Below are positions 1 through 64,000 of a stretch of DNA of 64,000 nt, one piece after another (the first letter of the stretch is position 1; every line of letters begins with the position of its first letter). The notes under the pieces were generated by a model. That model saw only the letters and a program-made list of their open reading frames with translations. It did not search any database and was not told the origin of the DNA. The DNA comes from Pseudomonas tritici (GTDB taxonomy: Bacteria > Pseudomonadota > Gammaproteobacteria > Pseudomonadales > Pseudomonadaceae). The position numbers were made by a program, and so were the translations under genes. The stretch lies in contig NZ_CP077084.1 of the NCBI RefSeq assembly GCF_014268275.3, forward strand, positions 5,332,001 to 5,396,000. The letters are read 5' to 3'.

Positions 1-231
1 TACCTTGACGGCATTGCCGATAGCCAACTCGCCCAGGATATCGACCAGCAGGCGCAACGCTGAGGTTGGAAGTACGAGCGTGTGGGGTTTGTCTTCCTTG
101 TCGAAGATGTCGATGCGCTGGGTTTCAAATTTGGTCGACAGCAGCGACGCCAATTCGCGTTGGCCTTGCACGGCGGCTTCGACTTCTTTTTCCAGTGGAA
201 GAATCGTTTTGGGGAGGTGGTTGGTGATCAT
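1..231 (-). CDS. Antitoxin-like DNA-binding protein (N-terminal 77 residues; runs off window)
   Basis: The minus strand is open from an ATG at 231 to the window edge, giving 77 residues that begin MITNHLPKTILPLEKEVEAA and continue without a stop. The amphipathic N-terminus followed by a segment ending LRLLVDILGELAIGNAVKV resembles the N-terminal part of excisionase/HTH-type antitoxins that in Pseudomonas usually precede a PIN-domain toxin. The DNA-binding domain and any toxin partner would lie outside the window. A CGGAG motif 8-9 bases upstream can serve as ribosome binding site. Family assignment is from memory of similar proteins and is tentative; the ORF itself is convincing. Confidence 0.6.
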   Translation of the reverse strand, partial: MITNHLPKTILPLEKEVEAAVQGQRELASLLSTKFETQRIDIFDKEDKPHTLVLPTSALRLLVDILGELAIGNAVKV

Positions 232-391
232 GATGCAACTCCGGCGTTACGCAATTCAGTTGAGATCAACGCTAAACGAAACAAACGAAAATCGCAATAT
301 TCGAAACAGATCTACTGACTCACGCACCAATCTACTTTTCCCACACCGACCACCGAATTAAGCCGACATCGGCTTCTGATTACCCCTCGTA

Positions 392-421
392 GGCTCACTC
401 CCTCGCACAAGGAAGTGAGCC
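392..421 (+). promoter_or_regulatory. Hairpin enclosing the ribosome binding site of the bacteriocin gene
   Basis: GGCTCACT (392-399) and AGTGAGCC (414-421) form a perfect 8-bp inverted repeat just before the ATG at 426. The purine-rich AAGGAA that should act as Shine-Dalgarno lies in the 14-nt loop and at the start of the 3' arm. The stem could modulate translation of the toxin. No LexA box or clear PrtN-type P-box was found between 232 and 425. Confidence 0.45.
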
Positions 422-425
422 GGTC

Positions 426-1577
426 ATGTCAGAACGCTTTTATCCCCCCACTGAAGAAGAGTTACTCAAACGACGGATCCTGACTCCGCAGCCGTCGCGT
501 GTGCCGTATTCGCCGTCTGTTGATTATTTCGAGCCATCCCCCGCCCCAGCACCTACGCTAGCCAAACCTCCCGGCTGCGTTTTTATCAAGCCCTGCCAAC
601 TGCCTGACGGCATCACCCATTACTTCAATCCCGCCGGGTACGTCCCGTTGGAGCTGAAGGAGTACGGCCATTTAAGCCTGTTGGGTGGCCGCGAAGTGGA
701 CGGTAAGGGCGTGGTTGCCTTGCGCAAGATCAGCGGCAGCGCACTGCCCGTTGGCTTAGGGCAGTTGGCGTTGCGTTCGGCGGTATTCGAGTCAGCAGCC
801 ACCGCCGTCGGCTCAGTAGCCGGTGGCTTGTTGACGGGTTTGGTGGCGCTGGCTTGGCCATCGGAGCTGGGTGATAGCGCGCTCTACAGCGAGGAGCAAT
901 TGCGTTCAATGCAACGGGCGCGTTCGCAGATGCGATTGCATATCGAGCAACGCGAGGACGGCACGCTCAAGGGGTATGGATTTTACACGGGCAACAATGC
1001 CGATTGGCAAATGATTGATGTGGTGCAGTTTCAACGCCGTGGCGATCAGTTTGTCGCGGATTTGGGTGAGGGGGTGGAGCTGATATGGACGCCGGCGATT
1101 GATCCGGGTGACACCCTTGGTATTCCAGCCTTGGAGGCTGCACCGCAAGCGCCGGTGATCTGGATTTACCCGCCGACGGAGAAGGCCACGCAGATTCTGG
1201 TGAACCCGATTTATCCGCCGGAGTATCGGGATTTTATTCTGGTGTTCCCGGTGGAGTCGGGGGTTCGGCCGCTGTATGTGGTGGTGAGTGTTAAGGCAGG
1301 TGATCACAAGTACCACAAGGCGCCTAATACTGAACAAATAACTGGCTTTGAAAACCTGATAAAAGCAAAACCCATGACTCCCAGACAGGGTGGTACCGGG
1401 TTGAGAGAGCGTTGGATTGAGGAAAAAGGCCGGAGAATCTATGAATGGGACTCTCAACATGGGGAGTTGGAAGTTTATCTAGCAAGTGATGGGAGTCATC
1501 TAGGTGCGTTCAGCCACGTAACCGGCGAGCAGCTAAAAGGACCGAAGAAAAAACGAAATATCAGAAAATACCTATGA
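426..1577 (+). CDS. S-type pyocin-like bacteriocin with colicin E3-type 16S rRNase domain
   Basis: 383 residues. The last ~90 residues match the cytotoxic domain of colicin E3/cloacin DF13, which cuts 16S rRNA in the ribosomal decoding centre: IYEWDSQHGELE followed by ASDGSHLG, TGEQLKGP and the terminal KRNIRKYL. The residues equivalent to E3 D510, H513, E517, H526 and R545 are present as D342, H345, E349, H358 and R377, with identical spacing. The middle (about residues 100-300, with ILVNPIYPPEYRDFILVFP) looks like the pyocin S domain. A proline-rich N-terminus of ~70 residues precedes it. The protein is much shorter than classical S pyocins and shows no obvious receptor-binding domain, so its entry route is unclear. 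The immunity gene follows 7 bases after the stop. Confidence 0.92.
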   Translation: MSERFYPPTEEELLKRRILTPQPSRVPYSPSVDYFEPSPAPAPTLAKPPGCVFIKPCQLPDGITHYFNPAGYVPLELKEYGHLSLLGGREVDGKGVVALRKISGSALPVGLGQLALRSAVFESAATAVGSVAGGLLTGLVALAWPSELGDSALYSEEQLRSMQRARSQMRLHIEQREDGTLKGYGFYTGNNADWQMIDVVQFQRRGDQFVADLGEGVELIWTPAIDPGDTLGIPALEAAPQAPVIWIYPPTEKATQILVNPIYPPEYRDFILVFPVESGVRPLYVVVSVKAGDHKYHKAPNTEQITGFENLIKAKPMTPRQGGTGLRERWIEEKGRRIYEWDSQHGELEVYLASDGSHLGAFSHVTGEQLKGPKKKRNIRKYL

Positions 1578-1584
1578 GGGCTAC

Positions 1585-1842
1585 ATGGGACTAAAAGTGA
1601 GATTGGAATGGTTCGACAGAACCACAGAACGGCTGAGCGGAACGGAGAACTCAGCAGACTTAGGAGATGACTACTCCGTGATTTCTAAGCTTGGGCTGTC
1701 GGCAGATGAAGACGTCAATAATGGCATGCTTGAACTGCGGAGGGAGTGGCTACCCCTCATACAGGCACATTTCTCTCATGAAATTACTCTTTCAGAAAAC
1801 GATTACTTCATCGCGTTTGATTACGAAAATGCAAACGAATAA
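1585..1842 (+). CDS. Colicin E3/cloacin-type immunity protein
   Basis: 85 residues, the usual length of the E3 immunity family. The protein starts MGLKVRLEWFDRTTERLSG and ends SENDYFIAFDYENANE. It keeps the family landmarks: the WFD near the N-terminus, the acidic GDD(Y)SV segment, the VNNG turn, the EWLPLIQAHFSHEI helix and the FxFDY C-terminus. It should bind and neutralise the rRNase encoded immediately upstream, with which it is surely co-transcribed: the start lies 7 bases after the toxin stop and GAGGGC overlaps that stop as ribosome binding site. Confidence 0.93.
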   Translation: MGLKVRLEWFDRTTERLSGTENSADLGDDYSVISKLGLSADEDVNNGMLELRREWLPLIQAHFSHEITLSENDYFIAFDYENANE

Positions 1843-1866
1843 CACAAACTTAAAGAGTTCAGCTTC

Positions 1867-2490
1867 ATGCGCAAACTGTCACTGACAAACAAAAAAATCC
1901 GCAACATTCCCAGGCATCTCAGAGCCCTGACCCGCTGGGCAGATAGCTTCGAAGGCTGCTTTTACGAAAAGTTACCGTCGCAACCCGACTACGTAAACGT
2001 AAGAATCCCCGTTATCGAAAATCTTGTTGAAGGTTATCAAACCACACCGGGAATTCTGGCGCATTGCGCTCAACAGTTGATCAAAGTAGCAGGCCATCTG
2101 GTTGAAGCGCGATCAGACGATGACCCCGAATGCTGGATTGTCGCCTGCATTATGGTCCCGGACATGTTCTCAAGCCGTGTTTGTATCTATACCGACAAAG
2201 CCCGCTATCTCGGACACACCCAACCCTTCGACTATGAGTACTTCCGCCAAACCCGCATTACCGGCCGAAGCCTTGCCAGCAAATGGGGACTGACAGTTCC
2301 GCCGGGGCTTCACGAGGTTGGCTTTCATTTTGTCCATGAGGACGAAAAAGGAAACGTCTTCGAGTCAGAGCATTGGTACTTCGGCGAAGTCAGCACGGCC
2401 GATGAGGCCACTGGCGGAGAGCACTGGAAGTATCAAACCTTCCGGTCCTTCCAAGCGCAGCATCCGCATTTGTTCGGTCTGTCCGCTTAA
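1867..2490 (+). CDS. Conserved hypothetical protein, DUF3916-like, in bacteriocin operon
   Basis: 207 residues starting MRKLSLTNKKIRNIPRHLRALTRW, 24 bases after the immunity gene and so probably in the same transcript. There is no signal peptide or membrane segment. The basic N-terminal IRNIPRHLRALTRWADSF pattern resembles DUF3916 proteins; that family name is from memory. The protein is Trp/His/Tyr rich. Its position beside a bacteriocin and its immunity protein suggests a role in immunity, release or accessory toxicity, but nothing in the sequence proves a function. Confidence 0.7.
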   Translation: MRKLSLTNKKIRNIPRHLRALTRWADSFEGCFYEKLPSQPDYVNVRIPVIENLVEGYQTTPGILAHCAQQLIKVAGHLVEARSDDDPECWIVACIMVPDMFSSRVCIYTDKARYLGHTQPFDYEYFRQTRITGRSLASKWGLTVPPGLHEVGFHFVHEDEKGNVFESEHWYFGEVSTADEATGGEHWKYQTFRSFQAQHPHLFGLSA

Positions 2491-2509
2491 CCTTCTTTCG
2501 CCTCGCGCC

Positions 2510-2690
2510 CCTACCCCCAATCAACACCCGATTCACCGGATCAGTAATATCAGACACCTGCCGCACATACGCCGAGGAATCGAGTTTGAACATGAACTCC
2601 ACCAGACACCTTTGCCTTCTACGGAGCAAACCGTGCTCATCACCAGCACACAGCTGTAATAAGACACCGCAGAGCGCCACGCCTCCCCGT
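2510..2690 (-). pseudogene. Degenerate duplicate of the 3' end of the lipoprotein gene at 3544-4119
   Basis: DNA from about 2515 to 2690 aligns, with scattered mismatches and small shifts, to about 3572-3750, the 3' end of the intact lipoprotein gene. On the minus strand the fragment still encodes VSDITDPVNRVLIGG, against VFDITDPANRVLIGG in the intact gene, and the preceding VEFMFKLDSSAYVRQ against VEFQFAPSRSACAQQ. Upstream of this the reading frame is broken. No start codon or signal sequence is retained, so it is a remnant. It separates the first toxin/immunity unit from the second immunity unit. Confidence 0.82.
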
Positions 2691-2740
2691 TACGTCTTCA
2701 CCAAAACCGTCGCAATTACCGATTGAGAGAGGTTTCCATA

Positions 2741-3028
2741 ATGCTGATGAAAATCAGATTGCGGTGGTACCAAAAGCACAGCAATGACTTGAAGGCGGAT
2801 GAGTATTCAGCGGATATCGCAGATCCAGACAGTGTTTCTGAAGCATTGGGTTTAGGCGAGGAGACCGCGATATATGCCGATGTATTCAACATGCTGCCTA
2901 ACTGGATAACGATTATTCAGCCGTATTTCCAGCACATGATTGAACCCGACTACCTCGACTACCAAATTTCCTTCCGCTACCAAGGCGCTTGGCCACTGCC
3001 TCCAAAGCAACCTAAGAAGGAGTCTTAA
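2741..3028 (+). CDS. Second colicin E3-type immunity protein (orphan immunity)
   Basis: 95 residues from ATG 2741, chosen because GAGAGAGG lies 8-15 bases upstream. The protein begins MLMKIRLRWYQKHSNDLKADEYSADI and contains WITIIQPYFQHMIEPDYLDYQISFRY, which matches the helix and terminal strand of the E3 immunity fold seen in the 1585 gene. It is clearly diverged from that protein and has a longer, proline- and lysine-rich C-terminus. No toxin gene lies directly in front, so it probably protects against a related E3-type toxin made by other strains, or is the leftover immunity of an earlier toxin. Confidence 0.85.
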   Translation: MLMKIRLRWYQKHSNDLKADEYSADIADPDSVSEALGLGEETAIYADVFNMLPNWITIIQPYFQHMIEPDYLDYQISFRYQGAWPLPPKQPKKES

Positions 3029-3032
3029 TGCA

Positions 3033-3605
3033 ATGAGACCTACGCTGCAAAAGCCCCTCCTCTACCGCTCAGTCAACACCCGAACCCACGGCGTGCGCCA
3101 CGGCAGTTGTCGCGCCTATCAGTATGAGCGTCACACCAAGGGCGAAAAAGACAAACAATCAAACCGCGGTTCGATGCATAGCCATCAACGGCATGGCTTT
3201 GATTACACCCCGCTCTTCCGGTTTCTCCTATCCAAAGTCGGCCACCCGTGGGATCAGGTTTTCAGCGAAGCCAACGCTCGCCTGGATCGTCCAGAACCGG
3301 TGTTTTGGATGGTTGCGCTGCATGAATGCGACAAGCAGGATTACGTGAGAGCGGATGAAAATAGCTACTACAGCGGCTTATGGGTCGACGAAGCCGGCCT
3401 GCTGCAAAAGGTCAACGCACAGCTGACGCCCGAACAGATGAAACCCTTTTGCGACTGCTGCACCCACACCTTCAACGGAGTGGTTTTCGCCCAACCGCTA
3501 CCACGCAAACGGTGGACAACGCCCACCGTTCAATCAACCCCTTTTAACTCGCCTTCACCTCACTCCCCTCCCCCCCAATCAACACCCGATTCGCCGGATC
3601 CGTAA
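3033..3605 (+). CDS. Hypothetical protein of the second immunity unit, with a hybrid C-terminus
   Basis: 190 residues from ATG 3033, five bases after the immunity stop; AAGAAGGAG upstream is a good ribosome binding site. An earlier ATG overlapping the stop (3028) is closed after two codons. The core HGFDYTPLFRFLLSKVGHPW followed by DQVFSEANARLD resembles uncharacterised proteins with a GRPWxxVYSE-like motif (memory). Two CxxC-like cysteines occur in CDCC. The last ~25 residues, rich in Pro/Ser, are simply the antisense of the lipoprotein 3' end that the gene overlaps by 62 bases. The natural C-terminus may therefore have been lost when the units were joined. Confidence 0.65.
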   Translation: MRPTLQKPLLYRSVNTRTHGVRHGSCRAYQYERHTKGEKDKQSNRGSMHSHQRHGFDYTPLFRFLLSKVGHPWDQVFSEANARLDRPEPVFWMVALHECDKQDYVRADENSYYSGLWVDEAGLLQKVNAQLTPEQMKPFCDCCTHTFNGVVFAQPLPRKRWTTPTVQSTPFNSPSPHSPPPQSTPDSPDP

Positions 3606-4119
3606 TATCAAACACCTGCTGCGCACACGCCGAACGACTAGGCGCGAACTGGAACTCCACCAGATACACCTTCGCCTTCTCCGGGATGAACGTGCTCTCC
3701 GGCGGCACGCAGCTGTAATAAGCCCCATTGCCCACGCTTCCTGCCCTGCCGAATACAGTTAGTTTCTTGCCGGGGTCCGCCTGGATCTCCAACTGCGGAA
3801 AGCGTTTAAACACCGCACTGGACGCGGTCTGGTTGACTTTGGCGATCCAGTTGAAAACCCGGCCTTCACCGTTGTCCACGACGGTACCGAGGGTTTCCAG
3901 GCGTTGATCGGGGTCACCTTCGCGGCGGATGGCGAACTGGACGGGGTTGGTGCCACCGTAAGCCTTCATGATGACTTTCGCGTGTTCCGCATCCACAGCT
4001 ACGGTTTTCTGGCGCAGTTGAATGCCGTCTTTAAACAAGCTGGGCGATGAGTCACGTTGGTTGGATTGGCAGGCGCAAAGGGCCAGGGTGATGAGGGAGA
4101 GCAGTGCAATCCGTTTCAC
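3544..4119 (-). CDS. Putative lipoprotein of unknown function
   Basis: 191 residues starting MKRIALLSLITLALCACQSN: a basic n-region, a hydrophobic stretch and a cysteine (C16 or C18) compatible with a lipobox, so probably membrane anchored. The mature part has no domain I recognise. It ends VFDITDPANRVLIGGEGSEVKAS. Its 3' end is duplicated at 2515-2690 and overlaps the convergent gene at 3033-3605. Lipoproteins of this kind next to bacteriocins may simply be the resident gene beside which the immunity cassettes were inserted. Confidence 0.7.
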   Translation of the reverse strand: MKRIALLSLITLALCACQSNQRDSSPSLFKDGIQLRQKTVAVDAEHAKVIMKAYGGTNPVQFAIRREGDPDQRLETLGTVVDNGEGRVFNWIAKVNQTASSAVFKRFPQLEIQADPGKKLTVFGRAGSVGNGAYYSCVPPESTFIPEKAKVYLVEFQFAPSRSACAQQVFDITDPANRVLIGGEGSEVKAS

Positions 4120-4198
4120 AGGGAGATGTCCTTATCGGTGAAATAGGTGTGAGGAACGGACCTGCATTTAAACAAAATGTTCCGCTCCGACAACGCCG

Positions 4199-4582
4199 TC
4201 ACTTGGGCTGAAACGTCTCAAGATACGCGAGGATGTTTTCAATCTTCTCCTGATCACTGATCCCCCAGAAGATCATCCGCGTACCACTCACCACCTTCTT
4301 CGGCGCCTCGATGTAGGCGGCGAGTTTGTCCCGGGTCCAGACCACACCGGAGTTTTTCATCGCATCGGAATACTGATAGTCAGGGGTAATCCCCGCAGGT
4401 CGGCCGATGATGCCGTTGAGTTCAGGGCCGAAACCACCGCGTGCGCCCTCGCCGACACTGTGGCAGCCGCCGCAGGTCTTGGTGAAGAGTTTGCCGCCCG
4501 CTTCGGCGTCGCCCGCCGCATAGGTCAGGGGGCTGGACATACCAGCGGCGAGAATCAGCGCCAGTGAGGCGGTGTATTTCAT
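4199..4582 (-). CDS. Class I c-type cytochrome (periplasmic)
   Basis: 127 residues from ATG 4582, preceded by GGAG. An upstream in-frame ATG at 4684 is unlikely because it would put 34 extra residues before a normal signal peptide (MKYTASLALILAAGMSS...TYAA). The heme-binding CGGCH follows GKLFTKT, and the Met ligand is probably in SGTRMIFWG. GFGPELNGIIGR matches the cytochrome c2/c550-like fold. It should be a soluble periplasmic electron carrier. No oxidase or dehydrogenase partner lies next to it. Confidence 0.88.
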   Translation of the reverse strand: MKYTASLALILAAGMSSPLTYAAGDAEAGGKLFTKTCGGCHSVGEGARGGFGPELNGIIGRPAGITPDYQYSDAMKNSGVVWTRDKLAAYIEAPKKVVSGTRMIFWGISDQEKIENILAYLETFQPK

Positions 4583-4757
4583 GGGGGGCTCCACATCGAG
4601 TGCTGGCAGCAACGGTGGTGCAATTATGCCTGCTAGCCAGCCCAATACACCAAACCGTGCGGCAACATGACCATCCATCGGCAAAAAAACTTCGCATCGA
4701 AACTCTTACATTCCTGACCCACTCCACCTTATGAACCCTGATGGTGGAGTAACGAAA

Positions 4758-5138
4758 ATGGCTCAGCCATCGATATTAGTATTGGAAGACGACGAAATCA
4801 TTCGGGCGTTGATGGTGGATGTACTGGAAGATTGTGGGGCGGTAGTGACGTCATTTCCTTCGGCGGATGAGGGAATGATTTACCTGGAGCGCGAGGCTGA
4901 TCCGGTGCACCTGATCGTCAGCGATGTGCAGATGCCAGGTTTGCTTAACGGTTATGACTTAAGCCGAGTGGTCGCGCATCGGTGGCCAACGGTGCCGGTG
5001 GTGCTGACGTCCGGAAACACCAGGATTGCAGCACAACTAGGTGGGTCGGTGCGTTTCTTGCCCAAACCCTGGAGCACTGAGCACCTGATCGACTGTGTGC
5101 AAGCGGCGCTGTCCCAGCAGGGGCTGTCCATGCATTGA
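4758..5138 (+). CDS. Stand-alone receiver-domain response regulator
   Basis: 126 residues with only a REC domain: acidic pocket in LVLEDDEII, phospho-acceptor Asp in LIVSDVQMPG, VVLTSG with the Thr/Ser switch, and the Lys in FLPKPW. ATG 4758 is preferred over 4731 because GGAG (4745-4748) sits at the right distance. There is no output domain, so it works through protein contacts or as a phosphate sink. It lies 195 bases before bphO-bphP on the same strand, which makes it a candidate partner of the phytochrome kinase (inference). Confidence 0.87.
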   Translation: MAQPSILVLEDDEIIRALMVDVLEDCGAVVTSFPSADEGMIYLEREADPVHLIVSDVQMPGLLNGYDLSRVVAHRWPTVPVVLTSGNTRIAAQLGGSVRFLPKPWSTEHLIDCVQAALSQQGLSMH

Positions 5139-5333
5139 TAGCGTCGCGACATCATCTCAGCCGAACTTCACGGCGTGCGCTATGGTCTCTGAATGAGCAA
5201 GCAGCGACTTTTCGGATTTGTTTGTCAGCATTTTCGCCCATTACGTGCGGCTGATGACCTTGAGGTGTGTAGAATCGTCGTCCATTTGCGCACGTCACTC
5301 ATCGCCGAAAGGCCTACAGTTCGAGCTTACTGA

Positions 5334-5948
5334 ATGCAGTCACAGGCCCATGACGTTGGTGCGCCCTCTTTATTGGAAGCGCTGCGCACAGGCACAGCAC
5401 TGCTGCATGTCGCGCTGGAAAAGCGCCTGCCGTTTTTTTCCGAGTACTTGGATGCCAAGGGGTACCGTCGCTTGCTCCAAGCGTATTACGGCTTTTATAA
5501 GCCAATGGAAGCGGCGCTGTATGACAGTGATCTGATCCCCGAAGGCTTTGACACAGCACTGCGTGTGAAAACGCCCACGCTTGTTAGCGATCTTCACGCT
5601 CTCGGCCTGGATAAGCGCGCCATCGATGCCCTGCCTCGCTGCTGCGAGCTCCCGATTCTTGCCCAGCCCGCTGCCTGTCTCGGCGCCCTGTATGTACTGG
5701 AAGGCGCGACGCTGGGAGGCCAGGTACTGCGTCGGGAAATGGCCAAGCGTCTGGACTTGGACGCGGACAATGGCGGCGCATTTCTCAATGTATACGGCAT
5801 CGAAACCGGTCGACGCTGGAAAGATTTTCTTGAGTACCTGGGCCATCAGACATTGGACACACCGGCGAAGCAACACGCAGTAGACGCTGCCTGTTCGACA
5901 TTCAGCTGCTTTGAGCAATGGCTCGACAGCCAGAAGGTACTGCTATGA
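5334..5948 (+). CDS. bphO: Biliverdin-producing heme oxygenase
   Basis: 204 residues. The proximal heme His is probably that in GTALLHVALEKRLP (about residue 25). YYGFYKPMEAAL and LGALYVLEGATLGGQVL match the bacterial HO/BphO family, the latter being the distal-helix Gly-rich motif. The enzyme opens heme to biliverdin, the chromophore needed by the phytochrome encoded next. The stop overlaps the bphP start (ATGA at 5945-5948), implying translational coupling. The start at 5334 lacks a strong Shine-Dalgarno and could be one codon position off. Confidence 0.93.
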   Translation: MQSQAHDVGAPSLLEALRTGTALLHVALEKRLPFFSEYLDAKGYRRLLQAYYGFYKPMEAALYDSDLIPEGFDTALRVKTPTLVSDLHALGLDKRAIDALPRCCELPILAQPAACLGALYVLEGATLGGQVLRREMAKRLDLDADNGGAFLNVYGIETGRRWKDFLEYLGHQTLDTPAKQHAVDAACSTFSCFEQWLDSQKVLL

Positions 5949-8188
5949 AAACCGAAGATTTTGAAGAGCTGCTTGCCAACTGTGCCGACGAGCCCATCCG
6001 CTTTCCGGGGGCGATCCAACCCCACGGTGTGCTGCTGACGTTATCGGAGCCGGGGCTGAATATCATCCAGGTCAGCGCCAACGTCGGCACGTTGTTCGGG
6101 CGCGCACCCGAGGCGTTGTTGGGCCAGCCGCTGCACACGCTGATAGGCACCGAGCACGCCAATGCCGTCGGCGCCATGGCCGAAAACAATACGTTTTTCG
6201 ACGCGGCACCGCTGCACGTCACGCTCAACGGCGCGGAGTTCGAAGGCCTGCTGCACCGCCATCAGAATGTGCTGGTGCTGGAGTTCGAACCACGGCTCAA
6301 GGACTTTCGCCCACGGGTGCTGAATGGTCGCACCAGTGACCTGGGCAAAATGCTGCAGCGTTTGCAGTCGGCGAAAACCCTGCAAGCGCTGTACGAAATC
6401 AGCGTGACCGAAATCCAGGCCATGACCGGTTACGACCGTGTATTGATCTACCGCTTCGAAGATGAAGGCCACGGCCAGGTGATCGCCGAAGCGTCGGCGC
6501 CGTCCATGGAGCTTTTCAACGGGTTGTTCTTCCCGGCGTCCGACATCCCGGAGCAGGCCCGTGAGCTGTATCGCACCAATTGGCTGCGTATCATCCCGAA
6601 CGCCGCCTACGAGCCGGTGCCGCTGTTGCCCAAGCTGCGCCCTGACTCCGACCAGCCCTTGGACCTGAGTTTCGCCACCCTGCGCAGCGTGTCGCCAATT
6701 CACTGCCAGTACATGCAGAACATGGGCGTGCTGTCGTCCATGAGCATCTCGCTGATGAAAGGCGACAAGCTTTGGGGTCTGATCAGTTGCGGCAACCGCG
6801 AACCGCTGCTGGTGCCGAATGACCTGCGCACCGCTTGCCAGACTATCGGCCAGGTGTTGTCGTTGCAGATCAGCGCCATGGAGGCCTTGGACCTGACCCG
6901 TCAGCGTGAAGAGAAAGTCGAGACCCTGACGCGGCTGGATCAAGCGATGAAAGCGTCGCACGTAAGCGTGTTCGACGGCCTGGCCCAGCAACCTCAGTTG
7001 CTGATGGACCTGACCGTGTCCGGTGGCGTGGCGATCATCGAAGACAAGCAACTGCACTGCTACGGCAACTGCCCGGAGCCCACGCAGATCCGTGCGTTGC
7101 ACGCGTGGTTGCAAGGGAGCGAAGAGACTGTCTTTTCCAGCCACAACCTGGCATCGGTGTACCCGCCGGCAACGGATTTCCAGCAGGTGGCCAGCGGTGT
7201 CCTGGCCATGAGCCTGCCGAAGCCAGTGGACAACGGTGTGCTGTGGTTTCGCCCGGAAGTCAAAGAGAACATCCACTGGAGCGGCGACCCGAAAAAGCCA
7301 CTGAACCTGGAAAATTCCGACGCGGGCCTACGCCTTCGCCCACGCACCTCGTTTGAAATCTGGAAAGTCGAGATGGCAGGCATCTCCACCAAGTGGAGCC
7401 ATGGCGACCTGTTCGCCGCCAACGACCTGCGTCGCTCGGCCCTGGAAAACGACCTGGCCCGCCAGGTACTGCGCGAACAACAAGCCGTGCGCGCCCGCGA
7501 TGACCTGGTGGCAGTGGTGTCCCACGACCTGCGCAACCCGATGACGGTGATTTCCATGCTGTGCGGCATGATGCAGAAGACCTTCAGCTCCGAAGGCCCA
7601 CACACCTCACGGCGGATTTCCTCGGCCATCGACACCATGCAACAAGCCGCCGGGCGCATGAACGTGCTGCTGGAAGATTTGCTCGACACCTCGAAAATCG
7701 AGGCCGGACGCTACGTGGTAAAGCCAGTGGTACTCGACGTGAGCCAGATGTTCGAAGAGGCCTACGCCTTGCTCGCACCGCTGGCGATGGAAAAAGGTAT
7801 CGACCTGACGTTCAACGCCGAGCCCGGCCTGCAGATCAACGGCGACCCCGAGCGTCTGTTTCAGGTGCTGTCGAACCTGATCGGCAACGCCATCAAGTTT
7901 ACTCCGCGCCAGGGCAATATCGGTGTCAGCGCCATGAGCACCGACGAAGACATCGTCTTCTCGGTGCGCGATTCCGGTGAAGGCATTGCACCCGAGCACT
8001 TGCCTCACGTGTTCGATCGCTACTGGACCCAGGCGGATAACAACCCGACCGGAAGCGGCCTGGGGCTCTACATCACGCAAGGTATCGTGCAGGCCCATGG
8101 CGGCAAGATCGTCGCTGAGAGCGAGCTGGGTCGGGGCAGTGAATTCCGGTTTACGTTGCCGAAGGTGATTGAAGACTTGCGTACCTGA
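5945..8188 (+). CDS. bphP: Bacteriophytochrome histidine kinase
   Basis: 747 residues. PAS-GAF-PHY sensory core: the biliverdin-binding Cys is C13 in LANCADEPIRFPGAIQPHG, the GAF motif FPASDIPEQARELY carries the conserved Asp, and the PHY tongue has RPRTSFEIW. The kinase part has the H-box VVSHDLRNP (H527), N-box NLIGNAIKFTP, G1 DSGEGIAPEH and G2 GSGLGLYI. It should be a red/far-red reversible kinase. The ATG at 5945 is chosen over a more upstream in-frame ATG because it gives the usual N-terminus and the ATGA overlap with bphO. No receiver is fused; the single-domain regulator at 4758 may be the partner. Confidence 0.95.
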   Translation: MKTEDFEELLANCADEPIRFPGAIQPHGVLLTLSEPGLNIIQVSANVGTLFGRAPEALLGQPLHTLIGTEHANAVGAMAENNTFFDAAPLHVTLNGAEFEGLLHRHQNVLVLEFEPRLKDFRPRVLNGRTSDLGKMLQRLQSAKTLQALYEISVTEIQAMTGYDRVLIYRFEDEGHGQVIAEASAPSMELFNGLFFPASDIPEQARELYRTNWLRIIPNAAYEPVPLLPKLRPDSDQPLDLSFATLRSVSPIHCQYMQNMGVLSSMSISLMKGDKLWGLISCGNREPLLVPNDLRTACQTIGQVLSLQISAMEALDLTRQREEKVETLTRLDQAMKASHVSVFDGLAQQPQLLMDLTVSGGVAIIEDKQLHCYGNCPEPTQIRALHAWLQGSEETVFSSHNLASVYPPATDFQQVASGVLAMSLPKPVDNGVLWFRPEVKENIHWSGDPKKPLNLENSDAGLRLRPRTSFEIWKVEMAGISTKWSHGDLFAANDLRRSALENDLARQVLREQQAVRARDDLVAVVSHDLRNPMTVISMLCGMMQKTFSSEGPHTSRRISSAIDTMQQAAGRMNVLLEDLLDTSKIEAGRYVVKPVVLDVSQMFEEAYALLAPLAMEKGIDLTFNAEPGLQINGDPERLFQVLSNLIGNAIKFTPRQGNIGVSAMSTDEDIVFSVRDSGEGIAPEHLPHVFDRYWTQADNNPTGSGLGLYITQGIVQAHGGKIVAESELGRGSEFRFTLPKVIEDLRT

Positions 8189-8197
8189 CACGGTTAA

Positions 8198-8227
8198 AAA
8201 TGTGGGAGCACCGCCGCTCCCACATTT
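8198..8227. terminator. Bidirectional terminator between bphP and the convergent kinase gene
   Basis: AAATGTGGGAGC (8198-8209) and GCTCCCACATTT (8216-8227) form a perfect 12-bp stem with a 6-base loop, followed by a T-rich tail on the plus strand and preceded by A's that serve the minus strand. The stem is the terminal part of the REP palindrome common in this genome. Confidence 0.8.
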
Positions 8228-8249
8228 GTTTTGCACTGCCTGGTAAATC

Positions 8250-9569
8250 TCACACCGGCAGCACCACTACTGCCTCCAACCCACCACCCTGGCGCTCGGC
8301 CAGGGTCAGGGTGCCACCGTGCTCCAGCACAATTGCCCGTGCGGTAGAAAGCCCCAGCCCGACGCCTCCCGTGCTTTTGTTGCGTGACCCTTCAAGGCGA
8401 TAGAACGGCAGAAACACCTGCTCCCGATGCTCCACGGGAATGCCCGGCCCGCGATCCGATACGCGAATCACCACCTCATCATTCTTCTGCTGCAACTCAA
8501 TTTCCGGCGCCACGCCGTAGTGGATCGCGTTGTCCATCAGGTTGGTCATCACTCGCTTGAGGCCCAGCGGGCGTCCGAAATACACCAGGCGCGGCGGGCC
8601 GCGAAAGGTCAGGTCGATGGCCTGGTCGCGGTAGTCATCGATCAGGGTTTGCAGCAATTCCGCTAGGTCCAGTTGGGTGGCTTGTTCCAGGCGGGCGTCG
8701 TCGCGGAAGAATTCCAGGGCGGTGTTGATCATGGCCTGCATTTCATCCACGTCGCGAAACAACTTTTGTTGCTGGTCAGCGTCCTCAATGAACTCACCGC
8801 GCAGACGCAACCGGGTCAACGGCGCGCGCAGGTCGTGGGAGATGGCGGCGAGCATTTGGGTACGGTCCTGGATAAAGTGCCGCAACTGCGCCTGCATGCT
8901 GTTGAAAGCGAGGATTGCCTGGCGTATTTCGTGGGGCCCCACTGGCTCAATGGGCGGCGCGCGAAAGTCCGCACCAAAGCGTCGCGCGCCCTGGGCGAAG
9001 TGTTGTAGAGGACGGGCCAGGCGGCGGGTCGCGACCAGGGTGACCAGCGCAGTGGAGATCAACACGAGCAACACCACAATCAGACTGCGCGCGCCGTCGT
9101 CCAGTCCCCAACTGCGAGTACCCGCGCTGAACATCAGCCAGGACTTATCCGCCAGCTGCATCAACAGCACATAGTGCCCATCGCCGTCCGGCCAGTCGGA
9201 CGGTTGATAAGCCTCCATCGGCCGGGTCGGCCCCTCAAGCAGATGCTTGAGTGCCTGTTCGCCCGATTGAAAATCCGGGTCGTCGAGCACCGGCAAATCA
9301 AACGCTGCGCGCTGCGCTGCCCACATCACGCTGAAAGAACCATCGCCCATCACCTGAGCAAGACGCGGTCGCTGCGCCGGATCGGACGCCTCGACTGCGC
9401 GCACCACCACCGCGATCTTCTCCAGCAACCCGGTTTCGGTCAGCGGTGGCCTGGCCCACACGCCCGCCAATTGCACGAACAACGCGTTGAACGCCAGCGC
9501 GGTAAACATTGCGATCAGGATGGTCAGGGCGATCCAGCGGGCCACGGTGTCGCGTGGGCGGCGGCTCAT
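8250..9569 (-). CDS. Two-component sensor histidine kinase (EnvZ/OmpB-type)
   Basis: 439 residues: TM1 about 12-34, a periplasmic sensor region of ~120 residues, TM2 about 160-182, HAMP, then HisKA with AAISHDLRAPLTRLRLRGE, N-box NLMDNAIHYG, G1 DRGPGIP, and G2 GGVGLGLSTA. It partners the OmpR-type regulator upstream, whose stop it overlaps by four bases (ATGA at 9566-9569). The stimulus is not deducible. RAPLTRLRLR is typical of the ATP-binding region of Pseudomonas EnvZ-like kinases. Confidence 0.93.
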   Translation of the reverse strand: MSRRPRDTVARWIALTILIAMFTALAFNALFVQLAGVWARPPLTETGLLEKIAVVVRAVEASDPAQRPRLAQVMGDGSFSVMWAAQRAAFDLPVLDDPDFQSGEQALKHLLEGPTRPMEAYQPSDWPDGDGHYVLLMQLADKSWLMFSAGTRSWGLDDGARSLIVVLLVLISTALVTLVATRRLARPLQHFAQGARRFGADFRAPPIEPVGPHEIRQAILAFNSMQAQLRHFIQDRTQMLAAISHDLRAPLTRLRLRGEFIEDADQQQKLFRDVDEMQAMINTALEFFRDDARLEQATQLDLAELLQTLIDDYRDQAIDLTFRGPPRLVYFGRPLGLKRVMTNLMDNAIHYGVAPEIELQQKNDEVVIRVSDRGPGIPVEHREQVFLPFYRLEGSRNKSTGGVGLGLSTARAIVLEHGGTLTLAERQGGGLEAVVVLPV

Positions 9570-10276
9570 GAGCGGGTCACACTGGCGGTGAACTGGTAGC
9601 CGCCGTTACGCACCGTGCGGATCATCGCCGGGCGCTTGGTATCGAATTCCAGCTTGCGGCGCAGTCGACTCACTTGCACGTCGATGCTGCGGTCGAACGC
9701 ATCATGGCTGTGCCCGCGCGCCAGGTTCAATAACTGCTCGCGGGTGAGCACCCGTTGCGGGTGTTCGGCAAACACCAACAGCAGGTCGAACTCTCCGGAA
9801 GACAGCGGGATCATCACGTGGTCAGGCGAGCGCAGTTCGCGACGCGTGACGTCCAGTTGCCAGCCGGCAAAACAGATCAGCGGGCGCGCGACCTGCCCCA
9901 TCGCGGGTCGGCTTTCACCCGCCCGGCGCAAAACCGCGCGCACCCGTGCCAGCAACTCGCGGGCGTCGAAGGGTTTGCTCAGGTAGTCATCGGCACCCAT
10001 TTCCAGGCCCACCACGCGGTCGCTGAGTTCGCCCATGGCGGTGAGCATGATCACCGGCGTGGCGTATTGCTGGCGTAGGCGCTGGCACAGCAGCAAGCCG
10101 TTGTCGCCGGGGAGCATCAGGTCGAGGATGATCAGGTCGGCGGGCCCGCGCTTCATCGCCGCCCACAATTCGGTGCCACTGGCCACGGTCTCGACCGCGT
10201 AGCCGTGTTGCAGGAAAAACTTCTTCAGCAGGGCGAGGACTTCAAGGTCATCGTCGACGATTAACAGGTTGCTCAC
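9566..10276 (-). CDS. OmpR-family response regulator
   Basis: 236 residues. N-terminal receiver: VDDD acidic pair, phospho-Asp in LIILDLMLPG, Thr in MLTAMGE, Lys in YLSKPF. C-terminal winged helix with LLLVFAEHPQRVLTREQLL, RSIDVQVSRLRRKLE and MIRTVRNGGYQF. Co-transcribed with the following kinase gene. It is divergent from the MlaA-like lipoprotein gene at 10441, which is therefore a possible target (inference). Confidence 0.94.
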   Translation of the reverse strand: MSNLLIVDDDLEVLALLKKFFLQHGYAVETVASGTELWAAMKRGPADLIILDLMLPGDNGLLLCQRLRQQYATPVIMLTAMGELSDRVVGLEMGADDYLSKPFDARELLARVRAVLRRAGESRPAMGQVARPLICFAGWQLDVTRRELRSPDHVMIPLSSGEFDLLLVFAEHPQRVLTREQLLNLARGHSHDAFDRSIDVQVSRLRRKLEFDTKRPAMIRTVRNGGYQFTASVTRS

Positions 10277-10440
10277 CGGCAGGCTTCACTGGGCTGGGTC
10301 AAGGTGCCATCTAAAACCATTCGGCGCGGTCCGTCATATATTTCAATCGTGCAATAAAGCGTCAAAGGCGCAATAAACCCGACATCTTTGCGCAAGGCTC
10401 GAATGCCAGCATCGGCCTCCTTTTTGCGGAGACTGTGCCC

Positions 10441-11229
10441 ATGCGTTCGCTGACCTATTCCCGGCAACTGGCCCGCCAGGCCGTGCTGTTGCTGACCGTG
10501 ACTTACCTGACGGGCTGCGCCAGCCCGGCACCCGTAGCGCCTACCACTCGTTGCGCACAGGTGAACTACCCGGTGTATGACCCAGCCGAACCGGTCAACC
10601 GGGGCGTGTTCGCGTTCAACCGTGTTGTGGATAACTACGCCCTGGCACCTGTGGCTCGCGGTTACCGTTACCTGCCGAATTTTTTCCAACAGGGTGTGCA
10701 TAACTTCGCGAGCAACTTCAGCGAGCCAAAGGTGTTTATCAACGACCTGCTGCAAGGTAACCCAGGGCGTTCAGTCAATACCCTGGGGCGTTTCGCAGTG
10801 AACACCACGGTGGGCGTGGTGGGGCTGTTCGATGTGTCGGACCGCCTGGGCATCCCGCGCCACACAGCCGATTTCGGCCAGACATTCGGCGTGTGGGGTG
10901 TGGGCAACGGGCCCATCGTCGAGCTGCCATTGCTGGGTACCAGTAACAGCCGGGATGCGGCAGGCAAAGTGTTGAGCTTCCTGGTTGCGCCGCTGGGGGA
11001 CAGCGACACAGTGCAGACCCTGGGTACTATCAGCCTCGTCGGCGGCACGATCGATACCCGTGCGTCACTGTTGCCGCTCACCGATAGCCTGCAAAAACTG
11101 CCGGATTACTACAGCGCGTTGCGTAATGTGGTGGCGGAAAATCGCGCGACTTTTGTGCGGGAGGGCAAGGAAGGCGCGACGTCTCCCGGGCTAAACAGTT
11201 GCGCGAACAGCGCCTCTGATGACTTCTGA
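10441..11229 (+). CDS. MlaA (VacJ)-family outer-membrane lipoprotein
   Basis: 262 residues. Signal peptide with lipobox LTGC (about residue 24). The body has the MlaA landmarks: YDPAEPVNRGVFAFNRVVDN, FFQQGVHNFASNFSEPKVFIN, and FGQTFGVWGVGNGPIVELPL. MlaA removes mislocalised phospholipid from the outer leaflet together with porins and the MlaC carrier. No mla transporter genes are adjacent, so this may be a second copy. ATG 10441 is favoured over GTG 10435 because GGAG (10428-10431) is spaced 9 bases from it. Confidence 0.88.
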   Translation: MRSLTYSRQLARQAVLLLTVTYLTGCASPAPVAPTTRCAQVNYPVYDPAEPVNRGVFAFNRVVDNYALAPVARGYRYLPNFFQQGVHNFASNFSEPKVFINDLLQGNPGRSVNTLGRFAVNTTVGVVGLFDVSDRLGIPRHTADFGQTFGVWGVGNGPIVELPLLGTSNSRDAAGKVLSFLVAPLGDSDTVQTLGTISLVGGTIDTRASLLPLTDSLQKLPDYYSALRNVVAENRATFVREGKEGATSPGLNSCANSASDDF

Positions 11230-11359
11230 AGCGCGTTCCCCACGACAGTCATATCTTGCAGCAGCGCGTTTATAGCAGCCCCGCTTCGCCCTCTATAAGT
11301 TTGGCCTGACTTCGCTTTCACAAGCGGAGTAATCCTCTACCCACTAGAAGGAAACATCC

Positions 11360-11566
11360 ATGCTTAACGCTATCAACCACTCACTGGGCCACTTTCACTA
11401 CCCACCGCTGCAGAAGGATGATGCAGAGCCCCAGCGCAGGAAGCGCAGCATTGACGACACACAAACGCAACTGCATGCCGCTGCCCCTGGAAGTACGGCA
11501 GCCAATGACCGCGGAGGCAAAAACAGCGGTGGGCTAGACAGCCTGGGTCAAGGCCACCTGCTTTAA
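11360..11566 (+). CDS. Possible small protein of unknown function
   Basis: 68 residues, MLNAINHSLGHFHYPPLQKD to DSLGQGHLL, hydrophilic, with no signal or membrane segment. AGAAGGAAAC before the ATG is a good ribosome binding site, and the gene fills an otherwise empty 450-base gap between two same-strand genes. No family is recognised and codon use is not decisive, so it may be spurious. Confidence 0.4.
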   Translation: MLNAINHSLGHFHYPPLQKDDAEPQRRKRSIDDTQTQLHAAAPGSTAANDRGGKNSGGLDSLGQGHLL

Positions 11567-11679
11567 TCGGCCTTATACGGAGGGCAGTGCACGGCCCTTC
11601 GTACCCTCGCCCTTAACAAAACAATGACATTCACTGGGTTAATCTTGCCGGTTCAACCCTGCCCGGAATCCTTGACTGC

Positions 11680-13572
11680 ATGCCGCACCCCGACACACTG
11701 CCCGCCGTACTGGCCGGCCCACTGCTGCGGCGCCTCGAACCTCGGCGCCTGGTGTTGTGGCTGGTGGGAAGCCGCGCACTGGCATTGACGCTGAAGTTGC
11801 ATCTGCCAACGCAGACACTGGAGATCACCCTGGACCCGTGCCAGGTTGTGGCCGTAGGGCGCCAGGCGTTTATTCATTTGATCGACGTGTCACTGGACGA
11901 CGCACTGCCCCTGGACGTGGCGATCAGCTACGACCTGTTGTTTGACAACACCGGCATTGCCGACTGGGCACCGCACCTGCTGTACGCCAACGCCCAACTT
12001 CCGAGTTTCGTATTGCACAGCCGTATTCACCAGTTGGTGCATGGCTCATGCCGCAAACCCCATTACAGTGCCGACGAGGGTTTGCTGTGTGTCGACCGCC
12101 TGTTGGCAGACACCCACACCCCAACCGATCGCCCAGCCCTGCTGATGATGAGCGGCGATCAGGTCTACGCCGATGATGTGGCCGGGCCGATGCTGCGGGC
12201 GATACATTCATTGATCGCACGCCTGGGCCTGTTCGATGAATACCTGGAGGGCGCCGTGGTCGATGACAGCGCCAGCCTCTACGGGCACAGCGCCAGCTAC
12301 TACCATCGCGCCGACTTGCTGCCCGCACTGGACAGCAACGAAACCCTGCGCGAACGCTTCTTTGGGGGTGTAAAAAAGCCCATCTTCACCAGCAGCACCG
12401 CCGACAATCATCTGGTGACATTCGCTGAAGTCATCGCCATGTACTTGCTGGTATGGTCGCCCACGCCCTGGACGTTGATTGCGCCTCAACCTCCGCAGCT
12501 GAACGTAGAAAGACACCAGCGCTACGCGCGCGAACAGGTACAGATCAATAAATTTCGCGACGGCCTACCGGGCGTCGCACGGGTATTCGCCCACCTGTCG
12601 ACCTTGATGATCTTTGACGATCACGACATCACCGACGACTGGAACCTTAGCGCCCAATGGGAGGAGACTGCCTACGGCCACCCTTTCTCCAAGCGCATCA
12701 TCGGCAACGCCCTGCTTGCCTATTTGCTGTGCCAGGGCTGGGGCAACCAACCGGATGCATTTGGCGAACTGGTCAGCCAAACCCAAGCCCTCACGGCTCA
12801 GCCCAAAGCCAATCATTTGGACGCGGGCGCGCAGGATGAACTGCTCGAAACGTTGCTGAAATTCCAGCGCTGGCATTACGTACTGCCCACCACCCCCGCC
12901 CTGGTGGTGCTCGACACTCGCACTCGCCGTTGGCGCAGCGAGTTCACCCTCAAACAACCTTCCGGCCTGCTGGACTGGGAGGCCTTGAGCGAACTGCAAC
13001 AGGAACTGCTGGATCACCCCTCGGCCATCATCGTCTCGCCCGCGCCAATCTTCGGCGTCAAGCTGATCGAGACAGTGCAGAAGGTGTTCAGTTGGTGCGG
13101 CCACCCCCTGCTGGTGGATGCTGAAAACTGGATGGCCCATCGCGGAGCCGCCCAAGTGATCCTCAATATCTTCCGTCATTCCCGCACGCCGGGTAACTAC
13201 GTGATCCTCTCCGGTGACGTGCACTACTCGTTCGTCTACGAAGTGCTGATCCGCCATCGCAACGCCGGCCCCAGGATCTGGCAAATCACCAGCAGCGGTA
13301 TCAAGAACGAATTCCCACCCCGCCTGCTGGAGTGGTTCGACCGCCTTAATCGCTGGCTCTACTCGCCGCGCTCGCCGCTCAACTGGTTCACCCGCCGCCG
13401 CACCATGCAGGTGGTGCCCCATATTCCGGAGCACGCCGAAGCCGGCGAGCGGTTATGGAATTCGGCGGGGATTGGCCAGGTATTTTTTAACGAACAAGGG
13501 CAGCCTGAAGCGATTTATCAGCACAACGCGGATGGGAAGGTGCCGACTAGGATGGTGGCGCCGAAGCAATAG
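11680..13572 (+). CDS. PhoD-like metallophosphatase/phosphodiesterase family protein
   Basis: 630 residues without a signal peptide. Metal-binding segments of the PhoD-like fold are in order: HGSCRKP, MMSGDQVYADD (about residue 157), FDDHDITDDWN (about 313) and LSGDVHYSFVYE (about 510). The N-terminal ~130 residues are a beta-rich domain. Such proteins are phosphomonoesterases/diesterases using Fe and Ca. The lack of an export signal suggests a cytoplasmic enzyme of unknown substrate, unlike secreted PhoD. The start has little upstream support; an alternative is not obvious. Confidence 0.85.
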   Translation: MPHPDTLPAVLAGPLLRRLEPRRLVLWLVGSRALALTLKLHLPTQTLEITLDPCQVVAVGRQAFIHLIDVSLDDALPLDVAISYDLLFDNTGIADWAPHLLYANAQLPSFVLHSRIHQLVHGSCRKPHYSADEGLLCVDRLLADTHTPTDRPALLMMSGDQVYADDVAGPMLRAIHSLIARLGLFDEYLEGAVVDDSASLYGHSASYYHRADLLPALDSNETLRERFFGGVKKPIFTSSTADNHLVTFAEVIAMYLLVWSPTPWTLIAPQPPQLNVERHQRYAREQVQINKFRDGLPGVARVFAHLSTLMIFDDHDITDDWNLSAQWEETAYGHPFSKRIIGNALLAYLLCQGWGNQPDAFGELVSQTQALTAQPKANHLDAGAQDELLETLLKFQRWHYVLPTTPALVVLDTRTRRWRSEFTLKQPSGLLDWEALSELQQELLDHPSAIIVSPAPIFGVKLIETVQKVFSWCGHPLLVDAENWMAHRGAAQVILNIFRHSRTPGNYVILSGDVHYSFVYEVLIRHRNAGPRIWQITSSGIKNEFPPRLLEWFDRLNRWLYSPRSPLNWFTRRRTMQVVPHIPEHAEAGERLWNSAGIGQVFFNEQGQPEAIYQHNADGKVPTRMVAPKQ

Positions 13573-13709
13573 CTATTTGCCATCAATCTTTCGCCGTACA
13601 TCTGCCCTATTCAAAGCATCCAGGCCCCGTTGTACAGTGGCTCCAGCCACGGAGTATCGGCGACAACAGTGGTAGGCGTTGAATGCCTGCCCACGCAAGG
13701 AATGCGCAG

Positions 13710-14723
13710 ATGAACGATACCTCCGACACTAATCCGTTAGAGCAAGATTTCTCTCACTTCAACGCCGACATGCTGCACACCATTCTGGAGCTGGTCAGTG
13801 ACGGGATCTGGGATTGGAATGCCAACACAGGTTTCGTCTACCGCAATCCAGGCTGGTACGAAATGCTTGGCTATCACCGCCATGCACTAGAGAACACTGT
13901 GTTCACCTGGGAGAACGTGATTCACCCGGACGACTACCCCCAGGTGATGAAGCTGTTCGACGACTACATCCACCGTCGCGCCCCCCATTACCAAGCCGAA
14001 TATCGCTGCCGCAAAAAAGAGGGCAGTTACCTGTGGATCGAAGACCGCGGCTACGTGATTGCACGTAACGCCGACGGCTCGGTGGCGCGAATGGTGGGCG
14101 CCCATCGCGATATTCATCTGCGCAAATGCTCCGTCGAACAGCTGGAAAAGCGCAATCAATCGCTTGAGGCACTGGTGGCCGAACGCACGCGCGAGCTGTC
14201 GCGGGTCAATCAGCAGCTGCAGCTGCAACTGGATGAAAATCGCTCCCTGGCCGAAAGGGATGCGCTGACCCTGGTCGCCAATCGCTATCGCCTGGAGAAA
14301 GTGCTGCTCGAAGAATGCGACCGTGCCCAGCGCTTTCGCCTGCCGCTGGCATTGATTGCCATAGACATCGATAACTTCAAGCTGATCAATGACCGCTACG
14401 GTCATGGTGTGGGCGACCAGACCTTGGTGCGGGTGGTGGAATGCCTGGAAAGTTGTATCCGCCCTAATGACCTGCTGGCCCGATGGGGCGGCGATGAGTT
14501 TGTGCTGGTCCTGCCCAAAACCTCGCTGGACATCGCAAAGGCGCTGGCAGAACACATCCGCCAGACGTTCAGGAATCGCCCGCAAAGGGACGACTTCAAG
14601 GTAACCCTGAGCCTGGGTGTTGCTGTGCGTCTAACGGATGAATACCCCGCGGCCCTGATGGCGCGCGCTGATCAGGCGTTGTATCGCGCCAAGGCGGCGG
14701 GGAAGGACGGCGTGTCCGAATGA
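13710..14723 (+). CDS. PAS-GGDEF diguanylate cyclase
   Basis: 337 residues. A PAS domain (about 20-140, with VSDGIWDWNANTG and a PAC-like VGAHRDIHLRK) is followed by a short coiled coil and a GGDEF domain. The active site RWGGDEF is intact (G260-F264), with D in IDIDNFKLIND upstream. The inhibitory RxxD site is present as RPND exactly five residues before GGDEF. It should therefore make c-di-GMP under product inhibition in response to a PAS signal. ATG 13710 is preferred over 13683 because AAGGA lies 8 bases upstream. Confidence 0.93.
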   Translation: MNDTSDTNPLEQDFSHFNADMLHTILELVSDGIWDWNANTGFVYRNPGWYEMLGYHRHALENTVFTWENVIHPDDYPQVMKLFDDYIHRRAPHYQAEYRCRKKEGSYLWIEDRGYVIARNADGSVARMVGAHRDIHLRKCSVEQLEKRNQSLEALVAERTRELSRVNQQLQLQLDENRSLAERDALTLVANRYRLEKVLLEECDRAQRFRLPLALIAIDIDNFKLINDRYGHGVGDQTLVRVVECLESCIRPNDLLARWGGDEFVLVLPKTSLDIAKALAEHIRQTFRNRPQRDDFKVTLSLGVAVRLTDEYPAALMARADQALYRAKAAGKDGVSE

Positions 14724-14774
14724 GCAATGTTCACTGCAGGCGCGGGCTTGCCAGCGCCTGCAGCGGCACCGCGT

Positions 14775-15803
14775 TTATCTGACTGGCGGCGCGTATTGGA
14801 TGCCGCCGTTGTTCCACAGCGCATTGAGCCCGCGCTTGATTTTCAGCACGCTGCCCTGGCCGATGTTGCGCTCGAACACTTCGCCATAGTTGCCCACTTG
14901 CTTGACGATCTGTACCACCCAATCCTTGCGCAGTTTCAAGTCCTTGCCGTATTCGCCATCAACCCCCAGCAACCGCGCAATGTCCGGACTCTTGGTGGTC
15001 TTGGCCTGCTCTTCGACATTCTGCGAGGTGATGCCCATTTCCTCGGCGTTGAGCATCGCGAACAAGGTCCATTTGACGATACTGAACCACTCGTCATCGC
15101 CTTTACGCACCAGCGGTCCCAACGGTTCCTTGGAGATCACTTCCGGCAACACCACAAACTCGTCCGGGTGGGCCATCTTGATTCGCTGGGCATACAAGCC
15201 CGATTGGTCGGTGGTGAGTACGTCGCATCGCCCGGCTTCCAGGCCCTTGGCGCTTTCGTCGGCGGTGTCAAAGGTGATCGGTGTGTACTTCATCCCGTTG
15301 GTGCGGAAGTAATCGGAAACATTGAGTTCAGTCGTAGTACCGGCCTGGATGCACACGGTGGCGCCGTCCAATTGCTTGGCGCCAGTAACGCCCAGCTTGT
15401 TGTTCACCAGAAAGCCAATGCCGTCGTAGTAGGTCACGCCGGTGAACACTAAGCCCATGCCCGAATCACGGGAGCTGGTCCAGGTGGTGTTGCGTGAGAT
15501 CAGGTCGATCTCACCGGACTGCAGCGCCGTGAAACGCTCCTTGGCGGTCAACTGCGTGAACTTCACTTTCGACGCGTCGCCGAATACGGCTGCCGCCACC
15601 GCGTGGCATACGTCCACATCGATACCGGTCATCTTGCCCTGGCTGTCGGGCACGCCGAAGCCCGGTAGCCCATCGCTGACACCACATTGGATAAAGCCTT
15701 TTTTCTGGATGGCGTCCAGGGTTGCGCCCGCGTGGGCGGTGCCTGCCAGGCCAAGCACGGCGCTGGCGCCAATCGCGGCCAACGTAATTTTGAATGAGTT
15801 CAT
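14775..15803 (-). CDS. Periplasmic amino-acid-binding protein (AapJ/family 3)
   Basis: 342 residues with a standard signal peptide cleaved after GTAHA. The mature protein begins GATLDAIQKKGFIQCGVSDG and carries the family 3 signature GIDVDVCHAVAAAVFGD, plus the TFCIQAGTT-like VCIQAGTTTELN. The long C-terminal region with AKTTKSPDIARLLG is typical of AapJ, the general L-amino acid binder. No permease or ATPase genes are adjacent, so it must share a transporter encoded elsewhere. It is divergent from the LysR gene at 15948. Confidence 0.9.
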   Translation of the reverse strand: MNSFKITLAAIGASAVLGLAGTAHAGATLDAIQKKGFIQCGVSDGLPGFGVPDSQGKMTGIDVDVCHAVAAAVFGDASKVKFTQLTAKERFTALQSGEIDLISRNTTWTSSRDSGMGLVFTGVTYYDGIGFLVNNKLGVTGAKQLDGATVCIQAGTTTELNVSDYFRTNGMKYTPITFDTADESAKGLEAGRCDVLTTDQSGLYAQRIKMAHPDEFVVLPEVISKEPLGPLVRKGDDEWFSIVKWTLFAMLNAEEMGITSQNVEEQAKTTKSPDIARLLGVDGEYGKDLKLRKDWVVQIVKQVGNYGEVFERNIGQGSVLKIKRGLNALWNNGGIQYAPPVR

Positions 15804-15947
15804 GCAAGGCTCTCCCTGTCATTCCTTATTATTCGGCGCCGTATCGCCCGCGCCGGTTTATAGTGCTGCCGGGCAGTATCCACGGCTTTACGCCGCTGCC
15901 ACAAACGACCTTTAGGCAAAGGCTCCTTCCGATTTGGAATGAACTGC

Positions 15948-16841
15948 ATGATTTCAAAACGCTTGACCCCTTCGATGACGGCCTTGCAATGCTTCGAAGC
16001 CGCCGCCCGCCACCTGAGTTTCACCCGTGCCGCCGAAGAGCTGCACCTGACCCAGAGTGCCGTCAGCAAGCAGGTGGCGCAGCTGGAAGAAATGCTCTGC
16101 CACAACCTGTTCGAACGGGTTCGCCAGCGCTTGTACCTGTCGCCAGCGGGGTCGCTGTACCTGGCCGAAGTGCACAAAATCCTGACCCAGGTGGACATCT
16201 CCAGCCGCTACATCCTCACCTACGGCGGCGAGACCGAAGTGCTGCGCATCGCCACGCAGCCGACCTTCGGCGATCGCTGGCTGGTGCCCAAGCTCAAGGA
16301 TTTCGCGGCGAAACACCCGAATATCCACTTGGATGTGCGCAACGAGCTGGAGCCTTTCGATGTGTTGCAGGCCAAGGCCGATATCGCGTTTTTCTATGGG
16401 CAGGGCTCATGGCCGGGCGCGACGTGCATTGAGCTGTTCCGTGAAGCCGTGGTGCCGGTGTGCGCACCGGGCTTTGTCGCCGAAGGCAGCGATGCTTCGT
16501 CGCGCCACACGTTGCTGCAATGCACCTCGCGCCCGGAAGCCTGGCACGAATGGTTCCTCGAACAGGGGCTGCACTCGCAGAACAGCTACCACGGGCCGCG
16601 TTTCGACACGTTCTACATGTGCATTCGCGCAGCACAATCGGGCTACGGCGTAGCGTTGGTGCCGCAGTACCTGGTGGCCGAAGAGTTGGCCCAGGGCAGC
16701 CTGATGATTGCGTGGGACTACGCAATGCCCAGCAGCGGCGCGCACTTTATCGCCCATGCCGAGCATGCCGGCGAGGTCCCCAAAGTGAAGGCCTTCCTGA
16801 ACTGGATGGTGGACTACATTCACGCACATCCCGACTTTTAA
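15948..16841 (+). CDS. LysR-family transcriptional regulator
   Basis: 297 residues. N-terminal winged HTH LSFTRAAEELHLTQSAVSKQ with the GcvA-like continuation VAQLEEMLCHNLFERV, then a periplasmic-binding-protein-like effector domain. ATG 15948 is chosen; the ATG at 15939 overlaps the only GGAA. It lies between the divergent binding-protein gene and, 88 bases downstream, the aminotransferase gene, and so probably controls one or both. Confidence 0.9.
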   Translation: MISKRLTPSMTALQCFEAAARHLSFTRAAEELHLTQSAVSKQVAQLEEMLCHNLFERVRQRLYLSPAGSLYLAEVHKILTQVDISSRYILTYGGETEVLRIATQPTFGDRWLVPKLKDFAAKHPNIHLDVRNELEPFDVLQAKADIAFFYGQGSWPGATCIELFREAVVPVCAPGFVAEGSDASSRHTLLQCTSRPEAWHEWFLEQGLHSQNSYHGPRFDTFYMCIRAAQSGYGVALVPQYLVAEELAQGSLMIAWDYAMPSSGAHFIAHAEHAGEVPKVKAFLNWMVDYIHAHPDF

Positions 16842-16929
16842 TAATGACCCGGCGACTTTATTTCGTTTGCGACAAGGGCGGGCGCCCAGCTTAGATAAAA
16901 GACGCCCGTCACTGCCGAGTCCCCGATTC

Positions 16930-18183
16930 ATGAGCCACGAAACCATCAGCCAATCGATTTCCATCGTTCATCCCATCAGCCTCAGCCACGGGAAAAACGC
17001 CGAAGTCTGGGACACCTCGGGCAAACGCTATATCGACTTTGTTGGCGGCATCGGTGTGCTCAACCTCGGCCACTGCCACCCGGGCGTGGTCGAGGCAATT
17101 CGTGAACAAGCGACCAAACTGACCCACTACGCGTTCAACGCCGCCCCGCACGCGCCCTACATCGAACTGATGGAGCGCCTGAGCGCATTTATCCCGGTGG
17201 GCTACCCAGTCAGCGGCATGCTCACCAACAGCGGCGCGGAGGCGGCGGAAAACGCGCTGAAGATCGTGCGCGGCGCTACCGGCCGTACGGCGGTGATTGC
17301 ATTTGACGGTGCCTTCCACGGCCGCACCCTGGCCACGCTCAACCTCAACGGCAAGGTCGCGCCCTACAAACAAAAGGTCGGTGTACTGCCCGGCCCGGTG
17401 TACCACCTGCCCTACCCCAGCGCTGATAACGACGTGACCTGCGCTGAGGCACTGAAGGCCATGGACCGCTTGTTCAGCGTAGAAATCGACGTCAACGATG
17501 TGGCCTGTTTCATTATCGAACCGGTGCAGGGCGAAGGGGGGTTCCTCGCACTGGATATCCAGTTCGCCCAGGCTCTTCGGCGCTTTTGCGATGAGAAGAA
17601 CATCCTGCTGATTGCCGATGAAATCCAATCCGGCTTTGGCCGTACCGGCCAACGTTTTGCGTTCTCACGCCTGGGGATCGAACCGGACTTGATCCTGCTG
17701 GGTAAAAGCATCGCCGGGGGTGTACCGCTGGGCGCCGTAGTGGGGCGCAAGGTGTTGATGGACAACCTGCCGAAGGGCGGCCTGGGCGGCACATATTCCG
17801 GCAACCCTATTGCGTGTGCCGCAGCATTAGCCACCCTTGACGCAATGACAGATGAGCACCTGAACACTTGGGGAGCGCAACAGCAAGAAGCCATCGTTCG
17901 CCGCTATGAAGCCTGGTGCGCACAAGGCCTCACGCCCTACCTCGGCCGCCTGACCGGCGTCGGCGCCATGCGCGGCATCGAGCTGGCGAACGCCGATGGC
18001 ACACCCGCACCGAAACAGCTTGCTCAACTGTTGGGCCTGGCACGGGATGCCGGGTTGTTGCTAATGCCCAGCGGCAAGTCGCGGCATATCATCCGTTTAC
18101 TGGCACCGCTGACGATTGAACCGGCAGTGTTGGAGGAGGGCTTGGATATCCTCCAAGCGTGCCTGAGACACTTGTCCCAGTAA
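16930..18183 (+). CDS. Class III PLP aminotransferase, 2-aminoadipate/4-aminobutyrate type
   Basis: 417 residues from ATG 16930. PLP-binding Lys is in LILLGKSIAGGVPLGA. LLIADEIQSGFGRTG has the Asp that contacts the pyridine N, GTYSGNPIACAAALATLDAM follows, and NSGAEAAENALKIVR forms the phosphate cup. From memory it resembles the P. putida enzyme of D-lysine catabolism that converts 2-aminoadipate to 2-oxoadipate, more than classical GabT, especially near the N-terminus (HPISLSHGKNAEVWDT). Substrate is thus inferred. It lies downstream of a LysR gene and near an amino-acid-binding protein, consistent with amino-acid use. Confidence 0.9.
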   Translation: MSHETISQSISIVHPISLSHGKNAEVWDTSGKRYIDFVGGIGVLNLGHCHPGVVEAIREQATKLTHYAFNAAPHAPYIELMERLSAFIPVGYPVSGMLTNSGAEAAENALKIVRGATGRTAVIAFDGAFHGRTLATLNLNGKVAPYKQKVGVLPGPVYHLPYPSADNDVTCAEALKAMDRLFSVEIDVNDVACFIIEPVQGEGGFLALDIQFAQALRRFCDEKNILLIADEIQSGFGRTGQRFAFSRLGIEPDLILLGKSIAGGVPLGAVVGRKVLMDNLPKGGLGGTYSGNPIACAAALATLDAMTDEHLNTWGAQQQEAIVRRYEAWCAQGLTPYLGRLTGVGAMRGIELANADGTPAPKQLAQLLGLARDAGLLLMPSGKSRHIIRLLAPLTIEPAVLEEGLDILQACLRHLSQ

Positions 18184-18355
18184 GGAAGGCCGGGGTTTAC
18201 CGTAGGTCTGTTTTGCAGGCGGGCAGTCCGGCTGCAACGGGCGCTGCCGGGGTAACGTCGGGATAAGGGCATTGTGCTGCCTTGACCTGATCCCCCTCCC
18301 CCCTGAAAATGCCCGACGCTTTTTTGTCCTCGTTTACTGAAGTAGTGAAATTTCA

Positions 18356-19075
18356 ATGCCCGATTCCTACACCATCGAAGAATCCGCCGAAGAAACCGTA
18401 GTCGCCTTGCACGCCAAAGCCGAGTACGAAAACGCCATCAATCTTTCACAGCATCTGCCAGCGGCCAAGATCATCAGCGAGATGGTGCTGGACGCTTTCC
18501 ACACGTCCAAGGAAAGCGACCAGATCCGCGAACTGCGCGTGGCTATCCGCCAGGCCCACGATGCCTTCGACGACGACAAGGCCTACGACCTGATGGGCCA
18601 GCTCAAGCAATTGAAAGACGCCGAGGCGGCCGACAATGCAGCCCTGGAGAACCTGAGCAGCCAGTTCTCGATCAGCCGCATCCTGTCGAGCTTCAAGGAC
18701 GACCCCGAGTTCCAGGAGCTGGTCTACGGCCTGGCGTTGAAGGTGCTGAACCAGAGCCACCAGGCCATCAGCAACCCAAGCGCCGGCAAGAGCAAGGCTT
18801 CACGGCCCAAGAAAGAAGCCGAAGTGTTTGTGATCAGCAAGGATGGCATCAGCGTCACCCTGCCACTGCGCACGCCACGCTCGAAGCTGAACGTTGACCG
18901 TGAGGCGTTTGAGTTCCTTGGCTTCAGCTTTGTGGGTGAAGGCGATGAAGCGGAGCTTACGGTTGAAAGCTTTGTGGACAACACCGGTGCTGAACAGCCG
19001 TTGAGCCGCAAAAGCGTGATTACTGCGCTGCAACAGCAGACGGCGTTTGATGGGTACAGCATCGCGCAGCAGTAA
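18356..19075 (+). CDS. Conserved hypothetical protein
   Basis: 239 residues, soluble and acidic. The N-terminal ~140 residues are predicted helical and resemble a coiled coil (KESDQIRELRVAIRQAHDAF). A basic linker (SKASRPKKE) leads to a C-terminal domain of ~90 residues rich in strands (FVISKDGISVTLPLRTPRSK). I do not recognise a family. It stands alone between the aminotransferase and a REP palindrome; only weak ribosome-binding complementarity precedes ATG 18356. Confidence 0.75.
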   Translation: MPDSYTIEESAEETVVALHAKAEYENAINLSQHLPAAKIISEMVLDAFHTSKESDQIRELRVAIRQAHDAFDDDKAYDLMGQLKQLKDAEAADNAALENLSSQFSISRILSSFKDDPEFQELVYGLALKVLNQSHQAISNPSAGKSKASRPKKEAEVFVISKDGISVTLPLRTPRSKLNVDREAFEFLGFSFVGEGDEAELTVESFVDNTGAEQPLSRKSVITALQQQTAFDGYSIAQQ

Positions 19076-19103
19076 CTCGTAGCAAGCTACACCGCAGAAT
19101 CAA

Positions 19104-19194
19104 GTGTGGGAGCTGGCTTGCCTGCGATGCAGACGCCTCGGTACATCAGTGAAACCGAGGTGATGCAATCGCAGGCAAGCCAGCTCCCACATTT
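19104..19194. repeat. REP palindrome pair between convergent genes
   Basis: GTGTGGGAGCTGGCTTGCCTGCGAT and its reverse complement frame a 40-base centre. The sequence is the TGGCTTGCCTGCGAT variant of the Pseudomonas REP, located between the ends of two convergent genes where it can act as a transcription barrier. Confidence 0.85.
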
Positions 19195-19207
19195 GATCTG
19201 TGCTGTG

Positions 19208-20302
19208 TCAACTGACCCGTTCGACGTGTGCTGCAAACACTTCCCGAAACCGCGCCATCTCACGCTTGTCCCCCACCGTCACCCGCACCCACTGCGGCCA
19301 GCCTTTAAACACCCGGCCGATCAGCACGCCCTGCGCCGCCAACTGCTCGATCACCTGCTGCGCCGGTTGCTTCACGTCGATCATGAAGCAGTTGGCCTGG
19401 GAGGCGGTGCAGGTGAAACCACGGCCTTTCAGCCAGGCCACGGTCTCGTCACGCAGCTGGTTATTGAGCGCCTTGCGTTGCGGCAGCAGTTTCACGTCTT
19501 CCAGGCTGGCAATGCCGCCGAGCAGGGTGGAACCTGCCGGTACGTTGTCGCCGCCAAACACGGCCAGCCGCTCCAGCAGCGCAGGGTGGCCGATTGCCAG
19601 ACCCAGACGGGCGCCGGCCATGCCGTAGATTTTCGAGAACGTGCGCAGCACCAGCAGGTCGTCATGGTCCTTGACCCAACTGACAACGCTGGGGACGTCG
19701 GCGAAGTCGATATAGGCCTCGTCCACCACCAGCACACTGCCTTTGGGTTTGTTTGCCAGTGCCTGGCGGATGGCCTCGGTAGACGTGACAGTGCCAGTGG
19801 GGTTATTGGGGTTGCACAGGTAGAGCATGCCCGCCTGGGGATCGGCGGCGAGCATCGCCGGGATGTCGTGGGCGTGGTCGGCGCTCAGACTGACTTCCTT
19901 CACCGGCGCCTTGTTCGACTCGGCCGCCTGGCGCGGCACTTCGTAGGACGGCGTGGCCATCACCAGGCCACGGGTTTCGCTGGTGAATGCCAATACGGCA
20001 TAGCGCAAAGCCGCCATCGAGCCTGCAAATACCGCCACCTGTTCCTCGGCAATTTCCTGCTGTTGGGCAAACAGCCCGGCTAACGCATACATATGGCCGT
20101 AAGGATAACGTCCGGAGGTGGCGATGCCCCGCTGCATCGCCTCCCGCGCAGCCCCTGAAGGGCCGTAGGGGCTTTCGTTGTAGTTGAGCCGCACCTTGTC
20201 AGACGTTGCCGGCGACGGCGCCGCAACCGCCCAATCCAGGCGCCCCAGCAATGGCAGGGCGGCGCCCACGGCGAGAAGGGACCGACGACTTACGCTGACC
20301 AT
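19208..20302 (-). CDS. Tat-exported PLP-dependent transaminase (HisC-like; PtaA candidate)
   Basis: 364 residues from ATG 20302, preceded by AAGGAG. The N-terminus MVSVSRRSLLAVGAALPLLG is a twin-arginine signal ending near AVAAP, so the folded enzyme should be exported to the periplasm. The body is a class I/II aminotransferase of the HisC fold: YNESPYGPS, YLCNPNNPTGT, VVDEAYIDF, and the PLP Lys in RTFSKIYGMAGARLG. A periplasmic transaminase is unusual. In P. fluorescens, PtaA converts the glutamate side chain of pyoverdine to alpha-ketoglutarate, and this gene fits its description. Function is inferred; no pvd genes are nearby. Confidence 0.85.
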   Translation of the reverse strand: MVSVSRRSLLAVGAALPLLGRLDWAVAAPSPATSDKVRLNYNESPYGPSGAAREAMQRGIATSGRYPYGHMYALAGLFAQQQEIAEEQVAVFAGSMAALRYAVLAFTSETRGLVMATPSYEVPRQAAESNKAPVKEVSLSADHAHDIPAMLAADPQAGMLYLCNPNNPTGTVTSTEAIRQALANKPKGSVLVVDEAYIDFADVPSVVSWVKDHDDLLVLRTFSKIYGMAGARLGLAIGHPALLERLAVFGGDNVPAGSTLLGGIASLEDVKLLPQRKALNNQLRDETVAWLKGRGFTCTASQANCFMIDVKQPAQQVIEQLAAQGVLIGRVFKGWPQWVRVTVGDKREMARFREVFAAHVERVS

Positions 20303-20400
20303 ATGACAACTCCTTGTTGTAGGGCGGGTGATGGATTCGCACAGCTCGTACAAAAGTGTATGACGAGAAAGGCGTCGGCCGATTTAACCGAGCGCCCAAG

Positions 20401-20437
20401 AAAAAGCCCCGCGCTTCTCTCGAAGGCGGGGCTTTTT
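20401..20437 (-). terminator. Rho-independent terminator of the cyo operon
   Basis: AAAAAGCCCCGC and GCGGGGCTTTTT form a 12-bp stem with a 13-base loop, directly after the cyoE stop on the minus strand, ending in a T-run. Confidence 0.88.
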
Positions 20438-20451
20438 CACTGCGGGACCAC

Positions 20452-21339
20452 TCAGTGAGCGTAGGTCAGCAACAGCTCTTTCGGCACTTGGAAATCCAGG
20501 GACATCATCACGCTGAGCGCGGTGATGGTGAAAATCGAGAACACGAACAGCTTGCGCGCCCAGACGGTGTCATCCACCGCCTTGTAGCCGGTCCAGGCCA
20601 TGTACAACCAGTACATGCCCATGGCGGCGGCGACAGCGAGGTAGCTCATGCCGGCGTAGCCACTGAAGGTCAACATCAAGGTCGCCACAAGGAAGGCCAG
20701 GATGTACAGCAGGATGTGTTTCTTGGCGACCTGGATGCCACGTTTAACCGGCAAAACCGGAATCGACGCAGCCAGGTAGTCATTGAAGCGGAAAATCGCG
20801 ATGGCGTAGGAATGCGGCATCTGCCACAGGCTGAACATCACCAGTAGCACCAGCGCGGCCATGTCGAAGCTATTGGTCACAGCCACATAACCAATGACCG
20901 GCGGCATCGCCCCCGACAGACTGCCCACCAGCGTGCCGTGAACCGACTTGCGCTTGAGGTACAGGCTGTAGAGGCCGACGTAGATGACAAAGCCGATCAC
21001 GGCAAACAGCGCCGCCAGCGGGTTAGCCACCTTGTACAACAGCACCACACCGGCAACACCCAGGACGGTCGCGAACAGCAGCGCCAGCTTCAGGGAAACC
21101 AGCCCCTGTACCAGCGCGCGGTTCTTGGTGCGCTCCATCTTGATGTCGATGTCGCGGTCGATGCAGTTGTTGAACACACATCCGGAAGCTACCACCAGGG
21201 AGGTGCCGATCATTGCAGCCAGGAAGATGGCCAGATCGACATGTCCCTTGGAGGCCAGGAAGAAACCGCCCGCCACAGAAAGCACGTTACCGAAAATGAT
21301 CCCCGGTTTGGTGATTTGGATAAAGTGCTTAAGCGACAT
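20452..21339 (-). CDS. cyoE: Protoheme IX farnesyltransferase (heme O synthase)
   Basis: 295 residues, about eight to nine membrane helices. The prenyltransferase signature [18 protein letters not shown] carries the Asp-rich motif for farnesyl diphosphate, and [20 protein letters not shown] the second conserved loop. It attaches farnesyl to heme b to give heme o for the bo3 oxidase. Last gene of cyoABCDE, 11 bases after cyoD. Confidence 0.96.
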
Positions 21340-21350
21340 CGGGTCTTACC

Positions 21351-21692
21351 TCACTTCGCCATCATGAACGTATGGATGCTGAACATGATCCATATCGACA
21401 GGCCAACCAGCAGCAGGATTACTAGGCCTGCGAACACGAACGCAATCACGTTATCGCGCTGCTCTTTCGAGCGATCCAAGTGCAGGAAGTACACCAGGTG
21501 AACCAGCACCTGAATCACCGCGAACGCCAGCACGATCATCAACGTGATCGACTTCGGCAGGGTTGGGTACATCACCAGGCCGAACGGGATCAGGGTCAGG
21601 ATTACCGACAGGATGAAGCCGATGGCGTACGACTTAACGCTGCCGTGGCTCGCATCATGGCTGTCATGGTCATGGGAGTGTGCATTAGCCAT
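21351..21692 (-). CDS. cyoD: Cytochrome bo3 ubiquinol oxidase subunit IV
   Basis: 113 residues: a His/Asp-rich N-terminus ([17 protein letters not shown]) and three membrane helices (about 20-40, 45-65, 80-105), with VHLVYFLHLDRSKEQRDN between helices 2 and 3 as in CyoD. Assembles the bo3 complex. Its start overlaps the cyoC stop (TAATG). Confidence 0.95.
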   Translation of the reverse strand: MANAHSHDHDSHDASHGSVKSYAIGFILSVILTLIPFGLVMYPTLPKSITLMIVLAFAVIQVLVHLVYFLHLDRSKEQRDNVIAFVFAGLVILLLVGLSIWIMFSIHTFMMAK

Positions 21693-22318
21693 TACAGAGT
21701 CCCCATCAGGTAAACAACGGTGAAGACGCAGATCCAGACCACGTCCAGGAAGTGCCAGAACAGGCTCAGGCAGCTCAGGCGAGTCTTGTTGGTGTTGGTC
21801 AGGCCGTGTTTATTGACCTGATACATCATCACCGCCATCCACAGCAGGCCTGCCGTTACGTGCAGACCGTGGGTGCCGACCAGCGTGAAGAACGCCGACA
21901 GGAAACCGGAACGGTGCGGGCCGTAGCCTTCGGAGATCAGCAGGTGGAACTCGTTGATCTCCATGCCGATGAAGCCCAGGCCGAACAGGAAGGTCAGGCC
22001 CAACCAGCTCAGTACGCCCTTCTTGTTGCCCTTGTAGAAGGCCAACATGGCGAAGCCGTAGGTGATCGAACTGAACAACAGCAAGGCGGTTTCGCCGAGC
22101 ACGTAAGGCAGTTCGAAGATGTCGTGGCCCGACGGGCCACCCGCTACGTTGTTTACCAGTACCGCGTACACCGCGAAGATCGACGCAAACAAGATGCAGT
22201 CGGTCATCAGGTAGAGCCAGAAACCGAAAACGGTCATCGGCCCCGAGTCGTGGTGATGGTCATCGTGCCCATGGTCATCGACATGGGCGTGTCCAGCATT
22301 GGTCACTAAGTTCGACAT
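21692..22318 (-). CDS. cyoC: Cytochrome bo3 ubiquinol oxidase subunit III
   Basis: 208 residues with five predicted helices, starting with a His/Asp-rich tail ([17 protein letters not shown]). [26 protein letters not shown] is the conserved subunit III core with its glutamate/histidine pattern ([10 protein letters not shown] upstream). Overlaps cyoD at its stop and starts three bases after the cyoB stop. Confidence 0.95.
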
Positions 22319-22321
22319 GGT

Positions 22322-24340
22322 TTAAGCCTGTTCCAACGAGGTTTCTACACGGTTGGCCGGGATTTTCTTCTCGGCGACCAGGCGAGCGTGCTGCTCGGCT
22401 TCGATGCGCTCGATCGTTTCGACCGGCACCATGTAGCCTTGATCATCACGTGCAGCGTGGACAATGAAGTAGCCGATGGTGCCCACCAGGCTAACGATTG
22501 CCAGCCACCAGATGTGCCAGATCATCGCGAAACCGAACACGGTCAACAGCGCACCCATCACCACGCCAGTGGCGGTGTTGCTTGGCATGTGGATCGGTTC
22601 GTAGTGCTTGGGCTTCTGGTACGCAGTACCGTCTTCCTTGGCTTCGGTGAACGCATCGATGGTGTTCGCAGTAGGGATCACGGCGAAGTTGTAGAACGGA
22701 GGTGGCGACGAAGTCGACCATTCCAGGGTGTGGCCGTTCCATGGGTCGCCGGAGTCGCAAGCGTTCTGCTTACGGTCACGGATGCTCACATACAGCTGGA
22801 TCAACTGGCAGGCAATACCCACAGCGATCATAATTGCACCGAACATGGCAACGTACAGGTACGGTACCCACTCAGGGTTGGTGGTAGCGTTCAGACGACG
22901 GGTCATGCCCATGAAGCCCAGTGCATAGAGCGGCATGAACGCGACGAAGAAGCCCGAGATCCAGAACCAGAATGCAGCCTTGCCCCAGCCTTCGTGCAGC
23001 TTGAAGCCGAACGCTTTCGGGAAGTAGAAGCTGAAACCCGCGATGTAGCCGAATACAGCACCACCGATGATCACGTTGTGGAAGTGAGCGATCACGAACA
23101 GGCTGTTGTGCAGGACGAAGTCAGCACCCGGGATGGCCAGCAGTACGCCGGTCATGCCGCCAATGGCGAAGGTCACCATGAAGCCCAGGGTCCACAGGAC
23201 CTGGCTGGTCATGCGCAGACGACCGTGGTAGATGGTGAACAGCCAGTTGAATAGCTTCACCCCCGTCGGGATGGAAATCAGCATCGTTGCCAGGCCGAAG
23301 AAGGCGTTGACGCTGGCCCCCGAACCCATGGTGAAGAAGTGGTGCAGCCACACCATGAAGCCCAGTACAGAGATTGCGCCCGATGCGTAAACCATCGAGT
23401 GGTGACCGAACAGGCGCTTGCCGGTAAAGGTCGAGATCACTTCGGAGAAGATACCGAACGCTGGCAGGATCAGGATGTACACCTCAGGGTGACCCCATGC
23501 CCAGAACAGGTTCACGTACATCATTGGATTGCCACCAAGTTCATTGGTGAAAATGTGGAAATCCAGGTAACGGTCAAGCGACAGCAGCGCCATGGTAGCG
23601 GCCAGGATCGGGAACGAAGCCACGATCAGCACGTTTGCCCAGGTGCAGGTCCAGGTGAAGATCGGCATGTCCATCAGCTTCATGCCAGGGGCGCGCATTT
23701 TCAGCACGGTGGCCAGGAAGTTGACCCCCGTCAGCGTCGTCCCGAGTCCTGATAACTGTAGCGCCCAGATGTAGTAGTCCACACCCACGCCAGGGCTGTA
23801 TTGCAGGCCCGACAATGGCGGATACGCAACCCAACCGGTCTTGGCGAATTCGCCGACGCCCAGGGAAACGTTGATCAGCACAACGCCGGAAACCAGCAGC
23901 CAGAAGCTCAGGGAGTTCAGGAACGGGTAAGCCACGTCACGCGCGCCGATCTGCAGGGGCACTGCAAGGTTCATCAGGCCGGTGAAGAAAGGCATCGCCA
24001 TGAAGATGATCATGATCACACCGTGGGCGGTGAAGATCTGGTCATAGTGTTCAGGCGGCAGGTAGCCAGGCGAACCCTCGGTGGCCATGGCCAACTGGGT
24101 ACGCATCATGATGGCGTCGGCAAAACCACGCAGCAACATGACCATGGCGACGATGATATACATCACGCCGATTTTCTTGTGGTCGACCGACGTCAGCCAC
24201 TCGGTCCACAGGTAGGTCCACTTCTTGAAATAAGTGATTGCCGCAAACAGTGCCAGACCACCCAACGCGATCATGGCGATGGTAATCATCACAATCGGCT
24301 CGTGGAACGGGACCGCATCCCAACTTAATTTACCAAACAT
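22322..24340 (-). CDS. cyoB: Cytochrome bo3 ubiquinol oxidase subunit I
   Basis: 672 residues, ~15 membrane helices, the proton-pumping catalytic subunit. All metal ligands are present: heme b His in [15 protein letters not shown], the Cu-B/Tyr segment [17 protein letters not shown], the two Cu-B histidines in WLHHFFTMG, and the heme o and b ligands in HFHNVIIGG. It sits between cyoA and cyoC with 3-base gaps. The oxidase is the high-oxygen branch of respiration. Confidence 0.97.
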
Positions 24341-24343
24341 CGT

Positions 24344-25285
24344 TTACTCCTCTGCCCCAGCAGTTGAATGCGAGCCCGCGTCAGAACCTTCAACCGCGGC
24401 CACTTCTTTCTTCTCGTGCTTGACCGGCTTGCCTGGCTTCATACCTTCGTACTTGTCGACGATTTTCTGAAACAGGTTCGGCTCAAACGCGGAGTACAGC
24501 GCGACTGGGTTGTTCTGGCTTGGTTTGGTCAGGGCGTCGTATTCAGCTTGATCAAGCTGTTTAGGTGCGGCCTTGACTTTGGCGACCCAGGCGTTGAAAT
24601 CTTCCTGGCTCGTCGAGATCGCTTTGAATTTCATGCCGGTGAAGCCAGCGCCGCTGTAGTTCGCGGAGATGCCTTCCATTTCAGCTTTTTCGTTGGCGAT
24701 CAGGTGCAGTCGGGTCTGCATGCCTGCCATCGCGTAGATCTGACCGCCCAGGGCTGGGATGAAGAACGAGTTCATCACGGCGTCGGAGGTAATCCGGAAA
24801 TTAAGCGGAGTGTTCTCCGGGAACTGGATCTCGTTGACAGTGGCGATACCCAGGTCCGGGTAGATGAACAGCCACTTCCAGTCCAGCGCAACCACTTCGA
24901 TATTGATCGGCTTGACGTCGGATTCCAGCGGACGGTACGGGTCCAGCTCGTGGGTCGACTTATAGGTGATGTAACCCAGGGCGATGATGATGAGGATCGG
25001 AACCAGCCACACCGCGATTTCGATCTTGGTGGAGTGCGACCACTTCGGCGCGTAGGTCGCGCTGGTGTTCGACGCGCGGTATTTCCAGGCGAAGGCGAAG
25101 GTCATGATGATCACAGGGACCACGACCAGCAGCATCAGCAGGGTGGCGGTGATGATCAGGTTTCGTTGATCCAGACCGATCTGTCCTTTTGGGTCCATCA
25201 AGGTCCACTTACAGCCTCCCAGCATTAACATCATGCCAAGCAGCGGCAAAAAGCCTAGTAATCGGGGGTACCTGTTTTTACTCAT
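24344..25285 (-). CDS. cyoA: Cytochrome bo3 ubiquinol oxidase subunit II
   Basis: 313 residues from ATG 25285, with GAGG upstream; an in-frame ATG at 25339 would bury the signal. Lipobox LGGC (LMLGGCKW), two membrane helices (about 45-70, 90-110), then a cupredoxin-like periplasmic domain lacking the Cu-A ligands, as expected for a quinol oxidase (VIALDWKWLFIYPDLGIA-like VVALDWKWLFIYPD). The C-terminal tail is Lys/Glu-rich (KHEKKEVAAVEGS). First gene of the cyo operon. Confidence 0.95.
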   Translation of the reverse strand: MSKNRYPRLLGFLPLLGMMLMLGGCKWTLMDPKGQIGLDQRNLIITATLLMLLVVVPVIIMTFAFAWKYRASNTSATYAPKWSHSTKIEIAVWLVPILIIIALGYITYKSTHELDPYRPLESDVKPINIEVVALDWKWLFIYPDLGIATVNEIQFPENTPLNFRITSDAVMNSFFIPALGGQIYAMAGMQTRLHLIANEKAEMEGISANYSGAGFTGMKFKAISTSQEDFNAWVAKVKAAPKQLDQAEYDALTKPSQNNPVALYSAFEPNLFQKIVDKYEGMKPGKPVKHEKKEVAAVEGSDAGSHSTAGAEE

Positions 25286-26027
25286 CTCACGACCTCTAAA
25301 GCAGCTTGCGCAATGCAGTTGGGTTTTGATCGCCAACACTTCACCCTGCCAAGGGTTGGCATTTCTCTTCGATTGAATAAGAGCCTGCCCGTCACGCCAT
25401 AAATCTACGTTTCACGGACCTGCGGTGAGTTCTTATTCGATTTCGTGGCTAAAGGCCTTGTTACAGACCAATTCCATTTGGTGCGGGTAGTTGAAAGGCT
25501 GCCGGAACCTTGGGGTCGCACAGAGCCATCCATCTGCCCCTCGACCGCTCCAGTGCTCAAAGATTGAACAGCACCGGACATTCAGTGCGGGCGATTGTAG
25601 TTAGCTAGCGATGTATAAACCATGTCTTATAAAGAAATAATTTTTATCGATTACAGCAATAATCCTTCACCTTTATTGCAAAGGTTCGCGATCTTATCGT
25701 GTTCGATTCTCAACAAAAACCACAAAAATTGCCGTGTTATAGGGCAACCTGCCGCAGTCCTTACGGTCTGTAAGGGCACGCCAAACCGATGCAACCCCCC
25801 ATAAAACAAGGCATTCAGACATCACGAAATCGCGGGAGCAGCGTGAGGTGCACGCCACTGGCGGAGCCACGAAGTGACAGCACATCTTGGCCGCATGATG
25901 CAAATTTAAGCGACCGTTTGGCGGGTCAGAAACGTCCTGCGGCCGCTTCCGTGTGACAACATGTCGCATGCTGCGCGCACTCGCCGTTGTCCTGCGTCAC
26001 GCTCTGTTCACAAATCCCCACAAACAA
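25286..26027. other. Long non-coding region upstream of cyoA
   Basis: No ORF here has family similarity, a convincing start or Pseudomonas codon use. It must hold the cyo promoter. Visible structure: the dyad TGCCAA-GGG-TTGGCA at 25347-25361, 62 bases before cyoA; the AT-rich block 25610-25740 with ACCTTT-ATTGC-AAAGGT (25669-25685); and CCTTAC-GGTCT-GTAAGG (25759-25775). The right part (25790-25980) is GC-rich without features I can name. Confidence 0.6.
25347..25361. promoter_or_regulatory. Dyad in the cyoA upstream region, possible operator
   Basis: TGCCAA and TTGGCA are perfect inverted repeats around GGG, 62-76 bases upstream of the cyoA start codon. The position suits a regulator of the bo3 oxidase, but the 6-bp arms are short and no known consensus matches it (no ANR box TTGAT-N4-ATCAA found). 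Confidence 0.3.
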
Positions 26028-26067
26028 AAAACGCCCCGGCCTTCCTTTAAGGAGGACCGGGGCGTTT
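26028..26067 (-). terminator. Rho-independent terminator of dsbB
   Basis: A strong GC stem built from AAACGCCCCGG and CCGGGGCGTTT, with a second inner pairing TCCT/AGGA, lies 12 bases past the dsbB stop and ends in a T-run on the minus strand (TTTTTTG). Confidence 0.88.
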
Positions 26068-26078
26068 CAGTAAATGGC

Positions 26079-26585
26079 TCAGGCTTTGCGCTGGCGATTC
26101 CGGTAAATGCCCAGGGGCACCAGGATTACCGTCAGCACGAACGCGACCAGCGCCCATTGCGCCAGGGACAGGCCCAGCACCGGTGGGTACGGGGTGCTGC
26201 AGAAACCATCGACCTGAAAGCCCAAGGGAAACACCTTGGCCAGGGGCAGGTCATCGACGATCGGTTGCAGCACATCAATGCCGCAGCTGACCTGGGGATA
26301 GAACTGGGTGTACACATGGTGACCGGCTGCGGCCACACCACCGAGGGCGCTGAGGATCACCAGCCCCTCGAAAAAGGTGAGCGCCCCTTTGGTGCGCATG
26401 GCCGCGCCGATGAACGCGAAGATCGCGATCAGCAATAAGGCATAGCGTTGCAGGATGCACAGTGGGCATGGCGCCTCGCCCAGCACCACCTGCATGTAGA
26501 GCGCACCGCCGATCAGCGCCAGGCAGATGATGCCCAGCAACACCAGAAAGCGCCGCTCCCTGCCTAAACGCAATTCGTCACTCAT
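26079..26585 (-). CDS. dsbB: Disulfide bond formation protein B
   Basis: 168 residues with four helices. The quinone-reducing cysteine pair is in EAPCPLCILQRY and the second, DsbA-interacting pair is in VSCGIDVLQ and GFCSTPYP. It re-oxidises DsbA and passes electrons to the quinone pool, which fits its place upstream of the bo3 quinol oxidase. ATG 26585 gives the usual N-terminus (MSDELRLGRERRFLVLLG). An IS element has landed upstream of it. Confidence 0.94.
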   Translation of the reverse strand: MSDELRLGRERRFLVLLGIICLALIGGALYMQVVLGEAPCPLCILQRYALLLIAIFAFIGAAMRTKGALTFFEGLVILSALGGVAAAGHHVYTQFYPQVSCGIDVLQPIVDDLPLAKVFPLGFQVDGFCSTPYPPVLGLSLAQWALVAFVLTVILVPLGIYRNRQRKA

Positions 26586-26806
26586 TTCCGGTTCCCTTTG
26601 TTTGGTTGTGCCAATGGCCGCAAGTTTACACACAGGGAGTGGTTTAAACAGAGGGGGGTTAACGGGGGATTAATCTGGAGAAATAGAGAACCCAATGTGG
26701 GAGCAACTGTCTTGATGGTTTTCATCAAGCCATTTTTTCCAGAGGCGGCAACGCTCCCACGGCTGTACTCCGTGTAACTGCTTTAGGAAATAGCTACCGC
26801 AGGATT

Positions 26807-27739
26807 TTAGGCGGCTTGCTCTTTCCATTCAGATCCATCACGGATCATTGCGTTTAGGCGTACCAGCAAAACACGCATACACGCGATGAGTGCCACTTTG
26901 GCGCATTTTCCTTTCTCGCGCAGCGCCTTATATCGCGCGGCAAACTCAGGCTGAAACCGGATCACTGACCAACAGGCCATATACAGTGAGCGCCTCGCGG
27001 CGAACCTGCCGCCGCTGATATGACGCTTGCCTTTGTGCTTGCCGCTATCGTCGTTGTAGGGCGCAGTGCCGCTCAATGCTGCAATCTGATGTCTACCCAC
27101 CTCGCCTAGCTCCGGAAGATAGGACATCAAGCTGGCCGCTGTAACAAGTCCTATGCCTTTGACTGAGCACAGAAGGGCTACTTTTTTACGATCCAGACGT
27201 TCTGTACTTTGGCGGATCAGGCTTTCCAGCTCCTTCAGCACTTTTTGCAAATAGTCGATATGACTCTGCAGCGCAGGCTTGACCACGTCAGAGGAGGCCG
27301 TTTTAAGCCGCCGTTTGTCGTCATCTCTTTGCTGAACAAAGTGCTCTCGCTGTTGGACTAGGGCGCGCAAATCATCCTGCTCGGCGCTGGTAACCCGGCT
27401 ATCGGGCGATTTGATGACCGCTGCGAACTGCGCAAGAAGGCGTGCATCTATCGGATCGGTTTTGGCTTGTTGCCCCATAGCCCGGGCAAAGCTTTTGGCT
27501 CGGCAAGGGTTGATCCGTATGACTTCAAAGCCCGCAGCTTGAAGCGCTTTCATGACTTTGCGCTCGTAACCGCCAGTGGCCTCCAGCAACACTCGACCCA
27601 CGCGATGCAGGGTTAGCCATCCAATTAACCCAGGAAAATCACTCTGCGAATTGGAACAACTCATCGCTACATCCAGTTGATCAACCCGAATCTCGAGGCT
27701 ACCGCTGGAGACATCAATACCTGCTGGATAGGAAAACAT
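26807..27739 (-). CDS. IS110-family transposase (DEDD recombinase)
   Basis: 310 residues from ATG 27739, with AAGAGGA 7 bases upstream. N-terminal RuvC-like domain with the DEDD residues D9 (AGIDVSSGS), E53 (LLEATGGYE), D95 and D98 (KTDPIDARLL). A helical linker with long coiled coil follows. The C-terminal Tnp_20 domain (SVKGIGLVTAASLMSYLP; TAPYNDDSGKHKG with a conserved Ser near residue 232; GGRFAARRSLYMACW) carries the catalytic serine of this family. It appears intact, so the element may still be active. Confidence 0.94.
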   Translation of the reverse strand: MFSYPAGIDVSSGSLEIRVDQLDVAMSCSNSQSDFPGLIGWLTLHRVGRVLLEATGGYERKVMKALQAAGFEVIRINPCRAKSFARAMGQQAKTDPIDARLLAQFAAVIKSPDSRVTSAEQDDLRALVQQREHFVQQRDDDKRRLKTASSDVVKPALQSHIDYLQKVLKELESLIRQSTERLDRKKVALLCSVKGIGLVTAASLMSYLPELGEVGRHQIAALSGTAPYNDDSGKHKGKRHISGGRFAARRSLYMACWSVIRFQPEFAARYKALREKGKCAKVALIACMRVLLVRLNAMIRDGSEWKEQAA

Positions 27740-27759
27740 AGCCAAATCCTCTTACACTC

Positions 27760-27924
27760 AAGGTGAGAGCGCTCTGGCTTGGCCCACGCTTGTAACTGTT
27801 CGAGGTGGGCTCGTTCAACTGTTCGGGCTCAATGACCAGAGTGGAGAGGTGAGTGACAGCATGGGCTCCCACACGTGCTTTAAGCACTTCGGGCATTCAG
27901 CTTGTCACTCACCGCTCTCACCTT
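27760..27924 (-). ncRNA. Candidate bridge RNA (seekRNA) of the IS110 element
   Basis: Upstream of the transposase, on its strand. A closing stem pairs AAGGTGAGAGCG (27924-27913) with CGCTCTCACCTT (27771-27760). Loop 1 is closed by GTGAGTGACA/TGTCACTCAC (27912-27903/27858-27849). It carries GCCCG (27894-27890), an internal hairpin GTGCTT-A-AAGCAC, and TGTGGGAGC (27873-27865). These equal the left REP flank GCCCG and the complement of the right flank GCTCCCACA. Loop 2 is closed by CTCTGG/CCAGAG and GCCC/GGGC. It carries ACAGTTG (27822-27816), hairpin CGAG-CCCAC-CTCG, and ACAAG (27793-27789). These equal the element's own end ACAGTTG and the complement of CTTGT at the other junction. Confidence 0.82.
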
Positions 27925-27925
27925 C

Positions 27926-27931
27926 AGTTTA
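27926..27931 (-). promoter_or_regulatory. Possible -10 box of a promoter completed by circularisation of the IS
   Basis: TAAACT lies just before the candidate bridge RNA. If the element is excised as a circle, its ends join as ACAGTTG-CT-TGTGTC. This puts TTGCTT exactly 17 bases before TAAACT, a sigma-70-like arrangement that is absent in the integrated state. The boxes are imperfect. Confidence 0.45.
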
Positions 27932-27951
27932 AGCCTGGTTCAAGACACAAG

Positions 27952-28036
27952 CGGGCTTGCTCGCGAATGCGGTGTGTCAGTCAACTTATGTATGACTGAT
28001 CTACCTCATTCGCGAGCAAGCCCGCTCCCACATTTT
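27952..28036. repeat. REP palindrome pair interrupted by the IS (right part)
   Basis: CGGGCTTGCTCGCGAATG...CATTCGCGAGCAAGCCCGCTCCCACATTTT forms the palindrome. The missing left arm AATGTGGGAG is at 26694-26703, on the other side of the IS. It lies after the 3' end of hmp. Confidence 0.88.
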
Positions 28037-28059
28037 TGGACAGTGTGGACCTTCAGGCC

Positions 28060-29241
28060 TTATTCCAGGGCCGCCGCTGGGCCGAAGAATTCGTAGCGGC
28101 TTTGTTTTTCGGGGACACCCAAGGCTTTGAGGTGGCGCTTGATCGCGGCCATGAAGCCTTTGGGGCCAAGGAAATAGGCGTCGATATCGCGCTGCTCGGG
28201 CAACCACGCCGCAAGCTGTTCCAGGCTGAGCAACCCCACCTTGTCCGCCACTGGGCTCACACCATCATCTTCGGCGTAGCAATAGAAGCGCTTGAGCTGC
28301 GGGTGCTTGGCGGCCAGGGCATCCACCCAGTCACGGAATGCATGCACGCCGCCATTGCGCGCGCAGTGAATGAAGTGCACCGGACGCTCGGTGGCCAGGG
28401 CGGCTTCGAGCATCGGCAAGGTGGGCGTGATGCCGACCCCGCCGCTGATCAGCACCAGCGGTTTATCGCTGGCCGCCAGGGTGAACTCACCCGACGGTGG
28501 GAACAGGTCGATGGTCGCGCCGACGTGCAATTGGTCATGCAGGTAGTTGGATACCCGCCCACCGGCTTCGCGCTTGACGCTGATACGGTACAGGCCCGTG
28601 TCAGTCAGGGCCGACAGGGAATAGTTGCGGCGCACTTCCTCGCCATCCAGCACCAGCTTCATGCCGATGTACTGGCCCGGCGCGGCATTGAGGATCGGGC
28701 CGTTGTCCACCGGGGCAAAGTAGAAGGAGATGATCTCGTCGCTCTCCTCCACCCGCTTGACCAGCAGGAACGGCCGCGCACCACGCCAGCCACCGGGTGC
28801 CTGGGCTTTCTCTTCATAGATCGCCGCCTCAGCGCCGATCAGGATATCCGCCAGTTGGCCGTACGCCGCGCCCCAGGCACTCATCACTTCGGGGGTCGCG
28901 ATCTCGCTGCCCAGCACTTCGGAAATCGCCCGCAGCAGGCAGGCACCGACGATCGGGTAATGCTCCGGCAGGATCTGCAGGGCCACGTGCTTGTTGATGA
29001 TCTTGGCCACCAAATCACCCAGTTGATCCAACTGGTCGATATGTCGCGCATACATCAACACACCGTTGGCCAGGGCGCGGGGCTGGTCGCCGCTGGCCTG
29101 GTGCGCCTGATTGAACAGCGGACGAACTTCTGGGTACTCGGAGAGCATCATGCGGTAGAAATGGGTGATCAATGCTTCGCCACCACTTTCCAGCAGGGGC
29201 ACGGTGGACTTGACGATGGCACGGTCTTGGGCACTAAGCAT
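28060..29241 (-). CDS. hmp: Flavohemoglobin (nitric oxide dioxygenase)
   Basis: 393 residues. Globin domain 1-140, with the proximal His in KIINKHVALQILPEHY; FAD domain with RRNYSLS and GQYIGMKL; NAD domain with ISGGVGITPTLPMLEAAL and YFLGPKGFM. It oxidises NO to nitrate with O2 and NADH, protecting the cytoplasm. Divergent from norR, whose product should activate it through the paired GT-N7-AC sites at 29336-29376. Confidence 0.96.
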   Translation of the reverse strand: MLSAQDRAIVKSTVPLLESGGEALITHFYRMMLSEYPEVRPLFNQAHQASGDQPRALANGVLMYARHIDQLDQLGDLVAKIINKHVALQILPEHYPIVGACLLRAISEVLGSEIATPEVMSAWGAAYGQLADILIGAEAAIYEEKAQAPGGWRGARPFLLVKRVEESDEIISFYFAPVDNGPILNAAPGQYIGMKLVLDGEEVRRNYSLSALTDTGLYRISVKREAGGRVSNYLHDQLHVGATIDLFPPSGEFTLAASDKPLVLISGGVGITPTLPMLEAALATERPVHFIHCARNGGVHAFRDWVDALAAKHPQLKRFYCYAEDDGVSPVADKVGLLSLEQLAAWLPEQRDIDAYFLGPKGFMAAIKRHLKALGVPEKQSRYEFFGPAAALE

Positions 29242-29281
29242 GGGAGCCTCCTGGGCTTCTTCACTGATTACCCTGACTTAC

Positions 29282-29297
29282 TCAGTATTCGTGCCAA
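29282..29297 (-). promoter_or_regulatory. Candidate sigma-54 promoter of hmp
   Basis: Read on the minus strand: TTGGCACG, four bases, CTGA. The -24 element is perfect (GG of TGGCAC), but the -12 element has GA instead of the near-invariant GC. It lies about 40 bases before the hmp start and 39 or more bases from the NorR sites, as expected for an enhancer-dependent promoter. Confidence 0.45.
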
Positions 29298-29335
29298 CTT
29301 ATTAATCTTTACTTTTCAAGCACTTAAATTACATG

Positions 29336-29376
29336 TAGTCAGTATGACTTCCTACACCTTATAGTCATAAGGACTA
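29336..29376. promoter_or_regulatory. Two NorR binding sites (GT-N7-AC) between hmp and norR
   Basis: TAGTC-AGTAT-GACTT (29336-29350) and TAGTC-ATAAG-GACTA (29362-29376) share the same half-sites and spacing. Each contains the NorR core GT-N7-AC (GTCAGTATGAC; GTCATAAGGAC). The centres are 26 bases apart. The second is 12 bases before the norR start, allowing autorepression. Confidence 0.72.
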
Positions 29377-29388
29377 CAAGGAGTCTTT

Positions 29389-30933
29389 ATGACTGCGCAC
29401 TCATTGCTCACCACCCTGCTGCCTCTGGTCGCCGACCTGTCCCGCGAGCTGCCTGAAGGCGAGCGTTACCGCCGCCTGCTGCAAGCGATGCGCGCCCTGC
29501 TCCCTTGCGATGCCGCCGCGTTGTTGCGCCTGGACGGCGAATGGCTGGTGCCACTGGCCGTCGATGGCTTGAGCGCCGACACCTTGGGTCGACGCTTCAA
29601 GGTCAGCGAGCATCCGCGCTTTGCCGTGTTGCTGAGCAGCCCCGGCCCCACGCGCTTTGACAGTGACAGCGAATTGCCCGACCCCTATGACGGCTTGGTG
29701 GATGGCCTGCATGGCCACTTGGAAGTGCACGACTGCATGGGCTGCCCGCTGTTCGTCGACGACCAGCCCTGGGGCCTGCTGACCCTGGATGCCCTCGACA
29801 CCGAGCGTTTCGAACGCGTGGAACTCGATGCCCTGCAAGCCTTCGCCAGCCTCGCCGCCGCCACCGTCAATGTAGCCGAGCGCATCGAGCGCCTGGCCTT
29901 GCGCGCCGAAGACGAACACCAGCGTGCCGAGATTTACCGCCAGGCCAGCGGCCAGCAGCACAAGGAAATGATCGGCCAAAGTAAAAGCCACAAGCGCCTG
30001 GTCGAGGAGATCAAATTGGTCGGTGGCAGCGACCTGACCGTACTGATCACTGGCGAAACCGGAGTGGGCAAGGAACTGGTGGCCCAGGCCATCCACGCCG
30101 CATCAACACGCGCGGACAAACCGCTGATCAGCCTCAATTGCGCCGCCCTGCCGGAAACCCTGGTGGAAAGCGAGCTGTTCGGCCATGTGCGCGGCGCCTT
30201 CACCGGCGCGTTGAATGAGCGCCGCGGCAAATTCGAACTGGCCAATGGCGGTACGTTGTTCCTGGATGAAGTGGGTGAGCTGTCACTGACAGTGCAAGCC
30301 AAGCTGCTGCGGGTACTGCAAAGCGGCCAGTTGCAGCGGCTGGGCTCGGACAAGGAACACCAAGTGGACGTTCGCCTGATCGCCGCCACCAACCGCGACC
30401 TGGCCTTTGAGGTGCGCAACGGCCGCTACCGCGCCGATTTTTACCACCGCCTCAGCGTGTACCCCCTGCAAGTACCGGCGCTGCGCGAACGCGGGCGCGA
30501 TGTACTGCTGCTGGCCGGCTACTTCCTCGAACAGAACCGCTCGCGCATGGGCCTGGGCAGCTTGCGCCTGACCAGCGATGCCCAGGCGGCGCTGCTGGCC
30601 TATAACTGGCCGGGCAACGTGCGAGAGCTGGAACATTTGATCGGACGCAGCGCGCTGAAAGCCTTGGGAAACTGTCGCGAACGTCCGAGGATTTTAAGCT
30701 TGAGTGCCCAGGACCTCGACCTGCCCGATGTCAGCGCGCCGCAGATCGAAGAACAGACTGACATGGCGACCGCCGTCACCGGCGACCTGCGTCAGGCCAC
30801 CGAGCACTACCAGCGCCAAATCATCAGCGCTTGCCTGGAGCGCCACCAGCACAACTGGGCCAGCGCCGCCCGCGAACTCGGCCTGGACCGCGCCAACCTC
30901 GGCCGAATGGCCAAACGCCTTGGAATGAAATAA
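29389..30933 (+). CDS. norR: Nitric oxide-sensing sigma-54 activator
   Basis: 514 residues, close to the usual ~505. GAF domain about 20-180 (NO-sensing non-heme iron), AAA+ domain about 190-430 with Walker A GETGVGKE, the sigma-54 contact loop GAFTGA and Walker B GGTLFLDEVGELS, and a C-terminal Fis-type HTH (ASAARELGLDRANLGRMAKRLG). It is divergent from hmp; in P. aeruginosa the homologous FhpR drives fhp. AAGGAG precedes the start. Confidence 0.95.
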   Translation: MTAHSLLTTLLPLVADLSRELPEGERYRRLLQAMRALLPCDAAALLRLDGEWLVPLAVDGLSADTLGRRFKVSEHPRFAVLLSSPGPTRFDSDSELPDPYDGLVDGLHGHLEVHDCMGCPLFVDDQPWGLLTLDALDTERFERVELDALQAFASLAAATVNVAERIERLALRAEDEHQRAEIYRQASGQQHKEMIGQSKSHKRLVEEIKLVGGSDLTVLITGETGVGKELVAQAIHAASTRADKPLISLNCAALPETLVESELFGHVRGAFTGALNERRGKFELANGGTLFLDEVGELSLTVQAKLLRVLQSGQLQRLGSDKEHQVDVRLIAATNRDLAFEVRNGRYRADFYHRLSVYPLQVPALRERGRDVLLLAGYFLEQNRSRMGLGSLRLTSDAQAALLAYNWPGNVRELEHLIGRSALKALGNCRERPRILSLSAQDLDLPDVSAPQIEEQTDMATAVTGDLRQATEHYQRQIISACLERHQHNWASAARELGLDRANLGRMAKRLGMK

Positions 30934-30955
30934 CCCAAACAACCCGCTCCCACAT

Positions 30956-31858
30956 TTAGATTTGTTGTGCCTTAAAGACTGGGTTCACACGCTTCACCCT
31001 CCGAAACACCAACACATTCCCCACCATCACCAGCACCAACCCCACCAACGCCGGCGCCGTCCACTGATACCCCTCAACAAACGCCGACACATTCAGCGCC
31101 ACCACCGGAAACAACACCGTGCAATACGCCGCACGCTCCGGCCCCATCCGCCCCACCAACGTCAGATAAGCCGTAAACCCAATCACCGACCCCGGAATCA
31201 CCAGGTACCACAACGCCCCAACATACCGGGCGCTCCAGTCCATCTCGAACGGAATCCCGCGTACCAGGCAATACGTCGCCAACATCGCCGCGCCATACGC
31301 CATGCCCCAGGCATTGGTGGTCAACGGCCTGAGCCCGGCCTTCTGCTGCAAACTCGAGAGCATATTGCCCGCCGAGAAACACATTGTCCCCAGCAACGCC
31401 AACCCCAAGCCGAGCAAGGTCTGCGGACTGGCGGTATGCCCCACCAGTTCTGGCCAGAACAGCAAGCCCAGTCCCAGCAAGCCAAGGCCGCCGCCCATCA
31501 ACACATTGCGCGCCACCCGCTGGCCGAAAAATACCCGGGCATTCAGCGCGTTCCACAGCGTAGCCGTGGAGAACACCACCGCCACCAACCCACTGGGAAT
31601 CCACTGGCTGGCCGTAAGAAAGCACATGAAGTTGACGCAGAACAGGCACAGCCCTTGGGCCAGGCAGATCAAGTGCCCACGCCGGTTCATCACCTGCAAC
31701 TTGCGGCTGAGCACCAACAGCGCAAACAACACCAGCGCCGCCAAGCCAAAGCGATAAACGATGGACACGGGGATGGCCACCACGCCCAGTTGCCACTTGA
31801 GGGCGATCCAGGTGGTGCCCCAGATCAGCACGGTGAGTAAATACAGGGAAAGGTTCAT
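30956..31858 (-). CDS. EamA/DMT-family transporter (drug/metabolite exporter)
   Basis: 300 residues from ATG 31858, ten predicted helices in two EamA repeats: MNLSLYLLTVLIWGTTWIALKW and, in the second half, LLGTMCFSAGNMLSSLQQ and PGSVIGFTAYLTLVGRMGPE. The C-terminus is basic (FRRVKRVNPVF). A longer in-frame reading to 32812 is antisense of the AraC gene and is rejected. Substrate unknown. The divergent AraC gene probably regulates it. A single REP arm (CCCGCTCCCACATT) lies at its 3' end. Confidence 0.92.
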   Translation of the reverse strand: MNLSLYLLTVLIWGTTWIALKWQLGVVAIPVSIVYRFGLAALVLFALLVLSRKLQVMNRRGHLICLAQGLCLFCVNFMCFLTASQWIPSGLVAVVFSTATLWNALNARVFFGQRVARNVLMGGGLGLLGLGLLFWPELVGHTASPQTLLGLGLALLGTMCFSAGNMLSSLQQKAGLRPLTTNAWGMAYGAAMLATYCLVRGIPFEMDWSARYVGALWYLVIPGSVIGFTAYLTLVGRMGPERAAYCTVLFPVVALNVSAFVEGYQWTAPALVGLVLVMVGNVLVFRRVKRVNPVFKAQQI

Positions 31859-31996
31859 AGCGGGCTCCATCGGTTGAGCCACAGTGTGGCCCGCCCTCCG
31901 TGGCGCGCTCTTGCACAATCTTGCGCTTTTGTCGGACGACGGGATCACAGCGCCAACTGCGGGGAGTAGGATGCAAAGCGTCGGAGAGTACTCACC

Positions 31997-32872
31997 ATGC
32001 CTGATCTGGAATCCCTGCAAGTCTTTCAAGCCCTTAATCGCTCGCCCAACGCACGCCTTGAGGCCTGCGCCGAGCTCGGTGACGGCTTGTCTGCGGCGTT
32101 GTGGAGCAACCACCATGACTCGCAGGATTACCAGGCGCCGAGCCATCACACGCTGTCGTGCTACATCGGCGGCGGCACCGGCACCTTTCGGCGTGACCAG
32201 CCGGGCACCAAGGGCGGGCCCGACAAGCTGTGCATCCTGCCCGCCGAGCATCAGTCGGCGTGGGTGATCAACGGCGAGATTCGCCTGGCCCACGTGTATT
32301 TCAGCCCGGAGCAGTTTGCGTTGGGCTGCATCACCCTGCTCGACCGCGAGCCCCGCACCTTGCACCTGCGCGAAAGCACCTTCCTGGAAGATGCCAGCCA
32401 GGCCCGGCGCTTTCATCAATTGATCGCGCTGAACTGGCACGAACCCGCCGAGCGCTTGCTGACCAGCAGCCTGGCCCATGAAATGCTCAGCCACACCCTG
32501 CTCAGCCAGGTGGGCGCGCGTGAAGGGCTGCGCCTGAAAGGCGGGTTGGCGGCGTACCAGCGACGACTGTTGGTGGACTACATCGATCACCACCTGGAAG
32601 ACCCGATCAGCCTGGGCCAATTGGCCGGGATGTGCGCGCTGTCGGAGTACCATTTCGCGAGGATGTTCCGCCAGACGTTCGGCCTGCCGCCCCATCAATA
32701 TTTGTTGGCGCGGCGATTGACCCGTGCCCAGGCGCTGCTGCGCAGCGGCGCCCTGCCCTTGGGCGAGATCGCCTTGATGTGCGGTTTCTCCAGCGCCAGC
32801 CACTTCACCCATCGCTTTCGCCAGGCCATGGGCGCCACACCCGGCGAGTATCGCCAGGCGTTCTGCGCTTAG
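31997..32872 (+). CDS. AraC-family transcriptional regulator
   Basis: 291 residues. N-terminal cupin-like effector domain, C-terminal double [23 protein letters not shown] followed by [20 protein letters not shown], then [22 protein letters not shown] with the terminal GATPGEYR. Divergent from the EamA exporter, its likely target. Its stop overlaps the stop of the convergent LuxR gene by four bases. Confidence 0.92.
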
Positions 32873-35370
32873 ATCATCAACCCCAGGGTCTTGGCCTTGG
32901 CCACCGCTTGCGTACGCCGCTCCACGCCGAGTTTGCTGTGGATGCGCCGCGCGTGGGTCTTGACGGTGTGCAGGGAGATAAACAGGCGGTCGGCGATTTC
33001 CAGGTTGGAGTTACCCAGGGCGATCAACTGCAGCACTTCCAGCTCGCGCTGGCTGAGTGGGTTCTCGACCGCTCCTGACGTTGAGGCTTGGGGCTCCATG
33101 CCCAGCTCGCTCAACAACCCCGGCGAGCGCAGCCGCAGCTCGCGAATCGCCTGCTGCACCTGGCAACGCTCCGCCAGCTCCAGCCCGGTTTGCAGCGAAC
33201 GGCGCGCCAGTGAGGCGTCGCCGACTTGCCAAGCCACTTCGCCGAGCACCAAGTGCAGCTCGGTCTCCAGGCAGAGCATGCCGCGTTGGTGGGCGATGCC
33301 CAGCAAGGCCGTAAGCCGCGCTACGGGTTGCTCGGCACAGCCCAGTTTCACTTCCGCCAGTACCAGCAGGTATTCCAGACGCGGGATCAGTTCCAGGGTG
33401 GCCGGCGGCGCCTGCTTGGCCTCGGGCCCACGGAAATGGCGCAGTACGCGGCGCACTGCTTCTACGGTCAGGTCGGCGCGCCCCTGTTGCAACCAGAAAT
33501 GCCCGCTGACCAACAGCAGCACCGCGCGATACACCCTGTCGGGCACCTGGCGTTGTTGCATCAGCCGTTCGGCTTCGCGCAGTTGGTCAAAGGCTTGGGC
33601 GTAGTCGCCACGATTGGCCGCCATCAGCGCCAAGCCGAGAAACCCGTAGAGCACGCGCTTGTCCTGGCTGTGCAGGCACACCTTCAAGCCTGTTTCGAAG
33701 CATTCGACCGCCAGGCTGTCTTGCCCCTGGCGCAACGCCAGATGCCCGCGCCGCAGGGCAATGCGCCCGACCAAGGGCCCGGCCTTGAGCCGCTGCTTGA
33801 GTAACATCGCCTGCACATTTTCCAGCAGGCTTTGCGCCCGATACGGCGCGCCGCGCTGCTCCAGCAATTGCGCGTGATCCAGTTCGAGCAAGGCCTCGAG
33901 CAGCAACGAACCATGGGCCCGGGCCAGGCACAACGCTTCACGGCTCAGGCTCTGGGCCACGTCCAACTCGCCACGCAGCAAGGCTTGCTGGGTCAGGCCC
34001 GACAAGCACATCAGCCGCGACGTCCAGGCACTGTCGGGCAAGGCTTGCAGCGCCTCCAGGAAATGTTCGCGAGAGCGCTCTGCATCGCCGCCCAAATGCA
34101 GCAGCCAGCCCCATTGCGCCTGCCAGCGCGCCAGCAGGTAGCGTTGTTGCGCCGCCGTCGGTTGCGGGGCGAACCGCGCAAGCTGGTCGATGCATTGCGC
34201 GGCCCTGTCGAAACGCCCGGCGAACAGCAATGCCGCCGTCACCAGCCCGACCAGTTGCGCCGAGCCGAGCATCAATTCATCGCCATGCTGCTCGTGCAAG
34301 CTCAACAGCAACACCGCGTTCTGCTGGCGGAACAGGTCCTCGAAACTGAAGTACTGCAACAGGCTCACCGCGACTTCATATTCTTCGGCCAGCAAGGCGT
34401 GCTCAAATGCCGCCTGCCAGTCCTGTTCGGCGGTGAACCATTGGCAGGCGCGCCGGTGCCAGGAGCGCTTGGCCGGCCAGGGCTCATCACGCATCAGCTG
34501 TGCCAGCGGCGGGAAAACCTGTAGCCAATCCGTGTCTTCCCAAGGCTGGATAAACGCGCCGAGGGCCTGCAAGTCCCGCAGGTATTGGACGCCGTCGCCA
34601 AAGCCGAACAGGTGCTCGCACAACCCCGTATTAAAGCGCGGCAGATGGGCCAACACGCGCCAGGCTTCGGCCAGCTCGGCCGGCAAGGTGCTGAACAGCT
34701 CGTGTTGCAAATAGTCGAGCAAGGTTTTGTCCGGGTGACCATCGCCGAGCAGCGCGATGCGCACACCGGCGCACCAGCCGGCGCTGAACTGCAACACACG
34801 GTCGACGGACTGCCCTGGCGCATGGCTGAGCAGTTGCTTGATTTCCTCAGGATCAAACGCCAACTCGGCGCCACACTCCAGCAACTCATCGTCGAGCAAC
34901 AGCCGTGGCCAATTGCACGCCGGACGGCGCCGCGCCCCAAGCCACCAGCTCAACGCCGGGCTGCTGGCAGTGAGCAGGCGGTCGAGCAAGGCGTCGGTGT
35001 CGGGCGCGGGTAAGCGGCAGAAGTCATCGAGGAACACCCACGCCGAGGTGTGCCAGCGGCCAAGGTCCAGCAGCAACGTGGCTTCATCGGTGAATGGCAA
35101 GCCGAGGCTTTGTGCCAGGCGCAGGCACAGATCGAGAGGGCTGAGGGCAACACCATTGAGCGGCAACCAGTACACCTGGCAATCCTGGGGTGCCTGCAAT
35201 GCGCACTCGGCGAGCAACGCACTTTTGCCACTGCCACCCGGCGCGCACAACAGCTTCACCCTGACCTGCGCCGCCAGCAAAGGCACCGCCAAGCGCGGGC
35301 GCAGCAGATGGTGGGCGGACAGCCGAGGCATGAATCCAGGACGGTCCAGGCAGCGTGTCATGGCGGTCAT
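32869..35370 (-). CDS. Large LuxR-family (MalT/AlkS-like) ATP-dependent regulator
   Basis: 833 residues. Walker [17 protein letters not shown] near residue 42, a winged-helix region, then a long TPR-like helical array (repeated leucine/alanine pattern 340-740). The C-terminal LuxR HTH is [20 protein letters not shown] with [20 protein letters not shown]. Such signal-transduction ATPases bind a small inducer. It lies 240 bases upstream of, and on the same strand as, no operon of its own. The nearest genes, the DUF1329/DUF1302 pair, are on the same strand upstream, so they are candidate targets. RBS AGGA before ATG 35370. Confidence 0.93.
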
Positions 35371-35494
35371 TGCTGCATCCTGCGTTTTTATTGTTATGCA
35401 ACGTGGCGACTACCCTAGTCCTGTGGTCGGCGGTTGTTGAAGAAGTATTCAGCGGGGTGATTGAAGGGCATAAAATTCAAGGCATACACAAACC

Positions 35495-35590
35495 AATGTG
35501 GGAGCGGGCTTGCTCGCGAATGCGGTGGATCAGTCTAAGAATCCAGTGACTGACACTCCGCATTCGCGAGCAAGCCCGCTCCCACATTTG
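35495..35590. repeat. REP palindrome pair
   Basis: AATGTGGGAGCGGGCTTGCTCGCGAATGCGG and its reverse complement surround a 35-base centre between the LuxR gene and the 3' end of the DUF1329 gene. Both arms contain an intact copy of the sequence into which the IS110 element inserted at 26703. Confidence 0.9.
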
Positions 35591-35610
35591 GATTATGTTT
35601 CAAATGGAGA

Positions 35611-36969
35611 TCAGCGAACCCCCTCTGCCCTCAACGCCGCCGGCGTGTAATCCGCCGCCTTGGCATTGAACCCAAACACAAAACTGCTCTTCTCCTCGTT
35701 CTTCATCCCCAAGGCGATGTAGCGCCCGGCGATGATGTCGTACAGCGTCTCCACCGTGTAGGCGGGCACCTGGTGGTTGTAGTAGAACTGCGCATGCCCC
35801 TCGGCAACCCGCCACAGTTGGCCACGGCCGTCGTAGTGATCCACCAGTGCCACCTGCCAGCTGTCTTCGTCGATGTACATGTGGCGCTTGGCGTAGATGT
35901 GCCGCTCGCTCGGCTTGACCGTGCCAACCACTTCCCACACGCGGTGCAGCTCATAGCGGGTCAGGTCCTGGTTGATGTGGCCGGCCTTGATGATGTCGTC
36001 GTACTTGAGCGTCGGCTGGTCCAGCTTGTAGCTGTTGTAGGGGATGTACATCTCCTTCTTGCCCACCAGCTTCCAGTCATAACGGTCAGGCGCGCCGGAG
36101 AACATATCGAAGTTATCCGTGGTGCGCAGCCCATCGGATGCAGTACCCGGACCGTCATACGACACCTGCGGCGCACGGCGCACGCGGCGCTGGCCGGCGT
36201 TGTAGATCCAGGCCAGGCGCGGCTCCTTCACCTGGTCGAGGGTTTCGTGTACCAACAGCACGTTGCCCGCCAGCCGCGCCGGCGCCGTCACCGATTGCTT
36301 GAAAAAGCTCAGCACGTTGGCGGCCTTGGCCTGGTCCATGTCCGGGATCGCTTGCGGCACCGCCACTTCTTCTTCGAAGCGGATCGGCGTGTACCCGCCG
36401 TTGGTCTGCGGGGTGGCCTGGGTGATGATGCGGCGCAGGTTGCCACCGTGGTATCGGGTGATGTGGTTCCACAGCACTTCCACGCCATTCTTCGGAATCG
36501 GGAACGCGTAGTAGCGGTTGCCGGTGAAATTTTCCAGGCCATTACCGTCGTTGATGGCCTTGACGTTCAGCGCGCTGCGCTTGATCGACTCGTAGATCTC
36601 CGGCGGCAGATTGACCGTGCGGTGGCTTGGATACACCGGAATTTTATAGGTCTCGGGATAGCGCTTGAACATCGCTACCTGGCCGTCAGACAGCTTGTCT
36701 TTATATGTGTCGACGGTGGCGGCGGTGATCACGAACAATGGTTTTTCACTGGCGAACGGGTCGGCGAGGAAGCCCTTGCTGTCCACCGCACCGGCGTTTT
36801 TGGGAATGCCGCCAGTCCAGGCCGGGATCGAGCCATCGGCGTTGCCGGCTTTTTCGGCGCCCACCGGGGTCAGGGTGGTGCCCAGCTTGGCCGCCTCGTC
36901 CGGCGACACCGCCGCCATCACGTTGGCGGCCAACAGGCTGAGGGCCATTACCGCAATTATCTTACGCAT
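35611..36969 (-). CDS. DUF1329 domain protein, LolA/LppX-like exported factor
   Basis: 452 residues. Signal peptide MRKIIAVMALSLLAANVMA, then VSPDEAAKLGTTLTPVGAEK and SIPAWTGGIP, typical DUF1329 start. NRYYAFPIPKNGVEVLWNH and RMYIDEDSW-like HMYIDEDSWQVALVDHYDGRGQLWR support the family. DUF1329 proteins pair with DUF1302 outer-membrane proteins and are thought to help move lipids or hydrophobic compounds across the envelope. The gene is 26 bases downstream of its DUF1302 partner. Confidence 0.92.
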   Translation of the reverse strand: MRKIIAVMALSLLAANVMAAVSPDEAAKLGTTLTPVGAEKAGNADGSIPAWTGGIPKNAGAVDSKGFLADPFASEKPLFVITAATVDTYKDKLSDGQVAMFKRYPETYKIPVYPSHRTVNLPPEIYESIKRSALNVKAINDGNGLENFTGNRYYAFPIPKNGVEVLWNHITRYHGGNLRRIITQATPQTNGGYTPIRFEEEVAVPQAIPDMDQAKAANVLSFFKQSVTAPARLAGNVLLVHETLDQVKEPRLAWIYNAGQRRVRRAPQVSYDGPGTASDGLRTTDNFDMFSGAPDRYDWKLVGKKEMYIPYNSYKLDQPTLKYDDIIKAGHINQDLTRYELHRVWEVVGTVKPSERHIYAKRHMYIDEDSWQVALVDHYDGRGQLWRVAEGHAQFYYNHQVPAYTVETLYDIIAGRYIALGMKNEEKSSFVFGFNAKAADYTPAALRAEGVR

Positions 36970-36995
36970 AGAGTCTTGTCCTTCTTTAAGCCAAA

Positions 36996-38786
36996 TCAGA
37001 AGTTCACGCCGAAGCTGAGGGCGAGGAAGTCGCGGTCGGTCAGGGTGTTGTAGTCGCCACCAAAGAAGTCGGTGTAGCTGAGGCTGGCGGTGTAGGTGTT
37101 GCGGTAGTCCGCATCGACCCCCGCACTGATCGCCTTGGCGCCTTTGTTGAACAGGCCGTTGGGGCCGTAGCCGGCGACGTCATGGGACCAGGACAGGTTG
37201 GGCTTGAGGTTGATCCCGGCGATCACGTTGTTGTAGTCAAGGATCGCTCGCGCGCGGTAACCCCAGGAGGTGGACGTGACAAAGCCATCGGTGTCGCCTT
37301 CGAAACCATAAGCGCCGTACACCGAGTCGCGGCCGTAACGCAGTTTGGATTTATCCTCTAGGCCCCCGACGTGCACGATGGCCGCTTCGCCCACCAGCGT
37401 CAGGCGTTCAGCGCCGAGTACCTGGTCGAAAAATTGGGTCATGCTGCTTTGGATCTGGGTGATTTCCTTGCGGCGGTAGCCTTTGTTGTCAGAACCGAAG
37501 TTGCTGCGGATAGGTGAGGCGAGCTGGCCTGCGACGGGGTTGATCAGGGCCAGGGTCAGGTCGGTGGTATTGAGTTGCACCGGAGCATTTGGGCGGTAGC
37601 TGATCTCTCCGGTCCACGCCGTGCCGGTGGGCAAGGTGGTGGAAAAACTGGCCCCGAACAGGCGAATATCTTCCGGGTAGTCGAGGTAGTACTGGCCGCG
37701 GCCGAGCATCAGGCTCTGCACCAGGCCCGCACCGGAGCCCGGCGCAATGGCGTTGGCGGTGCCGGAGATCGCGCCGAGTGTCGCCAAGTTGGTGTTGTTG
37801 GTGATGGTGCCCACGATCGGTGAACGGCTGTGGTAGTTCATGAAGTACAGGCCGTACTCGGTGTCATCCCCCAGCCAACGCAAGGCCGTACCGAACTGGC
37901 CGGAATCCCGCGCATCGCGGTCACCGGCGCGACGTACGATCACGCCTTCATTGGTCGCGCCAAACCCTTGGCCGAACGCCGCCGCCACAGGTTGCAACGG
38001 CCTGATCGCCGGGTTCCCGACGGTGTAGTTGTTGGTGCAACCATCCGCCGCCACATCGCTGCCAAAAAAAGTGCCGCAGTTATCCAGCACCGTCTGGTCC
38101 CATTCCAGCTGGTAGAACCCTTCTACGGTCAGTTGGCTGGTCAGGCTTTGTGAAGCGAACAGCATGTTGACCGGGATCAGCCCTTCCTTGATCTCGGCAC
38201 CCGGGCGACGGAAGGCAGACACGTCAATAGGGTTGATGCTGTTGATGGAGTTGCCGATGAAAGTACTTTCACCCCAGCTCACCACTTGCTTACCCGCGCG
38301 CACGGTGCCCGGCAGATCGCCCAGTGAGTAGTTGTGATAAACGAAGGCATCGAGGATCTGCGCACCGCTGGACTTGGCGCCTTCCTTGCGGTTGTGGTCG
38401 CTGATCTGCTTGAACTCGCGATCTTCGTCCTTGAGTTCGAAGTCGTACCAGTATTTGCCACGGACAAACACGCCCGTGTCGCCGTACTTCAATTCAAGGT
38501 CGTGCAGGCCTTTGAAGATTTTCGAGAAGGTCTCGCCCTTCTTGAAGTTCAGGCGCCCGTCATCCCCGGTGGAAGCCTGGCCGGTGCCGCCATTGACGGT
38601 GCCCACCAGTTTTTTGTCCGCATCGCGCATGCCCCAACTCGCGCCCACCGACAGCGAGGAATCGAATTGCCCTTCGATCTCGCCAATGTTGAATGAAACA
38701 GCCTGTGCCTGCGCACAGCAACCCAACGCAACCGCAGCGGCCAGCGCCTGTGGCCTGAAGATGGCGCGCATTGTTGTTCTTGTCAT
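36996..38786 (-). CDS. DUF1302 outer-membrane protein
   Basis: 596 residues from ATG 38786 (an alternative is ATG 38771). Signal peptide ...ALAAAVALGCCAQAQA, then FNIGEIEGQFDSSLSVGASWG. Aromatic-ended beta strands recur to the C-terminal FLALSFGVNF, ending in Phe as outer-membrane barrels do. Two cysteines in LDNCGTFFGSDVAADGC probably form a loop disulfide. First gene of the DUF1302-DUF1329 pair. The in-frame extension upstream (to 39002) lacks coding character. Confidence 0.92.
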   Translation of the reverse strand: MTRTTMRAIFRPQALAAAVALGCCAQAQAVSFNIGEIEGQFDSSLSVGASWGMRDADKKLVGTVNGGTGQASTGDDGRLNFKKGETFSKIFKGLHDLELKYGDTGVFVRGKYWYDFELKDEDREFKQISDHNRKEGAKSSGAQILDAFVYHNYSLGDLPGTVRAGKQVVSWGESTFIGNSINSINPIDVSAFRRPGAEIKEGLIPVNMLFASQSLTSQLTVEGFYQLEWDQTVLDNCGTFFGSDVAADGCTNNYTVGNPAIRPLQPVAAAFGQGFGATNEGVIVRRAGDRDARDSGQFGTALRWLGDDTEYGLYFMNYHSRSPIVGTITNNTNLATLGAISGTANAIAPGSGAGLVQSLMLGRGQYYLDYPEDIRLFGASFSTTLPTGTAWTGEISYRPNAPVQLNTTDLTLALINPVAGQLASPIRSNFGSDNKGYRRKEITQIQSSMTQFFDQVLGAERLTLVGEAAIVHVGGLEDKSKLRYGRDSVYGAYGFEGDTDGFVTSTSWGYRARAILDYNNVIAGINLKPNLSWSHDVAGYGPNGLFNKGAKAISAGVDADYRNTYTASLSYTDFFGGDYNTLTDRDFLALSFGVNF

Positions 38787-39033
38787 GCGTCTTCCCCGGT
38801 GAGTGACAGAAGGCCCCACCCTACTGCCGCCCATCAGGAGGGATAAGCGCACCAAGGAGGGATTCGTGTTGTCGCTCGAAAGGATTACCGGGCGCTCTGG
38901 CGTGGGTCTGCGCGCGGGCATGCACCGTGTGGATGGCGGGTTATCAGGAAGATGGATGGAGCACGTTAGAACTGTTGCTGATTCAGCAACAGTCCTTGTC
39001 ATGAATCGGCATTACTCATTTTGTTACTAACGG

Positions 39034-39040
39034 CTATTCT
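39034..39040 (+). promoter_or_regulatory. RpoS-like -10 element of the candidate small RNA
   Basis: CTATTCT, close to the sigma-S/sigma-70 CTATACT consensus, is preceded by TAACGG and followed 6-8 bases later by the first base of the structured RNA. No good -35 box is seen, which is normal for RpoS promoters. Confidence 0.45.
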
Positions 39041-39046
39041 TGCCGG

Positions 39047-39206
39047 GCTTTCAGGGCAAACGGCCCGCTTCCCCGACCGGAAGAAAAGCGAGATTTAAAT
39101 GGATTGATGACTGTTTTCAATCCGTTACCGGTGTTCACTGACGTTGATTTGTCGCTCCTTGATCCAACGTCTTACTTCGGCCGCTGCCTATGCAGCGGCC
39201 TTTTTT
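39047..39206 (+). ncRNA. Candidate Hfq-type small RNA (RgsA/P16-like)
   Basis: About 160 nt without an ORF but with four clean hairpins: CTTCC/GGAAG (39068-39083), GGATTGA/TCAATCC (39101-39123), ACGTTG/CAACGT (39141-39170) and the terminator GGCCGCTGC/GCAGCGGCC with TTTTTT (39179-39206). A-rich AAGAAAAG between stems 1 and 2 suits Hfq. The RpoS-like -10 fits RgsA, an RpoS-dependent Pseudomonas sRNA. That identity is from memory and unverified; another sRNA family is possible. Confidence 0.62.
39179..39206 (+). terminator. Rho-independent terminator of the candidate small RNA
   Basis: GGCCGCTGC (39179-39187) and GCAGCGGCC (39192-39200) followed by six T's. Confidence 0.9.
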
Positions 39207-39220
39207 ATGCCTTGAATAAA

Positions 39221-39243
39221 ACGGGGCGCCATCAGCGCCCCGT
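39221..39243 (-). terminator. Rho-independent terminator of the SDR gene
   Basis: ACGGGGCGC and GCGCCCCGT with a five-base loop, about 27 bases past the SDR stop on the minus strand, followed on that strand by TTTTATTC. Confidence 0.82.
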
Positions 39244-39269
39244 AGGATTCACTCTTTTTCAAGCAACGA

Positions 39270-40181
39270 TCACAGGCTGTATTTCTGCAGATTGGCCATC
39301 ATCTCCTTCAACGCCTCGATATTGTCCTTGGGGTGGGCCGCACCGTCGAAGTCGCAGATCTGCTGCCAGTGTGCGGCCACATCGTCGGGCGAGAAGCCGG
39401 CTTCAGGGTCAAAGCCCACGCCCAAGCTGCGTTCCCAGCGGGTCTTGCCGATCCAGCCGCCGCCTACTTCAAACAGCCCCGAGGTTTCCTGACACGCCTC
39501 ACTGCCCAGGTACACCACCAGCGGGCTGACCAGCTCCGGCTTGAGGCGCTCGAACACTTGCGGTGGGATCAAGCCTTCGGTCATGCGCGTGCCGCCGGTG
39601 GGGGCAATGGCGTTCACCAGAATGTTGTTCTTGCGCCCTTCCAGCGCCAGCGTGCGGGTCAGCCCATAGAGGCCAAGCTTGGCCATGCCGTAGTTGGACT
39701 GGCCGAAGTTGCCATAGATGCCCGAGGTGGACGCAGTGAAAATCACCCGGCCGTAAGCTTGCTCACGCAGATGGGGCCAGGCAGCGCGGGTGACTTTGTA
39801 GGCGCCTTCGACATGCACCCGGTAAACCAGGTCCCAATCGCTGTCGTCCATTTTGTGGAAAGTCTTGTCACGCAGAATACCAGCGTTATTGACCACCACA
39901 TCGATACGGCCGAAGGCATCGAGGGCGTTCTGCACGATCTTGTCACCGTCGGTGACAGAGTCATGGTTGGCCTCGGCAATACCGCCCGCTTCACGAATCT
40001 CGGCCACGACCCGGTCGGCGGCCGAGGCATTCGCGCCTTCACCCTGGGTAGAACCACCGAGATCGTTGACCACCACTTTCGCGCCATGTTTAGCGAACAA
40101 CAGCGCATGGGCCCGGCCCAATCCGCCGCCGGCACCGGTGACGATCACGACCTTATCCTGGAACTGCACTGACTCACTCAT
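39270..40181 (-). CDS. Short-chain dehydrogenase (MFE-2-type 3-hydroxyacyl-CoA dehydrogenase-like)
   Basis: 303 residues from ATG 40181. Rossmann motif VTGAGGGLGRAHALLFA, VNDLGGSTQGEG (the variant seen in the hydroxyacyl-CoA dehydrogenase part of multifunctional enzyme 2), NNAGILRDKTFHKM and the catalytic S-YxxxK in SNYGMAKLG. Its ~50-residue C-terminal extension (FDPEAGFSPDDVAAHWQQI) also matches that group. It probably acts in beta-oxidation of an unusual acyl or sterol-like chain (inference). Confidence 0.9.
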   Translation of the reverse strand: MSESVQFQDKVVIVTGAGGGLGRAHALLFAKHGAKVVVNDLGGSTQGEGANASAADRVVAEIREAGGIAEANHDSVTDGDKIVQNALDAFGRIDVVVNNAGILRDKTFHKMDDSDWDLVYRVHVEGAYKVTRAAWPHLREQAYGRVIFTASTSGIYGNFGQSNYGMAKLGLYGLTRTLALEGRKNNILVNAIAPTGGTRMTEGLIPPQVFERLKPELVSPLVVYLGSEACQETSGLFEVGGGWIGKTRWERSLGVGFDPEAGFSPDDVAAHWQQICDFDGAAHPKDNIEALKEMMANLQKYSL

Positions 40182-40320
40182 ACCGAACTCCAATGGCGAC
40201 AATGGGAATGGGTCGAGTGTCAGGCACGGGGGCTCTGGTCACAATAGATACGGCAGGGGCTGAATGGTGCTCGATAAGGCTGAGGGATGATTGTGATGGA
40301 CTAACGAAAATCTAAATGTG

Positions 40321-40453
40321 TGTAGTGAGCGGGCTTGCCCCGCGCTGGGTGGCGAAGCCGCCCCAATAAAGACACCGCCGAGTTCCAGATAGAACCCATT
40401 TGCCTGGTTTAGGGCCGCTTCGCAGCCCAGCGCGGGGCAAGCCCGCTCACTAC
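40321..40453. repeat. Long inverted repeat of a second REP type
   Basis: TGTAGTGAGCGGGCTTGCCCCGCGCTGGG (from 40321) pairs perfectly with CCCAGCGCGGGGCAAGCCCGCTCACTACA (to 40453). An inner pair GGCGAAGCCGCCC / GGGCCGCTTCGC also forms. It differs from the GTGGGAGC palindromes in its outer arms. A single REP arm of the CTTGCCTGCGAT kind follows at 40481-40500, overlapping the end of the next gene. Confidence 0.85.
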
Positions 40454-40476
40454 AAGTGTTCTTGAGGCTTTAATGG

Positions 40477-41382
40477 CTATCGCAGGCAAGCCAGCTCCCG
40501 CACTGGGCCAGCAATTCGCTCGCGAAACGCCAGGTAGTGCTTGAGCACCTGCACCGGCGCCTCGATCTGCGGATAGTGGCCGATATTGGCCAGCAAGACC
40601 GTGTCGGCGTGGGGCACCAACTCGTGGTAACGCTCCACCATGTGGGCGCCGGAGATCGGGTCTATCTCGCCATCAATCACCCGCAGTGGGACTTCAGCCT
40701 GCTGCATTGCCGCGACCCAACGATCACGCAGGCGCCGACGCTGAGGAATGTAGGCGATGAGCTTGTGCAGGATGCGCGTGCCATCGTGACACTCGATCAG
40801 GCTCCAAAAATCATCCAGGGCGCTTTCGCTGGGGCGGGTATTGGGGCCGAATATCTGGCTGAAGCTGTTCGCCAGGGCATTGCGCCCAAACGCACGGCCG
40901 ATCATCCAGCCCAGGGGGCTGAGCAAGAGCTTTTGTACCAGCGCCGGGCGATGGGTCTCAGGAAACAACCCCCCGTTGAGAAACACACAACTGGCCATCT
41001 GAAAGCGACCTTCATAGTGCCGCGCCAGTAATTCCTGGGCGACGCTGTCGCCGTAGTCATGGGCCAGCACATGCACCGGCTGCTCGACTCGCAGGTGCTC
41101 GAGCAGTGCCTGCTGCAAATCCGCCTGTTCCAGTAGGCAATAACCGTGGTCCAGCGGCTTGGCCGAGTCGCCAAAACCGAGCATGTCGCAGGCGATCACC
41201 AAGTTGCGGTGGGCCAGGGGCTGCCACACGTAGTGCCAGTCCCAACTGGCAGTGGGAAAGCCATGGATCAGCAGCAACGGCTCGCCCTGCCCCGCCACCC
41301 AGTAACGGATGCTGCGGCCGTGGAATTCGAATGTCTGGCTGCGTTTGCGCCAGACACTGAGCGGAATCTCGGCGAGTGGCAT
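40477..41382 (-). CDS. Alpha/beta hydrolase
   Basis: 301 residues. Oxyanion-hole HGFPTASWDW, nucleophile region HVLAHDYGDSVAQ in which the usual Ser of GxSxG is an Asp (D at HDYGDS, as in haloalkane dehalogenases and epoxide hydrolases), acid in VIDGEIDPIS and catalytic His in ANIGHYPQIEAP. The Asp nucleophile suggests dehalogenase or epoxide hydrolase-like chemistry rather than an esterase. It starts inside the stop of the aldolase gene (TGATG overlap), so the two are co-translated. Confidence 0.88.
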   Translation of the reverse strand: MPLAEIPLSVWRKRSQTFEFHGRSIRYWVAGQGEPLLLIHGFPTASWDWHYVWQPLAHRNLVIACDMLGFGDSAKPLDHGYCLLEQADLQQALLEHLRVEQPVHVLAHDYGDSVAQELLARHYEGRFQMASCVFLNGGLFPETHRPALVQKLLLSPLGWMIGRAFGRNALANSFSQIFGPNTRPSESALDDFWSLIECHDGTRILHKLIAYIPQRRRLRDRWVAAMQQAEVPLRVIDGEIDPISGAHMVERYHELVPHADTVLLANIGHYPQIEAPVQVLKHYLAFRERIAGPVRELACLR

Positions 41383-42164
41383 CAGGTTTTATACCCAGGA
41401 TCGACGCGGTCCAACTTGCGCAGCAACGCCGGCCAGGCCAGCGCGCCCCCCATACCTTGTGCGCTCTTTGTGACAGCCGCCACCATTGCCTTGGCACCGA
41501 CGAGTATCTGCGGCCCGATGGCGATCAATTCAGCGCCGCCGCTTTGCGCCAGCACCTGGATATCGCAGGCGCGCTGGAAGGTAAACATCATCAAAAAAGT
41601 GTCGGCGATGGTGCTGCCGCACGTCAGCAGCCCGTGGTTGTGCAGCATCAGGAAATTGTTTTCGCCAAGATCGGCCTGCAAGCGGGCCTTCTCTTCGTGG
41701 TTCAACGCCACCCCTTCGTAGGCGTGATAGGCCAGGCTCGACAGCACGAATAGGGACTGCTGGCTGATCGGCAACACGCCTTGTTTCTGCGCCGCCACCG
41801 CAACACCCGAAGCGGTGTGGGTGTGCAGCACACAGGTCACGTCGTGGCGAACTTCATGGATGGCGCTGTGGATGGTGTAGCCCGCGGGGTTGATCTCGTA
41901 GGGGCTGTCCATCAGCTTGTGGCCGGCCTGATCGACCTTGACCAGGCTCGACGCGGTGATCTCGTCGAACATCAGCCCATAGGGGTTGATCAGGAAATCA
42001 TCGGTCCCCGGCACCTTGGCCGAGATATGCGTAAAGATCAGGTCATCCCAACCATGCAGCGCCACCAAGCGATAACAGGCTGCCAGGTCGACGCGGGTTT
42101 GCCATTCGGCAGCGCTGACCTGATCGTGGACATTCTGTGGCGATAGAACGGGGGCTAGGCTCAC
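41382..42164 (-). CDS. Class II aldolase/adducin family protein
   Basis: 260 residues. Fuculose-phosphate-aldolase fold: LVALHGWDDLIFTHISAKVPG, the metal-binding histidines in VLHTHTASGVAVAA and MLHNHGLLTCG, and YHAYEGVALNHEEKARLQADL. This subgroup is common in Pseudomonas without a proven sugar-phosphate substrate. Translationally coupled to the hydrolase. No promoter was identified in the preceding 200 bases. Confidence 0.9.
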   Translation of the reverse strand: MSLAPVLSPQNVHDQVSAAEWQTRVDLAACYRLVALHGWDDLIFTHISAKVPGTDDFLINPYGLMFDEITASSLVKVDQAGHKLMDSPYEINPAGYTIHSAIHEVRHDVTCVLHTHTASGVAVAAQKQGVLPISQQSLFVLSSLAYHAYEGVALNHEEKARLQADLGENNFLMLHNHGLLTCGSTIADTFLMMFTFQRACDIQVLAQSGGAELIAIGPQILVGAKAMVAAVTKSAQGMGGALAWPALLRKLDRVDPGYKT

Positions 42165-42322
42165 GGTAACGACCTCCTTGGCGTACTTTCTTATTATTTT
42201 TTTGAGTGATGGGGCAGTCTAGCCAGACGTCGTGGGCGCCGTAGTTGCCTTGGCAGCCAGCTTGATGACCGTACGAGTCAGTGTTGAGAATAGTTTAAAT
42301 ACGTGAGTACAACGTCAGAGAA

Positions 42323-42346
42323 GTGCCGCCAATAAAGGGGCGGCAC
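42323..42346 (-). terminator. Weak terminator after the flavodoxin gene
   Basis: GTGCCGCC (42323-42330) and GGCGGCAC (42339-42346) form an 8-bp stem 25 bases past the stop, but the following tail on the minus strand (TTCTCTG) is not a proper T-run. Confidence 0.4.
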
Positions 42347-42370
42347 AGGCATTGGTGCGCGAATGAGCGC

Positions 42371-42826
42371 TCAACCGCGCAGCGCAATGACCAGCTCGGC
42401 CAGCCACGGTTCGGCGTCAGTTTCCGGGGTGACACTTTCGCTGGCGTCCAGGCGCAGCATCGGCAGCACCTCGCGCACGCCCAACTCAGCAAACAGCTCA
42501 CGCATTTGCTCGCCGCCACCGCAGAAGGTATCGCCATAGCTGGCGTCGCCCAAGCCGATGACTGCACCAGGCAGGCCGCGCCAGGCGGCGGGCAGTTGGT
42601 CGCGAATGGTCGAATACAGGGGTTGCAGGTTGTCGGGCAACTCACCCATGCCGGTGGTGGACGTCACCGCCAGAAAAGCGTCCGGCGCAAATGCCTGCAC
42701 ATCCGCCAGACTAGCGCGAGGGTTGTGCCAGGCCTCGAAACCTGCGGCATTGAGGATACTGGCAGCATGACGAGCGACTTCTTCGGCTGTGCCGTAGACC
42801 GAGCCGGAAAGGATGGCGACTTTCAT
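42371..42826 (-). CDS. Flavodoxin-domain protein (MioC/YqcA-like)
   Basis: 151 residues from ATG 42826. FMN-binding loop LSGSVYGTAEEVARHA, second loop TSTTGMGELPDN and third loop IGLGDASYGDTFCGGG are those of short-chain flavodoxins of the MioC type. Likely a one-electron carrier for a reductase or radical enzyme, partner unknown. It is divergent from the LOV gene, so an electron-donor role in the light block is possible but unproven. Confidence 0.9.
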   Translation of the reverse strand: MKVAILSGSVYGTAEEVARHAASILNAAGFEAWHNPRASLADVQAFAPDAFLAVTSTTGMGELPDNLQPLYSTIRDQLPAAWRGLPGAVIGLGDASYGDTFCGGGEQMRELFAELGVREVLPMLRLDASESVTPETDAEPWLAELVIALRG

Positions 42827-42962
42827 CAATCTAATCCTGTAGTTGAGCGAAAGCGTGGGATATTAGCAGCTCGACCCACCCCTTCAAAAAAACGTCGTGC
42901 TCGGATGGAAAGAATACCGGGGTGTCTTAGACTTGCGACACCTTACATAGATGAAGCCCCGT

Positions 42963-43430
42963 ATGATTAACGCTCAATTGATGCAAATGATCATTGATGC
43001 CTCGAACGAAGGCATCGTTATCGCTGAACGGGAAGGCGAGGATTTGCCACTGATCTACGTCAATCCCGCCTTCGAGCGGATGACTGGCTACACCCAAGAC
43101 GAAGTGCTCTATCAGGACTGCCGCTTCCTGCAATCGGGAGACCGGGACCAACCGGGCCTGATCGCCATTCGAGACGCGCTGGGCAATGATGGCAATTGTC
43201 GCGAAACCCTGCGCAACTACCGCAAGGACGGCACGCATTTCTGGAACGAGCTGTCGATATCCACCGTTTACAACGCCGCAGACAAACAGACGTACTTCAT
43301 CGGCGTTCAAAAGGACGTCACCGTCCAGGTCAAAGCCCTGCAGCGCGTGGCCCAATTGGAAGCGCAGGTCGCCGAACTCAAAGCAGAACTGGCCGCACTC
43401 AAGACGACGAGTGGATCTAACAAAAATTAG
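42963..43430 (+). CDS. Short LOV blue-light photoreceptor
   Basis: 155 residues. A single LOV domain with flanking helices and no effector: MINAQLMQMIIDASNEGIVI start, FMN-adduct cysteine C53 in LYQDCRFLQS, then RETLRNYRKDGTHFWNELSI, and YFIGVQKDVTVQV before a coiled-coil C-terminus. It matches the sbLOV group (P. putida PpSB1-LOV, also with C53), which justifies ATG 42963 over 42951. On blue light it should form a cysteinyl-FMN adduct; its partner is unknown. Confidence 0.94.
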   Translation: MINAQLMQMIIDASNEGIVIAEREGEDLPLIYVNPAFERMTGYTQDEVLYQDCRFLQSGDRDQPGLIAIRDALGNDGNCRETLRNYRKDGTHFWNELSISTVYNAADKQTYFIGVQKDVTVQVKALQRVAQLEAQVAELKAELAALKTTSGSNKN

Positions 43431-43488
43431 ATAAAACGGTGATTAAGAGGATAATGGCGTTTTAACACCTACCCGTTGAGCAGGCCTC

Positions 43489-44094
43489 ATGCAACGCGAC
43501 GCACTCCTGACGCAGGACGAACTGGATTTTATCCAGACCATGCAGCACAACCCACAGTTGAACCTGCGGGATGCATCGTCGAGCCTGACGGTCAACGGGG
43601 GGGCGCAGATTCGCGACCTGCTCACTCGCCTGGCCGCCCACGACCATGTCACCATCCAGGCGCAGTTCGACAACCAGCAACTCACGTTCCCACTGCACTT
43701 GGTCGAAGATGAGTTTCACGCGGTTCACCTGCGCTTGGGCGTGCCGAGTATTTTCGAAGACGGCCCGATGATTCGTCCGTGGCGCCTGGCGCTTGAAACG
43801 CCAGTGGCCCTGGAGAACATCAAGGGCAACCCGGGGGCGATGTGGGTGCATGAGGTGTCGTTCAAAGGCGTACTGGTGGAAATTCGGGGCCGGATCAAGC
43901 CGCCCAAAACCTTTTCACTGTGGTTCAGCCCATCGGGCTATGAGCGCATTGCGGTGCGCGGAACGTTCGAACGAGAAACGGCACGCGGGCTGTTCGCCTA
44001 TCGGCTGAGCCAAGGCGACGCCGATGAAACCGAGCGTCTGCGTCAGTTCATCCTGCACCAGCACCGCCTGGCCCATCCTGAAGTGCATGCCTGA
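43489..44094 (+). CDS. Conserved hypothetical protein, possibly PilZ-like
   Basis: 201 residues, soluble. The N-terminus LTQDELDFIQTMQHNPQ resembles receiver-coupled or PilZ-associated segments. The middle (LRLGVPSIFEDGPMIRPWRL, then VHEVSFKGVLVEIRG) has the strand pattern of a YcgR/PilZ domain, but the RxxxR and D/NxSxxG c-di-GMP motifs are not clear (VSFKG stands at the second). Its stop is two bases from the stop of the convergent LitR-like gene. Function unknown. Confidence 0.7.
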   Translation: MQRDALLTQDELDFIQTMQHNPQLNLRDASSSLTVNGGAQIRDLLTRLAAHDHVTIQAQFDNQQLTFPLHLVEDEFHAVHLRLGVPSIFEDGPMIRPWRLALETPVALENIKGNPGAMWVHEVSFKGVLVEIRGRIKPPKTFSLWFSPSGYERIAVRGTFERETARGLFAYRLSQGDADETERLRQFILHQHRLAHPEVHA

Positions 44095-44096
44095 AA

Positions 44097-45047
44097 TCAG
44101 GTATCCAGGCTACCGCTCAAGAATTGCTGCAAGCGGCGCTGCATCAGCCGCCCCTCATTACCGAGACAACCAATTGACGAGTCCGCAAGACGCTCCTGCG
44201 CCAACTCCGCAGCATCACCCGCCAGCAACAACGGGCAATCCAGGGTCATAGCCAGACGCTTGAGTCGCAGCGGCAGTTCACTGCCGGGCGCTCGATTGGA
44301 AAACAGCACCAAGGCTTGCGGCTGGGTCTTTTCGCAGATCAGCGTCAGTTCATCGAATGGCTGGCCTACGCCCATGACCTTCACTGCGAGCTTTTCCCCC
44401 GACATCAGCAGGCCCGCGACCAGCAACTCCAACTCGCGGCATTCCCCGGCAACGGCCGCGAGCAATACCCGAGGTACCGACGTGGCCGCTGCCACTTGCA
44501 GACGTTGCGCAGTGCGCGAGCGCAGGAAATTGTCGAAGAACAGCCACTCGCTGGCTTGGCCGAAGCGCCCTTGGTGACGCAGCAATGCCTGCCACAGCGG
44601 CATGAGAATGTCTTGAAACACTACGGTAATCGGGTAGGCGGAAAAGATCTGGCCGTACAGCCGGTCCAACTCACGGTCATCGAATGCGCTGATTGCAAGG
44701 CGCAGACGCCCATGCCACTGGACCCACTCCACCTGCGTTTCAGGCGCGGTGCCAGGGTCGCTGAGCAGTTCGTCTCGTGCGAGGATTTTGCCGACTTTGC
44801 TCACCGCGACGCCACGTTCGATCCAGTCCAGCACCCGGTGCACGGTGTCGATATCGTCGCGTGAGTACAACCGATGCCCGCTTTCGGTGCGGGTTGGCTG
44901 GATCAGGCCGTAGCGACGCTCCCAGGCGCGCAAGGTGACCGGGTTGACGCCGGTCAGCCGGGCGACTTCACGAATAGGGAAAAGGTCGTCGCAATCAGTG
45001 ACATTGCTAGGCGTCTTTTCGCGCTGGGGAGCAGTAATTTCGGGCAT
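44097..45047 (-). CDS. MerR-family regulator with B12-binding-like domain (class II LitR type)
   Basis: 316 residues. N-terminal MerR HTH FPIREVARLTGVNPVTLRAW with ERRYGLIQPTRTESGHRLYS, then a helical B12-binding-like region and a flavodoxin-like C-terminal domain (ECRELELLVAGLLMSGEKLA). The cobalamin-binding DxHxxG histidine is not evident, as in class II LitR proteins such as PplR of P. putida, which sense light through a LOV partner. It sits between a short LOV gene and the pterin genes, strengthening this reading. Confidence 0.87.
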   Translation of the reverse strand: MPEITAPQREKTPSNVTDCDDLFPIREVARLTGVNPVTLRAWERRYGLIQPTRTESGHRLYSRDDIDTVHRVLDWIERGVAVSKVGKILARDELLSDPGTAPETQVEWVQWHGRLRLAISAFDDRELDRLYGQIFSAYPITVVFQDILMPLWQALLRHQGRFGQASEWLFFDNFLRSRTAQRLQVAAATSVPRVLLAAVAGECRELELLVAGLLMSGEKLAVKVMGVGQPFDELTLICEKTQPQALVLFSNRAPGSELPLRLKRLAMTLDCPLLLAGDAAELAQERLADSSIGCLGNEGRLMQRRLQQFLSGSLDT

Positions 45048-45262
45048 CAGAGATGAAAAACATCCGCGTCAGTTTGAACACTATTTAACGCTTATTCGGC
45101 GGTGCGACACAAGTTACAGGGCGACCCGACCAAAGTACCTGGCGTATTTCGATAAAACAGGAATAATCCTTGCCTGTTTTTTCTACGTCGCTGCAACACC
45201 CCGCAGCCTCGTTTGTGTGCCGCCTACCCGGCCCAGCACACCCGCACACTTGGAGATACACA

Positions 45263-45820
45263 ATGTCTACCTCTCCCGTCACCCTGATGGTTGCGCGTCG
45301 CGTGGCCAAGGGTCGCTATGAAGAACTGATGGCCTGGCTGCGCGAAGGCGAGCAATTAGCCACGGACTTCCCCGGCTACCTGGGCTCAGGCGTCCTTGCG
45401 CCGCCGCCCAATGATGATGAGTTCCAGATCATTTTCCGCTTCGCCGATGAGCACACCCTGCATGCCTGGGAGTTTTCTGCCTCCCGCAGTGCCTGGTTGA
45501 GCCGTGGCAGCGAATTGTTTGCCGACCCGTCCGAGCACCGCGTACGCGGCATCGACGGCTGGTTCGGTGCGGTGGGTGCTCGCCCGCCACGCTGGAAGCA
45601 GGCCGTGGCGATCTGGCTGGCGTTCTTCCCGGTATCGCTGTTGTTCAACTTTGTATTGGGCCCGCTGCTCAATGAACTGGAGCTGGTGCCACGTGTGCTG
45701 GTCAGCACCCTGGCGCTCACGCCCTTGATGGTTTATCTGTTTATCCCACTGTCGACCCACCTGCTGGCGAATTGGCTACATCCTTCCCCACCGCGCAAGG
45801 TCACTGAAGCTGCCGCTTGA
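45263..45820 (+). CDS. Antibiotic biosynthesis monooxygenase (ABM) domain membrane protein
   Basis: 185 residues from ATG 45263 with TTGGAGATA upstream. An ABM-like ferredoxin fold (MVARRVAKGRYEELMAWL ... FQIIFRFADEHTLHAWEFS) of about 100 residues is followed by two membrane helices (AVAIWLAFFPVSLLFNFVLG and LVSTLALTPLMVYLFI). It is first in a run of plus-strand genes with folM, folE and folX, divergent from the LitR-like gene. Confidence 0.86.
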   Translation: MSTSPVTLMVARRVAKGRYEELMAWLREGEQLATDFPGYLGSGVLAPPPNDDEFQIIFRFADEHTLHAWEFSASRSAWLSRGSELFADPSEHRVRGIDGWFGAVGARPPRWKQAVAIWLAFFPVSLLFNFVLGPLLNELELVPRVLVSTLALTPLMVYLFIPLSTHLLANWLHPSPPRKVTEAAA

Positions 45821-45877
45821 GTACAGGGGCGTGCGGTCGCTGGTATAGTTTCAATCTGCCAGCGACGCGAGCCCCTC

Positions 45878-46588
45878 ATGACTGCAACGAACGCCCCGAT
45901 CCTGATCACCGGCGCCGGCCAGCGTGTCGGCCTGCATTGCGCCCAGCGCCTGCTGGACGAAGGCCACTCGGTGATTTTCAGCTACCGCAGCGAGCGGCCC
46001 GGCGTGCAGGCGTTGCGCGAGCGTGGGGCCACCGGTGTATATGCCGATTTCTCTGACGAAACCGGAATTCTCGCGTTTATCGCCGAGCTGCACACCCACA
46101 CCCAGAGCCTGCGCGCGATCATCCATAACGCCTCGGCCTGGGTCGCGGAAACGCCTGGCGACGAAAGCCGCGCTTTTACCGACATGTTCAGCGTGCACAT
46201 GCTTGCGCCGTACCTGATCAACCTGCATTGTTCACCCCTGCTGCAACGCTCGACACCGGCCGACATCGTGCATATCAGCGATGACGTGGTGCGCAAGGGC
46301 AGCCGCCAGCACATCGCCTACTGCGCCACCAAGGCCGGGCTCGACAGCCTTACGCTGTCATTTGCCGCGCAGTTCGCGCCGCTGATCAAGGTCAACGGCA
46401 TCGCACCGGCGATGGTGATGTTCAACGAGGGCGACAATGCTGCCTACCGCGCCAAGGTACTGGCCAAGTCGGCACTGGGCATCGAGCCTGGGCCCGAGGT
46501 GATCTACCAGAGCGTGCGCTACCTGCTGGACAACCCTTATGTCACCGGAACCACCCTGACCGTCAACGGCGGGCGGCATATCAAGTAA
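45878..46588 (+). CDS. folM: Dihydromonapterin reductase
   Basis: 236 residues, SDR fold: ILITGAGQRVGLHCAQRLL, NASAW, catalytic YCATKAGLD, and C-terminal GTTLTVNGGRHIK. GQRVG and DDVVRKGSRQH mark the pteridine-reductase (FolM) branch, which reduces dihydromonapterin to tetrahydromonapterin, the cofactor of phenylalanine hydroxylase in Pseudomonas. Followed by folE 20 bases later. Confidence 0.92.
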   Translation: MTATNAPILITGAGQRVGLHCAQRLLDEGHSVIFSYRSERPGVQALRERGATGVYADFSDETGILAFIAELHTHTQSLRAIIHNASAWVAETPGDESRAFTDMFSVHMLAPYLINLHCSPLLQRSTPADIVHISDDVVRKGSRQHIAYCATKAGLDSLTLSFAAQFAPLIKVNGIAPAMVMFNEGDNAAYRAKVLAKSALGIEPGPEVIYQSVRYLLDNPYVTGTTLTVNGGRHIK

Positions 46589-46608
46589 GCCGTTTGTGAG
46601 GATGTTGT

Positions 46609-47169
46609 ATGACCTTATCCCTGCCCCAACACTACCGCGAGATCCTTAAAGGTCTGGGCGAAGACCCCGAGCGCGAAGGCTTGCTCGATACCCCCAAGCG
46701 CGCCGCCAAGGCCATGCAATACCTGTGTCATGGCTACGCGCAGAACCTGGAGGAGATCGTCAACGGCGCGCTGTTCGCTTCTGACAATGACGAGATGGTG
46801 ATCCTCAAGGACATCGAGTTGTACTCGCTGTGCGAACACCACCTGCTGCCCTTTATCGGCAAGGCCCATGTGGCCTATATTCCGACCGGCAAGGTGCTGG
46901 GCCTGTCGAAACTGGCGCGTATCGTCGACATGTTCGCCCGGCGCCTGCAGATCCAGGAAAACCTCACGCGGCAAATTGCCGACGCCATCCAGGACGTGAC
47001 CCAGGCGGCCGGCGTGGCCGTGGTGATCGAAGCCAAGCACATGTGCATGATGATGCGTGGCGTAGAAAAACAGAATTCAACCATGAACACCTCGGTGATG
47101 CTCGGCGCGTTCCGCGAGTCGAACACCACGCGCATGGAGTTCCTGCAACTGATCGGACGGAGCAAGTAG
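46609..47169 (+). CDS. folE: GTP cyclohydrolase I
   Basis: 186 residues. Signature [20 protein letters not shown] with the zinc Cys/His, [19 protein letters not shown], and [17 protein letters not shown] with the second zinc Cys. Makes dihydroneopterin triphosphate. In an operon with folM and folX for tetrahydromonapterin. Pseudomonas often has a second folE copy. Confidence 0.96.
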
Positions 47170-47171
47170 CA

Positions 47172-47543
47172 ATGCCACAACTTCAACCAGGCATGGCGCG
47201 TATCCGGGTCAAGGACCTGTGCCTGCGCACCTACATCGGTATCAACGAGGAGGAAATCCTCAACAAGCAGGATGTGCTGATCAACCTGACCATCCTGTAT
47301 GCCGCCCAGGAAGCCGTGCGCGACAATGACATCGACCATGCGCTGAACTACCGCACCATCACCAAGGCGATCATCGCCCATGTGGAAGGCAACCGCTTTG
47401 CGCTGCTAGAGCGCTTGACCCAGGAATTGCTGGACCTGGTGATGAGTAATGAATCAGTGCTGTACGCCGAAGTCGAAGTCGACAAGCCCCACGCGCTGCG
47501 CTTTGCCGAATCGGTTTCGATTACCCTGGCGGCCAGCCGCTAA
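47172..47543 (+). CDS. folX: Dihydroneopterin triphosphate 2'-epimerase
   Basis: 123 residues, DHNA-type fold: [40 protein letters not shown] and [10 protein letters not shown]. The N-terminal [14 protein letters not shown] distinguishes the FolX branch from FolB. It epimerises dihydroneopterin triphosphate to the monapterin form. Begins two bases after the folE stop. Confidence 0.92.
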
Positions 47544-47566
47544 CCCCTGAATTGCCAGTGAGCCTT

Positions 47567-47866
47567 ATGAACGATCAACAACGCCTCGAACTCGAAGCCG
47601 CCGCCTTTCGCCGGCTGGTAGCCCACCTGGACAGCCGTAAGGATGTGCAGAACATCGACCTGATGAACCTCTCGGGCTTCTGCCGCAACTGCTTGTCCAA
47701 GTGGTACAAGGCTGAAGCTGACGAGCGCCAGATCGAGCTGAGCCTCGATGACGCCCGTGAAGTGGTGTACGGCATGCCATACGCCGAGTGGAAAGCTCAG
47801 TATCAGAAAGAAGCCAGCGCCGACCAACAGGCAGCGTTCGCTAAAAACGGCAACGGTAATAACTGA
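47567..47866 (+). CDS. DUF1244 family protein
   Basis: 99 residues from ATG 47567. Helical with the DUF1244 core HLDSRKDVQNIDLMNLSGFC RN and CLSKWYKAEADERQIELS, ending in Asn/Gly. Ends the fol operon. Family function unknown. Confidence 0.88.
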   Translation: MNDQQRLELEAAAFRRLVAHLDSRKDVQNIDLMNLSGFCRNCLSKWYKAEADERQIELSLDDAREVVYGMPYAEWKAQYQKEASADQQAAFAKNGNGNN

Positions 47867-47897
47867 TTAAACATGGAAGCAACCAAAGGAAGGTCAA

Positions 47898-48467
47898 GTG
47901 AAGCACTCAGTATATAAATTCGCCTTAATGCTAGGCCTATTGTCGTTAGGCGCTTGCTCCACCGCTGACAAATATGCCAGCGGACGCTATTACGAAATTT
48001 ATTCTGTGAGCGGTCTGGGTGGCTGCGAGTTTAAACCGGCCTTTAACGACTGTGCCGAACAACGCGTTTTCGACGTAAAAATATCGGACAACAAAGAAAA
48101 AGTTGCGTTAGCAAAGTTCATCAACCCAAGTGACAGTGTCAGCTATTTTGGATTTATCCGAAACGACTATCAGGCACAAGTCAAACCCATACGTGACTTC
48201 CTAGCATGGGCACAGGCCGACACGCACACCGCCAAGCGTTTAACGATGAAACGGCCTGCGGGGAACACCTATGGTTATCTTTTTGAAAACAGAGAAGTCG
48301 AGTATCAGTTTGACTTTACTCAAACCCGCGCGGGCGTGCCGATGCTGGTGATTCACATCGACGGCAAGGATCGCTACTTCGGGCTGACGGTAGAACAGGC
48401 TAAAAAACTACTCAGCACGCTGGATGCCTGGTACGACAATCGTTCTGTAGGCTACAAGCTGACCTAA
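47898..48467 (+). CDS. Putative lipoprotein of unknown function
   Basis: 189 residues from GTG 47898, preceded by AAGGAAGG. Signal with lipobox LSLGAC (C19-20). The mature part is hydrophilic with a Lys-rich C-terminus and the pair CEF...DC of cysteines. AT content is higher than in flanking genes. No family recognised; its neighbour at 48511 is also a low-GC lipoprotein. Confidence 0.78.
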   Translation: MKHSVYKFALMLGLLSLGACSTADKYASGRYYEIYSVSGLGGCEFKPAFNDCAEQRVFDVKISDNKEKVALAKFINPSDSVSYFGFIRNDYQAQVKPIRDFLAWAQADTHTAKRLTMKRPAGNTYGYLFENREVEYQFDFTQTRAGVPMLVIHIDGKDRYFGLTVEQAKKLLSTLDAWYDNRSVGYKLT

Positions 48468-48510
48468 TCCGGCGGGCAGGCAGCCGCAACGGCTGCCTGC
48501 CAATACGGAA

Positions 48511-49056
48511 TCAGAACTTCTGCAGCCTGAACGTGCCATCCTCACAGTTTTCCAGAGCCAAGTCGGTGACAGGCTTTTTATCGTAGTAGCCCTTCTCGGT
48601 TTTGTAGACTTCATAAACAGTGAGCGTGCGCGGGGCATACTGATTAACGAAGAGCCCGGTCACATAATAGTAAGACCCTACGACCGGTTTGAACGTGACA
48701 GTACTGTATGAACCATTAGCTGAAATCATACGCACTGCGATATTTTTTTGTGCACTCACCCAAAACTCGCGGCGCAGCGGCGGGGTTTCTGGAATGTCGG
48801 GAAACCCTTCGATCTTATTGTTCATTGCTGTCTGAAAACCCACCGCATTATTGGTATAGCCATTTTGCGGGTCATCCAGATTTATACACGTACCGGTATT
48901 AGGGTAGACACGGATATAGTCAATATTACGGTTATCAAAACTGACACCGACCCGTTCGCCGCCCTGAACATCTTCCAATTTGTGGCTGTAGGTAGCCACC
49001 GAACAACCACTTAACAAGACTCCCGCAACCGTCGCACACAACATTATCCTTAACAC
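48511..49056 (-). CDS. Putative lipoprotein of unknown function
   Basis: 181 residues from GTG 49056, with AGGAG seven bases upstream; ATG 49044 is an alternative. Lipobox VLLSGC near residue 18. The body is beta-rich (VGVSFDNRNIDYIRVYPNTG, VGSYYYVTGLFVNQYAP) with a late Cys (ENCEDG). Like its convergent neighbour it is more AT-rich than surrounding genes, suggesting recent acquisition. No family recognised. Confidence 0.75.
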   Translation of the reverse strand: MLRIMLCATVAGVLLSGCSVATYSHKLEDVQGGERVGVSFDNRNIDYIRVYPNTGTCINLDDPQNGYTNNAVGFQTAMNNKIEGFPDIPETPPLRREFWVSAQKNIAVRMISANGSYSTVTFKPVVGSYYYVTGLFVNQYAPRTLTVYEVYKTEKGYYDKKPVTDLALENCEDGTFRLQKF

Positions 49057-49260
49057 AGCAACTCCTACAGTTATTCAAACCCTGTTACTCGTTCAATCGA
49101 GCGGGATGGTTGCGCGAATTCTAGGAAGCACCACCACGAAAACGCAAACCTTTTAAAATATCCCTGCACCGAATGATCTCGACACTCAAAAAAGCTACCA
49201 TGCGCGCGCGTGCACATACGCGTGTATATATTGACCCCGACGTTAAAAGGCTCCATACCC

Positions 49261-49602
49261 ATGACCGACCTGACCACCCTTCGCGCCAGCCTCAACAGCG
49301 GCGAACACGTTTTTTCCGACACCTTGGCTTTTGTCGCTGCCGGTTACGATTACCAGCCGCAAGCTTTCACCAATGGCGCTGTAGAAAATGCGGCCGGGCA
49401 GAACGAGGGTTCGTGCAAGACATTGGGTCTGGCCCTGCTGGAAGGTCTGAGCGATCAGGAAGCGCTGTTGGCTTTTGGCGAGCATTACCGTTCGGTAGTG
49501 GCGACGCCTGAGGGCAGCGACCACGCCAACATCCGCGCCTTGATCGCGCATGGCCTGGCCGGCGTAAAGTTCACCGCACAGCCCCTGACTCGCAAGTCCT
49601 GA
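49261..49602 (+). CDS. HopJ-family protein
   Basis: 113 residues from ATG 49261. Short all-helical family named after the P. syringae effector HopJ: GEHVFSDTLAFVAAGYDYQPQAF and NEGSCKTLGLALLEGLS. No type III secretion genes are nearby, and this family is widespread in non-pathogenic proteobacteria, so an effector role is not implied. Confidence 0.88.
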   Translation: MTDLTTLRASLNSGEHVFSDTLAFVAAGYDYQPQAFTNGAVENAAGQNEGSCKTLGLALLEGLSDQEALLAFGEHYRSVVATPEGSDHANIRALIAHGLAGVKFTAQPLTRKS

Positions 49603-49617
49603 GTCAAACACAGATCA

Positions 49618-49712
49618 AAATGTGGGAGCGGGCTTGCTCGCGAAAGCGGAGTGTCAGTCACTTAATGTGTATTTGATACACCGCGTTCGCGAGCAAGCTC
49701 GCTCCCACATTT
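49618..49712. repeat. REP palindrome pair
   Basis: AAATGTGGGAGCGGGCTTGCTCGCGAA and TTCGCGAGCAAGCTCGCTCCCACATTT around a 45-base centre; the right arm has one change (GCTCGC for GCCCGC). Lies between convergent hopJ-like and trxB ends. Confidence 0.87.
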
Positions 49713-49742
49713 GAACTGAGGCGTTAATCAAATCTCAGACAT

Positions 49743-49770
49743 AAAAAACCGGCCTCACAGCCGGTTTTTT
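49743..49770 (-). terminator. Rho-independent terminator of trxB
   Basis: AAAAAACCGGC and GCCGGTTTTTT stem with a six-base loop, 13 bases beyond the trxB stop. Confidence 0.9.
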
Positions 49771-49782
49771 AGTTCAACGGGT

Positions 49783-50748
<966 letters not shown>

Positions 50749-51028
50749 TCACTCCTATCGACCGCCCGGACTACAAGGCGGCTGGAATAAAAAAGGGACT
50801 ACGAAGCACTTGGGGAAGGCTTGAACTCGCAGGCCCTGAAAAATAATGGGTGCAGCGTATCGAGGGGGGCAAGATTAAGGAAATACGGAATAACAATCCA
50901 GCTCATAGGTGGTCTCTATGCAGTCGGGTTGGTTCATCGACACGTTTGTTACCGCTGATGTCGCCGCTTTCGCCTAAGGTGCAAAGTCGGTAAGGTCGGC
51001 GCGTTCGCCCCTTTGCTCGGAGTTCTCC

Positions 51029-51796
51029 ATGCCCGCCCCTGCTCTTTCTGGCCCGCAATACCTGCGTGAAGGCCTCAAACTGGTGTTGAGCCCTGGCCTG
51101 CGACTGTTTGTTTTGCTGCCGCTGGCGATCAACCTGATGCTGTTCGTCGGCTTGATCTATTTCGCCGGTCACGAGTTCAGTGTGTGGGTCGACCATTTGA
51201 TGCCGACGCTGCCGAGCTGGCTGAGTTTTCTGAATTACCTCATCTGGCCTCTGTTCGTGGTGCTAGTGGTGCTGATGGTGTTTTTCACCTTCACCATGCT
51301 GGCCAACATCATCGCCGCGCCCTTTAACGGCTTTCTCTCGGAGAAGGTTGAAGTGGTGGTACGTGGCACCGACGACTTTCCGGCCTTCAGCTGGGGCGAG
51401 TTGGTCGCCATGGTCCCGCGCACGCTGGCCCGGGAAATGCGCAAGCTGGGCTACTTCCTGCCACGGGCCATCGGCTTGTTTATCCTGTCGTTCATTCCGG
51501 TGGTCAACCTGATCGCCGCGCCACTATGGCTGTTGTTTGGCGTGTGGATGATGGCGATCCAGTACATCGACTACCCGGCGGACAACCACAAGCTGGGCTG
51601 GAACGAGATGCTTGCCTGGCTGCGCCAGAAACGTTGGCAGAGCATGAGTTTCGGCGGCATCGTCTACCTGGTGCTGCTGGTGCCGGTGGTCAACCTGCTG
51701 ATGATGCCGGCGGCGGTGGCCGGGGCGACGTTGTTCTGGGTGCGCGAGCAAGGTGCCGAAGCGATGGCGCAGCCGAAAAAAGTGACCCCGTCATAA
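51029..51796 (+). CDS. cysZ: Sulfate transporter CysZ
   Basis: 255 residues, four or more membrane helices with the long amphipathic helical hairpins of the family. [21 protein letters not shown] opens it, and [23 protein letters not shown] and [25 protein letters not shown] follow. Passive sulfate uptake for cysteine synthesis. Followed 54 bases later by a glycosyltransferase. Confidence 0.94.
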
Positions 51797-51850
51797 ATCC
51801 ATCATGCCGATGACACAATGACGACATGGCCCACGGCGACACTGTGGGTC

Positions 51851-53029
51851 ATGACGACAGCCTCGCTTCACATCACCCTGATTACCGAAACCTTCCCGCC
51901 AGAGATCAACGGGGTGGCCAATACCCTTGGCCGCTTGTGCGAGGGTTTGCGCGCGCGCGGCCATCAAGTCGAGCTGGTGCGCCCACGCCAGGGCGTCGAC
52001 CAGAGCCGCCCCAGCGACGATGAGTTGCTGCTGTGCCGTGGCTGGCCGCTACCCGGGTACCCGGGCCTGCAATGGGGACAGTCGTCGATGCACAAATTGC
52101 TGCGACGCTGGACCCGTCAGCGTCCGGACGTGCTGTACATCGCCACCGAGGGGCCATTGGGTCTCTCTGCCCTGCGCGCTGCGCGGCGCCTGGGGATCAG
52201 CGTGGTCAGTGGCTTTCATACCAATTTCCAGCAGTACTCGAACCAATACGGCTTGAGCATGCTGAGCCGAATGGTCACTCACTACCTGCGCTGGTTTCAT
52301 AACCGTTCGACCTTGACCCTGGTGCCCAGCGCCAGCCAGCGCCTGGAGTTGGAGCGCAGGCATTTCGAGCGTCTGGGGATGTTGTCACGCGGGGTGGACA
52401 GCCAGTTGTTCCACCCAGCCAGACGCGACAACGCGCTGCGGGAAAGCTGGGCATTGAACAGTGAGCAAACTGCCGTGCTCTACGTAGGCAGACTTGCGCA
52501 GGAGAAGAACCTGGGAGTGCTCAAGCGTTGCTTTGAGACGTTGCAGGACACTTATCCACAGCGTCAGATGAGGCTGATCATCGTCGGCGATGGCCCACAA
52601 CGGGCGATGATGGAAAAGGAACTGCCGGAAGCGATCTTCTGCGGCACCTTGCGAGGCGAGGAACTGGCGCGGCATTACGCGTCAGGCGATGTGTTCCTGT
52701 TCCCCAGCCTGACCGAAACCTTTGGCAACGTGGTGTTGGAGGCGATGGCATCGGGCTTGGGTGTGGTGGCCTACGATCAGGCGGCTGCGACCCAGCATAT
52801 TCGCCATGGCTACAACGGTGTGCTGGCGATGCCGGGAGATGAGAATGCGTTTTGTGAGGCCGCGAACTGGTTGCTGGAGGACGCAGAAAGCTTGCGCCGC
52901 ATGCGCCTGAATGCCCGTCAGCATGCGAGCCGCCAGGGTTGGCCGGCGATTATCGAGCAGTTTGAGCATCAGCTACGGGGTGCATGCGATGAAAACCCTG
53001 CGCTTCCTACACAGCCTTACGTGCGATAA
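51851..53029 (+). CDS. Glycosyltransferase family 4
   Basis: 392 residues from ATG 51851. GT4/GT-B fold: TETFPPEINGVANTLGRLCEGL, a second-domain VGRLAQEKNLGVLKRCFET, the donor-binding EDxE-like ASGDVFLFPSLTETFGNVVLE and EAMASGLGVVAYDQ. Similar to mannosyltransferases of glycolipid synthesis (PimB/MgtA-like); acceptor unknown. Co-directional with cysZ, a common pairing in Pseudomonas. Confidence 0.9.
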   Translation: MTTASLHITLITETFPPEINGVANTLGRLCEGLRARGHQVELVRPRQGVDQSRPSDDELLLCRGWPLPGYPGLQWGQSSMHKLLRRWTRQRPDVLYIATEGPLGLSALRAARRLGISVVSGFHTNFQQYSNQYGLSMLSRMVTHYLRWFHNRSTLTLVPSASQRLELERRHFERLGMLSRGVDSQLFHPARRDNALRESWALNSEQTAVLYVGRLAQEKNLGVLKRCFETLQDTYPQRQMRLIIVGDGPQRAMMEKELPEAIFCGTLRGEELARHYASGDVFLFPSLTETFGNVVLEAMASGLGVVAYDQAAATQHIRHGYNGVLAMPGDENAFCEAANWLLEDAESLRRMRLNARQHASRQGWPAIIEQFEHQLRGACDENPALPTQPYVR

Positions 53030-53136
53030 ACCCTTAAGTCTTTCCTTATATTTAAGCTGGGAACTCCTTAATGCTGAACGCCAATTATTGATACCTGCTA
53101 TGCAAGCAGGGCTTTCAATTATTGGAGATACGAAAA

Positions 53137-53316
53137 ATGTCTGCTTACGGAATGGGTGCACGCAATGGCGTCAACATGCCAAACGCCGAATGGACGCGTC
53201 AGCAACAATGGCTGGATAAATCCCGGGCAGCCCCCCCTGTCTACGGTCAGACCGGGCATAAAGACCCAAACAAAACCGACCACAGTAAAGAGCTGTACAA
53301 GGGGCCGCAGTACTAG
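53137..53316 (+). CDS. Small hypothetical protein
   Basis: 59 residues from ATG 53137, MSAYGMGARNGVNMPNAEWT and a hydrophilic Lys/Pro-rich C-terminus (YGQTGHKDPNKTDHSKELY). The GGAG ribosome binding site in TTGGAGATACG supports the start. No family known; possibly a stress-induced small protein. Upstream sequence 53030-53136 is AT-rich, suggesting an own promoter. Confidence 0.65.
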   Translation: MSAYGMGARNGVNMPNAEWTRQQQWLDKSRAAPPVYGQTGHKDPNKTDHSKELYKGPQY

Positions 53317-53333
53317 TCACTAAAACCATAAAG

Positions 53334-53355
53334 CTCCCTGTGCGGCCACAGGGAG
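53334..53355. terminator. Hairpin between convergent genes, probable terminator
   Basis: CTCCCTGTG and CACAGGGAG form a 9-bp stem. A T-run (TTTATGG) follows only on the minus strand, so it mainly serves the OYE gene. It is 9 bases before the OYE stop codon. Confidence 0.55.
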
Positions 53356-53364
53356 TCCAACCAC

Positions 53365-54468
53365 TCAAACCAGGGTCGTCAACGCCTCACGACTGAATGG
53401 CAGGATGTCGCTCTCCCGGCCCTCGCGCACCTTCACGGCCCAATCCGGGTCCACCAGCAGGGCACGGCCCACGGCGACCAGGTCGAACTCATCGTTGTTC
53501 AAGCGTTCCAGCAGTTTCTCAAGGCTGGCCGGTTGCGCGACCTTGTCAGTGTTGACCATGAACTGCAGGAACTCGCCATCCAGGCCCACGCTGCCCACGG
53601 TAATGGTCGGCTTACCGGTGAGCTTGCGGGTCCAGCCGGCCAGGTTGAGGGTGGAGCCTTCGAATTCAGGCTCCCAGAAGCGACGGGTGGAGCAGTGGAA
53701 AATATCCACACCGGCGTCAGACAACGGCTTGAGGAACTCGCCCAACGCTTCCGGGGTTTGCACCAGGCGAGCGGTGTAGTCCTGCTGTTTCCACTGGGAG
53801 AAACGGAAGATGATCGGAAAGTCCGGGCCAACTACGGCGCGGGTGGCCTCGATCAGCTCGATCGCAAAGCGCGAACGGTTGGCCAGACTGCCGCCGTATT
53901 CGTCGGTGCGCTGGTTGCTGCCTTCCCAGAAGAACTGGTCCACCAGGTAGCCGTGGGCGCCGTGGATCTCTACACCGTCCATGCCGATGCTCTGGGCATC
54001 CCTGGCGGCCTGGGCGAAGGCGTTGATCACTTCTTTGATGTCCTGAGGGGTCATGCCGTGGACGACCACGTTGCCATCCTTGAGTTTTTCCATCGGGCCA
54101 TAGGCTGGCACGCTGGCATCTGGCTCGGTGCCAATACGACGCACGCTGCCTACGTGCCACAATTGCGGAACGATCTTGCCGCCTTCAGCGTGCACCGCGT
54201 CGACTACCTTCTTCCAGCCAGCCAGGGCGGCTTCACCGTAGAAATGCGGAACATTGGGGTAGCCGTTTGAGGCTTGATGGCCGACCACCGTACCTTCGGT
54301 GATGATCAGGCCCACGCCCGCGGCGGCGCGGCGACGGTAGTACTCGATGACGTTGGAATTGGGGACGCCACCCGGGGAGAACGAGCGGGTCATCGGCGCC
54401 ATGACCACGCGCGTCGACAGTTGCAATGCACCGAGCTGGAACGGTTTGAACAAGGCTTGGACAGGCAT
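53365..54468 (-). CDS. Old Yellow Enzyme-family NADH:flavin oxidoreductase (ene-reductase)
   Basis: 367 residues from ATG 54468. TIM-barrel OYE: STRVVMAPMTRSFSPGG (FMN contacts), QLWHVGSVRRIG, the substrate pair in GVEIHGAHGYLVDQFFW, and DEYGGSLANRSRFAIEL. Tyr replaced by CSTRRF near the C-terminus of the barrel. Reduces activated C=C bonds or nitro compounds (xenobiotic reductase-like); natural substrate unknown. Confidence 0.92.
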   Translation of the reverse strand: MPVQALFKPFQLGALQLSTRVVMAPMTRSFSPGGVPNSNVIEYYRRRAAAGVGLIITEGTVVGHQASNGYPNVPHFYGEAALAGWKKVVDAVHAEGGKIVPQLWHVGSVRRIGTEPDASVPAYGPMEKLKDGNVVVHGMTPQDIKEVINAFAQAARDAQSIGMDGVEIHGAHGYLVDQFFWEGSNQRTDEYGGSLANRSRFAIELIEATRAVVGPDFPIIFRFSQWKQQDYTARLVQTPEALGEFLKPLSDAGVDIFHCSTRRFWEPEFEGSTLNLAGWTRKLTGKPTITVGSVGLDGEFLQFMVNTDKVAQPASLEKLLERLNNDEFDLVAVGRALLVDPDWAVKVREGRESDILPFSREALTTLV

Positions 54469-54633
54469 GGGGGCACTCCACGGGAGACTGGATTTATGAT
54501 GTGGATAATATGGGGAGTGCGCAGCGCTGAGTAGCACTATTGATCTGAGTGATTAAGGGGTAAAAGTGGCAAGGCTTTCAGGGCTGCTGCGCAGCCCAAC
54601 GGGAGCAAGCTCACTCGCCACAGGGGGGGAAGT

Positions 54634-55116
54634 TTAGCTCAGGGCTTTTTCGATGGCCTGGACGATCGTCGGATCATCCGGCGCTGTACGTGGCGAAAAG
54701 CGCGCGAGCACCCGGCCGTCTTTACCCAACAGGAATTTTTCGAAATTCCAGGTGATATCCCCGGGGAACTCGGCGCCCTCGCCTGCCAGCAGGCGGTACA
54801 GTTGATGCCGATCAGGGCCGTTGACCTCGAGCTTGCTGCCCAGCGGGAACGTTACCCCGTAGTTGAGGCTGCAGAACGCCTGGATCTCTTCCTCAGTACC
54901 CGGCTCCTGGCCGGCAAACTGATTGCACGGCAAGCCAAGTACGGTAAAACCCTGGTCCTTGTACTGCTGGTAGAGTTTTTCCAACGCGGCGTATTGCGGG
55001 GTCAAACCACATTTGGAGGCTACGTTGACCACCAGCACCACTTGCCCCTTGAAGGGCGCCAGCGGCAGCTCTTGTCCGTCCAACGCTTTGAGTTTCAGGT
55101 CGTGGAAAGCACTCAT
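54634..55116 (-). CDS. Glutathione peroxidase
   Basis: 160 residues from ATG 55116. Catalytic tetrad elements: Cys in NVASKCGLTPQY, Gln in LPCNQFAGQEPG and Trp in ITWNFEKFLLG. A Cys (non-selenium) bacterial enzyme that removes organic peroxides, probably thioredoxin-dependent. The single upstream ATGs further 5' are not preceded by ribosome binding sites. Confidence 0.94.
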   Translation of the reverse strand: MSAFHDLKLKALDGQELPLAPFKGQVVLVVNVASKCGLTPQYAALEKLYQQYKDQGFTVLGLPCNQFAGQEPGTEEEIQAFCSLNYGVTFPLGSKLEVNGPDRHQLYRLLAGEGAEFPGDITWNFEKFLLGKDGRVLARFSPRTAPDDPTIVQAIEKALS

Positions 55117-55217
55117 GACGAACTCCAGATATCCCATATTCTTCGCATTGCAGCGCTTCGAGATTACAGCTCGCAAGCCTGCAATCATAGACGCCGATTG
55201 CAAAACTCGCCTGCGGG

Positions 55218-55682
55218 TTACTGAGCGGTCGGCCAGGGCAAAATCGGAATCGCCGTCACGGCGTTCTGCGGGCTGCCTTCGATCAGTCGGTCGCTGTACA
55301 CCAGATACACCAGGGTGTTGCGCTTCTTGTCGAGGAAACGCACCACCTGCATGGTCTTGAACACCAGTGAGGTGCGCTCCTTGAACACTTCGTCGCCATC
55401 CTTGAGCTCGCCCTTGAAGCGGATCGGCCCCACCTGACGGCAGGCGATCGAGGCTTCGGCGCGGTCTTCAGCCAGGCCCAGGCCGCCTTTGACGCCGCCG
55501 GTCTTGGCGCGCGACAGGTAGCACGTCACGCCGTCGACCTTGGGGTCATCAAACGCTTCGACCACGATCCGGTCGTTGGGGCCGACAAACTTGAACACCG
55601 TCGACACCTGGCCGACTTCCTCGGCGGACGCCAGCAGCGGCATGGCCAACAGCAGGCCGAGCATTCCCTTCATTAAACGCAT
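55218..55682 (-). CDS. creA: CreA family protein
   Basis: 154 residues. Signal peptide [20 protein letters not shown], then [43 protein letters not shown] and [13 protein letters not shown], the CreA core with two conserved cysteines. Periplasmic; biochemical role unknown. Its place next to proB-obg is conserved in Pseudomonas. Confidence 0.93.
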
Positions 55683-55697
55683 CGTGTATTCCTTTGG

Positions 55698-56816
55698 TTA
55701 GACCAGGATCAGGTTGTCGCGGTGCACCAGTTCAGGTTCCGCCATGTAACCCAATAGTCCGACAATCGCATCAGACGATTGTCCAATGATTTTCTGCGCT
55801 TCAAGGGCGCTGTAGTTGGCTAGGCCACGAGCAATTTCACGACCGTCCGGCGCAACGCAGACCACCATCTCGCCACGGCGGAAGCTGCCCTGCACCAATT
55901 TGACGCCCACCGGCAGCAGGCTCTTGTTGCCCTGGGACAACGCTGACACGGCACCCTCGTCCAGCACCAGTGTGCCTCGGGTTTGCAGATGACCGGCCAG
56001 CCACTGTTTGCGCGCCGCCAGCATGCCGCGTTCCGGCGACAACAGGGTGCCGATGCGCTCACCGGCCTTGAGGCGGTCCAGCACGCGCTCCAGGCGCCCG
56101 CCGACGATGATGGTGTGCGCGCCGGAACGTGCGGCCAGGCGTGCGGCACGCAGTTTGGTCTGCATGCCGCCACGGCCCAGGGCGCCGCCGACACTGCCGG
56201 CCACGGCGTCCAGCGCCGGGTCATCGGCGCGCGCTTCGTAGATGAGCTGGGCATCAGGGTTGTTGCGCGGGTCGGCGTCGAACATGCCGTCGCGGTCGGT
56301 AAGAATCACCAGCAGGTCGGCTTCCACCAGGTTGGCCACCAGGGCGGCCAGGGTGTCGTTGTCGCCGAAGCGGATTTCGTCGGTGACCACCGTGTCGTTT
56401 TCGTTGATGACCGGGATGACCTTGAGCTCCACCAGCGCACGCAGGGTGCTGCGGGCGTTGAGGTAGCGCTTGCGGTCGGACAGGTCGTCGTGGGTCAGCA
56501 GGATCTGCGCCGTGTGGCGACCGTGCTCGGCAAAGCTGGATTCCCAGGCTTGCACCAGGCCCATCTGGCCGATGGCGGCGGCGGCTTGCAGCTCGTGCAT
56601 CGCGCTGGGTCGCGCGGTCCAGCCGAGGCGGCTCATCCCGGCAGCAACTGCCCCGGACGACACCAGCACCAACTCGACGCCTGCTTCATGCAAGGCCACC
56701 ATCTGCTCGACCCAGACGCTCATGGCTGCGCGATCCAGACCTTTGCCATCCGCCGTCAGCAGCGCACTTCCGATCTTTACGACCCAGCGCTGCGCACCTG
56801 TCACTTTGCTCCGCAT
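55698..56816 (-). CDS. proB: Glutamate 5-kinase
   Basis: 372 residues from ATG 56816 (an ATG directly before it is equally possible). Kinase domain [64 protein letters not shown] and [14 protein letters not shown]-terminal PUA domain from about residue 280 ([21 protein letters not shown]). First step of proline synthesis. Between obg and creA. Confidence 0.96.
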
Positions 56817-56882
56817 CATCTTCAACCTTAAAGTGATGGCTGCGCGACCCAGCGCCGCCCATAACGTTATACCCAGATACCA

Positions 56883-56909
56883 AAACGCCGCTCTAAAAGG
56901 AGCGGCGTT
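56883..56909 (-). terminator. Rho-independent terminator of obg
   Basis: AACGCCGCTC and GAGCGGCGTT form a 10-bp stem with a seven-base loop, 19 bases past the obg stop, followed on the minus strand by TTTTGG. Confidence 0.85.
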
Positions 56910-56927
56910 CAAGTTTATCGCAACAGA

Positions 56928-58181
<1,254 letters not shown>

Positions 58182-58300
58182 TTAAGAAACCAAGACATAA
58201 GACTCTTGCAAAAATGAGCGCAGCGACCTCAATCAACGACCGCACATCCCGCGCTTGAGCCCATTACAAACAGCTTTGCAAGAGACTCACCCCACAAACG

Positions 58301-58329
58301 AAAAAGCCCCGTCGCGAGACAGGGCTTTT
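58301..58329 (-). terminator. Rho-independent terminator of rplU-rpmA
   Basis: AAAAAGCCCC..GGGCTTTT stem past the rpmA stop, with a T-run on the minus strand. It separates the ribosomal genes from obg. Confidence 0.82.
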
Positions 58330-58344
58330 CCAGCGATCTCGCAG

Positions 58345-58602
58345 TTAAGCTGCGACAACGCTCACGTAACGGCGGTTGAACGCGCCTTTTACTTCAAACT
58401 TGATCACGCCTTCGATTTTAGCGAAGAGGGTGTGATCTTTACCCATGCCAACACCGTAACCGGCGTGGAATTGGGTGCCGCGCTGACGCACGATGATGTT
58501 GCCCGGAATGATTTTCTGGCCGCCATACATCTTAACGCCAAGGCGTTTGGCTTCTGAGTCGCGACCGTTACGGGTACTACCACCAGCTTTTTTGTGTGCC
58601 AT
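58345..58602 (-). CDS. rpmA: 50S ribosomal protein L27
   Basis: 85 residues: [20 protein letters not shown] start and [28 protein letters not shown] core. The N-terminus reaches the peptidyl-transferase centre; there is no Firmicute-type cleavage extension. 34 bases after rplU. Confidence 0.98.
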
Positions 58603-58636
58603 GAGTCAATTCTCCTAGTGAGGAATTAGGCTGAAA

Positions 58637-58951
58637 TTAAGCCTGAATACCGGTGATTTTGATCTCGGTGTACCACTGGCGGTGGCCCATACGCTTCATG
58701 TGGTGCTTACGACGACGGAACTTGATGATGCGGACTTTATCGTGACGACCTTGGGAGATCACTTCAGCCACAACGGTAGCGCCAGCAACAACTGGAGCGC
58801 CGATGTTCACGTCATCGCCATTGGCGACCAACAGAACGCGATCAAAAGTAACGGATTCGCCGGTAGCGATTTCCAGTTTTTCGATCTTCAGGTATTCACC
58901 TGGGGCGACCTTGTATTGCTTGCCACCAGTAACAATTACTGCGTACGACAT
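58637..58951 (-). CDS. rplU: 50S ribosomal protein L21
   Basis: 104 residues from ATG 58951: [20 protein letters not shown] and [22 protein letters not shown]. First gene of the rplU-rpmA operon, divergent from ispB. The 239-base gap upstream must carry both promoters and the L21 leader. Confidence 0.97.
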
Positions 58952-59190
58952 GGTATTTCTCCGATAATCCTGCTCACCCAGCGCTTTATAAGAAGAGGTA
59001 TTGGCTGGCATGGCTGCATGGGATGGACGTCCCGAATGCAATTGCGTAAGGCAGGTGCTGCCCAGGAAGTTCAGGGTGCGCGATTGTACGCAAGGCTTTG
59101 ACGCGTTGCAAGTGGCCGTCTATCGCGCCTTGACACCCGGGGGCCTGGGTCCTAGCATGCCGCGCAACCCTTCTGGAGCGACTGTCGCTG

Positions 59191-60159
59191 ATGCAACCCC
59201 AAGCTTTCTACCGCGCGGTCGCGGACGATTTTAGCGCCGTCGACGGCATCATCAAGAAGCAGCTGACTTCTAAAGTGCCGCTGGTCTCCAAAATTGGCGA
59301 CTATATTACGTCGGCGGGCGGTAAACGCCTGCGTCCTTTATTAGTGTTGCTGTGCGGCAAGGCCCTGGGTCGCGAAGGCGATGACCTGCGCCTGCTGGCG
59401 GCCACTATCGAGTTCCTGCACACCGCCACCCTGCTGCATGACGACGTGGTCGACATGTCCGGCATGCGCCGTGGCCGCGAAACCGCCAATGCCATGTGGG
59501 GCAATGCCCCTAGCGTACTGGTGGGCGACTTCCTGTACTCGCGATCGTTCGAAATGATGGTTGAACTTGGCTCGATGCCGGTGATGAAGATTCTTTCACA
59601 GGCCACACGCATCATCGCCGAAGGCGAAGTGCTGCAACTGTCGAAGGTCCGCGACGCCAGCACCACCGAAGAAACCTACATGGAAGTGATTCGCGGCAAA
59701 ACCGCGATGCTCTTCGAAGCCTCCACCCATAGCGCGGCTGCACTGTGTGGCGCGACGGCCGAACAGTCCGAAGCCCTGCGCACCTTTGGCGACCACCTGG
59801 GCGTAGCCTTCCAATTGGTAGATGACTTGCTCGACTACCGTGGCGACGCAGAGACCCTGGGCAAGAACGTCGGCGACGACCTGGCCGAAGGCAAGCCGAC
59901 CTTGCCGCTGATCTACACCATGCGCGAAGGCACGCCGGAACAAGCCGCCCTGGTGCGCAAGGCGATCCAGAAAGGCGGGATCGAAGACCTGAAGGCCATC
60001 CGTGCCGCCGTCGAGGCGTCAGGCTCGCTGGAGTACACCGCACAGTTGGCGCGTGATTATGTCGCCCGTGCGATCAAATGCCTGGACGCCCTGCCGGCCA
60101 GTGAATACCGGGACGCCCTGGTTGAGCTGAGTGAGTTTGCGGTCGCGCGTACGCACTAA
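59191..60159 (+). CDS. ispB: Octaprenyl/polyprenyl diphosphate synthase
   Basis: 322 residues. First Asp-rich motif LLHDDVVDMSGMRRGR, second motif FQLVDDLLDYRGD, with GGKRLRPLLVLL at the N-terminus. Builds the side chain of ubiquinone (C45 in Pseudomonas), so it supplies the quinone used by the cyo and dsbB products. Divergent from rplU. Confidence 0.95.
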   Translation: MQPQAFYRAVADDFSAVDGIIKKQLTSKVPLVSKIGDYITSAGGKRLRPLLVLLCGKALGREGDDLRLLAATIEFLHTATLLHDDVVDMSGMRRGRETANAMWGNAPSVLVGDFLYSRSFEMMVELGSMPVMKILSQATRIIAEGEVLQLSKVRDASTTEETYMEVIRGKTAMLFEASTHSAAALCGATAEQSEALRTFGDHLGVAFQLVDDLLDYRGDAETLGKNVGDDLAEGKPTLPLIYTMREGTPEQAALVRKAIQKGGIEDLKAIRAAVEASGSLEYTAQLARDYVARAIKCLDALPASEYRDALVELSEFAVARTH

Positions 60160-60182
60160 AGACTATTGGCGGAATGGGCTTG

Positions 60183-60272
60183 TGTGGGAGCGGGCTTGCT
60201 CGCGAAGGCGGTATATCAGTGAGAAGCTTCTAGCTGACCCACCGCCTTCGCGAGCAAGCCCGCTCCCACATT
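60183..60272. repeat. REP palindrome pair
   Basis: TGTGGGAGCGGGCTTGCTCGCGAAGGCGG and CCGCCTTCGCGAGCAAGCCCGCTCCCACA around a 32-base centre, after the ispB stop. The intact IS110 target GCCCGCTCCCACA is present in both arms. Confidence 0.9.
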
Positions 60273-60318
60273 TGGACCTCATTACCACCCACTGCCCCGC
60301 TCTCGCTGCAAATCCCTA

Positions 60319-60324
60319 TATAAT
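60319..60324 (+). promoter_or_regulatory. -10 box of the yjdM gene
   Basis: TATAAT preceded by CCC, 39 bases before the GTG start. The region 17 bases upstream (CCGCTC) is not a good -35 box, so the promoter may rely on another factor. Confidence 0.5.
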
Positions 60325-60362
60325 GTGCGACTTTTAGCCATCCTGACTTTTAAGGAGCTTTA

Positions 60363-60704
60363 GTGAGCACGTTGCCACCCTGCCCGAAATGCAACTCCGA
60401 ATACACCTACGAAGACGGCGCCCAGCTGATCTGCCCGGAATGCGCCCATGAGTGGTCCGCCAATGGCGAAGTCGAAGCGGCCAGCGACGACGCCGTGAAG
60501 AAAGACTCTGTAGGCAACGTCCTGCAGGACGGCGACACCATCACCGTGATCAAGGACCTCAAGGTCAAGGGTACCTCCCTGGTGGTCAAGGTCGGCACCA
60601 AGGTCAAGAACATCCGCCTGTGCGACGGCGACCACGATATCGATTGCAAGATCGACGGTATCGGCCCAATGAAGCTCAAGTCCGAGTTCGTGCGCAAAGT
60701 CTGA
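60363..60704 (+). CDS. yjdM: YjdM/PhnA family zinc-ribbon protein
   Basis: 113 residues from GTG 60363 (TTAAGGAGC upstream). N-terminal zinc ribbon with [21 protein letters not shown], then the SH3-like barrel [24 protein letters not shown]. Often called PhnA but not part of the phosphonate lyase; role uncertain. Confidence 0.92.
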
Positions 60705-60821
60705 ATGTGCTACCTCCATCCCGCGCCCGCCGCGGGATGGCGTTTCGCCCTCTGCGTTGACCCCACGCAATATCCACACAGAAAAAACCAGAAACCGCCA
60801 ATAGACACTTGCTATTCTACG

Positions 60822-60840
60822 AATAAGAATTATTCTCATT
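60822..60840 (+). promoter_or_regulatory. Fur box upstream of the small gene at 60866
   Basis: AATAAGAATTATTCTCATT is nearly the full 19-bp Fur consensus. It overlaps the likely -10 (TATTCT, 60831-60836), with TTGCTA (60809-60814) as -35 at 16-base spacing. It should repress the downstream gene when iron is plentiful. Confidence 0.8.
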
Positions 60841-60865
60841 GAAACCCATCAAGGAGATGCAACCC

Positions 60866-61123
60866 ATGACTTATTTGATAGATGCCTGGCTGGACCGCCC
60901 ACACCCTTACCTGCGGATCCTGCATCGGGAAACCGGCGAAGTCTGTGCGGTACTGGAAGAAGAAGCCCTGAATGAACTGCAGGATCAGGGTGATCTGGAC
61001 GTCAACGGGCTGAGTTCAAGTGAACCTGGCGTGTTGAAGGAAGTGGTGCGCAATCTGTTTCTGTTCTGCTATGCCCGAGCGTTGCGCCCGGCCACGGAGC
61101 TCAATGGCAAGTTTCATCCATGA
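60866..61123 (+). CDS. Iron-regulated small protein (PA4570-like)
   Basis: 85 residues from ATG 60866, with AAGGAG at 60851-60856. Acidic and compact: MTYLIDAWLDRPHPYLRILH, EEALNELQDQGDLDVNGLSS and LRNLFLFCYARALRPATEL-like C-terminus. It sits in the conserved ispB/fklB interval, where P. aeruginosa has PA4570, a gene known for strong iron-starvation induction. The upstream Fur box agrees. Function unknown. Confidence 0.87.
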   Translation: MTYLIDAWLDRPHPYLRILHRETGEVCAVLEEEALNELQDQGDLDVNGLSSSEPGVLKEVVRNLFLFCYARALRPATELNGKFHP

Positions 61124-61155
61124 GCGACACTACAAGCCATGAATGCACCGGCCTG

Positions 61156-61250
61156 GTGTGGGAGTCGACGCTTCGACTTGCCCGCGATGCAGACGACTCG
61201 GTCAACCTTGCTACCGAGGTGATGCTATCGCAGGCAAGCCAGCTCCCATA
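61156..61250. repeat. REP-type palindrome between convergent genes
   Basis: GTGTGGGAG...CGATGCAGACGACTCGG and CCGAGGTGATGCTATCGCAGGCAAGCCAGCTCCCATAT form an imperfect palindrome of the CTTGCCTGCGAT type; the left arm carries a 4-6 base change (TCGACGCTTCGAC). Confidence 0.7.
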
Positions 61251-61277
61251 TCAAGCTGGCGTCAATGCTGCCCAGTC

Positions 61278-61895
61278 TTACAGAACGTCGAGCAGTTCGA
61301 CGTCGAACACCAGAACGCTGTGCGGCGGGATGCTGCCAACGCCTTGAGCGCCGTAAGCCAGTTCGCTTGGCACGTACAGGCGCCATTTGCTGCCGGCATT
61401 CATCAGTTGCAGGGCTTCAGTCCAGCCAGCGATCACGCCGCCAACCGGGAATTCTGCAGGCTGGCCGCGCTCGTAGGAGCTGTCGAACACAGTGCCGTCG
61501 ATCAGGGTGCCGTGGTAGTGAGTACGCACTTGGTCTTCACGGGTTGGCTTGGCGCCATCACCTGCGGTCAGCACTTCGAATTGCAGGCCGGAAGCCAGGG
61601 TGGTGATGCCATCACGCTTGGCGTTTTCAGCCAGGAACGCCAGGCCGGCGCCCGCTGCAGCTTCAGCCTTGGCAGCCGCTTCGGCTTGCATGATTTCGCG
61701 GATCACTTTGAAGCTGGCGGCCATCTGCTCTTGGTCCACACGGCTTGGCTTGCCGGCGAAGGCGTCGGTCAGGCCGGCCAGGATCGCGTCCAGGCTCACG
61801 CCCGGCGGCGGGTTGTCGCGCAGTTGGTCACCCAACTGACGGCCAATACCGTAGCTGACGCGGGTTTCGTCGGTGGACAGATTAACTTCGGACAT
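61278..61895 (-). CDS. fklB: FKBP-type peptidyl-prolyl isomerase
   Basis: 205 residues. N-terminal helical dimerisation part (RVSYGIGRQLGDQLRDN, VIREIMQAEAAAKAEAAAGA), then the FKBP domain with VRTHYHGTLIDGTVFDSSYERGQPAEF, VIAGWTEALQLMNAGSKWRLYVP and FDVELLDV. No signal peptide, so cytoplasmic like E. coli FklB. Confidence 0.93.
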   Translation of the reverse strand: MSEVNLSTDETRVSYGIGRQLGDQLRDNPPPGVSLDAILAGLTDAFAGKPSRVDQEQMAASFKVIREIMQAEAAAKAEAAAGAGLAFLAENAKRDGITTLASGLQFEVLTAGDGAKPTREDQVRTHYHGTLIDGTVFDSSYERGQPAEFPVGGVIAGWTEALQLMNAGSKWRLYVPSELAYGAQGVGSIPPHSVLVFDVELLDVL

Positions 61896-62099
61896 GAAGA
61901 GGCTCCGCTGTAGGAAGACACCGAAAAAGCTGCATGAGCGCTGCGCTTCCCGTGTCCTCCAGAACTAAAAGGGCCAGCAGACTAGCACAGAAAACCTGCC
62001 CCTGATGAGCCCACCCCTGCCCCCTAGCTATCTACCGCTGCGCCGCCCGGGCGTCACCTCATGCTGAGGATTCACTTCATCATCATGAGGACTGTGCCG

Positions 62100-64000
62100 A
62101 TGAGCACCCTGACCGAACCCACCCTTGAGCAGCTCGAGACCCAACTGCTCGAGATCGACCCGACACTGCGCGGCCAGACGCTGCGCCCCGTCCAATTACC
62201 ACACACGCTCCAGGCGTTGGAAAAAGTGAACGCCACGCTCAAGCAAGCCAACGCGGCTTTCTTCACCCAGGCCCGCGCGCTCTACAACGGCCTTGCCGAA
62301 GACGACACCTCGCTCGCGCGCCTGAAAACCAATCTAGACCAGCAACTGCAAACCCTGGATGAAACCAGCCGCGTGGATGGCCAGGGCCGCAAGGCCTACA
62401 TGACCTATACCGCCGGCAGCACCGCGCTGGAACAGGAAGCGCGCCTCAACGCCAAGGACTACCTGCTCACACCGTCCGACCAGCGCATGGTGGAAGACTG
62501 CTCCCGCGGCCCGGCGTTCCGTCCAGGCATGTATGCCCTGACGTTCACCTATCAGGAACAGACCGTGGCCTTTGCCGGCGCCTTCGTGCTCACGCGCCAG
62601 GCCAGCCCCGTGGTGAACGACTTGACCTCCGGCGAGCCGGTCGGTCCGGTGCTGCTTTTCATGCCATCCCGTGGCCTGGAACCCTTCGACTCGTTGCACG
62701 ACCTCGACCAGGGCCTGCTGACAATCATGGCAACCGCCACCGACCGGGACGTGCTCACTCGCCACTTGCCTGTGGCTTATCAACATTTGGACAGCGCCGG
62801 TATCTGGCCCCTGGAACTGCAACCGATCACCGACCAGCCGCTGTTCGAATTCAGCTACCAGGCGCTGCTGGACAAACGCAGCCTCGACATCGAGGCCGCC
62901 CTGGCGAACCACACGCCTGCCACGCGGGTTCCATTGCTGGACGCCGCCATTCAGGCGGCGCTGCCCGACCTCTCCGAACGCCTGGAATTTCGCGCCCAAC
63001 GCCTGCTGGAACAAGCCCTCTACAACCGTTTGCCCGTCTGGTTCCGCAATGCCGCAGCGACTGACCAACACGCGTTGATCGCGAAACTGGCGGACTACAA
63101 TCAGGCCCGCCAGTTATTCCTCGACCTGTTCGGCCCCGCCGCCACACCACAGGCCCTGGCGCACTACCAACTGGTAGAGCGGCTGGCAGACGACCTGGAT
63201 ATCCACGACCTCGATCCGCATCAACTGCACATCACCACCCAGCGCAAGGTCGCCCTCGCCGGCGACTATGCACAACGCCATAACCTGGTGGCGTTGTCAT
63301 TGGCAGGCCTGCACACCGACGACGGGTTGCCTGGCTCCGACTTCCTGCATCGCAGCCAACTCACCTACGCCGACACGCCGTTGCAGGGGGATCATGCCCA
63401 ACTGACTCCGCACGTGCTGGCCCTCCTGTTACAAGACCTGCATCCGCGCCTGGACTTTGCCGCCGAGCAAAAAAGCATGCTCGGTACGCCTGAAATCAAA
63501 CAGGCGACAAGGACGCTGCTCGATCAACGCCTGCTCACGCTGGCGAGCCTCGCCAGGCTCCAGGGCCATCTGGACCCGGCCGATTACCGGCGCTTCGAAC
63601 AACTGCGCGCCAATCTTCATCCGCACCTGCGGGCGCAACCGGTGCTGGTCCATGGCGCGCAACTCAAAGACCTGTGGGTACTGCGCGACGAAGATGCCAG
63701 CGGCCAGGTCAAGCGCCTGCTGCTATGCACACCCGAAGCCCCGCGCGCTCGGCAGTTCATGGCCTTCGACAGCCTGCGGGAATGCCAGGCCCACATCATC
63801 GGCTGGGCGGATGAAGCGTCCGGGGCGATGCGTGACTATGTGATCCAGCAAGTCCCCGTGCGCTTTCGTCCCAAGATGGCGACCTTCCTGAACAACCTGA
63901 GCTTTAAGCCAGGGGACAACGAGTATCAGGAAGTCACCTTCGGCCCGGCGTGTAACCATACGGACTGCCTGGACGCGATGGTCGCCCATTGGCTCGAATC
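62100..64000 (+). CDS. Large DUF6543-type (dermonecrotic toxin-like) protein, 5' part
   Basis: Open from ATG 62100 (GAGG upstream) to the window end, 633 codons, with no stop. The start reads MSTLTEPTLEQLETQLLEID; the body is long, helical and hydrophilic, with no signal peptide, and repeats of LLDQRLLTLASLARLQ character. It matches from memory the N-terminal part of large Pseudomonas DUF6543 proteins, annotated as dermonecrotic-toxin-like, which often end in leucine-rich repeats or NEL ubiquitin-ligase domains. The C-terminal activity cannot be seen here. Confidence 0.72.
   Translation, partial: MSTLTEPTLEQLETQLLEIDPTLRGQTLRPVQLPHTLQALEKVNATLKQANAAFFTQARALYNGLAEDDTSLARLKTNLDQQLQTLDETSRVDGQGRKAYMTYTAGSTALEQEARLNAKDYLLTPSDQRMVEDCSRGPAFRPGMYALTFTYQEQTVAFAGAFVLTRQASPVVNDLTSGEPVGPVLLFMPSRGLEPFDSLHDLDQGLLTIMATATDRDVLTRHLPVAYQHLDSAGIWPLELQPITDQPLFEFSYQALLDKRSLDIEAALANHTPATRVPLLDAAIQAALPDLSERLEFRAQRLLEQALYNRLPVWFRNAAATDQHALIAKLADYNQARQLFLDLFGPAATPQALAHYQLVERLADDLDIHDLDPHQLHITTQRKVALAGDYAQRHNLVALSLAGLHTDDGLPGSDFLHRSQLTYADTPLQGDHAQLTPHVLALLLQDLHPRLDFAAEQKSMLGTPEIKQATRTLLDQRLLTLASLARLQGHLDPADYRRFEQLRANLHPHLRAQPVLVHGAQLKDLWVLRDEDASGQVKRLLLCTPEAPRARQFMAFDSLRECQAHIIGWADEASGAMRDYVIQQVPVRFRPKMATFLNNLSFKPGDNEYQEVTFGPACNHTDCLDAMVAHWLE

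Follow-up and report, generated by a model that had tools for sequence, protein, structure and literature searches.

An insertion sequence lies on the minus strand of the window, by which we mean the whole 64,000-nucleotide stretch of Pseudomonas tritici DNA analysed here, between what we take to be a dsbB-like and a flavohaemoglobin-like gene. Its gene, borders and target are as follows.

26696..26701, minus strand: right target half CCCACA (element strand), from the flanks of the copies and the guide/target match
26702..26703, minus strand: core CT (AG on the plus strand), right-end copy, from comparison of the genome copies and the empty site
26704..27949, minus strand: IS110-group insertion sequence, 1246 bp excluding the duplicated core, from five near-identical copies and an empty orthologous site
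26807..27739, minus strand: recombinase (transposase) gene, 310 aa from ATG, from Pfam and PDB matches
27950..27951, minus strand: core CT (AG on the plus strand), left-end copy, from the same comparison
27952..27958, minus strand: left target half AAGCCCG (element strand), from the flanks of the copies and the guide/target match

The 6.24-Mb single-contig genome, whose proteins share 72-80% identity with those of named Pseudomonas relatives, contains five copies of the element, which are near-identical within the ends and diverge in their flanks. An empty site is found in a relative (G017), where the same intergenic region carries an uninterrupted REP with AG present once; it is 83.2% identical to the window over 500 aligned positions spanning the joint. 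The 2-bp core repeat AG/CT is present and long terminal inverted repeats are absent, as judged by reading the ends. REP-like flanks are common to all five copies, with targets GCCCG-CT-CCCACA (here and below, hyphens set off the core); the left target half is AAGCCCG in four copies and AGGCCCG in one, and the right half is CCCACA in all five. Exact GCCCGCTCCCACA sites number 152 on each strand of the genome, compared with one on each strand for the reversed pattern, a count that excludes the five IS-occupied sites because these are broken; target supply is thus not limiting.

The recombinase matches PF01548 (78.5 bits) and PF02371 (56.7 bits), both above the cut-offs, and these two domains predict a DEDD recombinase of the IS110 group. 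Its only PDB matches are ISCro4 (E=6e-32) and IS621 (E=4.1e-30). The listed open reading frame has 312 aa and a TTG start at 27745, two codons upstream of the ATG, which its spacing to AAGAGG suggests as the probable start. A recombinase match at E <= 0.001 is present in 120 of 398 genomes of the genus, the window's own counted. A lead on recoding, with an in-frame TGA marked in seven relatives, was dropped, the tblastn matches being free of internal stops.

The leader RNA and its guides

The left end of the element is 210 nt long and contains an RNA, and the right end is 103 nt long; the position of this RNA, upstream of the recombinase gene in a long non-coding left end, is a trait of the IS110 group. 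The first-pass annotation had read the leader as a bridge RNA with two guide loops and had assigned four guide strings to minus-strand positions, where all four were indeed found.

27760..27922, minus strand: predicted bridge RNA, approximate extent, two stem-loops in one closing stem, from fold and covariation
27848..27913, minus strand: target-binding loop and stem, from the fold, with 12 of 13 stem pairs changed on both sides
27890..27894, minus strand: left target guide (LTG) GCCCG, in the 7-nt register ATGCCCG (27890-27896), from the guide/target match
27865..27873, minus strand: right target guide (RTG) TGTGGGAGC, including the core complement AG, from the guide/target match
27773..27841, minus strand: donor-binding loop and stem, from the fold
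27816..27822, minus strand: left donor guide (LDG) ACAGTTG, equal to the terminal seven bases at the right end
27789..27793, minus strand: right donor guide (RDG) ACAAG, complement of the core CT plus the left-end TGT
27926..27931, minus strand: -10-like TAAACT, 17 nt from a -35-like TTGCTT

The presumed 5' end of the RNA is placed from the -10 box of the junction promoter described below. Short guide strings alone prove little, because GCCCG and ACAAG each recur once in the leader. Their combination is far rarer: when the 169-nt leader was shuffled 20,000 times with its dinucleotides preserved, RTG8 appeared in 89 shuffles, LDG7 in 530 and both in one, and the ordered four-guide pattern appeared in none; this ordered pattern occurs once in the window when both strands are scanned.

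The 169-nt leader folds at -76.5 kcal/mol, compared with a shuffle mean of -50.9 (sd 4.1), which corresponds to a z of -6.26, and none of 200 shuffles folded equally well. In this fold, the closing stem holds two arms, each composed of a stem, a loop region and a small hairpin. Four LTG bases pair across the loop with the RTG in the single-sequence fold, and the loop is open in the consensus fold. The automatic consensus comprises 32 pairs, of which 16 changed on both sides; compensatory changes are concentrated in the loop-1 stem and are few in the loop-2 stem of the automatic alignment. When tested as a whole, the consensus structure, which was derived from the same alignment and is therefore favoured by it, had 98.2% of cells paired versus 87.7% in shuffles and 30-47% when slid, and 79 cells changed on both sides versus 18.7 in shuffles. 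Further pair types were not above the shuffles (31 versus 29.2, with 111 of 500 shuffles as high). We also observed that the sequence ACAGTT is present twice in loop 2 of the window element (27822-27817 and 27799-27794), the second directly before the RDG; this doubling is shared by the closest relatives and absent from the more distant ones in alignment A1.

A covariance model of the RNA, searched against the whole genome, retrieved the five IS leaders only. The same approach in 298 Pseudomonas genomes gave matches in 28, at 30 loci, and no clear case of an orphan bridge RNA: a transposase match was found by tblastn with the window protein at 23 loci (at L225 as a remnant only), four others had a piece of transposase recognized by profile (L210, L221, L222 and L229), and in the last three (L224, L226 and L227) the sequence breaks off at the covariance-model match or a few bases from it.

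Guides and junctions across relatives

If the leader encodes a bridge RNA, the loop-1 guides should follow the insertion sites in related elements, and it is on this point that the first-pass annotation had staked its reading. Element ends were located by motifs common to the elements, independently of the guides, and LTG and RTG were read in a register fixed by the inner hairpin. Twenty-nine lineages were entered and 28 could be parsed, 19 from Pseudomonas (including that of the window) and nine from family f14, presumed to be Xanthomonadaceae because Rfam places sX15, the model by which f14 was found, in that family (see below); G1019 was dropped because its right end was not found. The lineages left aside were G158, G127, G288 and G227 (contig edges or flank gaps), G188b and G338, which belong to another family (~39% identity), G1028, represented by two single copies, and a lineage whose flanks are masked. 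By eye, no left target guide was seen in G188b and G338, and their RTG and donor ends seemed to agree.

The targets are diverse. Those in Pseudomonas include GCCCG-CT-CCCACA, GCCCC-CT-CCCACA, ATTCG-CT-CCCACA, GCCCC-CT-TCCTAC and GCCCG-CT-CCTACA, and those in f14 include AGTCG or AGCCG-CT-CCTACA, AACGC or AACAC-CT-GARTTA, and TGGAT-CT-ACT. Scored over 17 distinct types, with five left and four right positions each, guides and targets match exactly at 141 of 153 positions and at 150 of 153 when G-U pairs are allowed. The guides do follow the targets, as the first-pass annotation had anticipated: when targets were permuted among types, exact matches averaged 76.1, the maxima were 124 (exact) and 133 (with G-U), and none of 200,000 permutations reached the observed values. 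Taken separately, the nine Pseudomonas types give 74 of 81 exact matches (permutation mean 61.4; observed value reached in 43 of 100,000) and the eight f14 types 67 of 72 (permutation mean 33.2; 14 of 100,000); the lineages being related, none of these permutation figures is a strict probability. Guide and target also change together between sister elements (G1050 and G896, AACGC/AACAC; G897 and G1034, AGTCG/AGCCG). The relatives provide a natural retargeting series, with one scaffold directed to various REP types, to attC-like sites and to a further palindrome.

Some of the mismatches can be traced to individual elements. In G165 (L040-L042), the LTG ends in G and the target has C beside the core, a mismatch seen in all three copies, which looks like entry into a host with a different REP type. 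The guide of G188a, a single copy, is out of register by one base, and in G1044 a guide T faces a target C in four of five, which a G-U pair allows. A search for the best target match over the whole leader, with the register left free, was abandoned as too noisy (own target best in nine of 14 types with ties, uniquely in four). In f14, several elements (L145-L151, L177 and L178) occupy sites of the form GCCTAACGC-CT-GAATTAAGC, with matching guides, and TTGTTAGGC is found further on from the site in L145-L148. These sites look to us like integron attC.

The donor guides are informative to different degrees. The LDG ACAGTTG and the right end are nearly invariant over the lineages, which is consistent with pairing and carries little information. 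In all 28 lineages the RDG and the left end agree over 5-6 nt (the patterns being variants seen by eye), and the two switch together, as ACAAG with TGT in 23 lineages and ATAAG with TAT in five. An extra base is present before the core at the right end of six lineages (L076-L082 in G018 and G363, L157-L175 in G880, G897, G1034 and G1044), either G (ACAGTTGG-CT) or A (ACAGTTGA-CT). In five of these six, the LDG ACAGTTG is followed by one base and then CT, so that the core falls in register one base on.

The first-pass annotation had also described each left guide as followed by AA. In the window this is the case, so neither LTG nor LDG reads the CT core; among relatives the dinucleotide varies. 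The bases after the LTG are CT in five of 28 lineages and begin with C in 18, and those after the LDG are CT in one of 28, or in six of 28 if the register is shifted by one base in the six extra-base lineages. On the right side, the core complement is part of the RTG in 28 of 28 lineages and always part of the RDG match. In the window element and its close relatives, the core is thus read by the right guides but not by the left ones. In IS621, the core is described as part of each of the four pairings (PMC11208160), and in the IS621 structure the LTG is reported to span nine bases and the LDG eight, both reaching into the core (PMC11208158). A core in all four pairings is a feature stated for IS621 in one paper, is not known as a requirement of the family, and is not what the window element displays. 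The IS621-like architecture proposed in the first-pass annotation hence stands for the order of the guides and for the two loops, and has to be amended for the left guides, whose disregard of the core is a testable difference from IS621.

A promoter may be formed when the ends are joined. The -35-like TTGCTT exists only after a circle joins the right end, the core and the left end. The same arrangement (TTGCTT, TTGACT or TTGGCT, 17 nt, then TANNNT) is found at the junction in 27 of 28 lineages, the exception being G1040. In the window, the hexamers TTGCTT and TAAACT hold seven of 12 consensus bases, counted by hand, which makes for a weak promoter, and a consensus promoter scan of the linear window found none. 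The candidate promoter agrees with the one published for IS621, and it is weak evidence by itself.

Together, the fold and its covariation, the guides that follow the targets and the right donor guide that follows the left end bear out the first-pass reading: the leader of this IS110-group element almost certainly encodes a bridge RNA. The following course of events may be suggested, in which the RNA-protein complex, the chemistry, the circle intermediate and expression are modelled on IS621. The excised circle would join right end, CT core and left end and so complete the weak promoter, and the RNA made from it would bind the recombinase. Loop 1 would pair with the REP target, its GCCCG binding the bottom strand and its TGTGGGAGC the top strand including the core, and loop 2 with the element's own joined ends via ACAGTTG and ACAAG. 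The recombinase would then exchange strands at CT, leading to insertion into one of ~300 REP sites. The target and donor choice of this mobile element can be read from its sequence.

The opposite strand

The complement of the leader resembles an Rfam family, sX15 (RF02234), which was reportedly discovered by RNA sequencing. Rfam curates it as a small RNA of Xanthomonadaceae, and its Rfam line makes no mention of IS110.

27762..27927, plus strand: full-length hit of the Rfam model RF02234 (sX15), at 45.7 bits against a gathering score of 55
27753..27758, plus strand: -10-like TACACT, just upstream of the predicted antisense RNA, with no -35 consensus seen

This match has E=7.4e-07 for the 191 bases searched, and the window gives no Rfam match at the gathering threshold. 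At E <= 0.001 the sX15 model finds the five IS copies in the whole genome and nothing else. Ten of ten related loci match sX15 on the antisense strand, although four of them had been fetched by the sX15 model. An independent test is given by six Pseudomonas loci; all six match in antisense, and two, L061 and L095, exceed the gathering score, at 59.4 and 56.0 bits. By eye, each of 25 distinct leaders shows a TANNNT shortly before the point where the antisense RNA would begin, but this motif is loose and hence a weak indication.

In f14, 62 of 297 genomes have an sX15 match. We examined the best-scoring 30 of these 62. In 25 of the 30 loci, an IS110 transposase on the other strand begins at a distance of 22-35 nt from the start of sX15, as detected with a profile to which some of these loci had contributed; tblastn with the window protein alone finds a transposase in 23 of the 30. 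Three of the five loci that lack a transposase match have at most 101 bases to the contig end, and the other two (L127 and L130) have none despite 1500 bases of room. Because 25 of 30 loci adjoin an IS110 transposase on the opposite strand, and because the leaders match as well, the sX15 model represents the complement, i.e. the antisense strand, of IS110 bridge RNAs. This link would give an orphan small-RNA family an identity. A search of titles and the beginnings of abstracts, in a literature with few subscription journals, found no link of sX15 or Asr9 (see below) to bridge RNA or seekRNA.

A stable antisense RNA has been described in a REP-inserting IS110 element of P. putida, ISPpu9, in which Asr9 (~180 nt) covers the 5' UTR of the transposase (PMC8450116), and the ISPpu9 small RNAs are thought to modulate recombinase expression (PMC11208160). 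Taken together, sX15 and Asr9 suggest that elements of this kind may regularly include an anti-bridge RNA. A second ISPpu9 segment, ssr9, is described as preceded by a B-AG-A junction, in which B is the right-end box, AG the core and A the left-end box (PMC8450116). Since such a junction would carry the bridge RNA promoter, Ssr9 may, by analogy, be a bridge RNA. These elements combine into a broader proposal, which we put forward tentatively and about which we are somewhat more doubtful than confident: IS110-group elements of Pseudomonas and Xanthomonadaceae would transcribe the strand opposite the bridge RNA into a stable anti-bridge RNA, sX15 and Asr9 would both be this RNA, its guide-for-guide pairing with the bridge RNA would set the amount of free targeting RNA, and Ssr9, instead of acting as a mere sponge, would be another bridge RNA, expressed from a fixed end-core-end junction. 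If true, an antisense RNA opposing bridge RNAs would bear on the silencing of the elements and on bridge RNA tools.

Fixed junctions of right end, core and left end, of the window type, were searched in 398 Pseudomonas genomes and found in one (G284). There the junction (L201) stands alone in the chromosome with no bridge RNA behind it and is possibly a scar. It was considered as an Ssr9-like unit and rejected, the sequence after the junction not being a bridge RNA.

Alternative readings and known systems

The leader could be a regulatory 5' UTR only, whose fold hides the ribosome-binding site until an antisense RNA opens it, a mechanism put forward for ISPpu9 and its Asr9, the guide matches being incidental. 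There is precedent for such an arrangement, since a REP-inserting IS110 element is described with a 244-nt UTR and a stable antisense RNA (PMC8450116), and the sX15 match on the antisense strand of the leader points the same way. Yet a UTR alone does not predict guides that follow the insertion site from lineage to lineage, and we regard it as very improbable as the whole explanation; regulation and bridging are compatible and a UTR role can hold in addition.

The REP specificity could also reside in the protein, the recombinase reading REP DNA and the RNA resembling REP because it captured a piece of target. REP-like strings are indeed present in the leader, and IS110 elements specific for REP had been described well ahead of the discovery of bridge RNAs (PMC1525189). 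We give this reading next to no weight: the guides are not a copied REP but the two halves of the target, separate and on opposite strands around a hairpin, and when the target is another one, the same scaffold carries it, non-REP targets matching in the same register. It is just as implausible that the functional RNA is the opposite, sX15-like strand with the sense RNA as a by-product, because the guides have the polarity and order expected of the sense strand; the same holds for IS621, where the bridge RNA is reported to be expressed from the left end (PMC11208160, PMC11208158).

Bridge RNAs as a kind were published in 2024, and one has already been predicted for a REP element of Pseudomonas: they were predicted for 85.7% of ISfinder IS110-group elements, with ISPpu10, a REP-inserting IS of P. 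putida, as one of six worked examples (PMC11208160). Of added interest here are an identity for sX15, a likely anti-bridge RNA and the difference in the left guides. Like the window element, ISPpu10 is a Pseudomonas element of the IS110 group that inserts into REP with a 2-bp repeat (PMC1525189), and LTG, RTG, LDG and RDG have been predicted in its bridge RNA (Extended Data Fig. 10c of PMC11208160), a likeness drawn from description only. Also compared by description, ISPpu9 shares the REP insertion, the AG repeat, the long 5' UTR and an antisense RNA of ~180 nt over it (PMC8450116, a paper that predates bridge RNAs); its copies can have an extra ssr9 segment behind an internal B-AG-A junction, and none was seen here. 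The sX15 family resembles the window in a match of the full model to the antisense strand, with the score below threshold noted above. The seekRNA of IS1111/IS110 elements is likewise a non-coding RNA with pieces complementary to each target strand; in the IS110 types it is placed upstream of the transposase gene, as here, whereas the IS1111 seekRNA lies downstream, with its two pieces in the other order (PMC11187229).

The closest comparison is with IS621 of E. coli, as described in PMC11208160 and PMC11208158. In both systems, the left end holds the RNA, ahead of the recombinase gene, loop 1 serves the target and loop 2 the donor, the left guide pairs with the bottom strand and the right guide with the top strand, the core is CT and the target is a REP. 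A promoter spans the joined ends in IS621, and a candidate one with weak hexamers does so here. The window element departs from the published IS621 in that its left guides leave out the core, its REP sequence is different, one closing stem surrounds both loops where IS621 has a separate 5' stem-loop, and its RTG extends over 9 nt compared with 4 in the IS621 structure.
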